Below, in pieces: positions 1 to 64,000 of a stretch of 64,000 bases of DNA. Made by a program: the position numbers and the translations under genes. The stretch is from Archangium violaceum (GTDB lineage: Bacteria; Myxococcota; Myxococcia; Myxococcales; Myxococcaceae), in assembly GCF_016859125.1 (NCBI RefSeq), contig NZ_CP069338.1, forward strand, positions 3,250,501 through 3,314,500, read 5' to 3'. Every line of letters begins with the position of its first letter. Position 1 is the stretch's first letter. The notes under the pieces were generated by a model. The model was not told the origin of the DNA. It was given only the letters and a program-made list of their open reading frames with translations, and searched no databases.

Positions 1-689
1 GGCGCGGGTACGGGCTCCGCGGCGGGGATGAACCAGGACTGCAGGGCCGCCAGGCGGAGGCTCTCCGCATCCGTGCGCCGTGCACCCACGCTCCTGGCCG
101 CCAGTTGCTCCATGGCCTGCGAGGGCTTCACCTCGCGCGAGGACTGGAGCACCTGGCCGAGCAGGAAGGACTGCACGGCGGCCAGGGTGAAGGGCTTGTC
201 CGTCTCCACGCCGAGCTGCTTCCAGCACAGCTCGTCCTGTACCTCCTTGAGCTTCCGGGTGCCGACTTTCTTGAGGCCCAGCTGCTTCTGCACGAGCACC
301 GCGCGCAGGTTGTCTGCCTTGTCGAGCCGGCTCGCGTTGGAGGCGGGCAGTCCCAGCGCGTGCGCCGTGAGGTACGTGAGCCGGAGCTTCTTCCAGGTGA
401 GGCCCCTGGGCAGGCGCTCCTCCCCGAGGAACTTCAGGGCTCGCGCGCGTCCCGTCTTCGTGAGGGATACGCCCTTGCGCGCCGTCTGCTGGATGAGCCC
501 GCCGGACTCGAGCGCCGCCAGCGACTCGTCGAGCCGGGTGTTCCACTCACCGCTGCTCCAACGGTGGGAGGCGAAGGACTTCAGCGCGCTGGACAGCCCA
601 CTGCGAGAGCCCTTCCCCTCCGCGCGCGTCAAGAGCCACACCAACGCGAGATCGCCCACGCGAGACACCTCATGCCCCTCCATCTGCAT
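1..689 (-). CDS. Hypothetical winged-helix-like protein (3' end outside window)
   Basis: Partial gene: 229 codons are visible and the frame runs off the left edge without a stop. The first ~85 residues look like a winged helix-turn-helix, ending in an LESGGLIQQTARKGVSLTKT stretch typical of a wing followed by a recognition helix; this is inference from pattern, not a family match. The remainder is basic and helical. It follows the DUF559 nuclease gene on the same strand and overlaps its stop by 20 bases if translation starts at ATG 689, or 14 bases at ATG 683; a GGAGG lies just upstream of 689. The tight overlap argues for co-translation and a joint role. I do not recognise the family; DNA binding is a guess. 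Confidence 0.75.
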   Translation of the reverse strand, partial: MQMEGHEVSRVGDLALVWLLTRAEGKGSRSGLSSALKSFASHRWSSGEWNTRLDESLAALESGGLIQQTARKGVSLTKTGRARALKFLGEERLPRGLTWKKLRLTYLTAHALGLPASNASRLDKADNLRAVLVQKQLGLKKVGTRKLKEVQDELCWKQLGVETDKPFTLAAVQSFLLGQVLQSSREVKPSQAMEQLAARSVGARRTDAESLRLAALQSWFIPAAEPVPA

Positions 690-1956
690 CCTCCCTACGT
701 GGCGCTGGCCCCCCTGGGGCATCACGCCGGAGCGAGACGACTTCTAAGATAGTGTCGCGGATTTCCTCGAGCCGCGCCACCACGTCATTGGCGAGGAAGC
801 GGAGCACGAGGTAGCCGTGCCGTTGGAGTCCCAGATCCTTGCGCCGGTCGCGGCGGTAGGCCTCGGGATCCTGGAAGTGGTAGTAGCCGTCGACCTCGAT
901 GGCGACGCGCAGCCGGCGACAGAGGAAGTCCACCTCCACGGGCCGGTTGTTGATGCGGAACTCGGCGCGCTCGTTGTTCTCGAAGAGGCCCTGGGTGGCG
1001 GGGAGGGAGTCGAGCAGTGCGAGCAGGAAGCGCTCGGCGGAGCTGCGCGCCCGGTCCGCGGCCTCGGGCTGTTTGGAGGCGGCTTCCAGCTCACGGGCTG
1101 CCTCCCCGTAACGGGTCAGCACCTCGTCCGTGACGCCATCGGCGGCCAGCCGGGCCAGCGAGCCGGAGAGTGTCTCAGTGGATTTGACTCCGAGTGTCTC
1201 CAGCCGCCGCTTCAGCTCCTCGGCGGAGGGCGTGTCGAGCTCCAGCAGTCCTTCACGCACCAGGGCCATGGCCTGGCTCTCGCCCCCGTGCAGGTAGGCG
1301 TCGACTGTGGGCCGATCCACCTGGAGGGCCACGATGAGCGAGGGCACGGCATCACAGAGCCTGGCCGCCACGCGTGCGGCGCTCGTCAGCCAGGCGGCGC
1401 CGGAACCGGAGAGCATGAGGGCCGGGGCTTCTCCCGATGGGACGAGCGCATGCAGTGCCACGAGCGCGCGGAGGGGATCTCCCTCACAGGCGGCGAGTAT
1501 CACGTCAGGGAGGAGCCCGGACTTGTGGACAACTTGTGGAGGTTGGAGCAGGCACCTGCAGGTGGCGGAGACATCTCCTCCGGGAATGGAGGGGAAGAGC
1601 TCCTGGAGGAGCACGTCGCGCTCATGCTCTGTCCTTCCCTCGAGCAGGGAGCGAGACTCGCCGGGAGCGAGGCCCGCGGCGGCACCGAGGTAGTCCGCCG
1701 CATCCGCCTGGAGGTTCCTGACACGGGAGAGTGTCTCCATCCAATCGCGGACCACCGTGGCCTCGTGGGTGCCAGGAGAGACACTGAGGGGCTGGTGGCG
1801 CGAGTCGAGCCAGCGGCGCCAGAGGGACATGGCACTGCCGGGCGGGCCGGCGAACACGGTGAGCTTGGGGATGCCCTGCTCGCGCCGGCGCTGATGCCGT
1901 TCCAGTTCTTGGAGGACCGAGGCATCGCTCCGGATGTGGGATCTGGAAGAGGGCAC
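670..1956 (-). CDS. DUF559-type endonuclease-like protein with N-terminal P-loop-like segment
   Basis: 428 residues from a GTG start with AAGGA upstream. Near residues 34-42 the sequence TVFAGPPGSAMSLW resembles a degenerate Walker A loop. Residues ~325-405 match the DUF559/very-short-patch-repair nuclease fold: RPVEVDFLCRRLRVAIEVDG followed by a conserved R-x-x-D, GY and LRF pattern, which places the acidic residues of a PD-(D/E)xK-like active site. The middle is unrecognised and helical. Known DUF559 proteins are nucleases or nuclease-like; target and partner here are unknown. It is first in a two-gene minus-strand unit, overlapping the next gene. The context (nuclease domain, P-loop-like motif, tight partner of unknown family) suits a defence or mobile-DNA module, but this is inference. 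Confidence 0.8.
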   Translation of the reverse strand: MPSSRSHIRSDASVLQELERHQRRREQGIPKLTVFAGPPGSAMSLWRRWLDSRHQPLSVSPGTHEATVVRDWMETLSRVRNLQADAADYLGAAAGLAPGESRSLLEGRTEHERDVLLQELFPSIPGGDVSATCRCLLQPPQVVHKSGLLPDVILAACEGDPLRALVALHALVPSGEAPALMLSGSGAAWLTSAARVAARLCDAVPSLIVALQVDRPTVDAYLHGGESQAMALVREGLLELDTPSAEELKRRLETLGVKSTETLSGSLARLAADGVTDEVLTRYGEAARELEAASKQPEAADRARSSAERFLLALLDSLPATQGLFENNERAEFRINNRPVEVDFLCRRLRVAIEVDGYYHFQDPEAYRRDRRKDLGLQRHGYLVLRFLANDVVARLEEIRDTILEVVSLRRDAPGGPAPRREDADGGA

Positions 1957-2101
1957 GGACCCAAGCGTCCTTGAAATGGAGGCGCGGCATCAAGAGCCCC
2001 TCCCCCGCTGCTGTGTCCGGGAGTGGTCATCCTTCCTGAGGGACAGTTGCTCACATCGAGGGCTCGCCTGGCTCCTGGGGTAACATCCAGCCGGGGGCCC
2101 C

Positions 2102-2356
2102 ATGTCTCGACACACGATGCTCATGACGTTGATGGGTGGGCTGGTCCTGGGGACCGGTTGCCCTGATGTCTACGGGAAGGGGGGCAAGCTCGACCGGGCG
2201 ATGGAGAAGGACATCGATGAACTTCACGGTGAGCGAAAGCGCGAATTGAGGATGCAAGGCGTGGAGATGGAGGAGGATGAGGAGGGGAGCTGTCCTGAGG
2301 ACAAGGTAGAGGTTCGCGACTGCACCTCATTGTCATGCAAGGTGGAGTGCCAGTGA
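2102..2356 (+). CDS. Small predicted lipoprotein
   Basis: 84 residues. The N-terminus MSRHTMLMTLMGGLVLGTGC is a short lipoprotein signal with cysteine at position 20 as the likely acylation site. The rest is strongly charged (glutamate-rich around 53-62) and ends in a small Cys-containing segment with three cysteines. It overlaps the following cysteine-rich gene by GTGA, so the two are probably translationally coupled. I do not recognise the family. Expected location is the cell envelope. No function can be assigned. Confidence 0.7.
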   Translation: MSRHTMLMTLMGGLVLGTGCPDVYGKGGKLDRAMEKDIDELHGERKRELRMQGVEMEEDEEGSCPEDKVEVRDCTSLSCKVECQ

Positions 2357-3120
2357 GGTGGGGCACGATCATCGGTGGAATTGTCGGGGTCGTGCTGCCC
2401 GTGCCCCTGATGTTGCTCATCGATGCGATGCACCGGGAGCAACCCCAAACACTTTCATTGAATGAGCAGAGGGCGCTCCTGACTTTCGGGCGGGATTGTT
2501 GGAGGCGAGAGGACTGCGAACCTCCACTCGGGTGCTTGTACTTCGCGGGTGAACGCAAGGGCTACTGTATTGGCAGCACGTGTCAGGCGGACTTCCAATG
2601 CGGTCAGGATTGGATGTGCCGGACGGTGCGGACGCTAGGAAATGGAGCGCCGATACGAACCTGTGTGCCTCCTGGTCTGAGAAAGGAGGGGGAAGCGTGT
2701 GTGCAGACCCTGGGGATGGATGAAGAGACGTGCGCGCTGGGGCTCCGTTGCAACGAGGGGTGGTGCGGTCGTCCCTGCCAACCAGACGAGTCCACGAGTT
2801 GCCCGGAGGGTTTCTTCTGCCGGGAGGGAGTGAACGGACCGTCGTGTCTTCCCACATGTGAGACCCGGGGCTGCCCCGAAGGCCAGCAGTGCATCACCCT
2901 GGGCGAGGGCATCTCGGTCTGCGCGGTGGTGCGCGGAGAGAATTGCCAGAAGGTCCCCTGCCCCGACGACAGCCTCTGCTCCGTCTGGCCGCCTCGTTAC
3001 AGGGAGTCGCGCCTGGTGCTGAAGATGGCCTGCTCCCGTATTTCCTGCGGGGAGGGTGGACCCGCCTGCCCCCCAGGTACCTCCTGCATTCAGGGCGTGT
3101 GTCTAACGCGTCACCCGTAG
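2353..3120 (+). CDS. Cysteine-rich membrane-anchored or secreted protein
   Basis: 255 residues if translation starts at GTG 2353, which overlaps the previous stop (GTGA) and has AAGGTGGAG a few bases upstream; an in-frame start at 2335 is possible but would lie inside the previous gene. Residues ~4-24 form one hydrophobic segment, so the protein is anchored or exported. The remainder contains more than twenty cysteines in short spaced groups, like the disulfide-rich, tandem Cys modules common in myxobacterial surface proteins. The last residues, CIQGVCLTRHP, recur in a non-coding remnant at 4.28-4.32 kb, suggesting a lost tandem paralogue. Role unknown. Confidence 0.75.
   Translation: MRWGTIIGGIVGVVLPVPLMLLIDAMHREQPQTLSLNEQRALLTFGRDCWRREDCEPPLGCLYFAGERKGYCIGSTCQADFQCGQDWMCRTVRTLGNGAPIRTCVPPGLRKEGEACVQTLGMDEETCALGLRCNEGWCGRPCQPDESTSCPEGFFCREGVNGPSCLPTCETRGCPEGQQCITLGEGISVCAVVRGENCQKVPCPDDSLCSVWPPRYRESRLVLKMACSRISCGEGGPACPPGTSCIQGVCLTRHP
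3086..3117 (+). repeat. Left copy of imperfect direct repeat flanking tetR/VOC pair
   Basis: This is the 3' end of the Cys-rich gene. It aligns with 4281-4315 with a 3-base indel and a few mismatches, and both copies read QGVC-x-x-RHP in the same frame. Confidence 0.7.
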
Positions 3121-3145
3121 CCCGCCACCTCATGGCCCGGTGTGC

Positions 3146-3760
3146 TCAGCGCTTTCGCGTGGAGAGAAGCCCTTCGACGAGAGCGACGATGGCGCTCCGG
3201 TAGTCCGTGGCGGACGCTCCCGAGTCGATGGCCAGCGCCGCGCGGTCGAACGCAGCCGACAAGAGTCCCGTCAGCGCGTCGACTGGCCCCTCGGCGATAG
3301 CGCCTTCACGCATCGCCGCGGCCAGTCCCTCGCGCAGCGTGCGGCCTGCGTGACGGAGATCCATCGCGTCCATCTCCGTGCGGCCGAGCACCGCTGGACC
3401 GTCGAGGAGCAGCAGCCGCGTGCGCCCTGGCACTGCCATCGCCGCGAGATAGGCATCCGCTCCAGCAAGCAGCGCTCGGCGCACCGAGAGCGCTGGCGGC
3501 GTGGCACGTTCGATCTCCTCCGCGACGGCCTGCGCCTCGTGCTCGACCACAGCGCGGAAGAGCGCCTGCTTGTCCTCGAAGTGATGGTACAGCGCGCCCC
3601 GGGTCACTCCCGCTGCGGTGGCGATCTCGGGCGTGCTGGTCTCGGCATAGGACCGCTCCGTGAAGAGCTTGCGCGCGGCCGCGATCAGGTCTCCACGCGT
3701 CACCTCCGTGCGCTCACGGTTCGAACGCCTGCCTGTCCTGCTGCTCGTCCTGCGTTGCAT
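3146..3760 (-). CDS. TetR/AcrR family transcriptional regulator
   Basis: 204 residues. Residues ~20-70 are a TetR DNA-binding domain: AARKLFTERSYAETSTPEIA then TAAGVTRGALYHHFEDKQAL, the classic helix-turn-helix with the YHHF signature. The C-terminal ~130 residues form the helical ligand-binding and dimer region, which does not identify the ligand. It is transcribed away from a VOC-family gene, and two near-identical palindromes lie in the 70-bp gap, so it most likely represses itself and the VOC gene. The natural guess is a resistance or detoxification switch responding to the compound handled by the VOC protein. Confidence 0.93.
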   Translation of the reverse strand: MQRRTSSRTGRRSNRERTEVTRGDLIAAARKLFTERSYAETSTPEIATAAGVTRGALYHHFEDKQALFRAVVEHEAQAVAEEIERATPPALSVRRALLAGADAYLAAMAVPGRTRLLLLDGPAVLGRTEMDAMDLRHAGRTLREGLAAAMREGAIAEGPVDALTGLLSAAFDRAALAIDSGASATDYRSAIVALVEGLLSTRKR

Positions 3761-3777
3761 ACATTCAGCCTGTATGT
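3761..3777. promoter_or_regulatory. Probable TetR operator, site 1
   Basis: ACATTCAGCCTGTATGT has 8-base arms around one central base with a single arm mismatch. It lies immediately upstream of the regulator's ATG. Its centre is 30 bp from that of site 2, about three helical turns. Confidence 0.65.
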
Positions 3778-3790
3778 TAGTGGACCAGAA

Positions 3791-3807
3791 ACATACAGAC
3801 TGTATGT
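3791..3807. promoter_or_regulatory. Probable TetR operator, site 2
   Basis: ACATACAGACTGTATGT is a perfect inverted repeat with 8-base arms and a one-base centre, 23 bp upstream of the VOC gene start. It shares its right arm and most of its left arm with site 1, as expected for a paired operator between divergent genes. Confidence 0.75.
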
Positions 3808-3830
3808 CGGACTGAGAAGGAGCGAAAGAG

Positions 3831-4256
3831 ATGAAGACCAGCGCTTACTACCCCGTGTTGCTGGCCCCCGACGTGGCCCAGGCCGCGCGCTTCTACGTCA
3901 CGCACTTCCGATTCAAGCCGTTGTTCGAGAGCGACTGGTACGTCCACCTGCAATCGGCCGAGGACCCGAGCGTCAATCTCGGCATCGTCCGGAACGATCA
4001 CGAGACGATCCCCCCAGAGGGGCGCGGAAGGACCTCCAGCCTGCTCCTCAACTTCGAGGTGGACGATCCGGACGAAGTCTACGCGCGCGTCCAGGCGGCG
4101 AACCTACCGATCCTCCGGACGCTGCGCGACGAGCCGTTCGGGCAGCGCCACTTCATCACCGCGGATCCGAATGGAGTCATGATCGACGTGATCAAGCCCA
4201 TCCCGCCGACGGCTGAGTTCGCCGCGCAGTACGCCGACGAGGCGCTGCCGCGCTGA
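3831..4256 (+). CDS. VOC-family (glyoxalase/bleomycin-resistance) protein
   Basis: 141 residues, starting [20 protein letters not shown] with GAAGGAG upstream. The chain shows the paired beta-alpha-beta-beta-beta pattern of the vicinal oxygen chelate fold: [20 protein letters not shown] in the first half and [20 protein letters not shown] then [18 protein letters not shown] in the second. VOC proteins act as metal-dependent lyases or dioxygenases, or simply bind drugs. The substrate cannot be read from sequence. It is divergent from the TetR gene with two operator-like palindromes between them. Confidence 0.88.
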
Positions 4257-4280
4257 AACACGACGGGGTCCACACTCCAA

Positions 4281-4315
4281 GCATTCGTGCAGGGCGTGTG
4301 TCAACCGCGTCACCC
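4281..4315 (+). repeat. Right copy of imperfect direct repeat, remnant of Cys-rich gene end
   Basis: Non-coding here, but in one frame it reads VQGVCQPRHP, matching IQGVCLTRHP at the end of the Cys-rich gene. The tetR/VOC pair lies between the two copies. Confidence 0.65.
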
Positions 4316-4424
4316 GGGGTCCCAGCCCTCCTCCTCCGCGTGCTTTTTCTCTCGCGCGCCTGCCTCGCCGCGTCTACTCAGGAGGGGTATTTTTTCCCCC
4401 TACCCCCAGGAGGCATCCGCTCCC

Positions 4425-5384
4425 ATGGCCGCGCTCACCTTTGGCTTCCTCATGGATCCGCTCGAGACGGTCCGGGTGGACCACGACTCCACCTTCGCCC
4501 TCATGCTCGAAGCCCAGCGCCGCGGCCATCAGGTGCGCTACTTCGAGCAGCCCTGGCTGCGCTTCAGCGGCTCCTGTGCCGAGTCGCGCATGCGCACCGT
4601 CACCGTGCGTCGCGAGCCCGGCAAACACTTCGACATCCTCGACGAGCAGGTCCGCCCCATCTCGAGTCTCGACGTCCTGTTCATGCGTAAGGACCCACCC
4701 GTCGACGCTGACTTCATCCAGGCCACCCAGCTCGTCGAGCTGTGTAACGGCAAGGCCCCCGTCTTCATCAACAACCCCACCGGCATCCGCGACGCCAACG
4801 AGAAGCTCTTCGGCCTGCGCTTCCCCGAGCTCATGCCCGAGACGCTCATCGCCCGCGAGCTCGCCGTGCTCGCCCAGTTCGTCGCCCGCCACCCCCAGGG
4901 CACCATCCTCAAGCCCGTCGAGGGCTTCGGCGGCCAGGGCATTGTCTTCCTCCAGCCCGGTGACCGGAACACCCGCTCGCTGCTCGAGGTCCTCACGCTC
5001 GGTGGGCGCAAGGCCATCGTCGCCCAGGCCTACCTCCCCGAGAGCCGTCAGGGTGACAAGCGCATCATCCTCGTCGACGGCGAGCCCCAGGGCGCCGTGC
5101 TTCGCGTCCCCGCGCAGGATGACCACCGCGGCAACATGGCCGCGGGTGGCACTCCCGTGAAGACGCAGCTCACCGCGCGCGAGCGGGAGATCTGTGCCCA
5201 GCTCAAGCCCTCGCTCCAGGAGCGCGGCCTGTACCTCGTGGGCATCGACGTCATCGGCGACTGGCTCACCGAGGTGAACGTCACCAGCCCCACGGGCATC
5301 GCGGAGATCGACAAGCTGGACAACACCAACGTCGAGGCGAAGGTCATCGACGTCGCCGAGCGGCTCGTGGGCGAGCGGCGGTAA
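4425..5384 (+). CDS. gshB: Glutathione synthase
   Basis: 319 residues, the usual length of prokaryotic GshB. It joins gamma-glutamylcysteine and glycine using ATP, the last step of glutathione synthesis in the cytosol. Start ATG 4425 follows AGGAGG with 11-base spacing; the longer frame to 4287 has no homology. The N-terminal domain includes FLMDPLETVRVDHDSTFALM and DVLFMRKDPPVDADFI; the ATP-grasp part has ILKPVEGFGGQGIVFL, GDKRIILVDGEPQGAVLRVP, GGTPV and a GIDVIGDWLTEVNVTSPTGI metal-binding end. All are GshB hallmarks. The next frame begins 3 bases after its stop but is a decayed gene. Confidence 0.97.
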   Translation: MAALTFGFLMDPLETVRVDHDSTFALMLEAQRRGHQVRYFEQPWLRFSGSCAESRMRTVTVRREPGKHFDILDEQVRPISSLDVLFMRKDPPVDADFIQATQLVELCNGKAPVFINNPTGIRDANEKLFGLRFPELMPETLIARELAVLAQFVARHPQGTILKPVEGFGGQGIVFLQPGDRNTRSLLEVLTLGGRKAIVAQAYLPESRQGDKRIILVDGEPQGAVLRVPAQDDHRGNMAAGGTPVKTQLTAREREICAQLKPSLQERGLYLVGIDVIGDWLTEVNVTSPTGIAEIDKLDNTNVEAKVIDVAERLVGERR

Positions 5385-5387
5385 AGG

Positions 5388-5719
5388 ATGGCGACGTACA
5401 ACATCTCCCTGGCGGATCTCCGGCAGGACATCGCCGGAGTCATCCCCGCCGGGCTCGTCCTGAGCTGGAACGAGCAGGAGAAGACCTCCGTCCGGCACGA
5501 GCAGTTGCTGGCCCCCTTCCGGACGCGGGGCACCCTCGTTTCTACGGACTCGGCGGGGCTGTCCAAGCTGTCTACAGCAGGGCGAGCCCTTCCGTCTGAC
5601 CCTCTCAAGGGTCGAGCTGAACGGGCATCGCTTTCCTGTCTGAAGGCCGCCGAAGTGGAGCGGGTCTCTGGTGGCGGGTGTCACCCGTCGACGACCTCAT
5701 CAACCACCTGGAGGGCTAG
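5388..5719 (+). pseudogene. Decayed gene after gshB (possible cyclase-type protein remnant)
   Basis: The first ~64 codons look like an intact protein start (MATYNISLADLRQDIAGVIP ... TRGTLVSTDSAGLSKL), four bases after gshB. After that the reading frame loses protein character. Fragments that look like genuine coding ends appear in other frames: GEPFRLTLSRVELNGHRFPV-stop near 5580-5640 and RVSPVDDLINHLEG-stop at 5678-5719. This pattern fits an internal deletion plus frameshifts in a longer gene. From memory the N-terminus resembles an adenylate-cyclase-type protein found next to myxobacterial gshB; this is a weak call. Confidence 0.5.
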
Positions 5720-6270
5720 TAGGTGGGACCCGTCTCCGCGGCGAGCTGCTGGAGCGCCTTCTCCCAGCTCGCTCCGCGCTCATCGTCCTGCCAGCTCGTC
5801 ACGCTGCTGCCGCCGCGGCTCACCAGGCTCACGCGAGCGATGGCCTGCGAGTGCGCGGGGCTGCCGACGAACTGGTACATGGCTTCTTCGTCCTTCCAGA
5901 CGGTGAACGTGCGTTTCGTGTTGCAGCGCGTGGATTGAGCGAACTGGACCGCCACGAGCCCCTGTTGCTGCTGGAGGGTCTGGTCGATGGGGCCCGAGAG
6001 CCGCTCGAACTCCGCTTGGGCTTCCTGTGAGTGCCCCATGCGCAGGTAGGTGCTGCTCATGATGTAGGTACCGGGCGCGAGCCTACCCTGGGCGTCGACC
6101 CCCGGGCCCTGGAGGGGACTGGATTGGAAGTCGGGCTCCATCGCGTCGCGCTTGCAGCCGTCGTCACTGGGGAGCTCAGGGGGTGGCTCTTTCGGGGGCG
6201 GCGGGGACTCCGAACCGCCACATGCGGCGACAGAGAAAGAGAGCAGCGCTGCTGCGAGGGGACGCTTCAT
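5716..6270 (-). CDS. Predicted lipoprotein
   Basis: 184 residues from ATG 6270, with AAGGAG about 8 bases upstream. MKRPLAAALLSFSVAACGG is a lipoprotein signal with C17 as acylation site, followed by a proline-rich linker. The body reads like a small alpha/beta domain of the dimeric alpha-beta barrel type (FERLSGPIDQTL ... KRTFTVWKDEEAMYQFVGSP ... AIARVSLVSRGGSSVTSWQDD), similar in outline to antibiotic-biosynthesis-monooxygenase-like or DUF3291-like proteins; that similarity is tentative. It lies 37 bp after the membrane-anchored gene at 6308-6736 and is probably in its operon. Confidence 0.8.
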   Translation of the reverse strand: MKRPLAAALLSFSVAACGGSESPPPPKEPPPELPSDDGCKRDAMEPDFQSSPLQGPGVDAQGRLAPGTYIMSSTYLRMGHSQEAQAEFERLSGPIDQTLQQQQGLVAVQFAQSTRCNTKRTFTVWKDEEAMYQFVGSPAHSQAIARVSLVSRGGSSVTSWQDDERGASWEKALQQLAAETGPTY

Positions 6271-6307
6271 GATGTGACTCCTTGGAGTGAATGGGGACTG
6301 CGGGACG

Positions 6308-6736
6308 TCAGCGAGTGGCGGGCGCCGCGGACCGGACGGTGCCGAACAGGAGTGGGGAGAAGTCGCGGCCCAGGCGCTTGGAGTGGAAGTCCTCGGAGCG
6401 CGCGAAGATCCGCACCTGGACCGCATCCGCCGCCGAGGCGGTGGAGCTCAGCGTGGCGACCCAATGCTGCGCACCGGCCGGATCCCGTACGCGGAGATAG
6501 AGATAGGAGCCGGCGCGCAGGCGCTCCTCGACGAGACCGGTGAAGCCGAACCTCGCCGACGGCTCGAGCGTGTAGTGCTCCAGGGGATTGCCGGAAGGCC
6601 GCTCGGGCCAGAGCGTGTAGGCCGCCGCGAGCCCCGTGGTGAGCAGGACCCCGCAGACAATGGCCGTTCGTCGCAGGCTGAGGAAGCGACGCTCCCTACC
6701 GTTCGCCTCCGGCCCGAGCTTCTGCCCTGCGTTCAT
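6308..6736 (-). CDS. Single-pass membrane protein of unknown function
   Basis: 142 residues starting MNAGQKLGPEANGRERRF. One transmembrane helix spans about residues 25-43 (AIVCGVLLTTGLAAAYTLW), after a basic cytoplasmic stretch; the remaining ~100 residues should face the periplasm and contain a beta-rich segment (FGFTGLVEERLRAGSYLYLR ... VQVRIFARSEDF). No family recognised. It is followed by the lipoprotein gene at 5716-6270. Its 60-bp leader is nearly identical to that of another gene 27 kb away (33607-33673), so the two may share regulation. Confidence 0.75.
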   Translation of the reverse strand: MNAGQKLGPEANGRERRFLSLRRTAIVCGVLLTTGLAAAYTLWPERPSGNPLEHYTLEPSARFGFTGLVEERLRAGSYLYLRVRDPAGAQHWVATLSSTASAADAVQVRIFARSEDFHSKRLGRDFSPLLFGTVRSAAPATR

Positions 6737-6796
6737 GGTTTCGCCCCCAGGTGTCCTGCTTCAAAACCCCGGGTGCGCGAAACTGTTACCCGACAG
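6731..6796 (-). repeat. Duplicated 5' leader, copy A
   Basis: This 66-bp block, running from the start codon upstream, aligns with 33607-33673 with one single-base indel and a handful of mismatches. It contains GTTTCGC (6738-6744) and its inverted partner GCGAAAC (6777-6783), spaced like two half-sites or the arms of an RNA stem. Confidence 0.8.
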
Positions 6797-6952
6797 CGCT
6801 CTTTGGAGGTTCGGTGCGTCGTCTCATGTCGCATGCCCGGGAAACTACGGTCCACGCCGTTCGTCTCCGGCCCGAGCCGACACACGGCACGCGAGAGCGG
6901 ACGAGCGGCACGTCCCGGCGGATGAGTGGTCCGGCGCCTCGAGGAGGCCGGG

Positions 6953-7690
6953 CTACTGCTTGAGACCCAGCGCCGCCTTCACCGCGGACAGGGAGCGACG
7001 GCTCACCCGCGCGGACTGGCCATCCTCGAGCTCGACCTCGTGGATGCCCTCGTTGCTACGCAGGGCCTTCACGCTGCCGAGGCGGATCAACTCCCCCCGG
7101 TGCACGCGCAGGAAGCCATGGGCGCGCAACCGCTCCTCGAGCAGGGACAACGGCTCCTCGGTGCAGTGCTCGTCCTGGTCCGCGCGGAAGAGCGTGTATT
7201 TGTCGCTGCTCCAGAAGCGCGTGATGTCGCGGGCATCGAAGAAGCGGCTCACCCCGCGTGTGACGGTGATGATGCGAGTCGATGGCCCCCCGCGACGGAC
7301 CACCACCTCCAGCGCTCGGGTCGCCGCCTCCTTCGTCGCGAGGAGCCGCTGGCGTGCGCGCTCCACGGCGGCCATGAGCCGCTCGGGCCGCACGGGCTTG
7401 AGCAGGTAGTCGACCGCGCTCACCTCGAAGGCCTGCACGGCGTACTCGTCGTAGGCGGTGATGAAGATGAGCGGCGGCAGATCCGTGTAGCGCTGCGCGA
7501 GCGAGAGCCCATCCAGCCCGGGCATCCGGATGTCGAGCAGCAGGAGCTCGGGGTGCAGCGTCTCCACCTGCCGGAGCGCCTCCTCCCCATCCCCGGCCTC
7601 TCCCACGACCTCGGTGCCCGGGATGCCTCCCAACAGGCGGATCAGCCGCCTGCGCGCTGGTTCCTCGTCGTCGACGACCAGGATCCTCAT
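6953..7690 (-). CDS. LytTR-family response regulator
   Basis: 245 residues. Residues 1-120 are a receiver domain: MRILVVDDEEPARRRLIRLL supplies the acidic pair, LLLDIRMPG supplies phosphoacceptor D53, and ITAYDEYAV and YLLKPV supply the T/S and K switch residues. Residues ~135-240 are a LytTR DNA-binding domain (ITVTRGVSRFFDARDITRFW ... LRVHRGELIRLGSVKAL). LytTR regulators bind direct-repeat sites and control envelope or secretion genes. Its ATG overlaps the stop of the sensor kinase gene (ATGA), so they form one translational unit. Confidence 0.96.
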   Translation of the reverse strand: MRILVVDDEEPARRRLIRLLGGIPGTEVVGEAGDGEEALRQVETLHPELLLLDIRMPGLDGLSLAQRYTDLPPLIFITAYDEYAVQAFEVSAVDYLLKPVRPERLMAAVERARQRLLATKEAATRALEVVVRRGGPSTRIITVTRGVSRFFDARDITRFWSSDKYTLFRADQDEHCTEEPLSLLEERLRAHGFLRVHRGELIRLGSVKALRSNEGIHEVELEDGQSARVSRRSLSAVKAALGLKQ

Positions 7691-8838
7691 GCCGCCGCGC
7701 CCTCCACCGGAATGGCCATCCGCGCGATGCAGCCTCCCCCCGGTGCCGTCTCCAGGGCGAGCACTCCGCGCTCCCCATAGAGCAGGTGCAGGCGCTCGCG
7801 GAGGTCCTCCACGCTCGTCTGGCTTCCGCGGTGCTCCGAGGCACCGGGCCCCGGCCCATCGTCGAGCACCTCGAGGGAGACCCTCTCCCCCTCGTGTCGC
7901 ACGCGGACGAGCACGCTGCCGCTGCGCCGGTGGGCCATGCCATGCAGGATCGCGTTCTCCACCAGGGGTTGCAGGATGAGCGGCGGGACTTCGAGCCCGG
8001 CGGCGCGTTCGTCGAACTCGACCCGCGTGCTCAGACGCGAGCCGTACCGCGCGGATTGGATCTCCAGATAGTCACGCACCATCTCCACCTCGCGCTGGAG
8101 CGTGACGAGCCGTGTCTTCGAGCTGTCGAGCGCATAGCGGAAGAGATCGGCCATGCGCTCGAGGGTGCGCTCCGCGAGCTCGGGGTTCTCGGGGATGAGG
8201 CTCGCCACCGTGTTGATGCTGTTGAACAAGAAGTGCGGGTTCGTGCGGCCCTGGAGCGCCTTGAGCTGGGCCTCGAGCGCGGCCTGCCGCTCCAGCTGCG
8301 CCATGCGCTCGACGTTCCAGGCCTTGTTCCGCAGGCGCTGCACGACGAGCGCCGGGAGGATGTAGATCCACGAGATGATGATGCTCTCGAGGGCGAACTT
8401 GGGCAGCGCCACTCCCACCGGATCGGTCATCCTCTTGAAGAGCAGCCCCTTGAGCTCGAGGATGCTCGGGGCGAGCAGGAGCGGAACCGTCGTCGTGACG
8501 ACGACGTGCAGCGTGCCGCGAGCCAGGGGGGTGCTCAGGCGTGGCACCACCTTGGGCAGCACCCAGAAGTAGAGCGCGTGGAAGGCGGCCGAGAGCACGA
8601 GGAAGGGAACGTAGACCCCCACGATGCGCAGGAGCGCGGTGTCCAGGGGCAGCTCGAAGAGGTTCCCGAGGAGCAGCGGCGCGGCCGCGAGCGGCGCGAT
8701 CGGGTAGAGCCAGGGCAACTCGCGAGGCAGGAGGTCTCCCCCGCCCGGTGGGATGAGCGCGAGACGGCTGCTTCGGCTGCTGGCGGAAGGCCTCTCCATA
8801 CGAGGCGGAGCGTAGCGGGCCTCGCTTGCAGGGACCAA
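7687..8838 (-). CDS. LytS/YehU-type sensor histidine kinase
   Basis: 383 residues from TTG 8838 or 370 from ATG 8799; a GGCAGG lies before the TTG, so I keep the longer form. Residues ~40-170 contain about four hydrophobic membrane segments with no obvious ligand domain. A short coiled coil precedes the His_kinase box GRTNPHFLFNSINTVASL (phosphoaccepting histidine in PHFLFN). The ATPase half has LVENAILHGMAHRRSGSVLV (N box) and LDDGPGPG (G1). This is the standard partner of a LytTR regulator. Signal unknown; the neighbouring TAXI protein on the same strand might be linked to sensing, which is speculation. Confidence 0.95.
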   Translation of the reverse strand: MVPASEARYAPPRMERPSASSRSSRLALIPPGGGDLLPRELPWLYPIAPLAAAPLLLGNLFELPLDTALLRIVGVYVPFLVLSAAFHALYFWVLPKVVPRLSTPLARGTLHVVVTTTVPLLLAPSILELKGLLFKRMTDPVGVALPKFALESIIISWIYILPALVVQRLRNKAWNVERMAQLERQAALEAQLKALQGRTNPHFLFNSINTVASLIPENPELAERTLERMADLFRYALDSSKTRLVTLQREVEMVRDYLEIQSARYGSRLSTRVEFDERAAGLEVPPLILQPLVENAILHGMAHRRSGSVLVRVRHEGERVSLEVLDDGPGPGASEHRGSQTSVEDLRERLHLLYGERGVLALETAPGGGCIARMAIPVEGAAA

Positions 8839-8897
8839 CCTGCCCCGATGGATGGTCCCTCCTGGCGGATGAGCGGTCGTGGGCTGGCGGAGGAGCC

Positions 8898-10256
8898 TCA
8901 GCTGACCAGCGGTGTCCGGGCTCCCTCGAGCTCGGGCGCTCCCGTGAGCCGCCGGGCGATGCGCCGGCGGACGATGTCGATGTGCTCGCGGAAGAAGTAG
9001 AGGTTCTCGGCGTACGAGAGGGGAATGGGGATGCGGTTCACCTCGCGCTCCGTCTCATCCAGCCGCTTCATCATGTCCTCGAGCATCGGCCGATCCGGAT
9101 TCTCCTCGAGCTGGATTTCGAGCTCCTTCAGGCGCGCGTACCAGCGGAAGATGCGCGAGCGGACGCGCCACAGGAGCAGCGCCGGCACGGCCCGCCCCAG
9201 GGGAACCAGCACGGCGATGATGGGCACGAGCATCACCCAGAGCCGGTCAACCAGGTTCGCGGCCCAGAACGGCAGGTAGCGTTGCAGGAGCGGAGCACCG
9301 GTCTGGTAGTAGCGGCGGGCTTCGCTACTGAGCGGGAAGCCCGTCTCGAGCGGCGCGGGGAACTCACCCGCCCGATCGAGCAGCCCGGAGCTGCTGTGGA
9401 TCTCACTCGCGGTGCGCATGAGCAGGTACGCGAGCGCGGGGTGTAGCGTGTCGCGCGCCACCAGGTTCGCGGTGGGCGAGAGCAACACCACGTCGTGGTC
9501 CGGGATGTCCGCCGCGAAGTCGAAGACGCCCCGGGGGAGTACGTGCTTGGAGAGGTACGGGAAGCGGCGGGTGTAGGCATCCGCCCGCGTGAAGCTGAGG
9601 AGCCGCACCCCGGGCACCGCGGCGAGCTTCTGGATCGGCGGTGACTCCGCTGGCGCCACGAGGAACACCGCGTCGATGCGTCCTTCCTTGAGCTGGTTGA
9701 TGGCCTCGTCACGCTCGAACGGCAGGAGCTCCGTGGGAGCCGTGTCGGCGCCATTGGCCTTGAGGAGCGTGAGGGCGAGCGCACGCGTTCCGCTCTCGGC
9801 GGGCCCGATGGCGATGCGCCGGCCGCGCAGCCCAATGACATCGTCGATCGGCTCGCCCCGATAGAAGACCCACAGGGGCACATACGAGAGGCTCCCGAGC
9901 GACACAATGCGAGTGTCCTTGTCCCCACGCAGCGCGCCGCTCTGCACGAAGGCGACATCAACCTGGGCCTGGTCGTCGGCGAGCAGCTCGACATTGGAGA
10001 GGGAGCCCTTCGTCGTGCGCAGCTCCAACGTGACGCCGTGCCGTGCGAGGAACTCCTGGTAGCGCTTCGCGAAGTACCGGAAGCCGCCCTCGTCCGGGGC
10101 CACTGCGAGGACGAGCGTCTTCGGAGGGGCGGGTTTGACGAAGTAGAACGTGACGGCGAACGCCGCGGCGATGATGAGGGTCACGGGCGCGAGCGTGAGC
10201 CACATGTCGCGCCGCAATGCGCGCCGGAACTGTTCCCTGAACGTGTCCTTCTGCAT
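8898..10256 (-). CDS. TAXI-family solute-binding protein with membrane anchors and coiled-coil tail
   Basis: 452 residues. Transmembrane helix 1 is at ~20-41 (LTLAPVTLIIAAAFAVTFYF). Residues ~45-300 form a TAXI/TRAP-type periplasmic binding domain: RYFAKRYQEFLARHGVTLEL, DVAFVQSGAL, GLRGRRIAIGPAESGTRALA, NQLKEGRIDAVFLV. A second hydrophobic helix follows at ~325-350 and then an amphipathic, probably cytosolic tail of about 100 residues. Classical TAXI proteins are secreted and feed a TRAP permease; no permease is seen here, so this two-anchor form may sense rather than transport. It sits 60 bp upstream of the LytS-type kinase gene on the same strand. Confidence 0.9.
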   Translation of the reverse strand: MQKDTFREQFRRALRRDMWLTLAPVTLIIAAAFAVTFYFVKPAPPKTLVLAVAPDEGGFRYFAKRYQEFLARHGVTLELRTTKGSLSNVELLADDQAQVDVAFVQSGALRGDKDTRIVSLGSLSYVPLWVFYRGEPIDDVIGLRGRRIAIGPAESGTRALALTLLKANGADTAPTELLPFERDEAINQLKEGRIDAVFLVAPAESPPIQKLAAVPGVRLLSFTRADAYTRRFPYLSKHVLPRGVFDFAADIPDHDVVLLSPTANLVARDTLHPALAYLLMRTASEIHSSSGLLDRAGEFPAPLETGFPLSSEARRYYQTGAPLLQRYLPFWAANLVDRLWVMLVPIIAVLVPLGRAVPALLLWRVRSRIFRWYARLKELEIQLEENPDRPMLEDMMKRLDETEREVNRIPIPLSYAENLYFFREHIDIVRRRIARRLTGAPELEGARTPLVS

Positions 10257-10347
10257 GGTGGGCGCGGAGTATAGGCCCCCACCCCGCGAATCCAGGCATT
10301 CGTCCCATTTCGGTGAATAACCCGGAGGGGACGCCCGTCTCCTGGGA

Positions 10348-10947
10348 ATGCGTCACATCAAGTCCGCGCGGATCGCGCGCATGTTCTCACTGGTCGCGGC
10401 GGTGTCCCTCACGGGGTGCGTCATCGAGGATTCGGACGACCCGACTCCCGGAGTGGAGACGTGGTGCCGCTCCCTGGAGGGCTCCTCCAGCGGGGTCATC
10501 CCCCTCGGAAACGAGCGGGGCTCCTTCCTCTCCCTGGAGTCGTATGCCTTCCCTGGCTACTACATCCGTCACGCCAGCGGCCGTGGGGTGCTCTCGGTCA
10601 TCGTGTCCGACCGGGACATGGATGAGGCCACGTTCCGGATCGTCCCGGGCCTGGCCGACGGCCGGTGCATCTCCTTCGAGGCCAGGAGCCAACCCGGGTC
10701 CTACTTGACGCAGGACGATACGGATATCGTCCTGGCCGCGTGGCGCTCCGACCCGCGCTTCCTTGAGGACGCCACCTTCTGCCCCAGGCCCGGTCTGGCG
10801 GACCCCGATCACATCAGCTTCGAGTCCTGCAGCGACCGGGGCGAGTTCATCAACCAGTACGACGGCCTCTTGTTCGTCAACGAGGGGTACGGGTGGGAGT
10901 ACGAGGAGGACGCGACCTTCACGCTCGATTACCCCTGGTCGCCCTGA
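10348..10947 (+). CDS. AbfB-like beta-trefoil lipoprotein
   Basis: 199 residues. FSLVAAVSLTGC gives a lipobox with Cys24. The mature part repeats a pattern of about 45-50 residues (SFLSLESYAFPGYYIRH, CISFEARSQPGSYLTQ, HISFESCSDRGEFINQ, each followed by a DATF motif), which is the internal repeat of the AbfB arabinose-binding beta-trefoil. There is no catalytic domain, so it is a stand-alone carbohydrate-binding surface protein. The ATG at 10348 is preceded by TCCTGGGA. It stands alone, divergent from the TAXI gene and convergent with the next. Confidence 0.85.
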   Translation: MRHIKSARIARMFSLVAAVSLTGCVIEDSDDPTPGVETWCRSLEGSSSGVIPLGNERGSFLSLESYAFPGYYIRHASGRGVLSVIVSDRDMDEATFRIVPGLADGRCISFEARSQPGSYLTQDDTDIVLAAWRSDPRFLEDATFCPRPGLADPDHISFESCSDRGEFINQYDGLLFVNEGYGWEYEEDATFTLDYPWSP

Positions 10948-10989
10948 GGGGACCAGAGCGCGGCCCCCTCCATTGAGGTGCTCGGAGCA

Positions 10990-11766
10990 TCAATATCCGA
11001 GCGCCGCGATCAGGGAGGAGCAGGAGCGAAGTCGCTCGATGGACTCGAAGAACGACCGCTCGGCGAGCCATACGTCTTCAGCCGGGAAGGCTTTGGCGAG
11101 TTCTTCGTTATGGCGGTCACCGACGCACGGTAGCGCATCGTCCTTCGGCCGGGAGACACCGTCGAGGAGCGTCCGGTCCACGGACCACGATTCGATGAGT
11201 TGTACGTGCTCTTCGGACTCGTGCCTGTTTCGGCAGTACGCGAGAAGCTCATGGGTTGCCTGATAGAGCCAGGACTCGATGCTGTAGCAGGGTGACAGGA
11301 TGATGAGACGGCCCAGTGCCGTCTCGATCTGCTCGGCTGTCTGCGGTGAGCGTGGACGCGGATTGACGGGCTGCGGAGCCTCGCCGCGCAGGATACGGCG
11401 CACGCCATCACGGATGATCTCCTCGAACTTCTGGCGGTTCTCGCTCGTGTGGCGATCGGTCCACACGCGGTCGGTATCGAAGTGGAAGACGACGAACCCC
11501 GCCGGTTGCACCACCAGTTGCGCCGCGATCAGGTTGAGCAGAAAGATCGTCTCCCGGGTCGGCGGCTGCTCCTTCCATTTGTTGGCACTGACCGCCTGGC
11601 GTGCGCGCTCGTTTTCGGGCAGGGGCTCGATTCGAACCCGAGCCGGATTCAGGTCGACGCCCTCCACCACGAGCTTGAGCGCCTCCTTCAAGAGCTTCTG
11701 GATCGTCGGCTGTGCTTGCTTACCAGAGTCCTCGGTCAAGACGAGGATACGGGCCCGGGCTTCCAT
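10990..11766 (-). CDS. Toprim-like (DUF4276-like) putative effector of AAA module
   Basis: 258 residues. The N-terminus ARILVLTEDSGKQAQPTIQK places an acidic residue at the end of the first strand, GFVVFHFDTDRVWTDR has a DxD motif, and LSPCYSIESWLYQATHELL resembles the ELExW segment of DUF4276/Toprim-like proteins. Toprim folds coordinate magnesium and cut or nick nucleic acid. It starts 6 bp after the stop of the AAA ATPase gene on the same strand, so the two are co-transcribed. ATPase plus Toprim pairs (OLD-type, PARIS AriA/AriB) are known phage-defence systems; the match to any named one is not established. Confidence 0.8.
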   Translation of the reverse strand: MEARARILVLTEDSGKQAQPTIQKLLKEALKLVVEGVDLNPARVRIEPLPENERARQAVSANKWKEQPPTRETIFLLNLIAAQLVVQPAGFVVFHFDTDRVWTDRHTSENRQKFEEIIRDGVRRILRGEAPQPVNPRPRSPQTAEQIETALGRLIILSPCYSIESWLYQATHELLAYCRNRHESEEHVQLIESWSVDRTLLDGVSRPKDDALPCVGDRHNEELAKAFPAEDVWLAERSFFESIERLRSCSSLIAALGY

Positions 11767-11772
11767 GACGTG

Positions 11773-12999
11773 TCACCAGAGGCCCTTGGTGAGCAGGATG
11801 TCCGAGACGCGCTGAATCCCTGTCTGGTATGCCAGGAAGAAGGACTCTGCTTCCTCATGGGTGGGGTTGCGCCAGATGAGCTGGGCGCCAGCTTCACCGC
11901 TGGCGCGCTCGCAGAGAATGAACGTACGACGAACCTCGTCGACGCTGTCGAACCGCAAGAAATCGAGCAGCAGTGGGTTCTGGCTCGTCAAGAACGCCTG
12001 CCGCTCACCTATCTCATCCAGGCACGCGGAGATCCACTCGTGATGGAGGCCGTTCACGAGTTCGTCCGCGATGATCAGATCTCGCGAGGCATCGGCATGG
12101 GCGAAGAAAGCGAGCAACCGCTTTTGACCGTAGCTGAGCAGGTCGTGGGAGACCTCCTCGCCGGGTCGTTTGAAGAAGAATCGGAGATTGCTCAACCGTA
12201 CCGTTTGTCGGCTCGGTTCTGGGCTGAGACGCTCGATATCGAAGCGCGCGCTCGCGGAGTCATAACCGAGCACATGGGAGGCACGATCAAGAAATGCTAG
12301 GGGAAACGTAGCAGATGTGCTTTCGGGTATTGACTCAAACGTCATTTGGGAAATTGATCGCGGGATTGTTGGACGATTTGCCGAGATTCTGACGCCAGAA
12401 CCTCTGATTTTTATTTCAAGCTCAAGCAAATTATTGAATAAATCGAGGCTTTCATCCATGCGGCCTGCGCTTAATATTTGCGCTAAAAGGACCGCCTCCG
12501 CCAACTCCTTCGATCCAGAGTCCTCTCTGTCCTTCTTCAAAGCAAAATATAACGATAGAATTGGTGCCGCCGGAAACTGAGACTCTACACGCGTTTGCTT
12601 ATCTGCCCTTTCGAGCACGATCTCGTTTGGCAGCACGTCGGCTCTCACGGTGGCCACGCCATTTTTCTCAAGGACGAATGAGTCGGTTCGCTGAAGACTG
12701 GAGAGGTCTTCTTTCAGTGGCCGGCCCGGATCGAGCGGGAGGGCCGGATCTTCGACCCGCGTCTTTTTGACCGTGTGCTCGATGTCGATCGACTCACTGG
12801 CGATGCGGTAGCTCACATCGAGCGCGTCGTCCTTGAGTGCCTGTTCTGGGGCTCCCACTACGGCGGACAGCAAGCGAAGGAGGGTCGTCTTTCCGGCCGC
12901 GTTCTTGCCGAGGAGCACATTGATACCAGAACGGAACTCGAGCGTCGTCGGAGCAACGTTCCTGAACTTCTTGATCGTGAGCTTCGTCAGCTTGTTCAT
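11773..12999 (-). CDS. AAA/ABC-type ATPase (OLD/AAA_21-like), probable defence sensor
   Basis: 408 residues from ATG 12999 (a GTG 15 bases further upstream is possible). Starts MNKLTKLTIKKFRNVAPTTL; Walker A GKNAAGKTTLL at 31-41; ABC signature-like LLSYGQKRLLAFF; Walker B with DLIIADELVNGLH; switch region FLTSQNPLLLDF. This order is that of OLD-family/AAA_21 ATPases that gate a Toprim or other nuclease. The segment 12300-12600 is clearly more AT-rich than its surroundings, consistent with recent transfer. It is followed at once by the Toprim-like gene. A role in anti-phage or anti-plasmid defence is inferred from architecture and pairing. Confidence 0.9.
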   Translation of the reverse strand: MNKLTKLTIKKFRNVAPTTLEFRSGINVLLGKNAAGKTTLLRLLSAVVGAPEQALKDDALDVSYRIASESIDIEHTVKKTRVEDPALPLDPGRPLKEDLSSLQRTDSFVLEKNGVATVRADVLPNEIVLERADKQTRVESQFPAAPILSLYFALKKDREDSGSKELAEAVLLAQILSAGRMDESLDLFNNLLELEIKIRGSGVRISANRPTIPRSISQMTFESIPESTSATFPLAFLDRASHVLGYDSASARFDIERLSPEPSRQTVRLSNLRFFFKRPGEEVSHDLLSYGQKRLLAFFAHADASRDLIIADELVNGLHHEWISACLDEIGERQAFLTSQNPLLLDFLRFDSVDEVRRTFILCERASGEAGAQLIWRNPTHEEAESFFLAYQTGIQRVSDILLTKGLW

Positions 13000-13089
13000 C
13001 GTCTGGTCCCGCACCCGTGCGCCACGAGGAATGGCGCGGCGTCAGGACCGGACCACACGCATTCTGGCGGGTCAAGGCCGCGCTGCGTG

Positions 13090-13266
13090 TCAGCAGGTGA
13101 TGTCCACCATGAGGATGACCTGTCCCCGCTGGTCCGGCAGCCCATGACGTAGACGGTCCCCGAGTAGATGTCGAGAGGCGGTGCGCGCAGCGACGTCCTC
13201 CGGGACGGGAGGCGACTCGCGGGTGCAGGAGCGCGCCAGACAACACGTCAGCGCGAGCTCCCGGTC
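13090..13266 (-). pseudogene. Start-less remnant of a small secreted protein
   Basis: An open frame of 58 codons ends QRGQVILMVDITC-stop and begins ELALTCCLARSCTRESPP, like the end of a lipoprotein signal, but an in-frame TAA cuts it off and no ATG, GTG or TTG precedes the hydrophobic part. Another frame over the same bases reads PPLDIYSGTVYVMGCR, which also looks protein-like, so a frameshift is likely. I would treat it as gene debris. Confidence 0.3.
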
Positions 13267-13310
13267 TTACACCCCGGGGCAGCCGGGCTCGAAGTGAACC
13301 GGGGATCGTG

Positions 13311-13350
13311 TATACCCTCACGCCTCCCCCTCCCAAAGGGAGAGGGAGGG
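13311..13350 (-). repeat. Palindromic repeat, copy 1
   Basis: A variant copy: TACCCTCACGCC followed by a CTCCCCCTCCC / GGGAGAGGGAG stem with a three-base loop. It lies 86 bp beyond the stop codon of the minus-strand lipoprotein gene at 13436-13939. Confidence 0.75.
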
Positions 13351-13435
13351 CGGTGGTGCCTCCTCCTCCCGTGGCGCTCCCCGTGGGCGGCGGTGTCATT
13401 TCGCGCTCCGTGGGCTTCACCGTGGGCCCACGCGT

Positions 13436-13939
13436 TCAGTCTCCGAGGCCCGTGATGGACAGGGTGTGGGTGCAGCCCTTGCCGGACACCGCGTCCATCG
13501 TCATCAACGTGGCGGAGAGCACCCGGCGGCCCTCGCGCACGGACACCGAGCCCGAGGCGCTCACGTCCAGCGTCAGCGTCCGCTCGTCTGACGGACCGGC
13601 GGCGCGGACCGTCCGGGCGTCGACCCGGAACGAGCCGAGCAGCTCCAGGTCATCCCCCGGCGCCGGCGCGAAGACATCGCCTACCAGCGGCACCTCGAGC
13701 TGCGTGGAGGGATCGATGACTTCGAGCATCACCCTCCGGCCGTTGTCGGTCTGGAGGATCTCCACCGTGGGCGCGAGCAGGTAGGGGCTGAAGGAACACT
13801 GCCCCACCGGCGCGGCGTTCTCGATGGAATACACCCCGGAGATATCCGGGCAGGTGTTGTCACACGGCACCGGGTCGGTGCCGCAGCCGCTGGAGGCCAG
13901 GGCCAGGAAGACGACGGGAATAGAGAAGTGCCGGAGCAT
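13436..13939 (-). CDS. Predicted lipoprotein
   Basis: 167 residues from ATG 13939. MLRHFSIPVVFLALASSGCG is a lipoprotein signal with Cys19. Two further cysteines follow closely (CDNTCPDISGVYSIENAAP), then a beta-rich body resembling small lipocalin-like or calycin-like envelope proteins (ISGVYSIE ... LSATLMTMD), a weak impression only. The frame continues open far upstream of 13939, but that part is antisense to the methyltransferase gene and has no signal. It stands alone on the minus strand, divergent from the methyltransferase. Confidence 0.75.
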   Translation of the reverse strand: MLRHFSIPVVFLALASSGCGTDPVPCDNTCPDISGVYSIENAAPVGQCSFSPYLLAPTVEILQTDNGRRVMLEVIDPSTQLEVPLVGDVFAPAPGDDLELLGSFRVDARTVRAAGPSDERTLTLDVSASGSVSVREGRRVLSATLMTMDAVSGKGCTHTLSITGLGD

Positions 13940-14068
13940 GGGAAAGGCAAGCTGTGCATGGCCGCTCGTGAGGCCACCCGGGGAAGTGGCAAAGCGCACA
14001 CGCGCCCCAGGACTGTGAGCCTCCGGATAGAGTGAGGGCCGTCCACCCGACAGTTCCCGGAGCCCTCC

Positions 14069-14851
14069 TTGAGTGAGACGATCGACTCCATCGGCACCGC
14101 GAACGTGCGCGTGTTGCAGCGTCGGAGCGGCTACCGGTTCACGCTGGACGCGGTGCTGCTCGCGGCCTTCGCGGCCACCGAGGGCCGCGAGGTGGGAGGC
14201 CCCCTGCTGGAGCTCGGTGCGGGCAGTGGCGTGGTGTCCTTCCTGCTCGCGTGCCAGTTCGGTCTGGAGCCGGTGGACGCGCTGGAGTTGCAGCCCGAGG
14301 TCCACGCACGACTGATGCGCGCCGTGGCGCTCAACGCGTGTGAGGGACGGGTGCGGCCGATACTCGGGGACCTGCGCGAGGCGCGCTCGCTGTTTCCGCC
14401 CGGAGCCTACGCGCACGTGGTGTCCAACCCGCCCTTCCGCCCGGTGCACGCGGGCGTGCGCAGCCCGGACGAGGAGCGCGCCCTGTCCAAGCAGGAGCTG
14501 GCGTGTGATGCGCCATCCGTGGTGGCCGCCGCCCGGCACGCGCTGTCCCCGGGGGGACGGGTGAGCCTCGTCTACCCGGCGGCGCGGGTGGCGGAGGTGC
14601 TCGGGCTGCTCGTGGCGGCGAAGCTGTACCCGGTGGCCCTGCGCTTCGTGCACGCGCGGGTGGATGCTCCGGCCACGCGCTTCCTGGTGCACGCGGTGCG
14701 GGACAGGCAGCGGGGGCTCGCGGTACGCCCGCCGCTCATCGCCCACGGGGAGGGCCCGGGAGGCTACTCGCCCGAGGTGGCCTCGCTCATGGAGCCACCC
14801 CGGGCCGAGCGCCCGCCCTCCCCCACCCTCGAGCCCGAGGGCGGGGACTGA
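14069..14851 (+). CDS. TrmN6-like tRNA1(Val) adenine-N6 methyltransferase
   Basis: 260 residues from TTG 14069 with GGAG upstream. ETIDSIGTANVRVLQRRSGY then RFTLDAVLLAAFA is the usual N-terminus of the small methyltransferase/TrmN6 family. The SAM site is LLELGAGSGVVSFLLA, and the catalytic motif for N6 methylation is VVSNPPFRPV. TrmN6 methylates A37 of tRNA1(Val); related proteins methylate rRNA guanines, so the substrate is inferred from the N-terminal motif and NPPF. The C-terminus is a variable proline-rich tail. The gene stands alone, convergent with the esterase. Confidence 0.85.
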   Translation: MSETIDSIGTANVRVLQRRSGYRFTLDAVLLAAFAATEGREVGGPLLELGAGSGVVSFLLACQFGLEPVDALELQPEVHARLMRAVALNACEGRVRPILGDLREARSLFPPGAYAHVVSNPPFRPVHAGVRSPDEERALSKQELACDAPSVVAAARHALSPGGRVSLVYPAARVAEVLGLLVAAKLYPVALRFVHARVDAPATRFLVHAVRDRQRGLAVRPPLIAHGEGPGGYSPEVASLMEPPRAERPPSPTLEPEGGD

Positions 14852-14857
14852 GAGGGA

Positions 14858-16432
14858 TTACGGGGTGGCGGGGTACAGGTACTGGAGCACGTCGCCGAAG
14901 CGCGCGGCCCAGGCCGCCTCGTTATGCTTGCCGCCCTGCACCTCGGTGTACTTCAGGTCGTCGTCGAGCACCCAGCCCTTGTTCACCAGCGCGTCGCGCA
15001 GCGCCTGCGCGTCCTCCACTGTCTCCGGGCTGTTGGGGGTGGCCTCGTCGGTGCCCATGTCCAGCCAGATGCGCACCTGCGCGGGCTTCGAGCCCAGTGC
15101 GTCCACCCGCGAGAGGATGTCCTTCTGGCCCCAGAACACCGAGGGCGACAGGACGCCCAGCCGGGTGAACGTGCCCGGGTTGTGGAGGCCCAGGTAGAGC
15201 GACACGAGGCCGCCCAGCGACGAGCCCGCCAGGCCCGTATACTGCGCCTCCTTCTTCGTGCGGTACGTGGTGTCGATGATCGGCTTCAGCTCCTCGATGA
15301 GGAACCGGCCGTAGTCATCCGCCTTGCCGCCCTGGTCTCCCTTGATGTCGGAGTACCTGGGGTCCGGGTCCGGCACCTGCGTGTACTCGATGGCCCGATC
15401 GACCGTGGCGTTGTAGACGCCCACGATGATGACCGGCTCCACCATCCCGGACTCGACGAGCCGCTGCGCTGTCTCGTCCACGCCCCACTCCCCCGCGTAG
15501 GCCGTGGTTGCATCCATCAGGTTCTGCCCGTCGTGCATGTACAGCACGGGGTAGCGGCGATCGGGGTTCTCCTCGTAGCCCGGCGGCAGCCAGACGATGA
15601 CGTCACGCTCCTTCAGGACGGCATGGGTGGACTGCACCTTCAGGTACTTGATGTTGCCGGTGAGCACCGCCGTGGGCGGTTCCCCCCACATGGCCACCGA
15701 GATGGAGACGCGTTCGAAGCTGTCGCCCGTCGTGTAGGTGCGGTTGTCGATGTCCTCGCCCAGGGCGTTCTTCTCCACGTAGTCCCACGAGCCGCGCGTC
15801 GCCTTGAACTCGAGCGACGTACCCGGCGCGAAAGTCAGGGCCGTAGCATAGCTGCTGTTGACCGCCTTGTAGAGCCTCACGCCCGACGGATTCCACTCAC
15901 CCAGCTCGGGCTGGTTTCCGGCCAGCCAGATGGTGGCGTCCGGCGGGGTGCTGTCCGGGACCGCGACGATGAAGACGGTCCGGGGCCCGGTGCCGCCGCT
16001 CTCCGGCCCCCAGCGCTCCACGGTGAATTCCACCTTCTCCTCGTTCTCGTGCACCGTGACGGTCCGTGCGGGCACCGCCACACCCGCCGCGTCGAGCGCC
16101 ACGTGCGCGTCCGGAGAGGTCATCCGGATGCTGTAGGTGATCGCCGTGTCCTTGGGCAGCTTCGTCTTCGCCGAGAAGGTGGTGCCGCCCTGGAAGATGA
16201 GCTCCAGTCCCGTTCCGGTGGGGCCGTTGAACCCTGGATCCGACCCCTCGAGCACCAGGACGGCGTCGACGGGTGTCTCGGGCGGCACCGTCACGTCGAA
16301 CTGGACGTCGGAGTGGGTCTGCTCGCTCGGAGGCGTCGGGGTGGGTGTTTTGGGATCGCAGCCAACCAGGGCCGTCAGCGCGAGCAGGAGGAAGAACGTG
16401 AACCGTGAGGGGGGTTGGGGCTTCATGTCCAT
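14858..16432 (-). CDS. CBM20-type lipoprotein esterase (EsteraseD family)
   Basis: 524 residues from the ATG at 16432 (MDMKPQ; the second ATG is 6 bases in). A lipobox ends FLLLALTALVGC. Residues ~40-140 and ~150-250 are two beta-sandwich domains like starch-binding CBM20 (TIWLAGNQPELGEWNPSGVR, FKATRGSWDYVEK). Residues ~275-520 are an alpha/beta hydrolase: RDVIVWLPPGYEENPDRRYP, VLYMHDGQNLMD, the nucleophile in GLAGSSLGGLVSLY, a late acidic residue, and the HNEAAW histidine. This resembles ferric-enterobactin-esterase/Fes-like and feruloyl-esterase-like enzymes of the cell surface. Substrate unknown; the CBM20-like domains suggest glycan targeting. Confidence 0.9.
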   Translation of the reverse strand: MDMKPQPPSRFTFFLLLALTALVGCDPKTPTPTPPSEQTHSDVQFDVTVPPETPVDAVLVLEGSDPGFNGPTGTGLELIFQGGTTFSAKTKLPKDTAITYSIRMTSPDAHVALDAAGVAVPARTVTVHENEEKVEFTVERWGPESGGTGPRTVFIVAVPDSTPPDATIWLAGNQPELGEWNPSGVRLYKAVNSSYATALTFAPGTSLEFKATRGSWDYVEKNALGEDIDNRTYTTGDSFERVSISVAMWGEPPTAVLTGNIKYLKVQSTHAVLKERDVIVWLPPGYEENPDRRYPVLYMHDGQNLMDATTAYAGEWGVDETAQRLVESGMVEPVIIVGVYNATVDRAIEYTQVPDPDPRYSDIKGDQGGKADDYGRFLIEELKPIIDTTYRTKKEAQYTGLAGSSLGGLVSLYLGLHNPGTFTRLGVLSPSVFWGQKDILSRVDALGSKPAQVRIWLDMGTDEATPNSPETVEDAQALRDALVNKGWVLDDDLKYTEVQGGKHNEAAWAARFGDVLQYLYPATP

Positions 16433-16456
16433 GCGTGTGCCGCGGGTGGGGGGATA

Positions 16457-17230
16457 TCAGGTGAGGAACATTTCCAGTGCGATGAGGACGATATGGATGC
16501 CCTCGCCGAGCAGATCCAAAAAGGACGTCGTGCCCCGCTGCTCCTCCGATTCGGGAGGAGGAAGCTCGACGGGCGGAATGGCATCCGAGCGGGTCTCCGC
16601 GGGCTTCAGCTTCCGCCGGAAGGCCTCCGTCCCCAGATGGCTCATCAGGAGCCAGGCGGCCACCTCGGGCGCCACGTCCCGGCGCGAGCCCGCCACCCTC
16701 TGCGCTTCCCTCACCGTGCTCTGCACGCACTCCGGATCCAGGATGGACACGGGCGCCTCGCAGCGAGCGCAGGCGGTCAGGTTCGCCAGCCGCACGGGCT
16801 CGCCGCAATCCGAGCACAGCAGGGTGTCCACGTGCTTGCGCAGCTCGGTGAGCTCCTGGGGATTCAGGCCCCGGGCGATGCCCTTCTCGCGCAGGAAGTG
16901 GAAGAAGGTGATGAAGTGCCCGTGCCTCCGCGCGCAGCGCCAGTAGTGGAAGCGGTTGTTGTGCGCCAGGTCATGCGTCAGCTCCAGCTTCGAGTCGCAG
17001 CGCGGGCAGGACACGACCCGATGGCCTCCGAACTGGCGGCGGCGCTCGTTCTGGTGGCCGTGCATCTCCTGGAAGAGCCGCAGGGTGCCACGCGGAGAGA
17101 GCAGGAGGCTCTCGTTCCTGTCGAACCACATTCCCCGGCAGCCGTGGCACACGTCCAGCGTGATGTCGTTCCCCTGGGCTCCCTCGAAGGATTTCTCGGC
17201 CATCTGCTGCTTGCACTCCGGGCACTTCAT
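16457..17230 (-). CDS. Multi-zinc-ribbon protein (zf-TFIIB-like)
   Basis: 257 residues. MKCPECKQQM and DVCHGCRGMWFDRNE form a TFIIB-type zinc ribbon, the second Cys pair followed by the WFD signature. Further pairs are CPRCDSKLEL and a later Cys, and CSDCGEPVRL with CARCEAP, so up to three ribbons may be present. A hydrophobic C-terminus (GEGIHIVLIALEMFLT) suggests a tail anchor. Function is unknown; similar proteins bind zinc and may contact nucleic acid or ribosomes. Its start overlaps the stop of the acetyltransferase gene by ATGA. Confidence 0.85.
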   Translation of the reverse strand: MKCPECKQQMAEKSFEGAQGNDITLDVCHGCRGMWFDRNESLLLSPRGTLRLFQEMHGHQNERRRQFGGHRVVSCPRCDSKLELTHDLAHNNRFHYWRCARRHGHFITFFHFLREKGIARGLNPQELTELRKHVDTLLCSDCGEPVRLANLTACARCEAPVSILDPECVQSTVREAQRVAGSRRDVAPEVAAWLLMSHLGTEAFRRKLKPAETRSDAIPPVELPPPESEEQRGTTSFLDLLGEGIHIVLIALEMFLT

Positions 17231-17748
17231 CGCACCTCCAACGCGCGACGCATGACGTGGAAGACACTCTGCTTGTTGCCGAACTCGGCGATGACCTGCT
17301 TCACGGGCGAGAAGCCCAGGCGCGTCCAGAAGCGCAGGCCCGCCTCGTTGTGATCGGATACCGCCAGGCGCAGGTACGCGGCCTCGCGTTGCCGCAGCCA
17401 CTGCGTCAGCGCGGAGAGCAGCCCGGCTCCCAGCCCGTGGCCGCGATGGTCCGGCTCCAACACCATCAGGCCCAGGTACCACTCGCGCGGCTCCGGGTAG
17501 TCCCGGATGACGTCGAGGCCTCCCACCAGCCGGCCCGCGCCGTCGAAGACGCCCATTCCGAACTTGTCCGCGAGCGTCTTGCCGGGAGGCAGGTCCGAGA
17601 GCAGATCGCGAATCATCTGGGAGGGATCTGGCGGCGAGCCGTAGTGCAGCTCGATGTGCTCCAGGCAGCGCTCGCCCAGTTCGCGGATGATCGGCGCGTC
17701 TTCCTCCGAGATGCGGTGCACCCGGTACTCCCCGACCGCGAACAGCAT
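17227..17748 (-). CDS. GNAT-family N-acetyltransferase
   Basis: 173 residues from ATG 17748. The acetyl-CoA loop is visible as GLMVLEPDHRGHGLGAGLLS (R-G-H-G-x-G), followed by YLRLAVSDHNEAGLRFWTRL and GFSPVKQVIAEFGNKQSVFH, the standard GNAT core. The acceptor cannot be told. It is the first gene of a two-gene unit with the zinc-ribbon protein (ATGA overlap). An upstream extension of the frame would overlap the AlkZ-like gene and lacks GNAT character. Confidence 0.9.
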   Translation of the reverse strand: MLFAVGEYRVHRISEEDAPIIRELGERCLEHIELHYGSPPDPSQMIRDLLSDLPPGKTLADKFGMGVFDGAGRLVGGLDVIRDYPEPREWYLGLMVLEPDHRGHGLGAGLLSALTQWLRQREAAYLRLAVSDHNEAGLRFWTRLGFSPVKQVIAEFGNKQSVFHVMRRALEVR

Positions 17749-17810
17749 GTCTGCCCTTGGATCTGTCGTCCGCCACATTCGGGAGGCAAGCCTAGCAGGA
17801 GGCGCGAGCG

Positions 17811-18998
17811 TCAGCCCACCCGGGCCCGGGGCCTTCGCACCTTGTCGACACCACAGGCCCTGGCATGGCGCGCCAGGGCCTCGTCGAGCGCCGCGTCGTC
17901 CAGCTTCACGCCCTTTTTCCTCCACAACTTGTCCACACGCAGCACGCCCTCCCGTACCCGTGCCTCCAGCCGCCCCACGAGCTGGCCCCGGTGCAGGAGC
18001 GGACACACGTACCAGCCCCAGCGGCGCTGCTCCTCGGGCTTGTACACCTCCCACACGTACTCGAAGCCGAAGAGCTGATGCACCAGCGCGCGGTCCCACA
18101 GCAGGGGATCCAGGGGGCCGAGGATTCGCATCCGATCATCCGGAGCCGTCACGGGCCGTGAGCGGAAACCCGCGGGAGCCAGGTAGCGCCGGGGCGAGCC
18201 GGGCAGCGCCACCTCCTCGAGCAGGCCCTCGCGCACCAGGGTGTCCGGCAGCGGCGCGGTGCGTACGGGGGAGAGGGTGGACCAGTGAGGACCGCTCGCG
18301 CGGGAGAGCAGGCCCGCGGCCTCCACGCGCTCGGTGAGGGCCCAGCGCGCGAAGCCCTCTTCGCCGGTGTAGCCCGGGTGGGTGCGAGCCACCTCGGGAA
18401 GGGCCCGGTGCGGCACGTCGTAGCGTTTGCCTCCGGGGCCCCGGCCGCACACGACGATTTCACAGCGCGTCCACAGCACCTCGAGCGCCATGGAGGTGGC
18501 CTTCGCCGTGCCCTTCCACCCGCTCCAGTCGAGGGGCTTCACGGCGCCGTGGTCGGTGAGCTCGGAGGCGGAGAGGGGACCGTGGGCCTCGAGCTCCTCA
18601 AGCACGGCACGCAGCACGTGCTCGGGCAGACGCTCGAGGCGAGTGGCGAGGCCCCACCAGGGAGTCTCGAGGGAGCGCTCGCGGTAGTGGGGGAAGGCGC
18701 TGGCGGGGAGGATGCAGCGCTCCTTGGCCCAGTGCTCGAAGGCGTGACCGGGGTAGAGGTGGCGGTACACGTCGCCCTTGGAGAGGCCCTCCACGCGAGC
18801 GAGCGCCACCAGGTCCGCGTTGGTGCCGATGACGTCGAGCGGATCCAACTGGATGTGGCGCAGGTGGCGCAGCAGCGCGCGCACGCCCTCGGCGCCCGGT
18901 GGGTAGGGAGGAGCGGCGAGCCCGAGGTGGCTGACGAGCCAGGCCCGCGCCTCGTCGAGGGGCAATGTCACGGCGGGAGGAAACGTCTTCTTCGGCAT
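17811..18998 (-). CDS. AlkZ/YcaQ-like winged-helix DNA glycosylase
   Basis: 395 residues. The pattern LLRHLRHIQLDPLDVIGTNA contains the QxD catalytic motif of the HTH_42 (AlkZ/YcaQ/AlkX) family, followed by LVALARVEG, HLYPGHAFEHWAKERCILPA and, near the C-terminus, ILGPLDPLLWDRALVHQLFG and EVYKPEEQRRWGWYVCPLLH. These glycosylases unhook bulky or cross-linked bases, for example natural-product alkylation damage. Full length and motif order match the family. It lies on the same strand as the GNAT gene, 62 bp away; relevance to self-resistance is only a possibility. Confidence 0.92.
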   Translation of the reverse strand: MPKKTFPPAVTLPLDEARAWLVSHLGLAAPPYPPGAEGVRALLRHLRHIQLDPLDVIGTNADLVALARVEGLSKGDVYRHLYPGHAFEHWAKERCILPASAFPHYRERSLETPWWGLATRLERLPEHVLRAVLEELEAHGPLSASELTDHGAVKPLDWSGWKGTAKATSMALEVLWTRCEIVVCGRGPGGKRYDVPHRALPEVARTHPGYTGEEGFARWALTERVEAAGLLSRASGPHWSTLSPVRTAPLPDTLVREGLLEEVALPGSPRRYLAPAGFRSRPVTAPDDRMRILGPLDPLLWDRALVHQLFGFEYVWEVYKPEEQRRWGWYVCPLLHRGQLVGRLEARVREGVLRVDKLWRKKGVKLDDAALDEALARHARACGVDKVRRPRARVG

Positions 18999-19013
18999 GG
19001 CGGACGCCGTGGA

Positions 19014-19520
19014 TTACTTGCCGAGCCGCGCGAATTCACACGCCTCGGAGATTTGTTTCGACTGAGGAAAAACACCGCGGGCTCTCTCCGCGATACGTGT
19101 AGCCTCGTCCTTTTTCTCCTGCTCGCCGAGCGTCTCGATGAGGCCCGCCCACGCCTCCTCCAATACGTCCAACGCCCTCGTTGAAGCCTCCCGGGAGAGA
19201 GCCTCCGCGGCCTGAGGCGAATCGCGCACGGTGTTCATGAAGCGGGCCAGTCCAATGAGCGCAGAGGGTTCCCTGCCCGATGCCTCGACGGCGTCATGGA
19301 TCATCCGCTCGGCCTCGTCGAAGAAGGCTTCTGGTGGGCGGGAATCTTCTTCTCCCCAGAGCTCGGCCGTGCTCGAAATCAGTAGCGCGGGAGCGAAAGC
19401 CGGGCCGTGCGTCCGGATGCTCTCGAGGAGCTGCAACTGCTGGGGGCTTCCCAACTTCAAACTCCTGGCGTCGGCGAGCATCTGCTGCAATTCACGCGGG
19501 CTCGGATGCATGATCTCCAT
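19014..19520 (-). CDS. Hypothetical helical protein
   Basis: 168 residues from ATG 19520 (MEIMHPSPREL; MHPS at 19511 is an alternative start). Nearly all alpha-helical, with repeated short helices (LQQMLADARSLKLG, FDEAERMIHDAVEAS, AEALSREASTRALDVLEEAW, DEATRIAERARGVFP), like tetratricopeptide-type repeats. No signal peptide, so probably cytosolic. Fifteen bases separate it from the AlkZ-like gene downstream on the same strand. The frame extends further upstream, but that part is not protein-like. Function unknown. Confidence 0.7.
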   Translation of the reverse strand: MEIMHPSPRELQQMLADARSLKLGSPQQLQLLESIRTHGPAFAPALLISSTAELWGEEDSRPPEAFFDEAERMIHDAVEASGREPSALIGLARFMNTVRDSPQAAEALSREASTRALDVLEEAWAGLIETLGEQEKKDEATRIAERARGVFPQSKQISEACEFARLGK

Positions 19521-19780
19521 GAACCTCTTATTGGGGCACGCGGCTGTTCTCGGCGACGGGCGGGGTACTGTGCTCGAAGTATCTCTACTTTTGCGTCCTG
19601 TGGGTGAGCCATGTTCGCTGAGACGGTGTAGAAGTGGGTGAGCTTGCCCCGTGGTGCGCATGGACCGTCGAGGCGCGCAGTGCCCTTCCTGCAAGCAGCA
19701 TAGCAACGCGCCACACAGTACCTACGGCCGTAGGCCAGCCGACCTGCCCTCCGCGAGATGTGCGGTTCAAAGAGTTTCAT

Positions 19781-21079
19781 CTACTTCCAGTTCTGATTTA
19801 CCATGCATTGCCGCCACTGCTCGATGGCCTGACGCTGGCGGCGGACAGGCCAGTCTGGCTGGAATCCCACGGTCTGCCCGGAGCGGATGACAAGCTCCAG
19901 CCCTGCACGCGCCCGAGCGTCAAAGGGAGTGCGGGAGTGGACTAGTTCCTCGAGACACAAAGACAGGCTGTATGGCTGACCAAGCCGCAGCCGCGATGCT
20001 CCTTCCAGACGAGCACGGTGCGCATTCCACCATGCACGCCATGAGGAGGAATCAGTACTCGGCTGCACCACTTGCTGGAATTCAGCCTCATCACCCTCCC
20101 GGGACCACTCATCTGGAATCTGGACCGTCTCCGTGAGTCCCGCACCGGTCATGAGCGACAAGGCCTTTGCCGCCGCGTTCTTCACCGCGGGTTTCTCGTG
20201 GCCCAAATGATCGAGCAGAAGCGGCACGGCCGTAGGCACCCCGAGCATGCCAAGCGCTTCGAGACTCCCCACCATCGACTCCAGTCGGCCGCACAACTGT
20301 CGCAGCAAACCGAAGTCCTGGGCCTCCCCGGCCAAACCGAGGAGCCAGGGCAGCCGCGGTGGGAGGGGGCGATCTGCATGACAGGACTGGCGGCAGGCGT
20401 GCAGTGCGCGAGATGATCCGAGCCGCAGCGCCGCGAGGGCCCACACATCCATTTCGTCCGCAGGAGCCTGAGCCATCTTCCGCTCGAGAATGGGGAGGGC
20501 GGGCCGGTGCCCCATCTCTGATACAGCGAGCGCCGCGGCGGCGCGGACCTCCAGGTCGACATCATCAAGTAATGGAAGAAGCGGCCCCGCCCCGCTGTCG
20601 CGGCGGTGCCCGATGACACGCACGGCGGCAGCCCGCACCGACTCGCGCGGCGAGTCCAGCAAGGCGGCGAGACGCTCGGAGAGCTGCGGGTGTTGCACCA
20701 GCATGAGGGCCTGGGTGCAATACGGCAGCAACACCGTATCGAGTTTGGCCATGCGTGCCAGGACTTCCGCGATGCCCTCATCCTCAGGGCCGATGAACAC
20801 CCGCGCGTAGACACCTGCCGCGAGCTCGTCCCATGCCTCGCCGGCCAATGCCTCTCGCGCGCACGCGAGCGCCGCCTCGCCCCCCACCCGCATCGCCTCC
20901 GCATGACGGTGGATGCGAATCTCCAACGACTCGACATCGGGCCACTCCACCTCGGCGTCGTGCAGATAGCGCTGGCGCTGCGCGAGGATGAAGGCCAGTT
21001 CCGACGAGTGCTCCTCCTGGAGTCCCTGGAGGAACTCCGAGGCGGACAAGCCATCCATCAACGTGTGAGCCATGGCCAT
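19781..21079 (-). CDS. TIGR02270-like HEAT-repeat protein, T6SS-associated
   Basis: 432 residues. The central region carries HEAT/PBS-lyase-type repeats: RAAAVRVIGHRRDSGAGPLL, LEVRAAAALAVSEMGHRPAL, AVKNAAAKALSLMT. The N-terminus (FLQGLQEEHSSELAFILAQR) and the C-terminus (HSRTPFDARARAGLELVIRS ... RRQRQAIEQWRQCMV) fit the TIGR02270 family, which is encoded beside DUF2169 and PAAR effector genes of type VI secretion. Its exact job is unknown; HEAT repeats suggest a scaffold for effector loading. It is divergent from the DUF2169 gene, with a MITE-like element in the shared upstream region. Confidence 0.85.
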   Translation of the reverse strand: MAMAHTLMDGLSASEFLQGLQEEHSSELAFILAQRQRYLHDAEVEWPDVESLEIRIHRHAEAMRVGGEAALACAREALAGEAWDELAAGVYARVFIGPEDEGIAEVLARMAKLDTVLLPYCTQALMLVQHPQLSERLAALLDSPRESVRAAAVRVIGHRRDSGAGPLLPLLDDVDLEVRAAAALAVSEMGHRPALPILERKMAQAPADEMDVWALAALRLGSSRALHACRQSCHADRPLPPRLPWLLGLAGEAQDFGLLRQLCGRLESMVGSLEALGMLGVPTAVPLLLDHLGHEKPAVKNAAAKALSLMTGAGLTETVQIPDEWSREGDEAEFQQVVQPSTDSSSWRAWWNAHRARLEGASRLRLGQPYSLSLCLEELVHSRTPFDARARAGLELVIRSGQTVGFQPDWPVRRQRQAIEQWRQCMVNQNWK

Positions 21080-21106
21080 GTGTTAGCATATGCCATCAAC
21101 CCCATC

Positions 21107-21528
21107 CTAGCCCGGATTATTCACCAGGGCCTGGCGAGAAGCCGCGAAGGGGCCGTGCGCAGACGCAGGGGGCACGATCTGGCTCGTTGCCCCCATCCGT
21201 CAGGTGAGCGGAAGTCAGGTTGGCAAAGAGGCGCGGAACCCGTGGGGTTGGATGCCAGTGACTCGCGCGTAGCACCAGACGCACCGCGGCCGTGTCGGCT
21301 AGCAGGGCGTTCTTCAAGTCCTTTATGTAATGCTGGAGGTGTGTGGCGCGTCGCTTGTGATGTGAACCGGAAGAGTGGGGTGAAAGTGGAGGACGGCTGG
21401 AGTACAGTGCGTCATGCGGGCGGGCGCTTCCGAGTCGGTCTGAGTCTTGAGCAAACCCAAGCTAAATCAGGGCGTTACGCCCGCAACCGCCCTCCTTCTC
21501 CTCTACCCTGGTGAATAATCCGGGCTAG
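21107..21528. mobile_element. MITE-like element with perfect 23-bp terminal inverted repeats
   Basis: The 23 bases at 21107-21129 are the exact reverse complement of 21506-21528; both ends begin with CTAG, which is itself palindromic and could be a 4-bp target duplication, leaving 19-bp inner repeats (CCCGGATTATTCACCAGGG). The ~420-bp length and lack of a gene fit a non-autonomous miniature element. A 66-codon minus-strand frame inside may be a transposase end remnant, unproven. It fills most of the 465-bp gap (21080-21544) between the divergent HEAT and DUF2169 genes. Confidence 0.75.
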
Positions 21529-21544
21529 TATCTATCGTCCCCGC

Positions 21545-22582
21545 ATGCCCATCATCGAGAACGCCACCGCTTTCGCGGCCCGGGACTTCCTGTCCATTGA
21601 CAAGGAGGGCGCGGACACGCTGGTCATCTGCCTCTGTGGCTCGTTCCGCCTTCCTGGGCCTGGAAAGCCAGGACCCGAGGAATTGCCTCTGGCCGATGAG
21701 CAACCGGAGCCCATGCCCGAGGACGTGTACTGGGGCGATCCAGGCACCTCCAGCTTGCAGTACGAAGGCCAATCGGCTTACTTCCGGCCTGGCACGGACA
21801 TCTATGTGAACGGACAGGCCTGGGCGCCACTCGGACGTCCGGTGAAGGAGATGCTGGTGGCGGTCCGGGTGGGTGCCTGCCGCAAGGGTCTCCAGGTATT
21901 CGGAGACCGGGTGTGGCGGCGGGGCATCACCGGCTGGCGTTCGTCGTCCCCTGAACCGTTCGAGTCCATGCCGCTACGCTACGAGCGCAGCTTCGGCGGC
22001 CCAGCCCCCCGGGAGGGGGATCGCCCTCGTGCATATGAAGAGCGCAACCCACTGGGGCGAGGCTTCCACCCCGAGGGACGAGACGCCGTGGATCAACCAC
22101 TGCCCAACCTGGAGGAGCCCCTGCGCCTCCTCTCCGCTCCCACGGAGAGGGTGCCGCCCGCGGGCTTCGGGGCCATCGCGCGGGCGTGGCAACCACGCCT
22201 GGCATACGGGGGGACCTACGATCAAAAATGGATTGAACAGCGGGCCCCCTTGTGGCCACTCGATTTCGATGTGCGCTTCTTCCAGGCGGCCTCGCCAGGT
22301 CTGGTGGCGACTCCCTGGTTGGAAGGAGGAGAGCCGGTGGTCCTGAGCGGACTCTCCCCGGATGGCACGTTCAGCTTCCACCTGTCTCGCCCCCGGCTGG
22401 TGGCCAGCGCGGTGTTCCGTGACCGGACCGAGCGCCGGCGCCTGCGCCTGGATGCGGTGCTGCTGGAACCCGACGAGCGGTTGCTCCGGCTGTACTGGCG
22501 AGTGGCCTTCCCGGCGGAGCGCAAGTTCGCCAGTCATGAACAGACACTCGTGCGCGAGCTGGAATCATGGGAGGACGGATGA
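21545..22582 (+). CDS. DUF2169 protein, T6SS effector-loading accessory
   Basis: 345 residues. The start MPIIENATAFAARDFLSIDK and the long beta-rich body (EDVYWGDPGTSSLQYEGQSA, DIYVNGQAWAPLGRPVKEML, MPLRYERSFGGPAPREGDRP, NPLGRGFHPEGRD) are the signature of DUF2169 proteins, which occur with PAAR/VgrG effectors of type VI secretion and are thought to act as adaptors for effector loading. No signal peptide. It opens a plus-strand operon; the next gene's ATG overlaps its TGA. Confidence 0.92.
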   Translation: MPIIENATAFAARDFLSIDKEGADTLVICLCGSFRLPGPGKPGPEELPLADEQPEPMPEDVYWGDPGTSSLQYEGQSAYFRPGTDIYVNGQAWAPLGRPVKEMLVAVRVGACRKGLQVFGDRVWRRGITGWRSSSPEPFESMPLRYERSFGGPAPREGDRPRAYEERNPLGRGFHPEGRDAVDQPLPNLEEPLRLLSAPTERVPPAGFGAIARAWQPRLAYGGTYDQKWIEQRAPLWPLDFDVRFFQAASPGLVATPWLEGGEPVVLSGLSPDGTFSFHLSRPRLVASAVFRDRTERRRLRLDAVLLEPDERLLRLYWRVAFPAERKFASHEQTLVRELESWEDG

Positions 22583-23646
22583 GACCCTCGGACATGGGAA
22601 ACCAGCCGCTCGCCATCATGAACCTGGGACTGTGCACGCCCCTGGGGCTCACCGCACGGACCACTCAGGCGGAGGTTGCCGCGGGCACCGTCCGCATGTT
22701 CCAGACCGATGTGGCGGACATCCGGGGTGAGCCCGTCCGGGCCTCCGTGCTGAAACCGCTGGGAGCAGGGCTGCCTCGCGGAGAGCGCATGGCCACCATG
22801 GCGGTCACGGCTCTCGAGGATTGTATGCGGGGCGCTCCACCACCTGGGAAACACCCGCTCCCCGTGGTGCTGGGGCTTCCGGAGCCGGAGGGTTGCGCGC
22901 CTCTGGACGGGCAGAAACTGGCCCGGGCGGTGCTGGAAGCGGGCGTGGCCTGGCGCCTCCAGCTCGCGGACGGGGGATTGCTTGCCCTGGGCAGGGCCGC
23001 CTTCTTCCAGGCGTTGTGCTGGGCCGGCGAGATGCTGGAGTCCAGGCGCTATCCGTTCGTCCTCGTGGGCGCAGTGGATTCGCTCTGCGACCGTGAATCC
23101 CTGCGGATGCTGGCTGCCCGTGGGCGTACGCTCGGAGGTCCCAACCGGGACGGCATCATCCCCGGCGAGGGGGCGGGCTTCGTGCTGCTGGCGAGAGCGG
23201 GCGGGTTGGAAACGCGCGCCACCGAGGCACGAGGTCTGGTGTTGGGCTGCGCGCTCGCCAGGGACGAGCGCCACTTCCTGCAATCCCAACCGCCTCTTGG
23301 TCACGGGCTGACCGAGGCCTTCCGGCGGCTGCGTGCCCACCCGGTGGCGGGTACCCGGCGCGCGGATTTCTTCCTCTCATGCCAGCCCACGGAGGTGTTC
23401 TGGGGCCGGGAGTTCACGCACGCCTACCTGCGCAACGCCAGCCTGCTGCCCGAACCGTTGGCGGGAGAAGCCATCGCCGGGAGCCTGGGCGACCCGGGAG
23501 CGGCGGCGGGCGTCATCCAGGTGGGCATGGCTCTGCATGCCCGGGGCGGCTGGGGTGAAGCCCGGCCGGGCCCCTGGCGGACACTGGTGTATGGAAGCTC
23601 GGATGGCGGTCATATTGGTGCATGTATGGTGGAGGTGCACGCATGA
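22579..23646 (+). CDS. Beta-ketoacyl-synthase-like (thiolase-fold) protein, T6SS-linked, probably non-catalytic
   Basis: 355 residues from ATG 22579 (ATGA overlap with DUF2169). The N-terminal ...LAIMNLGLCTPLGLTART and the pieces RYPFVLVGAVDSLCDRESLR and GGPNRDGIIPGEGAGFVLLA follow the ketosynthase/thiolase pattern (the GEGAGFVLL segment is typical). The usual TACSSG nucleophile cysteine motif and conserved catalytic histidines are not apparent, so it is likely a non-enzymatic relative. Such proteins recur in DUF2169-PAAR operons. Its stop overlaps the PAAR gene's ATG by ATGA. Confidence 0.82.
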   Translation: MRPSDMGNQPLAIMNLGLCTPLGLTARTTQAEVAAGTVRMFQTDVADIRGEPVRASVLKPLGAGLPRGERMATMAVTALEDCMRGAPPPGKHPLPVVLGLPEPEGCAPLDGQKLARAVLEAGVAWRLQLADGGLLALGRAAFFQALCWAGEMLESRRYPFVLVGAVDSLCDRESLRMLAARGRTLGGPNRDGIIPGEGAGFVLLARAGGLETRATEARGLVLGCALARDERHFLQSQPPLGHGLTEAFRRLRAHPVAGTRRADFFLSCQPTEVFWGREFTHAYLRNASLLPEPLAGEAIAGSLGDPGAAAGVIQVGMALHARGGWGEARPGPWRTLVYGSSDGGHIGACMVEVHA

Positions 23647-24614
23647 GTCTCGTCTTCGTCAACGGGCGCATGGCGCTCAACGCGGGGGATGGGCAGACCC
23701 AGACATGCCCGGTGCCTGACGTGTGCAAGACGCCCTCGCCGGGAGGCCCGGTGCCGGTACCCTACGTCAACGTGGCGCGGGACTCGGACCTGGCCAAGGG
23801 AACCAAGAAGGTGTCGATCGAGGGGCACCCCGTGGCCCTCAGTAACTCCAACCTGAGCACCAGTACGGGAGATGAGGCGGGCACCGCGGGGGGCGGCATC
23901 ATCTCCGCCAAGACAAAGGGCAAGTTGACGTGGGCCACCTATAGCCCGGACGTGAAGTTCGAGGGCAAGAGCGTCGTCCGCTTCCTCGACATCTGCCTGC
24001 ACAACGGCAATGCGGTCAACACGGGAGGCAACGCCGCCACCGGCAAGCCCAGCGTCGCTCTGACGTATGGCTCGGACGACAAGTGCCCCATTTGCGGCAA
24101 CCCGGCGGGGCATGAGCTGAAATCGGACGAGCGCAGCGAAAAGGCGGCCCAGAAACTCTACAAAAGATGCCCTCCGCACAAGCTCGTCCGTGACCAGAAG
24201 AAAGGTTACATGGCCGGCGTGCTGCGCTGCCGGCATCCCAAAACTGGGAAAACGGTCTTCCTGCAGTTGCATTCTGGCCCCACTGAAATCAAGAAGTTCA
24301 TTTTGAAGCCCAAGCCACCTGAGCCCATCGAGTGGAAGAGCCTTGGCGGTCAGAAGATCCACGTAGACCGCAGTCCCGAATTCAAAGGCCCTCCTGCCGG
24401 CAGTTGCGCGGCTCAAAAACTCGTTTCCGAGGCCAGGAGATTGGGACTTGAAATCAAATCCATGACGGAGTTCTGGGTGGGCCCTACCAACGAGGAGGGT
24501 CGACGTGACGGCCACCACTACGAGTCCTGTCCAACCTGCAAGAAGCTCCTCCCTGCCCTTCTGTGTCCACAGCAGGGCAATGGAACGACAACCGTCGAGC
24601 TGAAGACCAACTGA
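23643..24614 (+). CDS. T6SS effector: PAAR-like (DUF4150) domain plus Cys-rich deaminase-like toxin domain
   Basis: 323 residues. Residues ~1-130 are a DUF4150/PAAR-like spike tip (MSLVFVNGRMALNAG, QTCPVPDVCKTPSPGGPVPV, CLHNGNAVNTGG). Residues ~145-323 are a C-terminal domain with a CPICG pair, then PPAGSCAAQKLVSEARRLGL, KSMTEFWVGP and ESCPTCKKLLPALLC. The spacing of C-A-x-x-K and S-C-P-x-C resembles nucleic-acid deaminase toxins (C/H-A-E ... P-C-x-x-C), although the usual glutamate is alanine here. Two SUKH genes follow at once, the expected immunity type. It should be fired into rival cells. Confidence 0.88.
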   Translation: MSLVFVNGRMALNAGDGQTQTCPVPDVCKTPSPGGPVPVPYVNVARDSDLAKGTKKVSIEGHPVALSNSNLSTSTGDEAGTAGGGIISAKTKGKLTWATYSPDVKFEGKSVVRFLDICLHNGNAVNTGGNAATGKPSVALTYGSDDKCPICGNPAGHELKSDERSEKAAQKLYKRCPPHKLVRDQKKGYMAGVLRCRHPKTGKTVFLQLHSGPTEIKKFILKPKPPEPIEWKSLGGQKIHVDRSPEFKGPPAGSCAAQKLVSEARRLGLEIKSMTEFWVGPTNEEGRRDGHHYESCPTCKKLLPALLCPQQGNGTTTVELKTN

Positions 24615-24615
24615 C

Positions 24616-25380
24616 ATGTCTACCAAGAGCACAGAGACCAGAATGCAGACAGTGGTTCAAGCCATCACCCAGTATCATCCATCCTTCGCCGACGAAATCC
24701 GAGGGTGCGTTCCCGCCGAAATTTCTCAACTCCAAGCGACCGTCGGACGGCCCCTCCCTGCTTCCTACGTCGAGTTCCTGCAGCTCATGGGGCACAGCAC
24801 CGGGCCGCTGCAACTGTTCCAGGATTCTGACGTCTTCTCCTTCGGACCTGTTCTTGCGTATCACTCCAATAAAAACATACCGCGCCCGCCAGAGCGGTAT
24901 GTGCTGTTCGGTCTCGCGGAAGATGATCCCTATTTCGATTTCTACCTGGATTGCGGCGGCCTGGAACCCCAGGTTGTCCGGTTTCCGACGCCAGAGACCG
25001 CTGAGGAGTTTCCCAAGATCATCAGCCAGTTGGACTGGTTGGCTTCTTCTCTCTACGAATTCGTTTTCTCCAAGGCCTTCTTCCGCTTCCACGTTTCGCG
25101 TTTTCCGCAGAGGGGTTCTCTTGCCGAGAACCCTGAGGCTCGCATCAAGCTCGAACAGGAACAAGCTGAGTTGCCGCTAAAGAGACTGGGTTTCACGCGG
25201 CATCCGCAGTCGAGCGCTGCCGTGGCGTACTACGAACGTCCAACTTGCACAGTTGTACTCAGCCGAAGCCGCCTCACGAGCTCACCTTTACTATTTTCCC
25301 TTGCTGCCTACGATCGGCGAGAGTTGCTCAAGGTCTCGGATGTCCTAGCGCAGCAACTCCACCTCATCGTACCTGGGTAA
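24616..25380 (+). CDS. SUKH (SMI1/KNR4) family immunity protein 1
   Basis: 254 residues, starting one base after the effector stop. The SUKH core is FADEIRGCVPAEISQLQATV then GRPLPASYVEFLQLMG. A C-terminal half with conserved LGFTRHP-type and LSLAAYDRRELLKVSDVLAQ segments is shared with the next gene. SUKH proteins bind and neutralise neighbouring nuclease and deaminase toxins, so this most likely protects the producer from the PAAR effector. Clearly paralogous to the gene at 25431-26201. Confidence 0.92.
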   Translation: MSTKSTETRMQTVVQAITQYHPSFADEIRGCVPAEISQLQATVGRPLPASYVEFLQLMGHSTGPLQLFQDSDVFSFGPVLAYHSNKNIPRPPERYVLFGLAEDDPYFDFYLDCGGLEPQVVRFPTPETAEEFPKIISQLDWLASSLYEFVFSKAFFRFHVSRFPQRGSLAENPEARIKLEQEQAELPLKRLGFTRHPQSSAAVAYYERPTCTVVLSRSRLTSSPLLFSLAAYDRRELLKVSDVLAQQLHLIVPG

Positions 25381-25430
25381 CTTCGAAATTCACGTCTCCA
25401 TCGTCGGTGCCTACACCACAGGAGAGCAGC

Positions 25431-26201
25431 TTGAGTGCCCCCCAGACAAACAGCATGGAGCAGTTGATCTCCGCTATCGAGCGGTATCACCCCTCCTTCC
25501 GCAGCGAAATCGAAGGATGCTCCCCAGAGGAAATCGAGAGACTCCAGGCGCTCGTGGGTCAACCTCTGCCCGTGCCCTATGTCGACTTCCTCCGCGTCAT
25601 GGGCCGCCGGATGAGCGGGCTGTCCTTCCAGGACGGAGACTTCCGCATCGAAACCCTCATCCGGTACTACTCCAGTGAGGAATCCGATCGCGACAGACCT
25701 CCCGCCATCGGCATCTCCCGTTACGGGCCTTACGGTAACAGCCGCGAGACTTACGAGAGGCCCATCGAAATGGACCAGGACGAGGACTCGGGTGAATTCG
25801 TGCTCGCTGCCTACCCTCCGGCAGAGCGTCCGCACGAATTCCCCGAGTCCATCCGTGTCTTCGACCTCGTAGACCCCACCCTCTACGAGGCGCTTTTCGC
25901 CAAGGCTTATCTGCAGTACCGCTGGCCCCAGTTCAAATACCAGCGGACCCTCTTCTTCGAGGCGCACTCTCCTGAGGAAATCGCAAAGGGCTCCGCCATC
26001 CTCGAAGGGTTCGGATTCGAGCGGCACCCCGAGTCAACCGTCGTCGTGCGCTACTTCGATCGGCAGGACGCCACCGCCATCATCAGCCCCAACCCGGGTG
26101 AGCCCGTGCGCCTCTCCCTCGCGGCACATGATGCGATGCAACTGCACCATCTGGCGGATGAGCTCAGTAGACGATTGCCACCTGTTCGTGCCTCGAAATA
26201 A
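25431..26201 (+). CDS. SUKH (SMI1/KNR4) family immunity protein 2
   Basis: 256 residues from TTG 25431 with GGAG six bases upstream; ATG 25455 is possible, but the TTG start makes its N-terminus align with that of the previous gene (xxxAI-x-x-YHPSF). Core: FRSEIEGCSPEEIERLQALV, GQPLPVPYVDFLRVMG; shared tail: FGFERHPESTVVVRY ... LSLAAHDAMQLHHLADEL. Tandem duplication with divergence suggests either defence against two toxin variants or a spare immunity gene retained after toxin exchange. It is the last gene of the operon. Confidence 0.9.
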   Translation: MSAPQTNSMEQLISAIERYHPSFRSEIEGCSPEEIERLQALVGQPLPVPYVDFLRVMGRRMSGLSFQDGDFRIETLIRYYSSEESDRDRPPAIGISRYGPYGNSRETYERPIEMDQDEDSGEFVLAAYPPAERPHEFPESIRVFDLVDPTLYEALFAKAYLQYRWPQFKYQRTLFFEAHSPEEIAKGSAILEGFGFERHPESTVVVRYFDRQDATAIISPNPGEPVRLSLAAHDAMQLHHLADELSRRLPPVRASK

Positions 26202-26392
26202 AACTTCTCACATCCGGAGGAGAAGGGAGCGAAGGGGAATGGTTGAGACGTCGACCGGAGCGCCGCGATTGCCTGGGTGCCGGATGGGGCGTGGCCATGT
26301 CGACGACGCATCGTGACATCGTCGACAGAGCGGTCGTGACCTCAGGCATTTTAAGTCAGGAGATCATTCATTCCTCGGGGAATGTTAGTCTG

Positions 26393-27289
26393 TCATCCCT
26401 GCCCGGACCGGCGCAGTGCGTCCACGATGAACGTCTTGAGCGCCCGGGCCGCCGCCGTGAGGTACTCCTCGCCCCGGTGCACCAGGGCCACCTGGCGTCT
26501 CGGCCCTCCCTTCTTCACCTCCACCACGTCGAACTCCCGCGAGGCGTGGTCTCGCGTCATCAGTGCCGGCAGCAGCGCCACTCCCAGTCCCCGCTCCACC
26601 ATCCGTCTCAACCCCTCGGCGCTGTCCATCTCCACCGCCACCCGGGGCTTCACGCCCTTTCCCTCACACGCCGCCTCCAGCGCGTACGTGCCCGACATGC
26701 CCGGAATCACCACCAGCGGCTCCTCCACCACCTCCGTCAGCTCCACGGGCCGCTTCAGCCTCGCCAGCCGGTGTCCTCGCGGTACCGCCAGCACCAGCTC
26801 CTCCTCCCACAACTTCTGCGCCATCAGGTCCACCCGTCTCAACGGCAGGTTCACGATGCATAGATCCAACTCGCCGCTCGCTACCCTCCCCTCCAGCTCG
26901 TCGTGCTGACCCTCGCTCAGTCGTGGCAGGACCTCCGGGTAGCGGCCCTTGAAGGCCCGCACCAGCTCCGGCAGCAGGTATGTCCCCACCGATTGCAGCG
27001 CCCCCAGTGACACCGTTCCCCGGGGCGTCGACGTCAGCGCTCCGAGCTCCGCCGTCCCCACCGACAGCGCCTCCAGCGCTCGTCTCGCGTGCGGCAGGAA
27101 GCGCTCCCCCGCGTCCGTCAGCACCACCCCGCCCGGCGCCCGGACGAGCAGGCGCACCCCCAGCTCCGTCTCCAACGCCTGCAGCTGTCTCGACAGCCCC
27201 GGCTGCGATACCCCCAGCTGCTTCGCCGCCACCGTCAGGCGTCCCTCCCGTGCCACCTGCACGAAGGCCTTGAGCTGTTCCGTGTTCAT
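26393..27289 (-). CDS. LysR-family transcriptional regulator
   Basis: 298 residues. MNTEQLKAFVQVAREGRLTV then AAKQLGVSQPGLSRQLQALE is a textbook LysR winged helix; residues ~90-295 are the two-lobed inducer-binding domain (GTVSLGALQSVGTYLLPELV, VASGELDLCIVNLPLRRVDL, VVIPGMSGTYALEA). It is divergent from an MFS transporter gene with only 71 bp between the start codons, the standard arrangement in which the regulator activates the transporter gene and represses itself. Inducer unknown. Confidence 0.95.
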   Translation of the reverse strand: MNTEQLKAFVQVAREGRLTVAAKQLGVSQPGLSRQLQALETELGVRLLVRAPGGVVLTDAGERFLPHARRALEALSVGTAELGALTSTPRGTVSLGALQSVGTYLLPELVRAFKGRYPEVLPRLSEGQHDELEGRVASGELDLCIVNLPLRRVDLMAQKLWEEELVLAVPRGHRLARLKRPVELTEVVEEPLVVIPGMSGTYALEAACEGKGVKPRVAVEMDSAEGLRRMVERGLGVALLPALMTRDHASREFDVVEVKKGGPRRQVALVHRGEEYLTAAARALKTFIVDALRRSGQG

Positions 27290-27301
27290 GCGATCTCCGC
27301 A
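27289..27301. promoter_or_regulatory. LysR-type T-N11-A box 1
   Basis: TGCGATCTCCGCA is a T-N11-A palindrome with TGCG/CGCA arms that touches the regulator's start codon. Its centre is 31 bp from box 2, and the two share TGCGNTNTCCGCA. Confidence 0.6.
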
Positions 27302-27319
27302 TGGACTCTATGCACAGGA

Positions 27320-27332
27320 TGCGGTTTCCGCA
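27320..27332. promoter_or_regulatory. LysR-type T-N11-A box 2
   Basis: TGCGGTTTCCGCA, flanked by A and T, has 6-base arms around TTT. It lies 29 bp before the MFS start codon. Confidence 0.65.
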
Positions 27333-27348
27333 TGCCTCCCGGCTCGCT

Positions 27349-27366
27349 ATCCATGGGCCCATGGAT
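27349..27366. promoter_or_regulatory. Perfect 18-bp palindrome over the MFS start codon
   Basis: ATCCATGGGCCCATGGAT has no mismatches and includes the start codon of the transporter gene. It could bind a protein or hide the start in an mRNA hairpin; which is not known. Confidence 0.5.
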
Positions 27367-28734
27367 GCGAGTCTTTCCGAGGTTCAGCCAGCCGCCCGCC
27401 CCGGTCTGGCCCGGCGCATGGCCACCGCCGCGGTGCTGCTCGGCCTCGTGGTCTCCGCCTTCGAGACCACCGTCGTCACCAGCGCCATGCCCACCCTCAC
27501 CCGGGAGCTCGGCGGCCAGCACCTCTACTCGTGGGTCTTCTCCGCCTACCTCTTCGCCTCCACCGTCGGCGTGCTCCTCTTCGGCAAGCTCGCCGACAAC
27601 CTCGGCCGCAAGCCCGTCTTCTCCCTCGGCATGGGCCTGTTCCTCCTCGGCTCCGTGCTCTGTGGGGTGGCGCAATCCGTCCCCGCCCTCATCGCCTTCC
27701 GCGTCATCCAGGGGCTCGGCGCCGGTGCGCTCCAGCCCACCACCATGACCATCAGCGCCGACATCTACACGCTGCGTGAACGCGCCGCCGTCCAGGGCGT
27801 CTTCACCGGAGCCTGGGGCGCCGCCAACGTCGTCGGCCCCCTCATCGGCGGCTGGCTCGTCATGCACGCCTCCTGGCGCTGGGCCTTCCTCGTCAATGTG
27901 CCCGTCGGCCTGCTCGCGCTCGCGATGCTCCATGCCTCCTACCGCGACCCCGAGCGCCGCTCCTCCCGCGTCGACGTCTGGGGGCCCGCCCTCACCGGCG
28001 TCTCGCTCGGCCTGCTCCTCTTCGCCCTCGAGCACGGGGGCTCCAGCGGCCCGCGCCTCTCCTTCGCCGTCGCCGCCTTCGTGGGGCTCGTCGCCGTCGC
28101 GCGGCAGCAGCGCACCTCGCCCTCTCCGCTCGTTCCCCTGGAGCTCCTGCGCGATCGCACCGTCCTCGCCGGGTTGTTCGGCAACCTGCTCGGCGGTGGG
28201 CTCCTCTACTCCTCCACCGCCTTCGTTCCCCTGTGGATGACCGAACGCGGAGGGTACACCCCCCTCATGGCGGGGCTCGCCCTGGTGCCGCTGCTGGCCG
28301 GGTGGGCTTGTGGTTCCACCTTTGGCGTCCGCGTCTTCATGCGTGGCGGCCTCCGAGCCAGCGCCGGAGGCGGCTTCGTCATCGCCCTGCTCGGTGCCTC
28401 GCTCTTCGCGCTCGGCGTCGCGCACGGCTGGGGGTCCATCGCCATCTTCGCCAGCCTCGGCCTGCTGGGGCTCGGGCTCGGGCCGGCGGTCTCCACGTCC
28501 CTCATCGGCCCCCAGACGCGCGCCCCCTGGCACCACCGCGGGATGATCACCAGCACCCTCTACGCCTGCCGCATGCTCGGAGGCTCCTTCACCATCGCCG
28601 CCGTGGACCTCGTGCGGGGAGGGTTCTCCTGGCGCTTCGCCCTCATCGCCGGCCTCGCCGGAACGGGTGCCCTGGTGCTCTCCACCCTCGCCCCCGGCCG
28701 CGTCGTCACCGAGGCGGGCACCGCCGCCTCATGA
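27361..28734 (+). CDS. MFS drug-efflux transporter (EmrB/QacA type)
   Basis: 457 residues from ATG 27361; an upstream in-frame ATG at 27301 would overlap the regulatory boxes. The first helix region LVVSAFETTVVTSAMPTLTR and the antiporter motif AFRVIQGLGAGALQPTTMTI are typical of DHA2-type efflux pumps; the motif A loop is FGKLADNLGRKPVF. About 14 hydrophobic segments fit the DHA2 count. It exports small molecules in exchange for protons at the inner membrane. The divergent LysR gene probably controls it. Confidence 0.93.
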   Translation: MDASLSEVQPAARPGLARRMATAAVLLGLVVSAFETTVVTSAMPTLTRELGGQHLYSWVFSAYLFASTVGVLLFGKLADNLGRKPVFSLGMGLFLLGSVLCGVAQSVPALIAFRVIQGLGAGALQPTTMTISADIYTLRERAAVQGVFTGAWGAANVVGPLIGGWLVMHASWRWAFLVNVPVGLLALAMLHASYRDPERRSSRVDVWGPALTGVSLGLLLFALEHGGSSGPRLSFAVAAFVGLVAVARQQRTSPSPLVPLELLRDRTVLAGLFGNLLGGGLLYSSTAFVPLWMTERGGYTPLMAGLALVPLLAGWACGSTFGVRVFMRGGLRASAGGGFVIALLGASLFALGVAHGWGSIAIFASLGLLGLGLGPAVSTSLIGPQTRAPWHHRGMITSTLYACRMLGGSFTIAAVDLVRGGFSWRFALIAGLAGTGALVLSTLAPGRVVTEAGTAAS

Positions 28735-28829
28735 GCCCCCGCCCGCTCCCCCTCCTTCCTCCCGGGCGACGCTTCCTGGATGATGGGTTTCTTCGCACCC
28801 GGGCGCCGGACGCGCCATGATGCGCCGCC

Positions 28830-29762
28830 ATGGGAAGTACGAGGCATTCATGGAAGCGGCTCGGGGCCCCCCTGGCGTTCCTGTTGGGGACGCTCGTCAC
28901 GGGCTCGGCCGCGCGCGCCCAGGAGGCGAGCACTCCGGACACCCCCGCCGCCGACGCCAGCCAGGTCCAGGCCACCCCGGCCGCGGCTCCGGAAGTGGAG
29001 ATCACCCACTGTGGTGACAAGCAGGTCGGCACGGGCGAGGGCCAGCTGCGACCGCTCGGGCATGGTTTCTACGCCGATGGGAATCGGGTGCGGCGCGGGT
29101 GCACGCTGCTCCTGCAGAGGCCCCTGAAGAACCGCCCGCCGCTGCCCTTCGCGCCGGAATCCTTCAACCCTCTCGGGTGCGGCTTCTTCCGGTATGCGAC
29201 CAGCATCTATTGGAGTCAGGCCCTGAGCGACGAGGACCACGTGAGCGAGACCGATGGCCAGCGCGCCGACGTGCTCACGCGCCTGGACCTCGCCGACGCG
29301 GGGACCTTCGAGGTCGATGCCGACTGCCGGCCCCGCGATGCGCGCTTCTTCTATCTCAACAACACCTCCCGCCCCGAGCTCCCCGCCTTCGTCGCCGTCC
29401 CGCGCGGGGATGGGCAGGGGTACGAGGAGCTCGGGTGCGGCTTCGTCCGCTACGAGGGCCGCGTCTTCTTCGGCGCGCGGATCGTCGAGGGAGTCCACGC
29501 GCCCTCGTTCACCTCGGTGTTGGGCCGCCTGCCCTATCTGGAGTGCGGCGCCGGCATGTATGGGAAGGACAGGGCCAAGGTGTGGTGGCAGCACCAGCTG
29601 GTGCGAGGGGCCCGGGCGAAGATGTTCCGCGTCCCCAAGGACGAGAACCCCGAGTTCCGCGTGTCCTGCAATGGGCGTCGCTCGTTCCAGCTCGCCGTGC
29701 TGGACAAGAAGCCGAACCCGCTCTGCCTCGGGGCCAGGAAGCCCGTGAAGAAGCGCAAGTAG
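28830..29762 (+). CDS. Secreted protein of unknown function, DKNYY-like repeats
   Basis: 310 residues with a signal peptide ending at ~ARAQ (residue 31). Cysteine-containing units recur: LGHGFYADGNRVRRGCTLLL, NPLGCGFFRYATSIYWSQAL, LGCGFVRYEGRVFFGARIVE and a final YLECGAGMYGKDRAKVWW, a spaced G-[FC]-x-[YR] plus aromatic pattern reminiscent of DKNYY-type repeats. The tail is basic (KPVKKRK). It lies just upstream of the AHH toxin gene on the same strand. Role unknown. Confidence 0.8.
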   Translation: MGSTRHSWKRLGAPLAFLLGTLVTGSAARAQEASTPDTPAADASQVQATPAAAPEVEITHCGDKQVGTGEGQLRPLGHGFYADGNRVRRGCTLLLQRPLKNRPPLPFAPESFNPLGCGFFRYATSIYWSQALSDEDHVSETDGQRADVLTRLDLADAGTFEVDADCRPRDARFFYLNNTSRPELPAFVAVPRGDGQGYEELGCGFVRYEGRVFFGARIVEGVHAPSFTSVLGRLPYLECGAGMYGKDRAKVWWQHQLVRGARAKMFRVPKDENPEFRVSCNGRRSFQLAVLDKKPNPLCLGARKPVKKRK

Positions 29763-29788
29763 ACCGCTTCGAGCAGGGGCGCCGGCTC

Positions 29789-31135
29789 ATTCCTCCACGA
29801 GTCGTCCTCGTCCTGTGTCTGGTGTTGCCGTTCCTGGTCCGAGCGGCTCCGCATGAAGGCGGAGCTCGCCCTCCGGCGCTGGACGCGGTGTGGGTAGGCC
29901 GTGAGCTCGAGCTCACCTTCAAGCGCCTCCCGCCGGAGCCGGCCCTGAGGCTTTTCTCCGTGGAGGAGGCGCGAGCATTCGTGGCGTTTCTGGAAGAGGC
30001 GTTCCAGGCGCCGCGCTCAGGGTCGGATCATCAGGCAAGACTCCCGGCGTGTGTGGTGACAGCGACGAGCACCACGCGCTGTCCGCCGGTGAAGACGCAG
30101 CCCTCGGAGTTGGAGAGACGGGTGCGTGCGGGCCAGGAGGAGATCTTCGGCGCTTCCTCGATGCCACTGTCCTCCTCCCTGGAGGACAGCCGGTGGTTCC
30201 AGGCACTCGAGTTCTCGCCCCGGTACATGGATGAAGGGGTGCGCGAGGCGGCCATGGAACTGCTCGGCTCGCCCACGGTTGCGTACTCCGTGGCCTTTTC
30301 CATGTTGCTCTACATGACCGCGTGGGCCGTGCCCGAGCCCGTCTTCTCCAAGGCGTTCGCTGCGGCGGTCACCCTCGGGCTGTTGATGACCTACACCGCG
30401 ACGGAGCTCTACACCGTGGGGATGGCCTGCCTGACGCTGTACCGGGAGGCGGAAGCCGCGAGAACCCGGGAGCAGTTGGAGGCGGTGGCCAGGCGGTTCG
30501 GGAAGGCACTGGGGGGAGTCGGGCTGCGGGTACTGGTGACGGTGGCGGGAGCGAAGCTGGCGAGAGGGTTGCCGCAAGTGCCCCCAGGGGGAATGTGGGC
30601 GCGCCTCTCTCCTCCACGCTTCGCTTTCGCGGGTGGCCGCGTTCGGGGGGGTCTCGAGGTCCGGACGGGAGCACGTGCCCAGGTGAGCGTGGCGAACGGG
30701 ACGGTGGTGCTCATGGGCGTGTCCGTGAATACGACGGCCGCCGCGGCCTCCTCGGCGGTGGCTGCTTCTCGGGTGACGGGAGCCTGCCGGGACGGGTCGA
30801 ACAAGGGCGATGCCAGGAGTCATCACATCGCCACCAACAAGAACGACATCGCCGAAGTCAGAGGCGGCCCCTGGACCCCTGCTTTCGAGCGGCTCTTCAA
30901 AAAGGCGGGCATGAGCCTTGATGATCCCGCGAATATCGTCCATCTCGTGGGTCACCAGGGTCCGCACCCCGAGGAATACCACCAGGCGGTCTATGACCGT
31001 CTGTACGATGCGGTTGCATCCTGCCAGACCCGGAGCGAGTGCAAACACAAGCTCATCAAGGCGCTCGATGAAATCGCAGGTGACATCTGCGAGCCGGGAT
31101 CGAGGCTCAACACGCTTCTCACGAAAAAGCCATGA
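29789..31135 (+). CDS. AHH-domain nuclease toxin, membrane-anchored
   Basis: About 448 residues. An export-signal-like segment PPRVVLVLCLVLPFLVRA opens the protein. Around residues 165-225 several hydrophobic helices occur (VAFSMLLYMTAWAVPEPVFS, AVTLGLLMTYTATELYTV). Residues ~345-400 hold the AHH motif DARSHHIATNKND with a WTPAFERLFKKAGMSLDDP and HLVGHQGPHPEEYHQAVYDR tail, typical of HNH/EndoVII-fold toxins. No ATG, GTG or TTG lies before the signal segment; an ATT at 29789 with AGGGG upstream is my best start, while GTG 29822 would remove half the signal. An Imm11-like gene overlaps its end. Confidence 0.82.
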   Translation: MPPRVVLVLCLVLPFLVRAAPHEGGARPPALDAVWVGRELELTFKRLPPEPALRLFSVEEARAFVAFLEEAFQAPRSGSDHQARLPACVVTATSTTRCPPVKTQPSELERRVRAGQEEIFGASSMPLSSSLEDSRWFQALEFSPRYMDEGVREAAMELLGSPTVAYSVAFSMLLYMTAWAVPEPVFSKAFAAAVTLGLLMTYTATELYTVGMACLTLYREAEAARTREQLEAVARRFGKALGGVGLRVLVTVAGAKLARGLPQVPPGGMWARLSPPRFAFAGGRVRGGLEVRTGARAQVSVANGTVVLMGVSVNTTAAAASSAVAASRVTGACRDGSNKGDARSHHIATNKNDIAEVRGGPWTPAFERLFKKAGMSLDDPANIVHLVGHQGPHPEEYHQAVYDRLYDAVASCQTRSECKHKLIKALDEIAGDICEPGSRLNTLLTKKP

Positions 31136-31701
31136 AACCTCGAACCAGATACTTCCGCTTGGTGGATGACATGTACATCGAAGGGCGCTGGTATGTAGAT
31201 AGTCCGCTGGACGAGCAGGGGAAGGAAATCATCCCCTGGCGGTTCATGCAGGGGGTGATCTTCGAGTGTGAGAAACCTCTCACCCTTCCCTTGTACCGTC
31301 GGGGGCGTGCGCTCGATTACACCGGCCTCGACGCCATCGTCGTCAACAGCCGTTTCGTTTCCGTCTGTGAACGGCTGGGAATCCAGGACGAAGTACAGTT
31401 CATCCCGGCACGGATCGAGGAACATCCCGAGCCCTATTTCGTCCTCAATCCCCTTCGCATCATCAAATGCATCGATGAGGCTCGATGCGAAGAGGTCCGA
31501 TTCTGGGAGCCCCGGCACGAAGAGCCCCTCAGGGTGGGCCACTACCGGAACGTCGTCGGAATGAAAGTGGACCCCGAGAAGATAGGGGACGCCAGCATCT
31601 TCCGCCCGTGGGGCTGGCAGGGGACGCTCATCGTCTCCGAGCGCGTCAAGCAGGCCATTGAAGACGAGGGCCTGCTCGGCCCCAAATTCATGGAAGTCTA
31701 G
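31132..31701 (+). CDS. Imm11-type (DUF1629-like) immunity protein
   Basis: 189 residues; its ATG overlaps the toxin gene's TGA (ATGA). Sequence features such as YFRLVDDMYIEGRWYVDSPL, LDYTGLDAIVVNSRFVSVCE, FIPARIEEHPEPYFVLNPLR and a final ERVKQAIEDEGLLGPKFMEV match the imm11/DUF1629 group that follows AHH toxins in myxobacteria. It should bind the AHH nuclease and protect the producer. Its stop overlaps by three bases the stop of the convergent gene at 31698. Confidence 0.88.
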   Translation: MKPRTRYFRLVDDMYIEGRWYVDSPLDEQGKEIIPWRFMQGVIFECEKPLTLPLYRRGRALDYTGLDAIVVNSRFVSVCERLGIQDEVQFIPARIEEHPEPYFVLNPLRIIKCIDEARCEEVRFWEPRHEEPLRVGHYRNVVGMKVDPEKIGDASIFRPWGWQGTLIVSERVKQAIEDEGLLGPKFMEV

Positions 31702-32948
31702 AGCGGATCCTCGAGGGGCTCCGGCATCACCCACAGGGCCGTGGGCTCGCGGTAGCCTCCCTCGAACGAGTCGAGGATCGGCGGCCACCTGTCCCAGAAC
31801 GTCGCCCAGCCGTAATCCGTGGGCGGAGAGGTGAGGGGATTCCCATCCCGGTCCGGATGGGCATACGCGTAATCCGCCAGCGTCCACTCCAGCGTGCCGA
31901 AGTGCACCACGAGCATCGGCGTCATCGCCCGCATCACCTCCGGGCGTGATACCTCGTCCGCGTGCGCCTCGGCCGGCGTGAAGGCCGTCTGCACCGCGTC
32001 GTGCTGCTCGCGCCACGCCAGGTAGTTGTTGGCCATGGCGATGATCGCCTCCCGCTCCGGGGACTCGGGCGTGAGCCGGGCCCGCTCGTAGAGCGCGAAG
32101 GCCGCCACCACCAGGCTCCGGCCGTCCAGGCCCGGGAAGAGCGCGTCGAAGGCGTGGGGCCTCGGCGTGTCGTGCGCATGGGCGAGCGCGTAGTCATAGG
32201 CGAGCCGCGTCTCCTCGGGCCGCGCGCCGGACAGGGAGAACTCCGCGAGCACTCGCCCGGGAGTCACGGCTCCGGCCGACCGCCGCCATGCCAGGTACGC
32301 GTTCGCCGCGCCGCCGATGTCCGCGAAGATGGCCACGTTGCCCCCGTGCAGCGTGCGCTCCAGCGTGCGCACCACGGCCTCCGCCTTGTCGAGCGGATCC
32401 AACGCCGGTGCGCTCCAGTAGAGCGAGGCCATGCGTGCCGCGGTGGTGCCGAGCGTGCGGGGATCCGCGAGCGCCTCGCCGTTCATCGCCGTGCCGAGCG
32501 CGCCGAGCGAGGCCGCCGCATCCGTGGGCATCCCCCGGAGCACGAGCTCCAGGGAGAGCTGCTCCACGGACAGACGCAGGACGCCCGTGAGGCCCAACCG
32601 GTCGAGCGCCTCCAGGACGGACAGCGAAGGCCGTCCCCGAGCCGCGTCGAGGAGGTGCCGGGCCATGGCGGTGCCGAGCATTCCCTTGCCGGCCTCGTGC
32701 GAGGCGTGGGGCGCGAAGACGAACCAGTTGGGGCGCACACCGCTCGTGCCCCCGGGCTGGAAGTCCGGGTCGAGCAGCGCCTGGAACGCGTGGGCGAGCT
32801 GGATGTAGCCCTCGGTGATGCGGCGGTTGTCCTCCAGCGGCGTGGTGCCTTCATCGGCTCGTGCAGGTGCGGCGGACAAGGCGGTGCTCAGCACGAGCGA
32901 GGCGAGCACGTACCCGCGGGGTGGAGCGCGCGAGGGGCCTTCGGTCAT
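31698..32948 (-). CDS. Secreted protein of unknown function
   Basis: 416 residues from ATG 32948 with GGGAGCACC upstream; the longer frame to 32981 adds only a short tail. The signal peptide is YVLASLVLSTALSAAPARAD. The mature part is mainly helical with many Ala/Leu repeats and a pattern such as NRRITEGYIQLAHAFQAL, NWFVFAPHASHEAGKGML, TLEWTLADYAYAHPDRDGNP. The HASHEAG and DYAYAHPD histidine/acid groups could bind metal, but no known catalytic motif was found. Convergent with the immunity gene. Confidence 0.8.
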   Translation of the reverse strand: MTEGPSRAPPRGYVLASLVLSTALSAAPARADEGTTPLEDNRRITEGYIQLAHAFQALLDPDFQPGGTSGVRPNWFVFAPHASHEAGKGMLGTAMARHLLDAARGRPSLSVLEALDRLGLTGVLRLSVEQLSLELVLRGMPTDAAASLGALGTAMNGEALADPRTLGTTAARMASLYWSAPALDPLDKAEAVVRTLERTLHGGNVAIFADIGGAANAYLAWRRSAGAVTPGRVLAEFSLSGARPEETRLAYDYALAHAHDTPRPHAFDALFPGLDGRSLVVAAFALYERARLTPESPEREAIIAMANNYLAWREQHDAVQTAFTPAEAHADEVSRPEVMRAMTPMLVVHFGTLEWTLADYAYAHPDRDGNPLTSPPTDYGWATFWDRWPPILDSFEGGYREPTALWVMPEPLEDPL

Positions 32949-33105
32949 GGAGGTGCTCCCGGTGGGATTCAGGGGGAGCACCGACGGTATTCATCACGAG
33001 GGGCGCTCCAAGCCACCCGGGCCGAGGGCTCCCCCTCTGGATGTCCAACGGACAACACCCTGGCTCCTGGATCAGCCAGGGCCACGGGTGCTGCCGGAGC
33101 GCTCG

Positions 33106-33612
33106 TCACCAGACGAATCGCTGGCAGCCGAGCGCCGTCATCTGCTGGCAGTTCTCGGCGTCCTTGGCGCAGGGACCGACCTGCATGGCCGTCGCCAGAT
33201 ACGTCCTGCCCGCGACGAGGGGCCGCGCGTCATGGCCCTTCCGATCGCTCGCCGGCCTCACACCGTATTCGATGGGCGACTCGATGAAGGGCTGCTCGAG
33301 AGCCACCTCGTGGAACGGCTCGGACTCGGCGGCGCCCAGTCCCCACACGAGGTGGCCGGAGCACGAGCAGGTCTCCGCCTTCTCCAGTGTCGAGGGCTCA
33401 CTGCACTCGATGACCTCGAAGCGGTGGAGCTTGCCTCCCTCCCAGGAGAAGCGAGGCGAGTCCGTCCCGCGCTCCATTCTCAACGGGAGTTGCGCGATCT
33501 CGGTATCGCCATCAAAAGCGATATCGGGTTGGCAGGCCGTCGCCAGGGACAAGGCGAGTAGCGCGCCGGAGCCGCGGATGAAGGAGGACTTCGTCTTGTG
33601 TCGTGCGTTCAT
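33106..33612 (-). CDS. Predicted lipoprotein
   Basis: 168 residues from ATG 33612. The signal GALLALSLATACQP has an LATAC lipobox (Cys27 acylated). Six further cysteines (ECSEP, CSCSG, CAKDAENC, CQRF) suggest disulfides. No family recognised. The start is chosen because the preceding 60 bp match those of the gene at 6308-6736, and both proteins begin MNA. Orientation and leader duplication hint at shared control with that gene. Confidence 0.75.
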   Translation of the reverse strand: MNARHKTKSSFIRGSGALLALSLATACQPDIAFDGDTEIAQLPLRMERGTDSPRFSWEGGKLHRFEVIECSEPSTLEKAETCSCSGHLVWGLGAAESEPFHEVALEQPFIESPIEYGVRPASDRKGHDARPLVAGRTYLATAMQVGPCAKDAENCQQMTALGCQRFVW

Positions 33613-33673
33613 GGTTTCGCTCCCAGAGTGTCCCGCTTCAACACCACGGGTGCGCGAAACCGTTACCCGACAG
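33607..33673 (-). repeat. Duplicated 5' leader, copy B
   Basis: 67-bp match to 6731-6796, covering the first codons and the leader of this lipoprotein gene. It contains GTTTCGC (33614-33620) and GCGAAAC (33654-33660), as in copy A, one base further apart. Confidence 0.8.
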
Positions 33674-33719
33674 TGACGCGCGGACCCGAAAGGGCCCGCG
33701 CGCCGGAAACCTCTACCGC

Positions 33720-34274
33720 CTACCCGAGGATGACGGTGCAGGTGCCCTCGGAGCACTGGAGCCCGTCGCAGCACGGCTGCTCCGCGTCGCACTCGAACCC
33801 CTCGGGCCTGCACTGATCTCCCGGCTCGCCCGTGCCGGCGTCCGGCTGCGGCCCCGGCGGCTCGCCCGTGCCGGCGTCCGGCTGCGGCTCCGGCGGCTCG
33901 CCCGCATCAGGCTCCGCCGTGCCGCCATCCTGATCCGGAGGCGTCCCCGCGTCGCTTCCCTCACAGGCGCCGAGCCTGTCTCCATGCTTCAGGTGTGCCT
34001 TCACCGCGGGCTGCCCCACGGTGATGGTGTGCGCACGGGAGTGGTTGCCGGGGGGGATGTGGCAGAGGGTCACCCACCAGTCGTCACCACCCGACGAGGG
34101 ACCCTCCACACCCCCACCACCGCCCGTGGATTCACCCGCACCCAGGTTGTCACCCTGGAAGTTCGGAGCGTTCTCTTCCTGGGGGAACTGTGTTCCACCA
34201 CAACCGCCCACCAGGGCCACGCAGAGCGTGGCGGCGAGGAGGGTCGAGGGGATCATCGCCTTCTTCAGTGTCAT
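33720..34274 (-). CDS. Lipoprotein with Pro-Asp-Ala-Gly repeats and Cys-rich tail
   Basis: 184 residues from ATG 34274. MTLKKAMIPSTLLAATLCVA and LVGGCGG give a lipobox. The middle is a low-complexity linker with GEPP-x-PQPDAGT repeated (36-bp DNA repeat at 33825-33896), and the end is a small Cys-rich knot (CRPEGFECDAEQPCCDGLQC). A WWVTLCHIPPGNHSRAHTIT piece in the folded part resembles a short surface domain. Similar repeat-linker lipoproteins are common in myxobacteria. Function unknown. Confidence 0.82.
   Translation of the reverse strand: MTLKKAMIPSTLLAATLCVALVGGCGGTQFPQEENAPNFQGDNLGAGESTGGGGGVEGPSSGGDDWWVTLCHIPPGNHSRAHTITVGQPAVKAHLKHGDRLGACEGSDAGTPPDQDGGTAEPDAGEPPEPQPDAGTGEPPGPQPDAGTGEPGDQCRPEGFECDAEQPCCDGLQCSEGTCTVILG
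33825..33896 (-). repeat. Two tandem 36-bp coding repeats
   Basis: Two copies of a 36-bp unit differing at one base, encoding the GEPP-PQPDAGT linker of the lipoprotein at 33720-34274. A third, degenerate unit follows. Confidence 0.85.
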
Positions 34275-34468
34275 GCGGAGCCTCACGCGTGGAAGTGCTG
34301 CTTTGGAAAACAGGACTCCGTGACAAAGCGGGTGGCCACAGCCAATGAACGGATTTCCTTCAGTGGGCCGCCACCGAGCTGGCCGTGAGGCACCCGGGCC
34401 ACGCGATCGACGAAGGAGCGGGATTCCGGATTGAGTCCGGACGACGCGCCGGAGGCTCGCGCCGGGGC

Positions 34469-35371
34469 TCAGTGGCAGGTGCCCCGGCCCTGGTCGAGCA
34501 CGCTGCCTCCCACCGGGATGAACTCCCACGCGTAGGCGCCGTCCTCCAGCGTCAGCTTCATCAGCCCGAAGATGTCGGCGAAGCGCACCTCGCTGTTCGC
34601 GAGGATGGGGCCGAAGACGTAGGGATCCTTGCCTCCCGTCCCCACCACGAACTCCCGCAGGCCGCGTTCCGCGTCCGCCACGCCCTCGGGCGTCTGGGGT
34701 GCGAAGCGCTCGTAGAAGTGGTCGTGGCCCGCCAGCACCACGTCCGCTCCCGCCTCGTACAGGGCCTCCCAGGCGCCCTTCACCACCGAGTTGTCGCGGC
34801 CCAGTCCCGAGCTGAAGAGCGGCCGGTGCATGTAGGCCAGCGTGCAGCGCGCCGGGTGCGCCTTCAGGTCCTCGCGCAGCCAGCGCTCCTGCTCCCGGAG
34901 TCCTTCCTCCGGCAGCTCGCTGTTGAGCGCCACCACGTGCCAGGCCCCCAGGTCGTAGCTGTAATAGCCCTTGCCCGGCTCGCCCGCGGCCTCGCCGAAG
35001 TAGTCGAAGTACGGGCCCGCCCTGGCCGAGTGGTACTCGTGGTTGCCCGGCGTGGGACGCGTCCGGTGCTTGTGTCTTCCCCAGGATGGGGCATAGCAGC
35101 GCTCGAAGTCCTCCGCGGTGCCGTCCGGGTAGGCGTTGTCGCCAAACGTGACGACCGTGCCCTCGATGCCGTCCAGCATCGCCGCCGTGGCCTCGTCCCG
35201 GTCCGAGTCACAGCTCGCGATGTCCCCCGCTCCCACCACCACCTCCGGCTCCACGCCTCGCGAGCCCGCCCTCGGGGACGTTCCCGAGGACGCTCCCGGT
35301 GTCTGGCAGGCACCGAGTGACAGCAGCAGGGCGGCGCTCCCCGCGCGGCGCAGGAGGTGCGTGAGGTTCAT
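34469..35371 (-). CDS. Lipoprotein metallophosphoesterase (purple acid phosphatase-like)
   Basis: 300 residues from ATG 35371. LLRRAGSAALLLSLGACQ is a lipoprotein signal. The calcineurin-like core is present: VVVGAGDIASCDSD (D ligand), TVVTFGDNAYPDGTAEDFER (GD-N-x-Y), PTPGNHEYHS (GNHE), LAYMHRPLF (H) and VLAGHDHFYERF (GHDH). All metal-ligand motifs are in place, so it is likely active on phosphoesters at the cell surface. Extra sequence DFERCYAPSWGRHKHRTRPT is typical of myxobacterial members. Single gene on the minus strand. Confidence 0.93.
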   Translation of the reverse strand: MNLTHLLRRAGSAALLLSLGACQTPGASSGTSPRAGSRGVEPEVVVGAGDIASCDSDRDEATAAMLDGIEGTVVTFGDNAYPDGTAEDFERCYAPSWGRHKHRTRPTPGNHEYHSARAGPYFDYFGEAAGEPGKGYYSYDLGAWHVVALNSELPEEGLREQERWLREDLKAHPARCTLAYMHRPLFSSGLGRDNSVVKGAWEALYEAGADVVLAGHDHFYERFAPQTPEGVADAERGLREFVVGTGGKDPYVFGPILANSEVRFADIFGLMKLTLEDGAYAWEFIPVGGSVLDQGRGTCH

Positions 35372-35506
35372 GGGCTTCACTCCATCGCAGGGCGGTTCGA
35401 GCGAATACGGGACGGAGCGAACGTACTCCCGGGCGCGCAGGGTCTTCACGACCTGGAGCGTCACCGCCCCGCTCGGGCTGATGGGAGCGATGATGGCGGT
35501 GGCGGC

Positions 35507-35887
35507 TCACTCCGGCAGGGTGAGCGTCACGCTCTGGGCCTGGACGTGGCACCTGCCATCGCCCACCGAGACGGACTGCCGCGCGGTGTGCTGGCCGTCG
35601 GCGCTCGTGGCCGTGATGACGTACTCGCCCGGCTGCTCGTACCCGGTCACCCAGGTGTCGCAGTCGCCCTGCTGGGGCCCGACGCCATTGCACAGGGCCA
35701 GCTGCTCGGGACCGCCATCCCGCGTGAAGGTGACGCGCGCATCCCGCCGCGGGTTGCCCCGCGTGTCCACCACCCGCACCTGCACCGAGGCGCGGGCCTC
35801 GAGCGTGCAATCGGTCTGGTCGAAGTAGCCACAGGCGGAGAGCACGGTGACGGCGGCGAGCAGCGCGGTGCGGAAGTGGCGGCGCAT
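35507..35887 (-). CDS. Small predicted lipoprotein
   Basis: 126 residues from ATG 35887. MRRHFRTALLAAVTVLSACG is a lipoprotein signal (Cys19). The body reads as a single carboxypeptidase-regulatory-like or Ig-like beta domain: VQVRVVDTRGNPRRDARVTF ... GYEQPGEYVITATSADGQHT, with four cysteines. Such domains are used as adhesion or spacer modules. It precedes the metallophosphoesterase gene on the same strand with a 135-bp gap; operon membership is unclear. Confidence 0.8.
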   Translation of the reverse strand: MRRHFRTALLAAVTVLSACGYFDQTDCTLEARASVQVRVVDTRGNPRRDARVTFTRDGGPEQLALCNGVGPQQGDCDTWVTGYEQPGEYVITATSADGQHTARQSVSVGDGRCHVQAQSVTLTLPE

Positions 35888-36059
35888 GAGGGTCCTCGTT
35901 GGCAGGAGTTCCAAGCGCCATACAACGGAAGTGTCCGGCTCGGGCAGGGCGGCGGCACGGCCCCGCGGGCTTCGAGGCTCGCTCGCCCGGGTGCTCCGCC
36001 GTCGAGCGCCCGACGCTCGCCCTCGCATTCCTCCTGCTCCCCGCCCCGCTCCCCTTAAG

Positions 36060-37649
36060 ATGCGCGCCCTCATGCGCTCCCGCTCTCTTCTCCTCTCCGT
36101 GCTCGCGCTCTCCGCTCTCGGAGGCTGCGCGACCGCTCGCGGCCCCGTCTCCTCCGAGACCGAGACCGCCTCCCGTCCCTCCTCCAGTGAGGCCGGCGAC
36201 ACCACCGCCTCCGCTCCCGCGGCACCCGCTGCCCCCACGGCTCCGGCGGTCCCCACGGCTCCCGCTGCTCCCTCCGCTCCCGCCGAGGCCGCGGCCCCCG
36301 TGGCTCCCGCCGAGGCCTCCCAGCCCCACGAGGCTCAGGTGCCCACCGAGGGGCCCGATGCCCTCTATGCCCGCGGCGTCGAGGCCCTCAAGGTGAAGGA
36401 CGCCAACGCCGCCATCACCGCCTTCTCCGCCTGCACCCGCGCCGCCCCCTCGCGCATCGACTGCCACTGGGAGCTCGGCTGGGCCTACTCGCTCGTCAAC
36501 CGCTGGTCCGACGCGCTCACCGAGTGGACCCTGGTGCAGGAGCTCGACCCCAACCATCCGGACCTCGAGGACGCCCTCACCCAGGCCCGCGGTCAGTCCG
36601 CCCTCCAGAAGAAGCTCTCCACCCGTGAGCCGTCCACCTCCCGCCCCTCTCCTCCCCCGGACGCCCGCGTGCGCATCCGCGCCGTCGGTGACGTGATGCT
36701 CGGCACCGACTTCCCCGAGGGCCTCCTGCCTCCCGATGACGGTGTCGCCAGCCTCGCCGCCGTCGCTCCCCTGCTGCGCGACGCGGACCTCACCTTCGTC
36801 AACCTCGAGGGCCCCCTGTGCGACAACGGCGAGACCAGGAAGTGCCGCAAGGGGGGCAACTGCTACGCCTTCCGCTCCCCCACCCGCTACGGCAAGTACC
36901 TCCAGGACGCCGGCGTCGACCTGGCCTCCACCGCCAACAACCACTCCGGTGACTTCGGCGAGCTGTGCCGCCGCGAGACCGAGGCCACCCTCGACGCGCT
37001 CGGCATCGCCTGGAGCGGCCCCGCCGGCACCGTCGCCACCGTCGAGCGCAACGGCCTGCGCATCGGCATGGTCGCCTTCCACACCTCGGCCAACTGCAAC
37101 TACGTCAACGACGTCCCGAGCGCCGCCGCCTTCGTGCGCTCGGTGAAGCAGAACCACGACCTCGTCCTCGTCTCCTTCCACGGTGGCGCCGAGGGTGCCA
37201 AGGCCCTCAACATCCCCAAGGGCTCCGAGATGTTCTACGGCGAGAACCGCGGCAACCTGCGCGTCTTCACCCACGCCGTCATCGACGCCGGCGCCGACCT
37301 CGTGCTCGGCCACGGCCCCCACGTCGTGCGCGCCATGGAGTTCTACAAGGACCGCCTCATCGTCTACTCCATGGGCAACTTCGCCACCTACGGCTCCTTC
37401 AACCTCAAGGGCCCGCAGGGGCTCGGCATGATCGTCGACGTGGAGCTCGACGCCCAGGGCCGCTTCCGCTCCGGCCGCATCCTCCCCACCCGCCAGGAGG
37501 GCCGCGGCATCCCCCAGCCTGACTCCTCCGCCGAGGTCATCCCCCTCGTGCGCCGCCTCACCCGCGAGGACTTCCCCGAGACGGGTGCTCTCGTTGGTGC
37601 CGATGGCACTATTTCTCCTCGCAAGGCCGTCGCCACGGGCGCGCAGTAG
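36060..37649 (+). CDS. CapA-family lipoprotein with TPR region
   Basis: 529 residues from ATG 36060 (ATG 36072 also possible). A lipobox ends LSVLALSALGGCAT; residues ~25-95 are a low-complexity Ala/Pro linker; ~100-190 hold a TPR-like pair (YARGVEALKVKDANAAITAF, WELGWAYSLVNRWSDALTEW). Residues ~205-500 are the PGA_cap/CapA metallophosphatase-like domain: RIRAVGDVMLGTDFPEG, DADLTFVNLEGPLCDN, LASTANNHSGDF, VVSF-x-GG, VLGHGPHVVRAMEFYKDRLI. CapA proteins take part in poly-gamma-glutamate capsule or act as wall enzymes; no capB/C are nearby, so the role here is open. Confidence 0.9.
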   Translation: MRALMRSRSLLLSVLALSALGGCATARGPVSSETETASRPSSSEAGDTTASAPAAPAAPTAPAVPTAPAAPSAPAEAAAPVAPAEASQPHEAQVPTEGPDALYARGVEALKVKDANAAITAFSACTRAAPSRIDCHWELGWAYSLVNRWSDALTEWTLVQELDPNHPDLEDALTQARGQSALQKKLSTREPSTSRPSPPPDARVRIRAVGDVMLGTDFPEGLLPPDDGVASLAAVAPLLRDADLTFVNLEGPLCDNGETRKCRKGGNCYAFRSPTRYGKYLQDAGVDLASTANNHSGDFGELCRRETEATLDALGIAWSGPAGTVATVERNGLRIGMVAFHTSANCNYVNDVPSAAAFVRSVKQNHDLVLVSFHGGAEGAKALNIPKGSEMFYGENRGNLRVFTHAVIDAGADLVLGHGPHVVRAMEFYKDRLIVYSMGNFATYGSFNLKGPQGLGMIVDVELDAQGRFRSGRILPTRQEGRGIPQPDSSAEVIPLVRRLTREDFPETGALVGADGTISPRKAVATGAQ

Positions 37650-37663
37650 GACGCGCGGGACGG

Positions 37664-37700
37664 ATACCCTCACCCCGACCCTCTCCCGGTGGGAGAGGGA
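37664..37700 (-). repeat. Palindromic repeat, copy 2
   Basis: ATACCCTCACCCCGACC then CCCTCTCCC-GGT-GGGAGAGGG. It lies between the convergent CapA-like gene and the methyltransferase gene, starting 14 bp from the latter's stop. Confidence 0.85.
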
Positions 37701-37713
37701 GTTTTGTCTGCCT

Positions 37714-38532
37714 CTACGCCTCCTTCCGGACGCCGGGCGCCGGGCGGGGCAGCCCCACGAGGGTGAGCATCGTCGCGGGGGCGCCGGGCGCCCGCGGGCG
37801 GGTGATTTCCCACTGGTAGTCCGGCGCCTCCAGCCCCGCCAGGAGCTCCCGCAGGTCCTCCTCGGTGTACGTGCGCGCGTTCGACACGGCCCCATCCCAG
37901 GCGATGAGCAGCGGGAGCACGGGGAGCGCGTAGGTGAGCAGCACCTGCCGCAGCCGGAGAGGGCGGATGAAGGGCGTCAGCAGGAGCACCATCAGCACGC
38001 CGGCGGGGATGGCCGTCCACCAGAGCCAGCTCGGATGGGAGTTGTCGCTGATCTCCAGCACGCAGAGCGCCTGCCTCTTCTCGAACGCGTCCTGGAGGAT
38101 GCGGCGCGCGACCGGCGGGGGCATGTGGTGGAAGCTGCAGACCATGGTCCGGACGCCCTGGAGCGCGTCGGGGACCCGGCCCGCGTCGACCGGGCTCGGG
38201 TGGTAGCGGACCCGCGCCGCGTCCCCCATCGCGTTGATGCGCGCGGCAGCGTCCGTGTTCGGGTAGAGGTCGGTGAGGGTCACGCTCGGCCGGAGGCCGT
38301 GGTCGGCGGCGAGCCGTGCGGTGGTCTCCAGCAGGGGCCCGCCGCCCCCTGAGCAGAGGTCCACGACCCGGTCGGTGGCCGCTGCCTCCAGGGCCCGCGC
38401 CAGCAGGGGCGCCAGGACCCGCTCGGTGCCGAGCACGCGGTGCATCGCGGCGATGTAGAGCGTCAGGCACTCCCGGAGGCCACCCGGGAACCAGTGGAAG
38501 TCCTCGAACTCGAACAGCGACATGCGCTTCAT
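37714..38532 (-). CDS. SAM-dependent methyltransferase with membrane segment
   Basis: 272 residues. The SAM site is DRVVDLCSGGGGPLLETTAR (motif I), followed by VTLTDLYPNTDAAARI and VPDALQGVRTMVCSFHHMPP. Residues ~172-215 contain two hydrophobic helices (WWTAIPAGVLMVLLLTPFI, LLTYALPVLPLLIAWDG), unusual for this fold and suggesting membrane association. The N-terminus FEFEDFHWFPGGLRECLTLY is family-typical. Substrate unknown; lipid or quinone methylation is conceivable. Monocistronic; followed by a palindromic repeat that may end its transcript. Confidence 0.87.
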   Translation of the reverse strand: MKRMSLFEFEDFHWFPGGLRECLTLYIAAMHRVLGTERVLAPLLARALEAAATDRVVDLCSGGGGPLLETTARLAADHGLRPSVTLTDLYPNTDAAARINAMGDAARVRYHPSPVDAGRVPDALQGVRTMVCSFHHMPPPVARRILQDAFEKRQALCVLEISDNSHPSWLWWTAIPAGVLMVLLLTPFIRPLRLRQVLLTYALPVLPLLIAWDGAVSNARTYTEEDLRELLAGLEAPDYQWEITRPRAPGAPATMLTLVGLPRPAPGVRKEA

Positions 38533-38718
38533 GGTGTTGCCTCCCTTCGCCTGCGTTCCAGGTCACGGCGCGAAGAGGCGGGACGCACCGGTATTGCCCG
38601 GGCTGATGGGGCCTGGAAGCGGCGATGTTTGTGTTCATACGAGTCCGGTGACACTGCATGGAGGGACGTGTGGGCGGGTGCCCACCGAGCGCGCGCCACC
38701 TGGGTGCGTTACAAGGGA

Positions 38719-40026
38719 ATGGCCGTGCGCGCCCTCCATTTGTCTCGCTTCTCCTCGCTCCGGGCTTTCGGGCATCGGGATTTCGTTCATGTCTGGTCTG
38801 GAGCGCTCGTCTCCAACATCGGCACGTGGATGGAGATGCTCGCGCTGGGCGTCTTCGTCACCACCGTGACGGGCCGGGCCGAGGCCACCGGCAGCATCGC
38901 CGCCCTCACCTACCTGCCCGCCGTGGTGCTCTCCCCCGTGGGCGGCGCGCTCGCGGATCGCTTCGACCGCCGCGCCTACCTCGCCGTGGGCACCCTCGTG
39001 CAGGCGCTGCTGGCCGGCATCCTCACCGTGCTCGCCTTCACCGGCACCCTCTCCGTGCCCGCCGTCGCCGTCATCTCCTTCCTCAACGGCTGCACCAACA
39101 CCCTCGTCAACCCCGCCTTCTCCGCCCTCATCTCCCAGGTCGTCCCCCCCGAGGACCTGCACAGCGCCGTCAGCCTCAACTCGGCGCAGTACAACCTGGG
39201 CCGCATCATCGGCCCGTCGCTCGCCGCCGTGGTGCTCGCCACCGGGGGCCCCGCCTGGGCGCTGCTCATCAACACCCTGTCCTTCCTCGCCGTGCTCGTC
39301 GCCCTCTGGCGCGTCCAGCCCCAGGGCCGTGTCAGCACGCAGCGCCCCGAGCAGCTGTGGTCCGGCATCGTCCGCGGCGCCCGCGTGGCTCGCGACGACG
39401 CGGGCATCTTCCTCGTCATGGTGGGCACGTTCGCCGTGTCCGCGCTCGTGGCGCCCTTCATCGGCCTGGTGCCCGTGTTCGCCATCCGCGTCTTCAACCA
39501 GGGCGCCGCCGCCACCTCGCTGCTCGTCGCCGCCCAGGGCATGGGCGCGGTGTGCGCCGCGGTGATGCTCGGCCCCCTCGTGGCGCGGCTCGGCCGCCGG
39601 CGCCTGCTGGAGTGGAGCCTGTTGCTCATCGGCCCCGTGGCCGCGCTGTACTGGCTCGCCCCCACCCTGCACCTGGCCGCGCTCGCCATCGTCGGCCTCG
39701 GCGCGCTCTACATGGCCTCGCTCACCGGCCTCAATACCTGCACCCAGCTGCGCGTCCCCCGCGAGCTCCAGGCCCGCATCAGCAGCCTGTACAGCATGAT
39801 GCTCGGTGTCGGGTACGCCGTGGGCGTGTGGTTCCAGGGCACCCTCGCCGACCGCGTCGGGGTGCGCTTCATCACCGCCACGTGCGCCGTGCTCTTCCTC
39901 GCCCTCGTGCTCACGCTGCGCCTGCTGCGCCCGCGCGCCTTCGAGGCCACCGAGGCTCCCAGCGCCTTCCTCCGGCCCGGGCAACAGAGCCCCGCCGTGC
40001 AACTCGAGGGCTCCGGCGACTTCTGA
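38719..40026 (+). CDS. MFS transporter (EntS/MFS_3 type)
   Basis: 435 residues from ATG 38719 (AAGGGA is very close to the start codon, so the true start could differ). Typical features: FGHRDFVHVWSGALVSNIGT and WMEMLALGVFVTTVTGRAEA in the first helix region, ADRFDRRAYLAVGTLVQALL (motif A), SAQYNLGRIIGPSLAAVVLA, and LADRVGVRF in the late loop. About 11-12 hydrophobic segments. This subgroup includes enterobactin and drug exporters, but the cargo here is not indicated. It stands alone, convergent with the gene at 40135. Confidence 0.92.
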   Translation: MAVRALHLSRFSSLRAFGHRDFVHVWSGALVSNIGTWMEMLALGVFVTTVTGRAEATGSIAALTYLPAVVLSPVGGALADRFDRRAYLAVGTLVQALLAGILTVLAFTGTLSVPAVAVISFLNGCTNTLVNPAFSALISQVVPPEDLHSAVSLNSAQYNLGRIIGPSLAAVVLATGGPAWALLINTLSFLAVLVALWRVQPQGRVSTQRPEQLWSGIVRGARVARDDAGIFLVMVGTFAVSALVAPFIGLVPVFAIRVFNQGAAATSLLVAAQGMGAVCAAVMLGPLVARLGRRRLLEWSLLLIGPVAALYWLAPTLHLAALAIVGLGALYMASLTGLNTCTQLRVPRELQARISSLYSMMLGVGYAVGVWFQGTLADRVGVRFITATCAVLFLALVLTLRLLRPRAFEATEAPSAFLRPGQQSPAVQLEGSGDF

Positions 40027-40075
40027 GCTTCGCCCCCGGCTCGCTTCCCCTCTAGGGGTGGAACACGGGGGCGGG

Positions 40076-40113
40076 TACCCTCACCCCGACCCTCTCCCGG
40101 AGGGAGAGGGAGG
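40076..40113 (-). repeat. Palindromic repeat, copy 3
   Basis: TACCCTCACCCCGACC with CCCTCTCCC-GGA-GGGAGAGGG stem, 22 bp beyond the stop of the minus-strand gene at 40135, between two convergent genes. Confidence 0.85.
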
Positions 40114-40134
40114 GATGGGGGTTCTTCTCACGCG

Positions 40135-40620
40135 TTACTTCGTGTCCACCGTGAGGACCATCCAGCGGTCCGTCGCGTGGTCGATCCTCACGTTCGCCGC
40201 GCCCGCCTCCTGCAACTGCTGCAGCACCCGCTCCAGGAACTGGAGCTGCTCCTGCGTCGCGTCCACGAACACGTTCTTCGCGCCCGGGCCCTTCGCCTTC
40301 GGCTTCTTCGCCGCCGGCTGCGCGCTCGCGCCGTTCGTCAGCTCGGACGTCGCCACCGCCTTCAGCTTCGACGCCGTGTCCTCCACCGCCGTCTCCGGCT
40401 CGGGCTCGGGCGAGGTCTCCTCGGCCTTCTCCTCCTGGCTCTCCACGTCACGCAGCGCCTGCTCGCGCAGCTCGTTGAACGTCTTCGCGTTCAGCGACGC
40501 CCCGAACTTGTCCTTGTAGGCGTCCATCGCCTCGTTGCGGCTGATGTCCGGCTGGTTGCGGAAGAGGTCGAGCAGGAACGCGTGGCGCTCCTGGGCCTGG
40601 TCCTGGGAAATCCGTGCCAT
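40135..40620 (-). CDS. Hypothetical protein with helical N-terminal and linker
   Basis: 161 residues from ATG 40620. The N-terminal 55 residues (QERHAFLLDLFRNQPDISRN, EAMDAYKDKFGASLNAKTFN) look like a small helical, possibly DNA-binding domain. Residues ~58-100 are an acidic, Pro/Glu-rich linker (EEKAEETSPEPEPETAVEDT) and then a Lys/Pro-rich stretch; the end (VFVDATQEQLQFLERVLQQL, RIDHATDRWMVLTVDTK) folds as a separate alpha-beta unit. Cytosolic. I do not recognise the family and do not propose a function. Confidence 0.75.
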   Translation of the reverse strand: MARISQDQAQERHAFLLDLFRNQPDISRNEAMDAYKDKFGASLNAKTFNELREQALRDVESQEEKAEETSPEPEPETAVEDTASKLKAVATSELTNGASAQPAAKKPKAKGPGAKNVFVDATQEQLQFLERVLQQLQEAGAANVRIDHATDRWMVLTVDTK

Positions 40621-40758
40621 CGTTGAGATCCTCGGTGTGCTGCGTACTGCGGAACTGCGGAACGCAGGGCGGCGCAAGGTACCCGAGCCCGGCGTGGAGC
40701 GGAAGTGGCCCCCAGGCCTCCCCTTGGTGGCGCTCCCTCCACCCGGAGTCGCATACGC

Positions 40759-40795
40759 AAAGGGCCGACCCCCCTCGGACGGGGACCGGCCCTTC
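40759..40795 (-). terminator. Strong hairpin, probable terminator
   Basis: AAGGGCCG(A/G)CCCC arms pair across the centre with one mismatch. It lies 40 bp past the stop of the Cys-rich lipoprotein gene at 40835 and upstream of the gene at 40135-40620, so it most likely ends the lipoprotein mRNA. Confidence 0.7.
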
Positions 40796-40834
40796 GTGCT
40801 TCAATTCCTCAGCACCCGGAGGTGCCGCGCGGAA

Positions 40835-41212
40835 TTACTTGCAGACCTCGGCGCACACCGCCGGGCGCTTGTTGGACATGAAGTCCTCGCACGCCATCTC
40901 CAGGACCTGGTCCGAGCAGTCCGACGCCTTGCCCAGCTGGTACTCCTTGCCGCTGTCCGTGCCGGTGCACAGCTCGTCGTAGTTCTCGATCGTGCCGCAC
41001 TTGAGTTGCGTTTCCTGCTTGGTCTGGCACTCGGCCTCGGTGGCGCCAACGGTGGCCTTGAACTCGTTCGTGCCCTTCACCGACTCCGGCGTGCACTCGA
41101 AGATCTTCTTACAGGCGGTCTCCGCCTTGGTCTGGCACACAGACTCCGGCGAGGGGCAGCCCATGGCGAACATCGACACCGCGGCGGTGGCCACAAGGAA
41201 GAACTTGCGCAT
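40835..41212 (-). CDS. Cys-rich predicted lipoprotein
   Basis: 125 residues from ATG 41212. MRKFFLVATAAVSMFAMGCP is a lipoprotein signal (Cys19). Ten more cysteines appear in spaced pairs (CQTKAETACKKIFEC ... CQTKQETQLKCG ... CTGTDSGK, CSDQVLEMACEDF, CAEVCK), the sort of small disulfide-rich domain frequent in myxobacterial lipoproteins. No recognised function. It is followed by a hairpin terminator at 40759-40795. Confidence 0.85.
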   Translation of the reverse strand: MRKFFLVATAAVSMFAMGCPSPESVCQTKAETACKKIFECTPESVKGTNEFKATVGATEAECQTKQETQLKCGTIENYDELCTGTDSGKEYQLGKASDCSDQVLEMACEDFMSNKRPAVCAEVCK

Positions 41213-41425
41213 GTGAATCGTCTCCTGTTGGGGTAAGGCGGGAAGTGCTCCCTGGTCCACGGCGTCCCCCTCCAAAACGTGGGGGACCGTGTGACCGGAG
41301 AGTGGCGGCCTTGTTAACATTCAGTAACGATTCAGGCGAACTTCCAGCTCCCACAAGCTGTCCTTGCGCCGTGCGTCATTCCGCCCGGCTCCACTTTTCC
41401 AGGACAGGGAAAACCCAGACAGGAA

Positions 41426-42250
41426 TCAGCGATTGGGAGGGAACACCGCCGCCATCTGGCGCAGCTGCGCGAGCAGTTGTCCGTCCTCGCTCCACAGCTC
41501 GGCGAGGTCATCCGCGTAGCCCTGGGCGGCGTGCCGGGAGTGGCCGGTGCGCAGGTAGAAGGCATCGGGCGAGGCCGAGGTGAGCGGCAGCGGCGCGTAG
41601 AAGTGCGCGGTGTAGTCCACCGTGGCGCCGTTGCAGAAGCCGTTCACCCGCGCCAGCGCCGCGGGCGGGTACGCATCCAGCAGCCCCACCACCAGCGGCG
41701 CGTCGAGCGGCGTCGGGACACGCGGGCGGATCCACCCGCCCACGCGGGCCTCGTCGGCGCCGGAGAAGGGCGTGGCCCCCACGCACCAGCGGTAGTCGAA
41801 CTGCGCGCCGAAGGTGGGGAGCATCGAGCCGGGCACCGGGGGCACGTCGGAGGGCGGCGGCACCTTTGGGGCGCGTGCATCCGTGTAGACGAGCGGCGTC
41901 TCGCGCGAGGTCGCGAAGGTGGCGCTCGCCAGGCAGGCCACCTGTCCCCCCTGCTCCAGGCGCGCGGAGAGGTGGGACACCTGACGGCCGGCGCGCTCGA
42001 GGCGCACGGTGAGCGAGGCCTCGCCCTCGGCCACGGGTGCGCAGAAGTGCACGGTGAGCGAGCGCGGCGCGCGGGCCGGGTCGTCCAGCTCGCGCATCAT
42101 CGAGCGCAGGAGGGCGCCACCGAGCATTCCGCCATAGGCGCCTCGCCCCTGGAACCACTCCGGGCGGATGTGGCCGAGGTAGCGCCCCTCCCCGAGCGGG
42201 CTCCAGGTGGTGGCGGTGACGAAGGGGGACTCGGAGGTGTTCGCGGACAT
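41426..42250 (-). CDS. Acyl-CoA thioesterase-like (double hotdog, TesB-like)
   Basis: 274 residues. The N-terminal hotdog has RPEWFQGRGAYGGMLGGALL and RSLTVHFCAPVAEGEASLTV; the second half includes GGWIRPRVPTPLDAPLVVGL, DAYPPAAL and VDYTAHFYAPL, the pattern of the thioesterase-like superfamily (4HBT_3). Such enzymes hydrolyse acyl-CoA or related thioesters. Cytosolic. The substrate cannot be set from sequence. Monocistronic, divergent from the beta-rich protein at 42442. Confidence 0.88.
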   Translation of the reverse strand: MSANTSESPFVTATTWSPLGEGRYLGHIRPEWFQGRGAYGGMLGGALLRSMMRELDDPARAPRSLTVHFCAPVAEGEASLTVRLERAGRQVSHLSARLEQGGQVACLASATFATSRETPLVYTDARAPKVPPPSDVPPVPGSMLPTFGAQFDYRWCVGATPFSGADEARVGGWIRPRVPTPLDAPLVVGLLDAYPPAALARVNGFCNGATVDYTAHFYAPLPLTSASPDAFYLRTGHSRHAAQGYADDLAELWSEDGQLLAQLRQMAAVFPPNR

Positions 42251-42441
42251 GGGCGAACCCTAGCCAACGCGGGGAAGGTGGGCACGCCCCGAGGCGTGTG
42301 ACTCCCGGAGTGCGTACGGCGCGTCTCAGTGGGACGGGGTGGTGCGTACGCGGTGTGGCGCCGCGAGGGGATTCGGGGGCTCCAAGTCCCCATTCATCGT
42401 GGACGGGCGGCCGTGCATGAGGGTTGCACGGGAGGGGTGGC

Positions 42442-42960
42442 ATGCACGGTGTGCTGGGAGTGATGACGGCCCTGGTGATGACGGCGGCTCCGGGCGAGGA
42501 GGGCGCGGCCGGGGGTACATCCCGGAGCGCTTCCTCTTCCTGGGGCCGCACGTTCCTGGGCGTGGCGGTGCCGCTGGCGCCCGGTGGGTTCGCGCTGGAG
42601 GGAGAGCAGGAATGGGATGAGGGCTTCACCGCCACCCTGGGCCTGCGCGTCTCCGAGCCCTCATCTCCGCGACTGGGGCTCGAGCCCGGGGCGCGCTTCT
42701 ACGTGAAGGGCTCGGCGCTGGAGGGGATGTGGTTCGGCCCCCGGCTCGAGCTGGCGCGTACGTGGCGGGACGTGCGGGGGCGGAGCTGGGACATGGGGGG
42801 CGCCCTGCTCGCGGGCTACAGCGTGTGCCTGCGCCAGGGTTTCACCGTGCAGGGCGCGCTGGGCGTGGGCGCGACGTACCGGCCTCCCCTCGCGGGTTTC
42901 AATTCGTGGACGGTGACCGTGGGCCACCGGGCCCAGCTCTCCGTCGGCTGGTCCTTCTGA
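42442..42960 (+). CDS. Small secreted, beta-rich (possible outer-membrane barrel) protein
   Basis: 172 residues from ATG 42442 with GGAGGGG upstream. MHGVLGVMTALVMTAAPGEE is a short signal peptide. The body alternates hydrophobic and polar residues in strand-length steps (FLGVAVPLAPGGFALEG, FTATLGLRVSEPSSPRLGLE, GARFYVKGSALEGMWFGPRL, FTVQGALGVGATYRPPLAG) and ends SVGWSF, an aromatic C-terminus typical of outer-membrane beta-barrels. Probably an 8-stranded barrel. Role unknown. Confidence 0.75.
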   Translation: MHGVLGVMTALVMTAAPGEEGAAGGTSRSASSSWGRTFLGVAVPLAPGGFALEGEQEWDEGFTATLGLRVSEPSSPRLGLEPGARFYVKGSALEGMWFGPRLELARTWRDVRGRSWDMGGALLAGYSVCLRQGFTVQGALGVGATYRPPLAGFNSWTVTVGHRAQLSVGWSF

Positions 42961-43023
42961 GACAGGACTCTGTCACCGAGCGCCAGTCACCCTTGATCCA
43001 TTGGCAGGTGACTTCGCGGCGTT

Positions 43024-43350
43024 TCAGGCTGTTGGGACTTCGACGAGCACTTCATAAGAGTCGGACTCGACGCGGCGGTACGTCCCTTCGTCGATAGCGA
43101 GCGTATGGAACTCGTCTTCACCTCGGTTGTTCTCGAAACTCACCTCGATCCACAGCCTGCCGTACTCATCGATCATCCAGACCTTCCACAAGAGCCGGGA
43201 GTCGATCACGCGTTGGTATAGCTCGCTCGTGTCGTCATGAGAGGCGAGGCTCGGGTCTACCGGCGGTCGCAGATGCTTCGGAAGCCGCAGGTCCTCCGGA
43301 AGGGTGTGGACGCGGAGGAGGAAGTCGATGCTCTTCTTCGCGTAGGCCAT
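43024..43350 (-). CDS. Small protein after the SitA/SitI pair
   Basis: 108 residues, MAYAKKSIDFLLRVHTLPED ... LYQRVIDSRLLWKVWMIDEY, GRLWIEVSFENNRGEDEFHT. Mixed alpha-beta with several tryptophans, soluble. It lies 84 bp after the SitI-like gene on the same strand, so it may be a third module gene, for example an extra immunity or modifier protein. Proximity is the only support; no family recognised. Confidence 0.65.
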   Translation of the reverse strand: MAYAKKSIDFLLRVHTLPEDLRLPKHLRPPVDPSLASHDDTSELYQRVIDSRLLWKVWMIDEYGRLWIEVSFENNRGEDEFHTLAIDEGTYRRVESDSYEVLVEVPTA

Positions 43351-43434
43351 CTCGGGAGTCAGTGTGGCAGGGACCCGGGGAAGGTGTCACAAGCTCACGG
43401 CGGTCCGAGGCCTCGGGGTGCACGGTGAATCCGT

Positions 43435-43905
43435 TCAGACCTCCTCGTCAGGAAGGAGCGTGCGGAGTAGTTCGTCATCGGGGCCGAGCGGGCGCCAGCC
43501 GGGCGGCGGCGGAGTCGCGAGGAGCGCATCACCGATCTTCCTCACGAGCTCCTTATGAGTTTCTGGGGTGTAGGAGGTCCACAAGCCGAGCGTTCTGGCA
43601 ACCTTGAAACGGTTGGCGTCGTCGAGCACGGCTGGCCAGCCATTGGGGAGACCTTCGGAGAATTCACGTGCGAACTGGCCGCGCACCAGGCGTGTGAGTT
43701 GATGGCTTCGCTCCGCTTCGGCCACCAATCCGCTGAACACCTGCACCGCGTTGATGTCGTCCTCACCGAGCTCCTCGGCCAGCGCCACCAGCGAGGCGGT
43801 GGGTCGGGCTTCGGCGAAGGCGGTGAGCGAATCATAACCTCGCTCGCGGACCCGCTCATACAGGCGAGTCTTCCATCTGCCCTCCCAAGATCGGTCCTCG
43901 CTCAT
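43435..43905 (-). CDS. Putative SitI-type immunity protein
   Basis: 156 residues, MSEDRSWEGRWKTRLYERVR, entirely helical in appearance (AEARPTASLVALAEELGEDD, AEAERSHQLTRLVRGQFARE). Its ATG overlaps the toxin stop by one base (TGATG), the typical toxin-immunity arrangement. In Myxococcus, SitA lipoprotein toxins passed between cells by outer-membrane exchange are each followed by a cognate cytoplasmic SitI. The family of this one is not recognised; the call rests on position and size. Confidence 0.7.
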   Translation of the reverse strand: MSEDRSWEGRWKTRLYERVRERGYDSLTAFAEARPTASLVALAEELGEDDINAVQVFSGLVAEAERSHQLTRLVRGQFAREFSEGLPNGWPAVLDDANRFKVARTLGLWTSYTPETHKELVRKIGDALLATPPPPGWRPLGPDDELLRTLLPDEEV

Positions 43906-45431
43906 CACCCGCTCCAGGGGATGAAGTTCATCGGGATCTTGTTGCGCCTCATGTGAAATCCGACTGTGTCCAGGATCTCGACTGGCGTCAACATCCGGCC
44001 AACCTTGCTCTCGGCTTCGCGCAGAGCCTCCATGACCATCCGGTTCCACTCGCCAGGCCATTGGCGGCCCAGGCGCCAGTTGCCACCGCCATGGAGCGCC
44101 TCGTGCTTTGCCTGCTCCATCCTGACGCAGAATTGGTCGATGTTCATTTCGCCAGTGAAGCCGCGCTTCTCGAACCACTCGCGGAACTCTCGCGGCAGGA
44201 CGTGGTGCCGCGGCGGCTCGGTCATGCCGGCCCCCGCTCTGCCCGTCACATGCATGCCGCGCACCTCGGGACCGTCGCCGAGCGCCTCGCGCACACCCTT
44301 GGGCAGTTCGTCGTGCGACTGCGCCATCATCACCTGGCCGGCGTGAATCCGGACAGCGGCACTCACGACGGGAAGGCTGATGACGCCCGCCCGCACCAGC
44401 CGGTGCATCATCTCCACCCACTCGGCGGAGACGACAATCCGCGTGCCCATCATCACGCCGTTGGAGCCCAACATGAGGCCCACTCCCAACGTGGCGGGAG
44501 CGGTCGGTGGCATCCGTGGCAGCGACATCTTCAGCGCCGACACCTGGGTGACCATCTCGACGAGCTGCGCCAACAGCATCGCCTGCTCGGTGCGCTTCAT
44601 CGCCACGCGCACGGTCTCTGCGGTTGAGTTGAACTCGCTGGAGAGATGGCCCATCAGCGCCGGGATGTCTTTCGCCGCTGCCTCCACCTGCCCTGGCTCC
44701 AGGGAGGAGAGTGCCGACATGGAGGGCTCGAGCATCTTCTGCCAGCGGTCCATGTTCACGAACAGCGTCTCCACGCTGTTGAAGCCCTGCTTGAGCACGA
44801 CATCGACGAGGTTGAGGAGGTCGAGCCATCCGGCGAGCAGGAGGGAGCCAAGCATGGCCGCCTCGAGTCGTGGGCCGGCGAGGCGCAGGAGGGCGAGCTG
44901 CATGTCCGGGTCATCCACCTCCGAAGCGGCGTTGGCCAGCCGGGTAGCGGCGGCGAGCTCGGCCTCAATCCATCGCAGTTGCCGTTCGCCATACTCGACG
45001 TAGGGGACGAAGAGGCCCGCGGCTTTGCCGGCGATGCCCCGCTTGCTGGCCTCGAGTCTGGAGAGCTCGCCAGAAATGCGGCGGGTGGAGCCCGACACGT
45101 CGCCAACGGCACCGAGAAACGCCAGGTGGGCCGCGAGAGCGCTCTGCCGCGAAGCCTCCGCCATGCTGCCAGGACCCGGCACCGTCACGGTCTCCTGTGA
45201 GGTACGGCGACGGTGCTGTCTTGACGGTACTTCGTGCTCAGGACGGGCGAGGGCGCGCGAAGACTCAACGCTCGGTCCTGCCGCCGACGCGGACGGGGCC
45301 ACCTCGCGCGGCGTGTAGCCCGAGTTCACCCCCAGGCCGGAGGATGGCGTCAGCGACACGCAGCCAGTGGACAGCAGGGCCATGGCGAGCAGCAGCCCCG
45401 TCCACCGGATTCGTGGCGAGTCAGCGCGCAT
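43905..45431 (-). CDS. SitA-type lipoprotein toxin (TIGR02269/DUF2380-like)
   Basis: 508 residues from ATG 45431. WTGLLLAMALLSTGCVS is the lipobox. Residues ~35-330 are a long helical body (RQSALAAHLAFLGAVGDVSG, LFVPYVEYGERQLRWIEAEL). Residues ~395-508 are an HNH-like nuclease: RHHVLPREFREWFEKRGFTG, MNIDQFCVRMEQAKHEALHG, GGNWRLGRQWPGEWNRMVME ... GRMLTPVEIL, which closely follows the TIGR02269 paralogous lipoproteins of M. xanthus (SitA). Such toxins spread by TraA/TraB outer-membrane exchange and kill non-kin. A SitI-like gene follows. Confidence 0.88.
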   Translation of the reverse strand: MRADSPRIRWTGLLLAMALLSTGCVSLTPSSGLGVNSGYTPREVAPSASAAGPSVESSRALARPEHEVPSRQHRRRTSQETVTVPGPGSMAEASRQSALAAHLAFLGAVGDVSGSTRRISGELSRLEASKRGIAGKAAGLFVPYVEYGERQLRWIEAELAAATRLANAASEVDDPDMQLALLRLAGPRLEAAMLGSLLLAGWLDLLNLVDVVLKQGFNSVETLFVNMDRWQKMLEPSMSALSSLEPGQVEAAAKDIPALMGHLSSEFNSTAETVRVAMKRTEQAMLLAQLVEMVTQVSALKMSLPRMPPTAPATLGVGLMLGSNGVMMGTRIVVSAEWVEMMHRLVRAGVISLPVVSAAVRIHAGQVMMAQSHDELPKGVREALGDGPEVRGMHVTGRAGAGMTEPPRHHVLPREFREWFEKRGFTGEMNIDQFCVRMEQAKHEALHGGGNWRLGRQWPGEWNRMVMEALREAESKVGRMLTPVEILDTVGFHMRRNKIPMNFIPWSG

Positions 45432-45474
45432 CGTGGTCCTTCTTCGGAGCCCGTCGCCGGAGGCTTCCGGCGGC

Positions 45475-45789
45475 TCAGGTGCCCGCGGGACGCGCTGGCC
45501 GGACGCTGCTCGGGCCCATGGGGGTGATCTCATGGCGCCCGATCGCCCTGGCGGGATCGCTCTCGAGAATGCGGCGGACCTCGTCCATCGATTCGGCTTC
45601 GAACACGGCCATTCCGAAGATGCCCGCGGGGTCGAGCACCGGGCCCGCCACGACCAGCGTGCCGGCCGCGAGCTGACCCTGGAGGAATTCGCCATGCGCG
45701 CGCATCGTGGTCTGCTCCTCGGCGGTCATGGACATCGCGAAGTTGGGACGATTCGAGACGAGGCGAACGAAGAAGAGGCTGGAGGGCAT
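45475..45789 (-). CDS. YciI-like (YCII-related) protein
   Basis: 104 residues from ATG 45789. The sequence LFFVRLVSNRPNFAMSMTAE and MRAHGEFLQGQLAAGTLVVA, GPVLDPAGIFGMAVFEAESM, DEVRRILESDPARAIGRHEI has the ferredoxin-like YciI fold with the conserved His and Asp of the putative active site (RAHGEFL, LDPAG). YciI proteins have dehydrochlorinase-like folds, but their substrates are mostly unknown. 43 bp upstream of the SitA gene on the same strand; a link is unlikely. Confidence 0.88.
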   Translation of the reverse strand: MPSSLFFVRLVSNRPNFAMSMTAEEQTTMRAHGEFLQGQLAAGTLVVAGPVLDPAGIFGMAVFEAESMDEVRRILESDPARAIGRHEITPMGPSSVRPARPAGT

Positions 45790-45950
45790 GGGCAGCAACG
45801 TATCAGACGACTGGTGGTGGTTCCGACACCTTCACCGGGCCTGACGCGCTGTGACTGGACGGCGGCCGTACCGAGTAGGGTTTGCCGCGGCGTGCCTGGT
45901 GGCGCCAGGATATGTCGAGCACTCTGCATGGATGTCTTTGGGAGGGGATG

Positions 45951-46388
45951 ATGAAATCGAAGTTGTTTCGCGTTGCCGGTTGGCTCCTGGCGGCGCTCAC
46001 CGTCGCCGCGCTCGTCTGGGACATCTTGCTCCCGGACCAACAATCTGGAGGAACAGAAGCCGCCCGAGCCGGCTTCCGCCTCGGGAGTATCATCGGCACC
46101 ATCCTCCGAACCCTCGTACTCGGCTCCGCCGCGCTCGCGCTGCTGCGGGCTGGCGAGCGTGCCAGGAATCCCTCTGGCAAGTCCTGGGAGCGCGAGAAAC
46201 TCGAGGCAATCGTCGCGTCGAGGCGCGCGGAGATTCCGACCACTGCCCCCCAGCGTGCGTCCGAGTACGAGGCACTCAGCGACGGTGAGCTGGTGGAGGT
46301 CTACGGACATATCGATGCGCACGCGCATCCCGAGCGCTTTCGTGCCCTGCTCTGGGTCATGTCCCAGAAGGCGTCAGGTACTTCGTAG
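45951..46388 (+). CDS. Two-helix membrane protein of unknown function
   Basis: 145 residues from ATG 45951 (preceded by GGAGGGG; the adjacent ATG 45948 is too close). Two transmembrane helices: ~4-28 (FRVAGWLLAALTVAALVWDI) and ~44-66 (IIGTILRTLVLGSAALALLR), then a cytosolic tail with REKLEAIVASRRAEIPTTAP and a C-terminal helix. No family recognised. It is convergent with the zinc-finger membrane protein gene, stop to stop with 5 bases between. Confidence 0.75.
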   Translation: MKSKLFRVAGWLLAALTVAALVWDILLPDQQSGGTEAARAGFRLGSIIGTILRTLVLGSAALALLRAGERARNPSGKSWEREKLEAIVASRRAEIPTTAPQRASEYEALSDGELVEVYGHIDAHAHPERFRALLWVMSQKASGTS

Positions 46389-46393
46389 GGCCT

Positions 46394-47212
46394 TCACAGG
46401 GGGTGGTTCATCTGACTCAGCCGCACCAGGGCGTAGGTCCAGAGCAGCAGGCTCAGGACTCCGAGGCCCATGGCCTCGAGGGCCTGGAGTTTCTTGCCCA
46501 CGGGCGGGTGTGCCTCCGGGTTCACCCGGCGCAGGGCAACCCAGCCGAGCAGCACCGCCGCGGGCGCCACCACGGGCAGCACGAGGCCCACCAATCCACA
46601 GCGCAGGGCCCATGTCGCGAGCGGGTTGTTCGCTCGCGCATCCCATAGCCGCTCCAGGCGTCTGGGTTCCACCTCCAGGCGGAAGAAGAGCTGGCTACGC
46701 GTGCTGGTGAAGGCCGCCAGCGCGAGCGCCATCAGAGGCACCATCAACGGCACGACCTCCAAGGCCTCGCGCCCCTTGAGCAGCATGCCCACCACCCACG
46801 CGGGCGGGAGCAGCAGCAGCGCGGGCCGCGCCAGGCGCACTCCGAGGAACCACGCCGTCACCACCACCGCGTTCACCCCGGCGAGCACCGCCCAGTTCCA
46901 CATCCCCTCCAGTCCGCTGCCGATGCAGAAGACCAGGTGCGCGGGCGCGCTGATCAGCATCAGCCAGGCCCATGTGTCCCGCTTGCCCCACAGCCGGACG
47001 CGCAGTTCCTCCACGTAGCTCACCTCGGGCCGGTGGCCGCAGTCCTCGCAGTAGGTGTGCTCTCCCTGGTGGATCGCCTCGGCCTCGCAGCAGAAGGCTC
47101 CGCAGCGCGCGCACGTGCCCACGGCGGGGCGCTCCGGGTGATGGGCGCAGGGCACGGTTTCCTGGAGGGCGGACGGTGCGGCGGAGCCACTCATGCGGGG
47201 AAAGACTCGCAT
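46394..47212 (-). CDS. Zinc-finger (B-box-like) multi-pass membrane protein, paralogue 1
   Basis: 272 residues from ATG 47212 (GGGGGG a few bases upstream); ATG 47194 is an alternative. An N-terminal zinc finger CAHHPERPAVGTCARCGAFC with EHTYCEDC matches a B-box-like C-x2-H/C pattern, then VSYVEELRVRLWGKRDTWAW, four or so membrane helices, and a conserved NPLATWALRCGLVGLVLPVV ... LGWVALRRVNPEAHPPVGKK tail. A full paralogue lies at 56755-57558. Both probably act in the inner membrane; the role is unknown. Confidence 0.85.
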   Translation of the reverse strand: MRVFPRMSGSAAPSALQETVPCAHHPERPAVGTCARCGAFCCEAEAIHQGEHTYCEDCGHRPEVSYVEELRVRLWGKRDTWAWLMLISAPAHLVFCIGSGLEGMWNWAVLAGVNAVVVTAWFLGVRLARPALLLLPPAWVVGMLLKGREALEVVPLMVPLMALALAAFTSTRSQLFFRLEVEPRRLERLWDARANNPLATWALRCGLVGLVLPVVAPAAVLLGWVALRRVNPEAHPPVGKKLQALEAMGLGVLSLLLWTYALVRLSQMNHPL

Positions 47213-47359
47213 GAACAGACCCCCCGTTCGTAGCCCTGACGGGCGGGCGTTGCTCGGATCGCAGTTCCAGGGAGCGGTCATCCCAGGGTGCCCACCAACG
47301 CCCGGCGTCTCCACATTGAAAGATGGTGGCGACCGCCACCGCGAACCAGGAGGACGGCG

Positions 47360-47701
47360 ATGAAACGGCTCTTCTTGTTCTCCACCCTGGCGGCCTCTCT
47401 CGTCCCCGCCCTGGTGCACGCGCAGCCCGAGGGGAAGTCCCTGGAGCGGCTCTACACCGTCGAGGGTGTCGTCTCCCGGGTGGAGTCGAAGGAGATCGAA
47501 ATCAGCACGGACGAGGGCGACCTGGACTTCGTGCTCGATGACTCGGTCCGCATCTTCCGGGACGGCAAGCGGATTCAGCGCTCGGACATCCAGCCCGGAG
47601 ACCGGGCCCGGGCCTCCTACCAGGAGAGCCGGGAGGCCACGCTGGATGACGAGGTGCTCGTCCGGCTGGACTTGCAGTCGAGTCCCACGGACGCGGAGTA
47701 G
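47360..47701 (+). CDS. Small secreted OB-fold-like protein
   Basis: 113 residues from ATG 47360, AGGAGG upstream. MKRLFLFSTLAASLVPALVH-AQ is a signal peptide. The body is a single beta-rich unit: YTVEGVVSRVESKEIEISTD, EGDLDFVLDDSVRIFRDGKR, SDIQPGDRARASYQESREAT, DDEVLVRLDLQ, close in pattern to DUF5666-like or periplasmic OB-fold proteins. Function unknown. Followed 140 bp later by another small gene on the same strand. Confidence 0.82.
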   Translation: MKRLFLFSTLAASLVPALVHAQPEGKSLERLYTVEGVVSRVESKEIEISTDEGDLDFVLDDSVRIFRDGKRIQRSDIQPGDRARASYQESREATLDDEVLVRLDLQSSPTDAE

Positions 47702-47841
47702 CCCCCGCCGCTCGCCGGGCGGCCGGGCGAGCCAGGGCCCGTCCACCTCTCGGGAAGCTTGGAGCGCCCCGGACGCACCCCACATTGAGTCGGGTAGGGA
47801 CGCGCACCCTCGCGCGTCCGCATTCCACGAGGAGCCTCACC

Positions 47842-48138
47842 ATGGCCGACAAGGACAAGGACAAGGGGAGGAAGTACAACCCCGTCCACCCGCATGAGAA
47901 CGAGGAGGGAAAGCCCCCCTTCGAGAAGGACCGGGTCGAGCGCGGTCTCGAGGCCGATGACACCCGGCCCCTGTATGCCGCGGAATCCATCCACGCCACG
48001 CGTGAGCAGAAGTTCGCGTTCGACAGTGATGGTCCCGTGGGCGGGTACGTGCCCGACATCCGCAGCCCCATCGACGAGGCCGATGAGGAGATCCGCCTGC
48101 TCCGAGGTCAGGAGGAGCGCGACAAGGATCGGGACTGA
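47842..48138 (+). CDS. Small hydrophilic protein of unknown function
   Basis: 98 residues from ATG 47842, preceded by ACGAGGAGCC. Very hydrophilic and Lys/Asp/Glu-rich (MADKDKDKGRKYNPVHPHEN, EEGKPPFEKDRVERGLEADD), with no hydrophobic core apart from short pieces (VGGYVPDIRSPI), so probably disordered. Not recognised. The good ribosome-binding site and clean frame make it a real gene. Confidence 0.72.
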   Translation: MADKDKDKGRKYNPVHPHENEEGKPPFEKDRVERGLEADDTRPLYAAESIHATREQKFAFDSDGPVGGYVPDIRSPIDEADEEIRLLRGQEERDKDRD

Positions 48139-48197
48139 CACGGCTGGAAGGGAAGGCCGGGGACAGCGGCCCTCCCTTCCGTGTCACTGCTTCCGGG

Positions 48198-49703
48198 TCA
48201 CCGCTTCGGCGGGGCCACCGGCTCCCTCGGCGTCAGCTTGCCGAGCTCCATCGGGCCCACCTGCTGCTGGATGACCTCCGGGTCGCCCACCAGCACCACC
48301 TGCATCGCGTCCGGGCCCAGGTACTTCTCCGCCACCCGTTGCACCTCGGCTGGCGTCGCCTTCTCCAGCCCCGTCACCGTGCGGGCGAACTCGTCCATCG
48401 GCCGGCGCAGGAAGAAGAGCTGCGCGGCGCTCGCTCCCAGTCCCTCCACCGACTCGAAGCCGCCCGGAATCGCCCGGATGAGGCCCTCGCGCGCCGCCTC
48501 CAGCTCCTTCTGCGTGATGGGGCGCTCGCGGATGCCCTTCATCTCGCGGAAGAACTCGGTGAGCGCCGGGCCCGTCACGTCCTTGCGCACCGCCGACGAG
48601 GCCGTCAGCGGCCCCACGCCCAGCCGCGCGTCCGTGCTCGCCCCCGCCCCGTAGCTGTACCCCTTGTCCTCGCGCAGGTTCATGTTCAACCGGCTGCCGA
48701 AGAAGCCGCCGAACACCGTCGTCGCCAGCTCCAGCGCGTACTCGTCCGGGTGCCCCACCGCCACGCCCGGCCGGCCCACCACCACCACCGTCTGATCCAA
48801 CCCCGGCTTGGGCACGTACACCACCTGCTGCCGTGGCAGCGCGGCGGGCTCGGGCGGCAGCGGCGGCGGCGTGGTGCTCCCCTTCCAGTCGCCGAAGTAC
48901 TTCTTCGCCAGCGCCACCGCCTCCTCCAGCGTGACGTCTCCCGTCATCACCAGCGCCGCGGCCCTGGGGCCCACGTTCTTCTGGTAGAAGCCCTTCACGT
49001 CCTTGAGCGTCACCGTCTCCACGGTCGCCGGCAGGCCGCTCACCGGGTGCCCGTACGGGTGCGCCGGGCCGAACACCGCGTCCAGGTACGCCTGCTGCGC
49101 CAGGAAGCCCGGGCTGCCCATGGCGCGCACCAGCTCGGCCAGCTGCAGCTTCTTGCGCCGCTCGAAGTCCTTCTGCGCGAAGTTGGGCCGGCGCACCACG
49201 TCGGACAGCAGCGCCAGCGCCTCGTCCGCGTTGCGCTCGAGCACCCGCACCCCCACGAAGGCCCCGTCCGGGTTGACGCTCACCGAGGGCGACACCCCCA
49301 GGTCCTGGAAGGCCTGGTCCAACGTCTGCGAGTCCTTCCCGGCCGCGCCCTCCAGCAACATCTTGTAGGTGATGTCCGCCAGGCCCCACTTGCCCTTCGG
49401 GTCCTGCGAGCCTCCCGACGCGAAGGCCACGCCCACGAAGACGAGCGGCAATTCCTTGCGCGTGCTCACCAGCACGGTGAGCCCGTTGTCCAGCTTCGCC
49501 TGCTCGAACTTCGGCAGCACCAGCTCGGGTGGCTCGCCGGGCTTGGGGGGTTGGTTGCGGAAGGCCTCGGGGTCCTCCTGGGGCGGAGTGGCGGGGGCCT
49601 CGGAGGCGGGCGGCTGGGAGGGCTCGGGGGCGGGCTCCGGCGCCGTCCTGCACGCGGCGGCGAGCGCCAGGAGGGACACGGCGACGAACAGACGGCGCAT
49701 CAT
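48198..49703 (-). CDS. M16 peptidase homologue lacking the zinc motif (lipoprotein)
   Basis: 501 residues. LFVAVSLLALAAACRT is a lipobox. The M16 fold is complete (LDNGLTVLVSTRKELPLVFV, FASGGSQDPKGKWGLADITY, VTLKDVKGFYQKNVGPRAAA, FVEQ-free second half with FGGFFGSRLNMNLREDKGYS), but the HxxEH site is replaced by DITYK. This is the inactive partner of the usual active/inactive M16 pair. Its ATG overlaps the stop of the active-subunit gene by one base (TGATG), so both are made together and likely form a dimer in the periplasm. Confidence 0.93.
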   Translation of the reverse strand: MMRRLFVAVSLLALAAACRTAPEPAPEPSQPPASEAPATPPQEDPEAFRNQPPKPGEPPELVLPKFEQAKLDNGLTVLVSTRKELPLVFVGVAFASGGSQDPKGKWGLADITYKMLLEGAAGKDSQTLDQAFQDLGVSPSVSVNPDGAFVGVRVLERNADEALALLSDVVRRPNFAQKDFERRKKLQLAELVRAMGSPGFLAQQAYLDAVFGPAHPYGHPVSGLPATVETVTLKDVKGFYQKNVGPRAAALVMTGDVTLEEAVALAKKYFGDWKGSTTPPPLPPEPAALPRQQVVYVPKPGLDQTVVVVGRPGVAVGHPDEYALELATTVFGGFFGSRLNMNLREDKGYSYGAGASTDARLGVGPLTASSAVRKDVTGPALTEFFREMKGIRERPITQKELEAAREGLIRAIPGGFESVEGLGASAAQLFFLRRPMDEFARTVTGLEKATPAEVQRVAEKYLGPDAMQVVLVGDPEVIQQQVGPMELGKLTPREPVAPPKR

Positions 49704-51103
49704 CAGTGGGTCTCCTTCGCGGCGGGGGCGGAGTCGTTCTGCGAGGGCACGGCGTGCAGCACCACGCGGGCGTCGGGCCTCAGGTACTCACGGGCGAAGG
49801 CCCGCACCTTCTCCGGCGTCACCGCGTCGTAGCGCTCGAGGTCCTCGTCGAGGAAGCCCGGGTCTCCCGTGTAGTGGTTGTAGCTCTGCAGCACGTCCGC
49901 CTTGCCGCCGAAGCCGCCCACCGACTGCAGCCCCGCCAGCATCTGCGTCTCGAAGCGCGTGCGCGCCCGGTTGAGCTCCTGCTGCGTGATGCCCTCGCGG
50001 CGCACCTCCTCCAGCACCGCGTCGAGCTCCTTGGCGAGCGCGTCGCTGGTGACGCCGGGCCGGGCCACGGCCTCCAGGGTGAAGACGGACTGGGCGCCGA
50101 GGCTCTGCTGGTGGGCGCTCACGCTCTGGGCCAGCTCCTTGTCCTGCACCAGGCGCTTGTAGAGGCGGCTGGACTTGCCGGTGCCCAGCGCGTTGGCCAG
50201 CACGTCCGCCGTGGCGTCTCCCTCGGTGAGGTACGGCGGGGTGAGCCAGGACATCACCACCATGGGCAGGGTGCCCACCTTCTCGTCGTGGCGGATGACC
50301 TTCTCGCCGGAGATCTTCACCGGGGCCACCTGGGGCTTCTCGGGCTTCGGGCCGCTCGGCAGCGTGCTGAAGTACTTCTCGATGAGGGCGCGGGCCTCCT
50401 TCGGGTCGAAGTCCCCCACCACCGCCAGCGTCGCGTTGGAGGGCGCGTACCACGTGCGGAAGAAGGCCTTCACGTCCTCCATCGTGGCCGCGTTCAGGTC
50501 CTCCATGGAGCCAATCACCTTGCCGTGGTACGGGTGCGGCGCCGGGAAGAGCGCCTTCCACAACTTCTCCTGCGCCAGGCCGTAGGGGCGCGTCTCGTAG
50601 CCCTGGCGGCGCTCGTTCTTCACCACCTCCTGCTGGGTGCGCAGCTTCTTCTCGTCGAGCGCGTCCAGCAGGAAGCCCATGCGGTCGCTCTCCAGCCACA
50701 GCGCCGTGGCCAGGTGGTTGCTGGGCACCGTCTCGAAGTAGTTGGTCCGGTCGAAGTTCGTGGTGCCATTCAGGTCATTGGCGCCCAGCTGCTCGAGCAT
50801 CGCGATGTGCACGTCGTCCGGTACGTGCTTGGAGCCCTGGAACATCATGTGCTCGAAGAGGTGCGCGAAGCCCGTGCGGCCCGGCTGCTCGTTGTAGGCC
50901 CCCACGTGGTACCAGACGTTGACGGCCACCACGGGCAGCTTGGGGTCCCGGGCGAGGATGACCTCCAGCCCGTTGGGCAGCTTGTACTTCTCGTGGGGAA
51001 TGGCCAGTGCCTCGCGCCCCGGCCCCAACGGCTTCGCCTCCTGCTGCTGGGCGAAGGCCGGAAGGCCGAGGGCGAGGACGGCGGCGGTGATGAGCGCTTT
51101 CAT
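49703..51103 (-). CDS. M16 family zinc peptidase, active subunit
   Basis: 466 residues from ATG 51103. A signal peptide MKALITAAVLALGLPAFAQQ is followed by LPNGLEVILARDPKLPVVAV. The zinc motif is HLFEH at 81-85 with the distal glutamate pair in EVVKNERRQGYE. The C-terminal half (LLADALGTGKSSRLYKRL-type sequence, here VLANALGTGKSSRLYKRLVQ) holds the substrate-binding lobe. It degrades peptides or processes proteins outside the inner membrane. It is first in a two-gene operon with the inactive homologue. The frame open upstream to 51313 is not homologous. Confidence 0.95.
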   Translation of the reverse strand: MKALITAAVLALGLPAFAQQQEAKPLGPGREALAIPHEKYKLPNGLEVILARDPKLPVVAVNVWYHVGAYNEQPGRTGFAHLFEHMMFQGSKHVPDDVHIAMLEQLGANDLNGTTNFDRTNYFETVPSNHLATALWLESDRMGFLLDALDEKKLRTQQEVVKNERRQGYETRPYGLAQEKLWKALFPAPHPYHGKVIGSMEDLNAATMEDVKAFFRTWYAPSNATLAVVGDFDPKEARALIEKYFSTLPSGPKPEKPQVAPVKISGEKVIRHDEKVGTLPMVVMSWLTPPYLTEGDATADVLANALGTGKSSRLYKRLVQDKELAQSVSAHQQSLGAQSVFTLEAVARPGVTSDALAKELDAVLEEVRREGITQQELNRARTRFETQMLAGLQSVGGFGGKADVLQSYNHYTGDPGFLDEDLERYDAVTPEKVRAFAREYLRPDARVVLHAVPSQNDSAPAAKETH

Positions 51104-51269
51104 GCGGAGCGGTTGCCTCCTCGGGTGTGTCAGAGGCAATCCGCTTAGCACGCACCTTGTTCCCGACGGAGCGCGAATCCCCTCGGATTTCGGATCGCCG
51201 GCCCGGTACGTCCGACTCCGGACGGGCCCCTTTTCTTGGAATCCGAAGAGTGGTTCGCTCGGCGGCTTC

Positions 51270-52058
51270 ATGCGAACCGTCCTGTCGTCCGCCGTCGCCG
51301 TCGTGTTGGTCATGGGCTCCCTCGCCGGCTGCCGGCAGGGCTCGCGTCACCAGGAGCCCGCGAGCGCCGTGTCGGTGCCCCGGCCTCCCCAGGGAGCCGT
51401 CATGCGTCCCCGCTTCGTCACGGCGGAAGGCGAGTTCGCCGCCGGGACGGCCTTCGTCGTCCGCCTGGACGACGGGCGTCTGGTGGGGCTCACGGCGTAC
51501 CACCTGTTCGGCCCCGCGGGCGGTCTGGAGCGCGAGGTGGCGGCGGCGGAGCTGGGTCGCTTCGTGCGTGGCGTCTGGCTCGACGCGCTGACGTCCTCGG
51601 AGCAGACGCGGGAGGCCGGTCCCATGTGGGTTCTCCCTGGTGCCCACGCCACCACGGATGCGGCCGACCTGTCCGGTGACGTGGCGGCCTTCCTCGTCCC
51701 CGAGTCGCTCGCTCCTCGTGCGCTGAAGCTCGCCAGGGCGCGTCCCCAGCCAGGCGAGCGCGTGTGGTTGTTCGCCGAGGTGCTCGAGGGCCGTACCCAG
51801 CATCAGTTGCTGCACGAGGCGCGCGTGGACTCCTCCACGGCTACCCGGCTCAACTACCACTTCGCGGACCCCACCCTGTCTCTGCGCGCCACGAGCGGGG
51901 CGCCCGTGCTCAATGCCCGCGGCGAGGTGGTGGGGATCAACCTCGGCGGTGGCAACGACGGCGAGGACTCCCTCTGGGGCGCCGCCAATCCCACCGAGAG
52001 CGTTCGCGCCCAGCTCGCCCGGGCGTTGCCCACGGCTTCTTCGGGGACGGCACGGTAG
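51270..52058 (+). CDS. Trypsin-like serine protease lipoprotein
   Basis: 262 residues from ATG 51270. VAVVLVMGSLAGCRQ is a lipobox. The protease-like features are GTAFVVRLDDGRLVGLTAYH (histidine), DLSGDVAAFLVPE (aspartate) and LSLRATSGAPVLNARGEVVG (the SGAPV serine), in correct order for the chymotrypsin/DegP fold; the His is HLFG rather than AHC, so activity is likely but not certain. Acts at the envelope. Divergent from the M16 operon with a 166-bp gap. Confidence 0.85.
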   Translation: MRTVLSSAVAVVLVMGSLAGCRQGSRHQEPASAVSVPRPPQGAVMRPRFVTAEGEFAAGTAFVVRLDDGRLVGLTAYHLFGPAGGLEREVAAAELGRFVRGVWLDALTSSEQTREAGPMWVLPGAHATTDAADLSGDVAAFLVPESLAPRALKLARARPQPGERVWLFAEVLEGRTQHQLLHEARVDSSTATRLNYHFADPTLSLRATSGAPVLNARGEVVGINLGGGNDGEDSLWGAANPTESVRAQLARALPTASSGTAR

Positions 52059-52170
52059 TTCTCGGGTTCTTGGCGACGACCTTCACCCCAGCACCTGATT
52101 CACCCCAGCTCCTGATTGATGGAACCCACTTCTAAGGTTCGAACCTGCTAGACTACCTGTCTCATGGTCC

Positions 52171-52560
52171 GTGGTCATCGTTCCGCTCAAGGACCTGGAG
52201 CTGGGGGACCCCTTCATGCTGCGGGTCACACTCATGGACGGCACGGAACTGACCTTCACCGTCAAGGCGAGCGAGACCTATCGGGACGGTCAAGTGGATG
52301 TCTACGCAGATGGACCGCCACGCCTGTGGTCTGCTTTGAGCCGCTTCCGCCCGAAATGCGGAGTCCCGCCGATGTCGTGGCGAGAAAAATCGAAAAGATA
52401 TTCGGATTCAACGCCCTTCCGCGCGAAATAGCGGAAACTCCAGTCCCGCTGATTGTGCATTGGAAGGAGCCGCCAGACACCAACCTCTTTCATGCGATTT
52501 TCACGAGCGAGCCCGAGAGTCTACCTTGGTTGAGCCCGTGGACCCGGGGTTCAGATACCC
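52171..52560 (+). pseudogene. Frameshifted small gene, truncated at a palindromic repeat
   Basis: GTG 52171 opens VIVPLKDLELGDPFMLRVTL ... KASETYRDGQVDVYADG. Around 52310 the protein-like reading moves to another frame (VVCFEPLPPEMRSPADVVAR, KIEKIFGFNALPREIAETPV), which then runs into the palindromic repeat at 52554 without a convincing end. The DNA at 52380-52500 is more AT-rich than its surroundings. A frameshift plus loss of the 3' end fits best; a programmed shift is less likely. Confidence 0.5.
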
Positions 52561-53930
52561 TCACCCCGTCCCTCTCCCAGGGGGAGAGGGGTGTTTGTGT
52601 TTGGGTCATGCACCGGCAGCTCGAGCTTCAGCCTCGCTCCTCCCTCCGGCCGGTTCTCCGCGCTCAGCGTCCCTCCGAAGCGCTCCACCAGCTCTCGTGA
52701 GATGGACAGCCCCAGCCCCGTCCCCTTCTCCGGCCCCTTCGTCGTGTAGAAGGCCTCGAACAGCCTCGGCAGCGTCTCCGGCGGGAAGCCCGGGCCGTTG
52801 TCCTCCACCAGCAGCGTCACCTTCCCCTCCCCCACCTCCCCTCTCACCCTCACCTCGCCCTTCTGCACCTTCGCCTCCTCCAGCGCGTCCCCCGCGTTCA
52901 CCAGCAGGTTGAGGATGACCTGCGCCAGTCTGCGCCTCGTCGCGAACACCTCCGGCAGCTCCGTCGGCACCTCCACCTTCAGCTTCGCCACGTTCTTCAG
53001 CCGCACCGCCGCCAGCCTCGCCGCGTCCGCCACCACGTCCGCCAGCGCGCACTCGCACGGCTCGTCCGCGTCCATCCGTGAGAAGCCCCTCAGGTCCAGC
53101 ACGATCTGCCGGATCCGCTCCACTCCCGTGCGCGTCTCGTCGAACACCTCCCGCAGCTCCTCCTTCGACTCCTCCGGCAGGGGATGCGCCAGCACCTCCG
53201 TCCTCAGGAACTCCAGGTTGGAGCGCACGAAGGCCAGCGGGTTGTTGATTTCATGGATGACGCTGGCCGCCAGCCTCCCCACCGTGGCCAGTTTCTCCGA
53301 CTGCATCCGGTGGCTCTCCGCCAGCGCCAGCTTCTCCAGTGACTCGCGGCGGGCGCGCTCCAGCCGCGCCTCGTTCTCCGCGGCCTGCACCTTGCGCAGC
53401 TGCTCCGAGCCGTACACCCCGAAGAACGTCGCCACCCCCACGATGCTGATCCACACCAGCGCGTTCGCCACGTGCCCGTTCGTCAGCAGCAGCACCGCCG
53501 TGACGCCCACCGCGCAGACGATGCCGTTGATCAACACCGGCCTCGCGTCTCGCGTGTGCACCAGGGCCATCAACAACGGCAGCGTGGGCACCATGTCCAG
53601 GTACGGGCTCTCGCTTCCTCCGGTGAAGTAGACGAGCAGCAGGAAGAAGACGCTGTTGATGCCGCTGTTGATGTACATGAGCAGCCGCGCCCGCTGCTCG
53701 TCCATCCGCTCCCACACCCCGAGGTAGAGCAGCAACTCCACCGTCCACGCCACCCGGGTCAGCAGGGTCGGCAGGTGGCTGGTCTGCCGCAGGATGAGCA
53801 GATCCATCGGGTACGTCAGCAGGATGGTCGCGGCGAACACCAGCGCCGTCTTGCGCCGCTGGAGGTCCCCCCTGCTCAGGACCCGGGTTGGCACCAAGGG
53901 TTCCTTCGGAGCGGATGACAGGCGGTGCAT
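52551..53930 (-). CDS. Membrane sensor histidine kinase
   Basis: 459 residues. Six or so hydrophobic segments at ~28-175 (TALVFAATILLTYPMDLLIL ... VLLLTNGHVANALVWISIVG). A short coiled coil precedes the dimer/phosphoacceptor helix GRLAASVIHEINNPLAFVRS (the H in IHEINNP). The ATPase has VILNLLVNAGDALEEAKVQK (N), VEDNGPGFPPETLPRLFEAF (G1, F) and GTGLGLSISRELVERFGG (G2). The last residues, PLPLGEGRGEGI, are encoded by the palindromic repeat (52554-52591), so the C-terminus was extended by that insertion. No response regulator adjoins. Confidence 0.95.
   Translation of the reverse strand: MHRLSSAPKEPLVPTRVLSRGDLQRRKTALVFAATILLTYPMDLLILRQTSHLPTLLTRVAWTVELLLYLGVWERMDEQRARLLMYINSGINSVFFLLLVYFTGGSESPYLDMVPTLPLLMALVHTRDARPVLINGIVCAVGVTAVLLLTNGHVANALVWISIVGVATFFGVYGSEQLRKVQAAENEARLERARRESLEKLALAESHRMQSEKLATVGRLAASVIHEINNPLAFVRSNLEFLRTEVLAHPLPEESKEELREVFDETRTGVERIRQIVLDLRGFSRMDADEPCECALADVVADAARLAAVRLKNVAKLKVEVPTELPEVFATRRRLAQVILNLLVNAGDALEEAKVQKGEVRVRGEVGEGKVTLLVEDNGPGFPPETLPRLFEAFYTTKGPEKGTGLGLSISRELVERFGGTLSAENRPEGGARLKLELPVHDPNTNTPLPLGEGRGEGI
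52554..52591 (-). repeat. Palindromic repeat, copy 4, inside a coding end
   Basis: ATACCCTCACCCCGTCC with CCCTCTCCC-AGG-GGGAGAGGG-like stem. It overlaps the last 13 codons and the stop of the histidine kinase gene. Confidence 0.85.
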
Positions 53931-54012
53931 GGGCGCGACGGGACTCCAGACGAGATGGGGGCGCCCGGGATGATACGACGTCCGCGGTAGGGCCGCACAG
54001 CCAGATCCGCTT

Positions 54013-54735
54013 TCAGCGCCGGGTGGCGATGACCACGGTGAAGCCGTACCGGGAGTATGGCTCGGGAAGGGTGTCGCGCCGCGCCTCCACGGTGAAGCCC
54101 CGGGCCTCCAGCAGCGCCCGGGCGCGCGGCAGCAGGAAGGTCAGGTAGTACATGACGAAGGGCGGACTCCAGAGCGCGTTGCGCACCCTCATGGCCGCGT
54201 TGAAGGCGCGCGCCACCCAGTAGCCGGGGCTCAGCCGCGAGGGCTCCTCCCCGGTGATGAAGAGGAAGCGGCCACCCGGGCGCAGCACCCGGTGGATGCC
54301 CTCCACCAGCCTCGGCTCGTCCTCCTCGAGGATGTGGCCGAAGGCGCCGAAGCTCGTCACCAGGTCGAACTCCTCGCGCCAGGGCATGTCCAACGCGTCA
54401 CCGCGCACGAGCTCCAACGGGGCCTCGCCCGGGGAGCCGGCGAGCAGCCTTCGCGCCTCGTCCAGCATGCCCTGGCTCACGTCCAGCCCCACCACGCGCC
54501 GGCGGCACAGCGGCCGCAGGTGGCGCATGGCCGCCCCCGTTCCGCAGCACACGTCCAGCGCGCTCTCCACGCTCCCCGGTGGCCCCGCCAGCGCCAGGCT
54601 CGCCTTCACCAGGGCCTCCGGGGTGCGGAAGGGCGTGTACTCGAACTTGGGGGCGAGCAGGTCATACCCCCGCTCCACCGAGCCGAGGCCTTGCTGGAGG
54701 AGCTCCACGAAACTCGGTCCCTTGGGGTGGAACAT
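54013..54735 (-). CDS. Class I SAM-dependent methyltransferase
   Basis: 240 residues from ATG 54735. The SAM motifs are clear: VESALDVCCGTGAAMRHLRP, VVGLDVSQGMLDEARRLLAG, LELVRGDALDMPWREEFDLV, IHRVLRPGGRFLFITGEEPS. N-terminal YDLLAPKFEYTPFRTPEALV is typical of small-molecule methyltransferases; an amphipathic region follows the core. Substrate unknown. It lies 10 bp after the histidine kinase gene at 54746-56311, so it is probably in the same transcript. Confidence 0.92.
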   Translation of the reverse strand: MFHPKGPSFVELLQQGLGSVERGYDLLAPKFEYTPFRTPEALVKASLALAGPPGSVESALDVCCGTGAAMRHLRPLCRRRVVGLDVSQGMLDEARRLLAGSPGEAPLELVRGDALDMPWREEFDLVTSFGAFGHILEEDEPRLVEGIHRVLRPGGRFLFITGEEPSRLSPGYWVARAFNAAMRVRNALWSPPFVMYYLTFLLPRARALLEARGFTVEARRDTLPEPYSRYGFTVVIATRR

Positions 54736-54745
54736 GCGTTGGCTC

Positions 54746-56311
54746 TCAGCGGGAGCGGGGCAGCTCGAAGAAGAAGGTGACGCCGGGGCGGCCGGGGGGG
54801 TGGCCGAGCACGCCGAGCGTGCCGCCATGGCGCTCGATGATTTCGCGCGAGATGTAGAGGCCCAGGCCCAGCCCCGGCTGGTGGACGGAGGAGGAGAGGC
54901 GGTGGAAGCGCTGGAAGAGGAGGGAGCGCTCCTCGTCGGGGATGCCCGGGCCCTCGTCGGAGACGGAGACGCGGAAGGTGCCGTCCCAGACGGAGAGCTG
55001 GACGGCCACGCGGGCCTGGGCCGGGGTGTACTTCATCGCGTTGTCGAGGAAGTTGGCGAGCACCTGCTCTATCCGGTCCCGGTCCGCGCCCACCCAGGCG
55101 ACGCCCTCGGGCAGCTCCACCTCCACCTGGCGCTCGGGGTACTGCTGGCGGAAGTCGCCGGCCACGTCGGCCACCAGGGAGCGCAGGTCCACGGGCCTCT
55201 GGCGCATGTGGAGCTGGCCGCGCTCCAGCCGCGAGGCGTCGAGCAGATCTCCCGCCAGCCGGGTGAGGCGGCCGGTGTAGCGCTCCATACGCGAGACGAG
55301 GGTGACGTCGGAGACGGGCTCGTTGCGCTCGAGCTGGCGCCGGGCCTGGGTGAGCACCAGGTGCAGCGAGGTGAGGGGCGTGCGCAGCTCGTGCGAGGCG
55401 ATGTTGAGGAACTCGCTCTTGGTGCGGTCGGCGGCCTCGGCGGCGTCCTTGAGCTTCTGCAGCTCGGCGGTGCGCGCGCGCACGCGCTCCTCCAGCTCGT
55501 CGCGGGCCTTCTGCAGGGCGGCCTCGGCGCGCTTGCGGTCGGTGATGTCCAGGACGATGCCCACCAGGCCCGCGGGCTTCCCCTCCGCGTCGGTGTAGGT
55601 GGCCTTGTAGAAGATGACGTCGCGCACCTCGCCCGTGCCGAAGCGCACGGAGGACTCGTACGTCTGGATGCCGGGGCGGTCGAAGAGCTCCTGGTCCTTG
55701 GCGGCGTAGCGCGCGGCGAGCTCGGGCGGGGCCATCTCCCAGACGGACTTGCCGATGATGTCCTCGGGCGATCTGCCATGCATCTCCGCGAAGGCGCGGT
55801 TGCAGCCGCCGTACCGGCCGTCCAGCGTCTTGTAGAAGATGGGGTTGGGGATGCTGTCGATGAGCGTCTGGAAGAACCGGACCTGCTCGCGCAGGGCCCG
55901 GTCGTACTCCGTCATCTCCACGCCGGTGAGGACGAGCAGGCCCTCGGCGCCGGCCGGGCCGGAGGCGAGCCGGGAGGTACTCCACGCGAGCAGCCGCTCG
56001 GGGCCGGTGCGGGTGCGCCAGGGGCCCTCGTGTTGCGCGGGGTGGGGCCCCTCGACGAGCCGCGCGAGGGCGGTGCCCTCCGTCTCCTGCCCGGGGGTCA
56101 GCGCGGCGAGCTCCTCCATGCGCAGCCCCTGGACCTCGCGGGTGGAGTAGCCGAGCAGCCGCTCCCCATGACGGTTGAGGTGGAGGATGCACCCCCGGGC
56201 ATCGAGCACCAGGACGAGCGCGTGAACGGCATCGAGGAGCGCGGTGGGACCGGGTCCGAGCATCGATTCCGAGCCGGCCGGGTCGTGTGAGGGCATCGGC
56301 GGCGAGGCCAT
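54746..56311 (-). CDS. PAS-domain hybrid-free histidine kinase
   Basis: 521 residues from ATG 56311 (M1 of a frame starting 56323 is also possible; neither has a clear ribosome-binding site). Two PAS domains at ~20-130 (LLDAVHALVLVLDARGCILH) and ~145-260 (IPNPIFYKTLDGRYGGCNRA), the latter with PAC FKATYTDAEGKPAGLVG-type sequence; coiled coil; HisKA with SEFLNIASHELRTPLTSLHL; HATPase with DRIEQVLANFLDNAMKYTPA, DEGPGIPDEE and GLGLGLYISREIIERHGG. Cytosolic, no membrane segments. Signal unknown. Followed by a methyltransferase gene. Confidence 0.95.
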   Translation of the reverse strand: MASPPMPSHDPAGSESMLGPGPTALLDAVHALVLVLDARGCILHLNRHGERLLGYSTREVQGLRMEELAALTPGQETEGTALARLVEGPHPAQHEGPWRTRTGPERLLAWSTSRLASGPAGAEGLLVLTGVEMTEYDRALREQVRFFQTLIDSIPNPIFYKTLDGRYGGCNRAFAEMHGRSPEDIIGKSVWEMAPPELAARYAAKDQELFDRPGIQTYESSVRFGTGEVRDVIFYKATYTDAEGKPAGLVGIVLDITDRKRAEAALQKARDELEERVRARTAELQKLKDAAEAADRTKSEFLNIASHELRTPLTSLHLVLTQARRQLERNEPVSDVTLVSRMERYTGRLTRLAGDLLDASRLERGQLHMRQRPVDLRSLVADVAGDFRQQYPERQVEVELPEGVAWVGADRDRIEQVLANFLDNAMKYTPAQARVAVQLSVWDGTFRVSVSDEGPGIPDEERSLLFQRFHRLSSSVHQPGLGLGLYISREIIERHGGTLGVLGHPPGRPGVTFFFELPRSR

Positions 56312-56407
56312 GCATCGCAGCATAGCGACATCAATCCCCGGGGACGGGGTGGGTTTTCTCGGAAGTGAGAGCCCGCACCGGGGACAGGCGGGCGATTCCC
56401 CTCACAC

Positions 56408-56623
56408 TCAGTGCATCGTGGGGGCGACGGGCTCGTCGTAGATGCCGCCGGTGACGCCGGTCCGGGCCTCGAACTCGTTGCAGCCGCTCATGCCGGAGAC
56501 CTGGAGGTCGAATTCCCGCAGGTCGGGCTCCATGCATTGGGCGATGTCGGTGTCCTCGGGTTGGGCGTTGTGGGTGCCGAAGTAGCGGCAGCCCTTGCAG
56601 TTACCCCAGTTCTTGTCCGCCAT
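56408..56623 (-). CDS. Small Cys-rich protein, possible metal binder
   Basis: 71 residues from ATG 56623, with GAGGAG upstream. MADKNWGNCKGCRYFGTHNA has a CxxC and YF pair; further cysteines at ~30 (AQCMEPDL) and ~48 (MSGCNEFEA), spacing that could bind zinc or an iron-sulfur centre. The family is not recognised, although tiny four-Cys proteins like this occur in myxobacteria. It is divergent from the zinc-finger membrane protein at 56755. Confidence 0.75.
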   Translation of the reverse strand: MADKNWGNCKGCRYFGTHNAQPEDTDIAQCMEPDLREFDLQVSGMSGCNEFEARTGVTGGIYDEPVAPTMH

Positions 56624-56754
56624 GGCCTGCTCCTCGTAGTGGGATTCTTCGGGGGACTTCTTCCTCGAGGGTGGGGGTGGAGCGGGGCGGCAACAAGCGG
56701 CGCCTGCCCCGTCCATCGAGGGAGGGGCGGGCGGCTTCATGAGAGACTGGAGTC

Positions 56755-57558
56755 ATGGCCTCCGTCGACGCCTCGAGCTCCGTCACTCCCCGGTGTGCCG
56801 CCCACCCGGACGTGCCCGCCGGCGGTGTCTGCGGGCGCTGCGGCGGTTTCTTCTGCGACGCGTGCGCCACCTGGGTGCTGGGTGCCGTCTATTGCACCGC
56901 CTGCGCCGCCCTCCCCGAGGTCAACTACCTGGAGACCTTCCGGCGGAAGTTGTGGGGCCGGAGGGACTCGTGGGCCTGGGTGCTGGGCTTCTGGGGGCTC
57001 GTGGCGCTGGGGGTGGGCATCGCGCTGCTGGGCAGCGGGAACACCGTGGCCGGGGGGCTCGCGCTCATCTGCTCGGGGTTGGGCGTGGGGTGCTTCTTCC
57101 GCCAGCGGTGGGCCCGTAGGATGCTCCCCGTCCTGGCCGTGGGCCTGGGGGTGGCCGGCCTGGTGCGCGAGGGCACCGCGCTCCTCATTCCCGCCCTCCT
57201 CCTCTTCGGCCTCGCCATCACCCTCCACCAGGATCCGCGGCACAAGCTCTTCTTCCGCGAGCCCATCCCGGATGCCGTCCTGCTCCGGTTGTGGGACCGG
57301 TACGAGAACAATCCCCTGGCGAGGCTCGGTCTGATGTTCGGACTCTACGGGGTGGTCCTGCCTGTCCTTGCGCCCGTGGCGGTGGGGCTCGGCGTCGTGG
57401 CCCTACGGCGCGTGAATCCCCAGGCCCGGCCACCCATCGGCCGCGGGGGCCAGGCGCTCGCCGCCCTCGGACTGGGGCTGGGCTCGCTCGTGCTGTGGGG
57501 AGGGTTCTTCTGGCCGCGGCTCTCCGCGCTGGCGCGCGAGCTGTTCACCGCGGGTTGA
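56755..57558 (+). CDS. Zinc-finger (B-box-like) multi-pass membrane protein, paralogue 2
   Basis: 267 residues. N-terminal CAAHPDVPAGGVCGRCGGFF and AVYCTACAAL form the same zinc finger as the protein at 46394-47212; then VNYLETFRRKLWGRRDSWAW, four hydrophobic helices and the shared NPLARLGLMFGLYGVVLPVL ... LGVVALRRVNPQARPPIGRG tail. Strong similarity over the whole length marks the two as paralogues ten kilobases apart. Inner-membrane location; role unknown. Confidence 0.87.
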   Translation: MASVDASSSVTPRCAAHPDVPAGGVCGRCGGFFCDACATWVLGAVYCTACAALPEVNYLETFRRKLWGRRDSWAWVLGFWGLVALGVGIALLGSGNTVAGGLALICSGLGVGCFFRQRWARRMLPVLAVGLGVAGLVREGTALLIPALLLFGLAITLHQDPRHKLFFREPIPDAVLLRLWDRYENNPLARLGLMFGLYGVVLPVLAPVAVGLGVVALRRVNPQARPPIGRGGQALAALGLGLGSLVLWGGFFWPRLSALARELFTAG

Positions 57559-57699
57559 GGGAATTCCGCACGGCCCCCTCTCAGGGTGGAGGTCCCTGGA
57601 GGGGGCCCAGGCCCGAGCGGGGTGGGAGCCACCACCCACCCTGTGCGGACCGGAAATCCTGGCGCGATGAGGAGAACGCACCAGGCTCGCCGGTTCGGG

Positions 57700-58527
57700 C
57701 TAATCCCTGGCCTTGCGCAGGTCGCCGCTGTTCTTGATGTTGCGCTTCACCGTGTCCTCGGCGCCGCTGCAGTCGCCCTTGGCCCGGTCATCGAGGAGCA
57801 GCACGTTGTTGGTGATTTCCAGATCACCCTTCTCCAGGCACGTGGCCACGGGCAGGCCCTCGAGCCACGCCTGGGGGGCGAGCAGCGCGAGCAGCGCGTC
57901 ATCCGCGCCAACCTCGACACCGGTGGCGGACTCGAAGCGCGCGTCCTCGCTGAAGCCGAGCTTCAGCTCCAGCGTGTTGTCGGTGTCATCCCGGGTGAAG
58001 CGGGCCTTCACCCGGAGGCTATAGCCCACGAGGGGCTCGCCACTGGCCACCTCTTCGGCCTTGGCCTTGTCCAGACGGAAGTCGATGCGCTTGTAGGTAC
58101 CCGCGGGCAGGCGCAGACCGGACAGATCCGGCAGGGTGGTACCCGTCATCAGGTCCACGATGAGGGGGCCGGGGATGAGCACCGTCCCCGAGCCGCTGCC
58201 GGACTCGCCGCCCTTGCAGGTGGCGCCCGAGAGCAGGCCGCGCACCTCGGCGCACTTCGTCCCCTGGGGGAGCTCCAGGCGGATGTCCTTCAGGTGGATG
58301 CGGGCCTCCGTCAGCGTGAAGGTGACGCCGTCGCTGGAGCGGAACGTGGGAGCCTCGAGGGGAGCCGGCGTCTCCGCGCCCTGGACGAGCGCACGGGCGG
58401 CCTGGGCGGACTGGGACTCGTTGACGGAGAAGCGCAACGAGGCGCCCTCTCCACCCCCACAGGCGGTGACGGCCAGGGTGGCGGCGGACAGCAATGTCTG
58501 ACGGAGCGAAGGGGCGCGAAGGTTCAT
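57700..58527 (-). CDS. DUF4382-like lipoprotein
   Basis: 275 residues from ATG 58527. LSAATLAVTACGGG is a lipobox. Folded parts include FTLTEARIHLKDIRLELPQG, GPLIVDLMTGTTLPDLSGLR, AGTYKRIDFRLDKAKAEEVA and a later beta sheet (YSLRVKARFTRDDTDNTLEL), a pattern seen in DUF4382 and related envelope proteins. Two cysteine pairs are present. No known function. Single gene on the minus strand. Confidence 0.82.
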   Translation of the reverse strand: MNLRAPSLRQTLLSAATLAVTACGGGEGASLRFSVNESQSAQAARALVQGAETPAPLEAPTFRSSDGVTFTLTEARIHLKDIRLELPQGTKCAEVRGLLSGATCKGGESGSGSGTVLIPGPLIVDLMTGTTLPDLSGLRLPAGTYKRIDFRLDKAKAEEVASGEPLVGYSLRVKARFTRDDTDNTLELKLGFSEDARFESATGVEVGADDALLALLAPQAWLEGLPVATCLEKGDLEITNNVLLLDDRAKGDCSGAEDTVKRNIKNSGDLRKARD

Positions 58528-58649
58528 GGGCTCGTGGGTGCGGTACCAGGGACGTCCGGCCACGTCTTCGGGCCACCGCGCCTGGATGACCCCCGAGGTC
58601 GAAGAGCGGCCACTCGCACCGGAGCTCACCGCCCCCAGGCCGGGGCGGC

Positions 58650-59276
58650 TCAGTCTCCGACGATGCCCACGCGCACGCGGTGGAGCTCGTTGCTGGTGGC
58701 CACCTTGAGGGTGAAGTCCGCCACGTCCTCGGGGTACACCTGACGGCCGCCCGTGGGCAGCGCCTCCACGGCGGTGCGGTACTTGCCCGTCTTCACGCCG
58801 CTGGGCATGACGGGCGGGCACACCACCACCCAGTCCAGTCCGCTCTCCTGGAGCACCTGCAGGGCGCCGCGGTGATCCTCGAAGGCGTAACGCAGGAAGG
58901 GCGGCAGGCCGTGCTCTCCAGTGAGGCCACCCGCCGGGTGGGGCAGCAGTCCCGCCGCGCCCACCGTCACGAGCCGCTGGACACCCTCGGCCTTCATCGC
59001 CGCCACGATGGACCGGGTGGCCTGCGTCACCACCGTCACCGCGTGCGTCGCGTCGCGCGCCCCGATGGCGCTCACCACGACCTCCGAGCCGCGCACCGCC
59101 TCGGCCACGGCGGTGCCGTCCTCCAGGCTGCCCTTCTTCACGAACAGCCGCCCATGCTTCACTCCCAGCCGCTGCGGGTCCCTCACATAGGCCGTCACCT
59201 CGTGCCCCTGCGCCACCGCATCGTGCACCAGCGTGTGCCCGACCCGACCCGTCGCTCCGAAGACCGTCAACCGCAT
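58650..59276 (-). CDS. NAD(P)-binding atypical SDR oxidoreductase
   Basis: 208 residues from ATG 59276 with GGAGGAG upstream. MRLTVFGATGRVGHTLVHDA has the GxxGxxG dinucleotide site; SEVVVSAIGARD, RLVTVGAAGLLPHPAG and DWVVVCPPVMPSG are typical of NmrA/SDR-a5-like oxidoreductases or regulators. The catalytic tyrosine/lysine pair of classical SDRs is not obvious, so it may be a redox sensor or act on small substrates such as flavins or biliverdin. Confidence 0.9.
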   Translation of the reverse strand: MRLTVFGATGRVGHTLVHDAVAQGHEVTAYVRDPQRLGVKHGRLFVKKGSLEDGTAVAEAVRGSEVVVSAIGARDATHAVTVVTQATRSIVAAMKAEGVQRLVTVGAAGLLPHPAGGLTGEHGLPPFLRYAFEDHRGALQVLQESGLDWVVVCPPVMPSGVKTGKYRTAVEALPTGGRQVYPEDVADFTLKVATSNELHRVRVGIVGD

Positions 59277-59434
59277 GGGTGTTACTCCTCCGTGACCCGT
59301 TCCCCGAGCGGAGGGCCGGTCCGGTGGGTGTCGCGGAGTCCGCTCTGGCTCCATCACCCTCGGCCCTGCCAGGAACGAGCGCGGCCCGTCATATAGCGCT
59401 CCTGGTGCCGGGTTGTCCGCAAGAGCCTCTGGCC

Positions 59435-60019
59435 CTAGGGGGTCTCGAGCGTCCGGGGCGCCTGGGCCAGGCCCTCGACCCCGGTCGTCTGCTTCCTCAC
59501 GTCCTCCCGTTGGCCCTGGAGGGCCTGCGTGTTGTCACGGATGCGCTCACCGTACAGCTCGAGCGTCTGCTCCACGATTTCCAGGCGTGCGTTGTGCCGG
59601 TCGAACCGTTCGGAGAACTCGGTCCGGAGCTTGTTCGTCTCGAAGTACAAGGTTGTGAGCACCGACTCCTGCGTCTTCTGCAGGGATTGTTCGAGCTGCC
59701 CCTGGAGTCGGACGAGCCGCTCCTGGTTGTCGTGTCGGAGACCCTGGAGATCCGCGGCCAACTGCAGGTCTCGTATCCTGCTGGCGGCGGCTTCATGGTC
59801 TACCTTGAGCGTCAACTCCTTGAGTTGCTGCTCCGTACGCTGCTGGCCGTGCTCCAACGATTGCAGGCGCTGGTCCATGCCCTGCAGGCGCTGTTCCAGG
59901 AGTTGCTGGCCTTGCTCCAGGCGCTGCTGGCCCTGCTCCATCAGGGTCAGGATCCGCTGCTCGCCCGGCGTGAGGGAATGCTCTCCCACTCCCGTGGGAA
60001 CCGACATGGAACGATCCAT
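59435..60019 (-). CDS. Coiled-coil protein of unknown function
   Basis: 194 residues from ATG 60019 (GGGAGG upstream; GTG 60025 is closer to it). Residues ~22-80 and ~90-180 are a long heptad-repeat coiled coil rich in Gln and Leu (EQGQQRLEQGQQLLEQRLQG, HGQQRTEQQLKELTLKVDHE). No signal or membrane segment. Function unknown; it lies between dnaA and the SDR gene where many bacteria have dnaN, and could relate to chromosome organisation, but nothing in the sequence shows this. Confidence 0.8.
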   Translation of the reverse strand: MDRSMSVPTGVGEHSLTPGEQRILTLMEQGQQRLEQGQQLLEQRLQGMDQRLQSLEHGQQRTEQQLKELTLKVDHEAAASRIRDLQLAADLQGLRHDNQERLVRLQGQLEQSLQKTQESVLTTLYFETNKLRTEFSERFDRHNARLEIVEQTLELYGERIRDNTQALQGQREDVRKQTTGVEGLAQAPRTLETP

Positions 60020-60124
60020 CGACACACACCTCCCGTGGTGACTTCGCGAGTAGGTTGACTCATCAAGTCACCTCAAGTCAAGTCACCAGTCAGGTCAGGT
60101 GTACGGACTTCAGCTCGGGGCCGC

Positions 60125-60160
60125 ATACCCTCACCCCGTCCCTCTCCCAGGGGGAGAGGG
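60125..60160 (-). repeat. Palindromic repeat, copy 5
   Basis: ATACCCTCACCCCGTCC with CCCTCTCCC-AGG-GGGAGAGGG stem. It lies 10 bp beyond the dnaA stop codon and 105 bp before the coiled-coil gene. Confidence 0.85.
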
Positions 60161-60169
60161 GAGGGGGGC

Positions 60170-61522
60170 TCACTCTCCCGTCAGCCTTGCTTCCAGCTCG
60201 TCCAGCTCGCGCTTCACCGCCGCGTCCGTCTCCCGCAGCTTCTCCACCTTGCGCACCGCCGAGATCACCGTCGAGTGGTCCTTGCTGAACCTCGCGGCGA
60301 TCTCCGGGAACGAGCCCTTCGTCAGCTTGCGGCTCAGGTACATCGCCACCTGCCGCGCGTGCGCCAGCGCCTTGTGCCGCCGGTCCTCCTTCAACGCCTC
60401 CACCGGCACCTTGTAGTAGCGGGCCACTTCCTTCTGGATGCTCTCCACGTCCACGACCTGCCGCGTCGGCAGCACGTCCTTGAGCACGTGCGAGGCGAAG
60501 TCCACCGTCACCGGGTGCCTCGACAGCGAGTGGATGGCGCTCACCTTCACCAGCGCCCCCTCCAGCTCCCGCACGTTCTTCTGGAAGCTCCGGGCGATGA
60601 AGTGCGCCACCTCGTCCGGCAGATCCAACCCCTCCATCACCGCCTTCTTCTGGAGGATGGCCACCCGCGTCTCGAAGCTCGGCTCCTGGATGTCCGTGAT
60701 GAGCCCCATGCTGAAGCGGCTGCGCAGCCGCTCCTCCAGCCCGGGCACCTCCGCCGGCACCATGTCGCTCGTGAGGATGATGGCCTTGCCCTGCTCGTGC
60801 AGTGTGTTGAACGTGTGGAAGAACTCCCGCTGCGTCTCTTCCTTGCGTCCCAGGAACTGCACGTCGTCGATCATCAGCACGTCGCACTCTTCGCGGAACT
60901 TCCGGCGGAACTCCGGCATCCGCTGCTCGCGCACGCTCTCGATGTACTCGTTGGTGAACTGCTCGCTCGACAGGTACACCACCCGCTGCGTCTGATCCCT
61001 CTCCCAGATTTTATTGCCGATGGCGTGCAGCAGGTGCGTCTTGCCCAGCCCCGTCCCACCATAGATGTAGAGCGGGTTGTAGGCCCGGCCCGGGCTCTCG
61101 GCCACCGCGTGCGCGGCCGCCGCGGCGAGCTGGTTGCTGTCGGCCACCACGAAGCTCTGGAAGGTGAAGCGGGCGTTGAGCCGGGGCGGCCGGGTCCCCG
61201 CGGACTTGACCTCCGGTGCGAGTTTGAGCTCCGGCGGAGGCGCCAGGCCCGGCACCACCTCGTAGCCCAGCCGGGCGGGCGTGTCCGTCACCCGCGCCAG
61301 CGTCGACTCGAGCAGCCCCCGGTAATGGTCATCCACCCAGTCCTGGTAGAACCGGTCCGGCACCGCCAGCACCAGCGTGTCCCCGCGCACCTCCAGGGGC
61401 TGCATCTTTCCGATCCACCCGAGCGCGTAGTCCCGCTTGTCCTGCTTCAGGCAGTCCAGCATCCTTTCCCAGAGAATCTCGGCACTTGGCGGTGGGGGCA
61501 GGGTTTGGGCGAGCGCGTTCAC
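60170..61522 (-). CDS. dnaA: Chromosomal replication initiator DnaA
   Basis: 450 residues from GTG 61522, preceded by GGAG seven bases upstream; the extra 33 codons open upstream lack homology. Domain I: LWERMLDCLKQDKRDYALGW. Domain III: RFTFQSFVVADSNQLAAAAA, Walker A YGGTGLGKTHLL, CDVLMIDDVQFL (Walker B), TSDMVPAEVPGLEERLRSRF (sensor and arginine finger). Domain IV: RRHKALAHARQVAMYLSRKL and KDHSTVISAVRKVEKL, the DnaA-box-binding helix-turn-helix. It unwinds oriC and recruits the replisome. dnaN does not follow; the palindromic repeat and an unrelated gene do. Confidence 0.98.
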   Translation of the reverse strand: MNALAQTLPPPPSAEILWERMLDCLKQDKRDYALGWIGKMQPLEVRGDTLVLAVPDRFYQDWVDDHYRGLLESTLARVTDTPARLGYEVVPGLAPPPELKLAPEVKSAGTRPPRLNARFTFQSFVVADSNQLAAAAAHAVAESPGRAYNPLYIYGGTGLGKTHLLHAIGNKIWERDQTQRVVYLSSEQFTNEYIESVREQRMPEFRRKFREECDVLMIDDVQFLGRKEETQREFFHTFNTLHEQGKAIILTSDMVPAEVPGLEERLRSRFSMGLITDIQEPSFETRVAILQKKAVMEGLDLPDEVAHFIARSFQKNVRELEGALVKVSAIHSLSRHPVTVDFASHVLKDVLPTRQVVDVESIQKEVARYYKVPVEALKEDRRHKALAHARQVAMYLSRKLTKGSFPEIAARFSKDHSTVISAVRKVEKLRETDAAVKRELDELEARLTGE

Positions 61523-61893
61523 GGTAGGGCTCCGATGCGCTGGTGGATCACCAGGCAGGGGGCCGTCCGTGCTAACAGCCCCCCCCTGGGCGATCAAGTT
61601 TGCGGCCCCTACCCCAGACATTCCGCACCCCTACGGCCCCCCTTCTGATCGCAGCGCCCGGCGCGGAATCCCCCGCCCCCTCCAACGGTTGTGGCCCCAG
61701 CGTTCCCACTCCCACCCCGCTTCACCCCGGGTGTGGGGTGCAAAAGGGTGGCCTCCATCCCCGATCGGACAGGCGGGAGTGATCCGGCGTTGACTTGGGT
61801 GGGAGATCGGGTTACGAGCGCCGCCTTCCTTTGCTTTATGGATAAGGGTGCCCGCCCGTGCGGTGGGCGCCCCGTCGTCCCAGGAGTTCAGCC
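61523..61893. promoter_or_regulatory. 371-bp divergent dnaA/rpmH intergenic region
   Basis: Contains a C-rich tract, a TTGACT (61790-61795) and TACGAG (61813-61818) pair 17 bp apart as a possible rpmH promoter, and one DnaA-box-like site TTATCCATA (61837-61845, minus strand, 8 of 9 to TTATCCACA). No cluster of boxes or AT-rich melting region is visible, so this is not a convincing oriC by itself. Confidence 0.5.
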
Positions 61894-62046
61894 GTGTCCA
61901 AGCGCACCTACCAGCCCTCGAAGATCAAGCGCAACCGCACCCACGGGTTCCGCAAGCGCAACTCCACCCGCGCGGGCCAGGACGTCCTCAGCCGCCGCCG
62001 CGCCAAGGGCCGCAAGCGCCTGGTGGTCTCCGCTTACAAGAAGTAG
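61894..62046 (+). CDS. rpmH: 50S ribosomal protein L34
   Basis: 50 residues from GTG 61894, CAGGAG upstream. [50 protein letters not shown] is a textbook L34: small, Lys/Arg-rich. It sits in the 50S subunit near the tunnel. It starts the rpmH-rnpA-yidD-yidC operon, as in most bacteria. Confidence 0.99.
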
Positions 62047-62059
62047 CCGGGACGCTCGC

Positions 62060-62461
62060 GTGAAGGCCGAGGGCCAGGCGCCACCTCGCGACGAGCGCTT
62101 TCCCAAGGCCCTGCGCCTGCTCCGGCGGCGCGAGTTCCTCGAGGTCCAGGAGAACGGTCAGAAGATTCCCTCCGACTGTCTCCTGGGGCTCGCCAGGCCC
62201 AACGGACGGCCCTACAGCCGCGTGGGCCTCACCGTCTCCACCAAGGTGGGCAATGCCGTGGTGCGTGCCCGCCTGCGTCGGCTCCTGCGAGAGCTCTTCC
62301 GCAAGCGCCGCCAGCAATGGCCTTCCGGTGTGGACGTAGTCCTGGTCGTGCGTCAGTCCGCCAAGGACGCATCCTTCCCGGAAATGTCGCGCGCCTTCGA
62401 TGGAGTCACCCGCAAGCTGCAGAGGTTGTTTCCGTCAGGCCCCCGGGAGTCCGCCCGATGA
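62060..62461 (+). CDS. rnpA: Ribonuclease P protein component
   Basis: 133 residues from GTG 62060. [60 protein letters not shown] include the RNR-like basic helix ([14 protein letters not shown]) of the RnpA family. It binds the RNase P RNA and aids 5' processing of tRNA. A basic N-terminal start at GTG is inferred; the preceding rpmH stop is 14 bases away. Confidence 0.97.
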
Positions 62462-62676
62462 GCCCGCTCGCCTACCTGCTCGCGCTCCCCATCCGTTTCT
62501 ACAAGCGGTGGCTGTCGCCGTTGCTGCCCCCGGCCTGCCGCTTCCACCCCACCTGCTCCGTGTACGCCCTGGAGGCGCTGAAGAAGCATGGTGCCCTCCG
62601 CGGTGTGCGCCTCATCGTCTGGCGCCTGCTGCGCTGCCAGCCCTTCCACCCCGGCGGCTTCGACCCCGTTCCCTGA
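62458..62676 (+). CDS. yidD: Membrane protein insertion efficiency factor YidD
   Basis: 72 residues; ATG overlaps the rnpA stop by [64 protein letters not shown] carry the conserved Cys residues and CRFxPTCS motif of YidD. It helps YidC insert membrane proteins. Standard operon position between rnpA and yidC. Confidence 0.97.
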
Positions 62677-62689
62677 CCGCCTCTCTTAT

Positions 62690-64000
62690 ATGAACGATCT
62701 GGATCCGCTCTCGCCCAACTCGGCTGACTCCCAACGGCGACTGCTGGTGGCACTCGCGCTCGCGATGGGCCTCACCTTCGCCTACACCTTCCTCCTCTCG
62801 AAAAACGCGCCACCGCCCGAGGCCGGAGTCGCGGACGCCGGGCAGATGGTCGCCGCCACCGACGCGGGCACACCCGCTCCCACCGCCGGTGGGGACACGG
62901 GGACGGCGGGGACGCCGCCGCCCGCCGGGACGGGCACCGAGGGGGCCGTGGCCGACGCCGCGCCGCCTCCGCCCGTGCGCACGCTGAACTTCGAGCGTCA
63001 GTGGGCGCACTACACCTTCTCCACCCAGGGCGCGGGCCTCACCTCGGCGGTGCTCCAGGGCGAGAAGATGCGCGAGCAGCAGCAGGTCTCCATCGCCGAG
63101 GGCTACAAGCTGCTCTTCGGGGGCAAGGTGCCGCCGCCGCCTCAGATGAACCTGGCGCAGCCGGTGCAGGGCCAGGCGCTGCCGCTGGCCATCTCCATCA
63201 CGGGCCCCCAGCCCCTGCCGGCCGACGCGCGCTACGCGGTGGCCGAGACGGACGCGAGCCAGGGCGCCACCACCTTCACCACGCGCCAGGGGCCGTGGGA
63301 GGTGACCAAGAGCATCCAGTGGCCGAAGGAGGGCTTCGAGCTCCTCTACACCCTCGAGGTGAAGAACGTCTCGGGGCAGCCGGTCACCGGTGAGCTGCAG
63401 GTGCACTACAACCGCGCCATCAGCCCGGACAGCGAGCACGCCCCGTCCTTCTTCGGCGGCGTGGGCAACCTCAGCTACGCCTCGTGCCACGTGGGCGAGG
63501 AGAAGCACAAGCTGGCGCCGGATCAGGGTCAGCCGGAGCCGGAGGAGCTGCGCGGCCCGGTGCACTTCTTCGGCATCGACCAGCAGTACTTCCTCTCCGC
63601 GCTCTACCCGCTCGAGGGCGCGCAGCAGGGCCGCTGCGAGCTCGTGGCCACCCCCGAGGCGCGCGGCGTCGTCGCCAGCTTCCCGCTCACCGCCGCCGCC
63701 GGCCAGACGGTGACGTACCGCTTCGGCGGCTACCTGGGGCCGAAGGATCCGGACCTGCTCGGCGCCGTGCCCGGCCCGGCCGTGCGCGAGGCCGCCGGCC
63801 TCACCGCCTCCGCCTACGCCCCTCAGCTCACGGAGACGATCGACTACGGCATGTGGGCGGTCATCGCCAAGCTGCTGGTCACCATCATGAAGTTCTTCCA
63901 CGGCCTGGTGGGCAACTGGGGCGTGGCCGTCATCCTGCTCACCGTGTTGGTGAAGACGCTCCTCTTGCCCCTCACCCACCGCTCCATGGTCAGCATGGAG
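62690..64000 (+). CDS. yidC: Membrane protein insertase YidC (3' end outside window)
   Basis: 437 codons visible, cut by the right edge. First helix: RRLLVALALAMGLTFAYTFL. A long Ala/Pro/Gly linker (residues ~45-95) precedes the periplasmic P1 domain (FERQWAHYTFSTQGAGLTSA ... VHFFGIDQQYFLSALYPLEG, GQTVTYRFGGYLGPKDPDLL). The insertase core begins DYGMWAVIAKLLVTIMKFFH, GLVGNWGVAVILLTVLVKTL, LLPLTHRSMVSME. This Gram-negative-type YidC inserts and folds inner-membrane proteins. Confidence 0.97.
   Translation, partial: MNDLDPLSPNSADSQRRLLVALALAMGLTFAYTFLLSKNAPPPEAGVADAGQMVAATDAGTPAPTAGGDTGTAGTPPPAGTGTEGAVADAAPPPPVRTLNFERQWAHYTFSTQGAGLTSAVLQGEKMREQQQVSIAEGYKLLFGGKVPPPPQMNLAQPVQGQALPLAISITGPQPLPADARYAVAETDASQGATTFTTRQGPWEVTKSIQWPKEGFELLYTLEVKNVSGQPVTGELQVHYNRAISPDSEHAPSFFGGVGNLSYASCHVGEEKHKLAPDQGQPEPEELRGPVHFFGIDQQYFLSALYPLEGAQQGRCELVATPEARGVVASFPLTAAAGQTVTYRFGGYLGPKDPDLLGAVPGPAVREAAGLTASAYAPQLTETIDYGMWAVIAKLLVTIMKFFHGLVGNWGVAVILLTVLVKTLLLPLTHRSMVSME

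Follow-up and report, generated by a model that had tools for sequence, protein, structure and literature searches.

A shared leader before two unrelated genes of Archangium violaceum as a putative ECF sigma promoter with start codon

Genes and leader copies in the window

The stretch of DNA analysed in this study, referred to as the window, comprises 64,000 nucleotides of the Archangium violaceum genome (NZ_CP069338.1, positions 3,250,501 to 3,314,500). It carries two genes on the reverse strand, P1 and P2, neither of which has a Pfam or NCBIfam match, and each is preceded by a copy of the same leader (Table 1). The two copies align from the ATG to about 60 bp upstream and differ by five substitutions and one 1-nt gap (alignment counted by eye). 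BLAST against the single-contig genome of 12.68 Mb recovered the duplication with 88% identity across bases 1-77 of the 80-base query (E 3.7e-21); it is real and far beyond chance. The near-identical leader upstream of two genes reported in the initial annotation is thereby confirmed, and the translations bear out its remark that the proteins, which appear unrelated by eye, are alike in MNA alone.

Table 1. Features at the two leader copies and in neighbouring genes (window positions).
Feature	Position	Strand	Remark
ORF downstream of P1, ABM (antibiotic biosynthesis monooxygenase) domain	5716..6426	-	true start possibly near 6303
P1	6308..6736	-	142 aa; N-terminal stretch hydrophobic by eye
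Leader copy 1	6737..6796	-	putative promoter and short 5' UTR before P1
Inverted repeat, right arm GCGAAAC, copy 1	6738..6744	-	adjoins start codon
Putative -10 region GGTTTTGAAGC, copy 1	6758..6768	-	14 nt past -35 box; matrix rank
Inverted repeat, left arm GTTTCGC, copy 1	6777..6783	-	starts in last base of first box, enters spacer
Putative -35 box GTAACAG, copy 1	6783..6789	-	GTRACRG/GTRACAS in 18/18 sites compared
Relic like the start of the P1 coding sequence, upstream of leader	6828..6877	-	86% over 50 bp to G003 P1
LytTR response regulator upstream, outside leader	6953..7690	-	no long match in G003 or G005
P2	33106..33612	-	168 aa, lipoprotein-like (by eye)
Leader copy 2	33613..33673	-	before P2
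Putative -10 region GGTGTTGAAGC, copy 2	33635..33645	-	
Putative -35 box GTAACGG, copy 2	33660..33666	-	
G+C-rich hairpin without T run	33675..33705	-	between stop of upstream ORF and copy 2 (by eye)

Of the two copies originally described both are real, but the genome holds three: the genome-wide search for the block that had been proposed revealed an additional one at 7.33 Mb, upstream of P2b, a paralogue of P2 (86% or 83% identity, depending on the alignment). Since the homology of P2 and P2b spans 787 bp, including the entire gene and the upstream hairpin, the pair is regarded as an ordinary gene duplication. No consensus terminator was found in the region 33500-34000. In a permissive Rfam scan, a sub-threshold tmRNA match was obtained beside P2b, the tmRNA-like fragment, below the gathering score, lying about 1 kb from the gene (L002:304-367 and 1560-1916). 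Another stretch beside P2b is reminiscent of an IS91-type transposase, and its ORF has no Pfam match. The surroundings of P2b may be an island situated at a tmRNA gene.

GTTTCGC and its inverted partner GCGAAAC are present in both copies in the window, as first noted. In copy 1 they make up a repeat of 7 bp around a loop of 32 nt, and in copy 2 the repeat is 8 bp long (GGTTTCGC/GCGAAACC) with a loop of 33 nt.

The leader and its genes in related genomes

A DNA search with the leader gave matches in 4 of 59 genomes, including the window's own, designated G000. In the same genus, G003 and G005 carry the leader before P1 orthologues that are 85 and 82% identical, and the leader, P1 and the ABM ORF (window 5718-6801) form a unit common to G000, G003 and G005, with unlike flanks. 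In G018, which belongs to another genus, P2 is 56% identical and a diverged leader is present, and P1 (53% identical) has no leader as judged by eye. The leader match in G029 is weak and does not have the layout (by eye). P1 was matched in 13 and P2 in two of 34 genomes (own included), and relatives of P2 occur in three of the 145 genomes of the order, again counting the own genome. A model built from the six leaders on sequence alone (R1), run against 96 genomes of the family, recovered exactly those six at E <1e-10, with the next match at 0.0014. A pattern search for wider copies over genome contigs returned 17 stretches, none myxobacterial by title, from a collection in which records of close relatives were possibly left out.

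Two further observations concern the surroundings of these genes. The G081 copy, one of the three P2 relatives of the order, is broken (L071:1501-1641), with an in-frame TGA, an absent C-terminal part and the 3' half of the leader only. The NMT1-like gene by the window's kinase-regulator pair (8898-10256) has a relative adjoining the P2 orthologue of G018 (L068:6299-7624).

The likeness of the G005 P1 orthologue to P2 continues through about 18 nt of coding sequence (ATGAACGCACGACAGAAG compared with ATGAACGCACGACACAAG in P2). The leader of P2 is found in both genera and that of P1, as far as searched, in the window's genus alone, and the simplest order of events would be that P1-ABM gained a promoter together with the ATG and about six codons. 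A relic of the start of P1 upstream of copy 1 shows rearrangement at this spot. The initial suggestions had included a small mobile leader whose start codon travelled along. The history of the locus fits this suggestion, P1 of G018 being without the leader and those of G000, G003 and G005 having it along with the ATG and some six codons, but the locus comparisons and empty-site searches revealed no moving enzyme, target-site signature, clean empty site or joint.

Two boxes at fixed spacing and an ECF sigma operon

The leaders keep the consensus GTAACRG-N14-GGTKTTGAAGC, with a gap of 14 nt in six out of six, the gap sequence of G018 differing from the rest. The sequence upstream of the block is unlike in G000, G003, G005 and G018, so the promoter should lie inside the block. 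Sigma-54 and sigma-70 boxes did not fit the leader by eye, and there was no sigma-70-like site in 33500-34000. The 14-nt gap is present in all 18 sites of the class that were compared, the six leaders among them, these sites having been chosen by the box layout. The first box contains AAC in 11 of them (10 from the window's genus and one from G018) and GAC in the seven from other genera, and the -10 sequence is GGT, not CGT, in all 18.

The layout was searched as a pattern in six genomes of the genus. With up to two mismatches, the matches listed for five genomes (G003 left out) include 13 non-leader sites, four of which represent a single orthologous site in G001, G002, G004 and G005, located 55-58 nt upstream of the TTG with which an ECF sigma gene begins; the other nine are not at this sigma gene. 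With up to three mismatches, the six genomes yielded 233 sites compared with 347 for the reversed control, so there is no general excess of the pattern; the own genome has 59 compared with 44. Multi-copy matches of the type GTAACAGCGCGTCC... look by eye like tmRNA 3' ends and were taken as chance. The fragments resembling tmRNA 3' ends that were inspected (by eye; L152-L161) come from G001 (four), G002 (one), G004 (three) and G005 (two), with one more in the own genome (L209); they are perhaps marks of integrated elements.

The leader-only model R1 was run before the sigma factor came to light. Among its matches listed, 10 non-leader ones start at model position 8 or lower, a cut picked after seeing L064 and L044, and six of the 10 have both boxes, in the form GTGACAS and GGTGTT with the same spacing; the boxes are absent at the other four (L052, L061, L190 and L195). 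In G097, the class site lies 58 nt before an orthologue of the sigma gene (73%), and in G118 the gene behind it encodes a DUF2807 lipoprotein, with the sigma orthologue (64%) coming next. The class sites of G065, G071, G073 and G075 stand before apparently orthologous genes of TonB type, the protein of G065, which is from a further genus, containing TonB_C and TonB-receptor plug domains. Eight places were inspected, with boxes in L188 and L189 and none in L190 to L195, of which L191 to L194 start above model position 8. G118 has one more class site, 2.5 kb away and before another gene; of its two sites (L197, - strand index 868 and 3384), the first precedes a possible methyltransferase gene (by eye).

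As the site had been seen in four congeners, the own genome was predicted to have one at its sigma operon as well, and this prediction was then met. The own ECF sigma gene, found via synteny at 10.807 Mb (L241) and absent from the regions 8.27-8.69 Mb and 3.11-3.57 Mb where it was also sought, is 95% identical and is preceded, 58 nt before its start, by GTAACAG-N14-GGTGTTCAGGT, three mismatches from the pattern. The encoded protein of 159 aa has sigma regions 2 and 4 only: it matches Pfam Sigma70_r2 and r4_2 above cut-off and NCBIfam sigma70-ECF with 61.7 bits (cut-off 42.9). The motif stands before the sigma factor's own operon in G000, its congeners G001, G002, G004 and G005, and G097 and G118 from two other genera, and the neighbourhood of the sigma gene is largely common to G001, G002 and G005 over 17-19 kb. 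Sequence conservation, site positions and the presence of the sigma gene are direct observations. The next ORF after the sigma gene encodes 245-275 aa in four of four loci checked, with likely one membrane span (by eye), and overlaps the sigma gene by 4 nt or begins 1 nt past its stop; in the own genome it has 268 aa and starts 1 nt after the sigma stop. It has no Pfam match in G001, and only its position and appearance make it a putative membrane anti-sigma factor. G001, G002 and G004 have the sigma gene and no P1 or P2 match, so that the leader-bearing genes look like accessory passengers.

A scoring matrix was trained on six ECF-operon sites including the own sigma promoter. The latter scored 50.1 bits and the own leaders 28.2, 24.0 and 23.0 bits, with the next best at 11.9 bits, which places the leaders 2nd to 4th among 2,843,876 own-genome positions scored. 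As the training sites were found by their likeness to the leader, the matrix is partly circular and measures specificity rather than providing independent proof. When only the boxes are scored, the P1 leader is equalled by L209, a tmRNA-like fragment.

Readings of the leader and comparison with known systems

We consider it probable that the leader is an ECF sigma promoter combined with a start module, which captured P1-ABM. Two unrelated genes of this soil bacterium with its large genome would then begin with the same 60 letters because both carry copies of one apparent stress-type (ECF) promoter, and the initial suggestion of a shared promoter or operator gains support, as the two boxes of the block also precede the ECF sigma operon in the same genome. 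GTAACRG would serve as the -35 element and GGTKTTGA(AGC), 14 nt on, would hold the -10 element; transcription would start a few bases past the latter, giving a 5' UTR of about 25 nt with a purine-rich ribosome binding site, followed by the ATG. The sigma factor encoded at 10.807 Mb would be autoregulated through the class promoter before its own gene, with the putative anti-sigma factor encoded behind it, and P2, P2b and the P1-ABM operon would be induced whenever the sigma operon is. P2-type genes would have carried the module first, and a copy that included the start codon and the first codons would later have come to lie before P1-ABM in the window's genus. Here, the activity of the promoter, its start site and its recognition by the sigma factor at 10.807 Mb are predictions from sequence, as are the function of the anti-sigma factor and the direction of copying. 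Further-reaching, and in our judgement doubtful, is the proposal that a module of about 75 bp, composed of ECF promoter, ribosome binding site, start codon and six codons, spreads among myxobacteria and recruits unrelated envelope genes into an ECF regulon, perhaps with hairpin control. If this were true, there would perhaps be a second layer of control, via the hairpin in the leaders of both genera.

The hairpin is central to an alternative that we regard as improbable, a structured 5' UTR, in which a transcript starting upstream of GTAACAG would form a GTTTCGC-GCGAAAC hairpin hiding the ribosome binding site, with some signal acting on the conserved loop. The inverted repeat is real but by itself weak evidence, as a longest repeat of this length has shuffle P values of 0.059 for P1, 0.02 for P2, 0.092 for P2b, 0.219 for G003 and 0.054 for G005. 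In G018 the repeat is perfect over 10 bp and was equalled in 0 of 1000 shuffles, with a differing stem sequence and the conserved stretch in the loop. All six leaders, five of which are close relatives, fold better than most dinucleotide shuffles (P1 0 of 300, P2 0.023, P2b 0.037, G003 0.017, G005 0.057, G018 1 of 300), and with longer pieces the number of shuffles folding as well, of 200, is 4 for P1, 31 for P2, 23 for P2b and 1 for G018. These figures favour a hairpin, and the promoter reading leaves this folding and the G018 repeat unexplained. On the other hand, the left arm sits between the two boxes and should therefore not be transcribed, and the register of the repeat is not conserved among the sites of the class: complements between spacer and downstream sequence measure 6-10 bp in the leaders, but 4-8 bp at varying places in the 12 other sites. 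Moreover, TTTCG, shortened to TTCG in the genus's sigma promoters, adjoins the first box also in most promoters without an in-register right arm, RNAalifold found one of 16 pairs changed on both sides with a covariation term of +1.28, and no sequence common to G000, G003, G005 and G018 was seen upstream of the block (by eye). The position of the left arm and the lack of register make the structured 5' UTR, which the initial annotation had also considered, less likely, and it is not favoured even though the leaders fold well. A riboswitch or known RNA was rejected, since Rfam scans of the window (curated thresholds) and of four loci (permissive) gave no match on any leader and three weak matches elsewhere. 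An upstream ORF overlapping the ATG was likewise discarded, its frame being intact, as judged by eye, in just P2 and P2b.

A remnant without regulatory role, left by a mobile element or by gene conversion, would account for leader, P1 and ABM as an exact common unit in three genomes with unlike flanks and for the part of P1's start repeated upstream of the leader, but it is very unlikely given that both boxes are conserved from one genus to another and also stand before unrelated operons. Scarcely credible is an operator for a DNA-binding regulator, an example being the LytTR response regulator whose gene neighbours P1: this gene is found immediately upstream of the leader in the window and, in G018, immediately upstream of P1, but P1 of G018 stands behind the kinase-regulator pair without a leader, the leader-bearing G003 and G005 have only short, distant matches to the pair, and the repeat differs between genera.

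The interpretation in the initial annotation is therefore partly supported, and with the ECF promoter reading a puzzling repeat becomes a testable regulon with a conserved ECF sigma factor, a promoter consensus and accessory genes, which seem to have joined it by acquiring promoter and start codon. Such a traceable regulatory capture is of use in work on the ways in which orphan genes come to be expressed. This regulon was not met in the literature searched, a statement that is confined to that literature.

According to PMC8103513, the early definition of ECF sigma factors included AAC in the -35 and CGT in the -10 element, together with autoregulation and an anti-sigma factor transcribed along with the sigma gene, with a later restriction to the sigma2/sigma4 domains, and about 55% of ECFs are predicted to be autoregulated. 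The sites described here resemble such autoregulated promoters in having two boxes, AAC in the first box within the window's genus and G018, a class site at the sigma factor's own operon and an adjoining putative anti-sigma ORF (PMC8103513). They differ in their -10 sequence, GGT(GTT/TTT) instead of CGT, and in GAC in place of AAC at the seven sites from other genera. With mobile promoters (Matus-Garcia et al., 2012, as cited in PMC8049555), the leader shares the near-identical putative promoter before the non-homologous genes P1 and P2, whereas just three genomic copies exist here, start codon and first codons are common as well, and one pair (P2 and P2b) is a plain gene duplication. The orthologous P1 genes with unlike upstream regions between genomes are similar to the horizontal regulatory transfer and switched intergenic regions of PMC5890482; unlike there, the incoming region can here be traced to the promoter of another gene and to a likely sigma factor.
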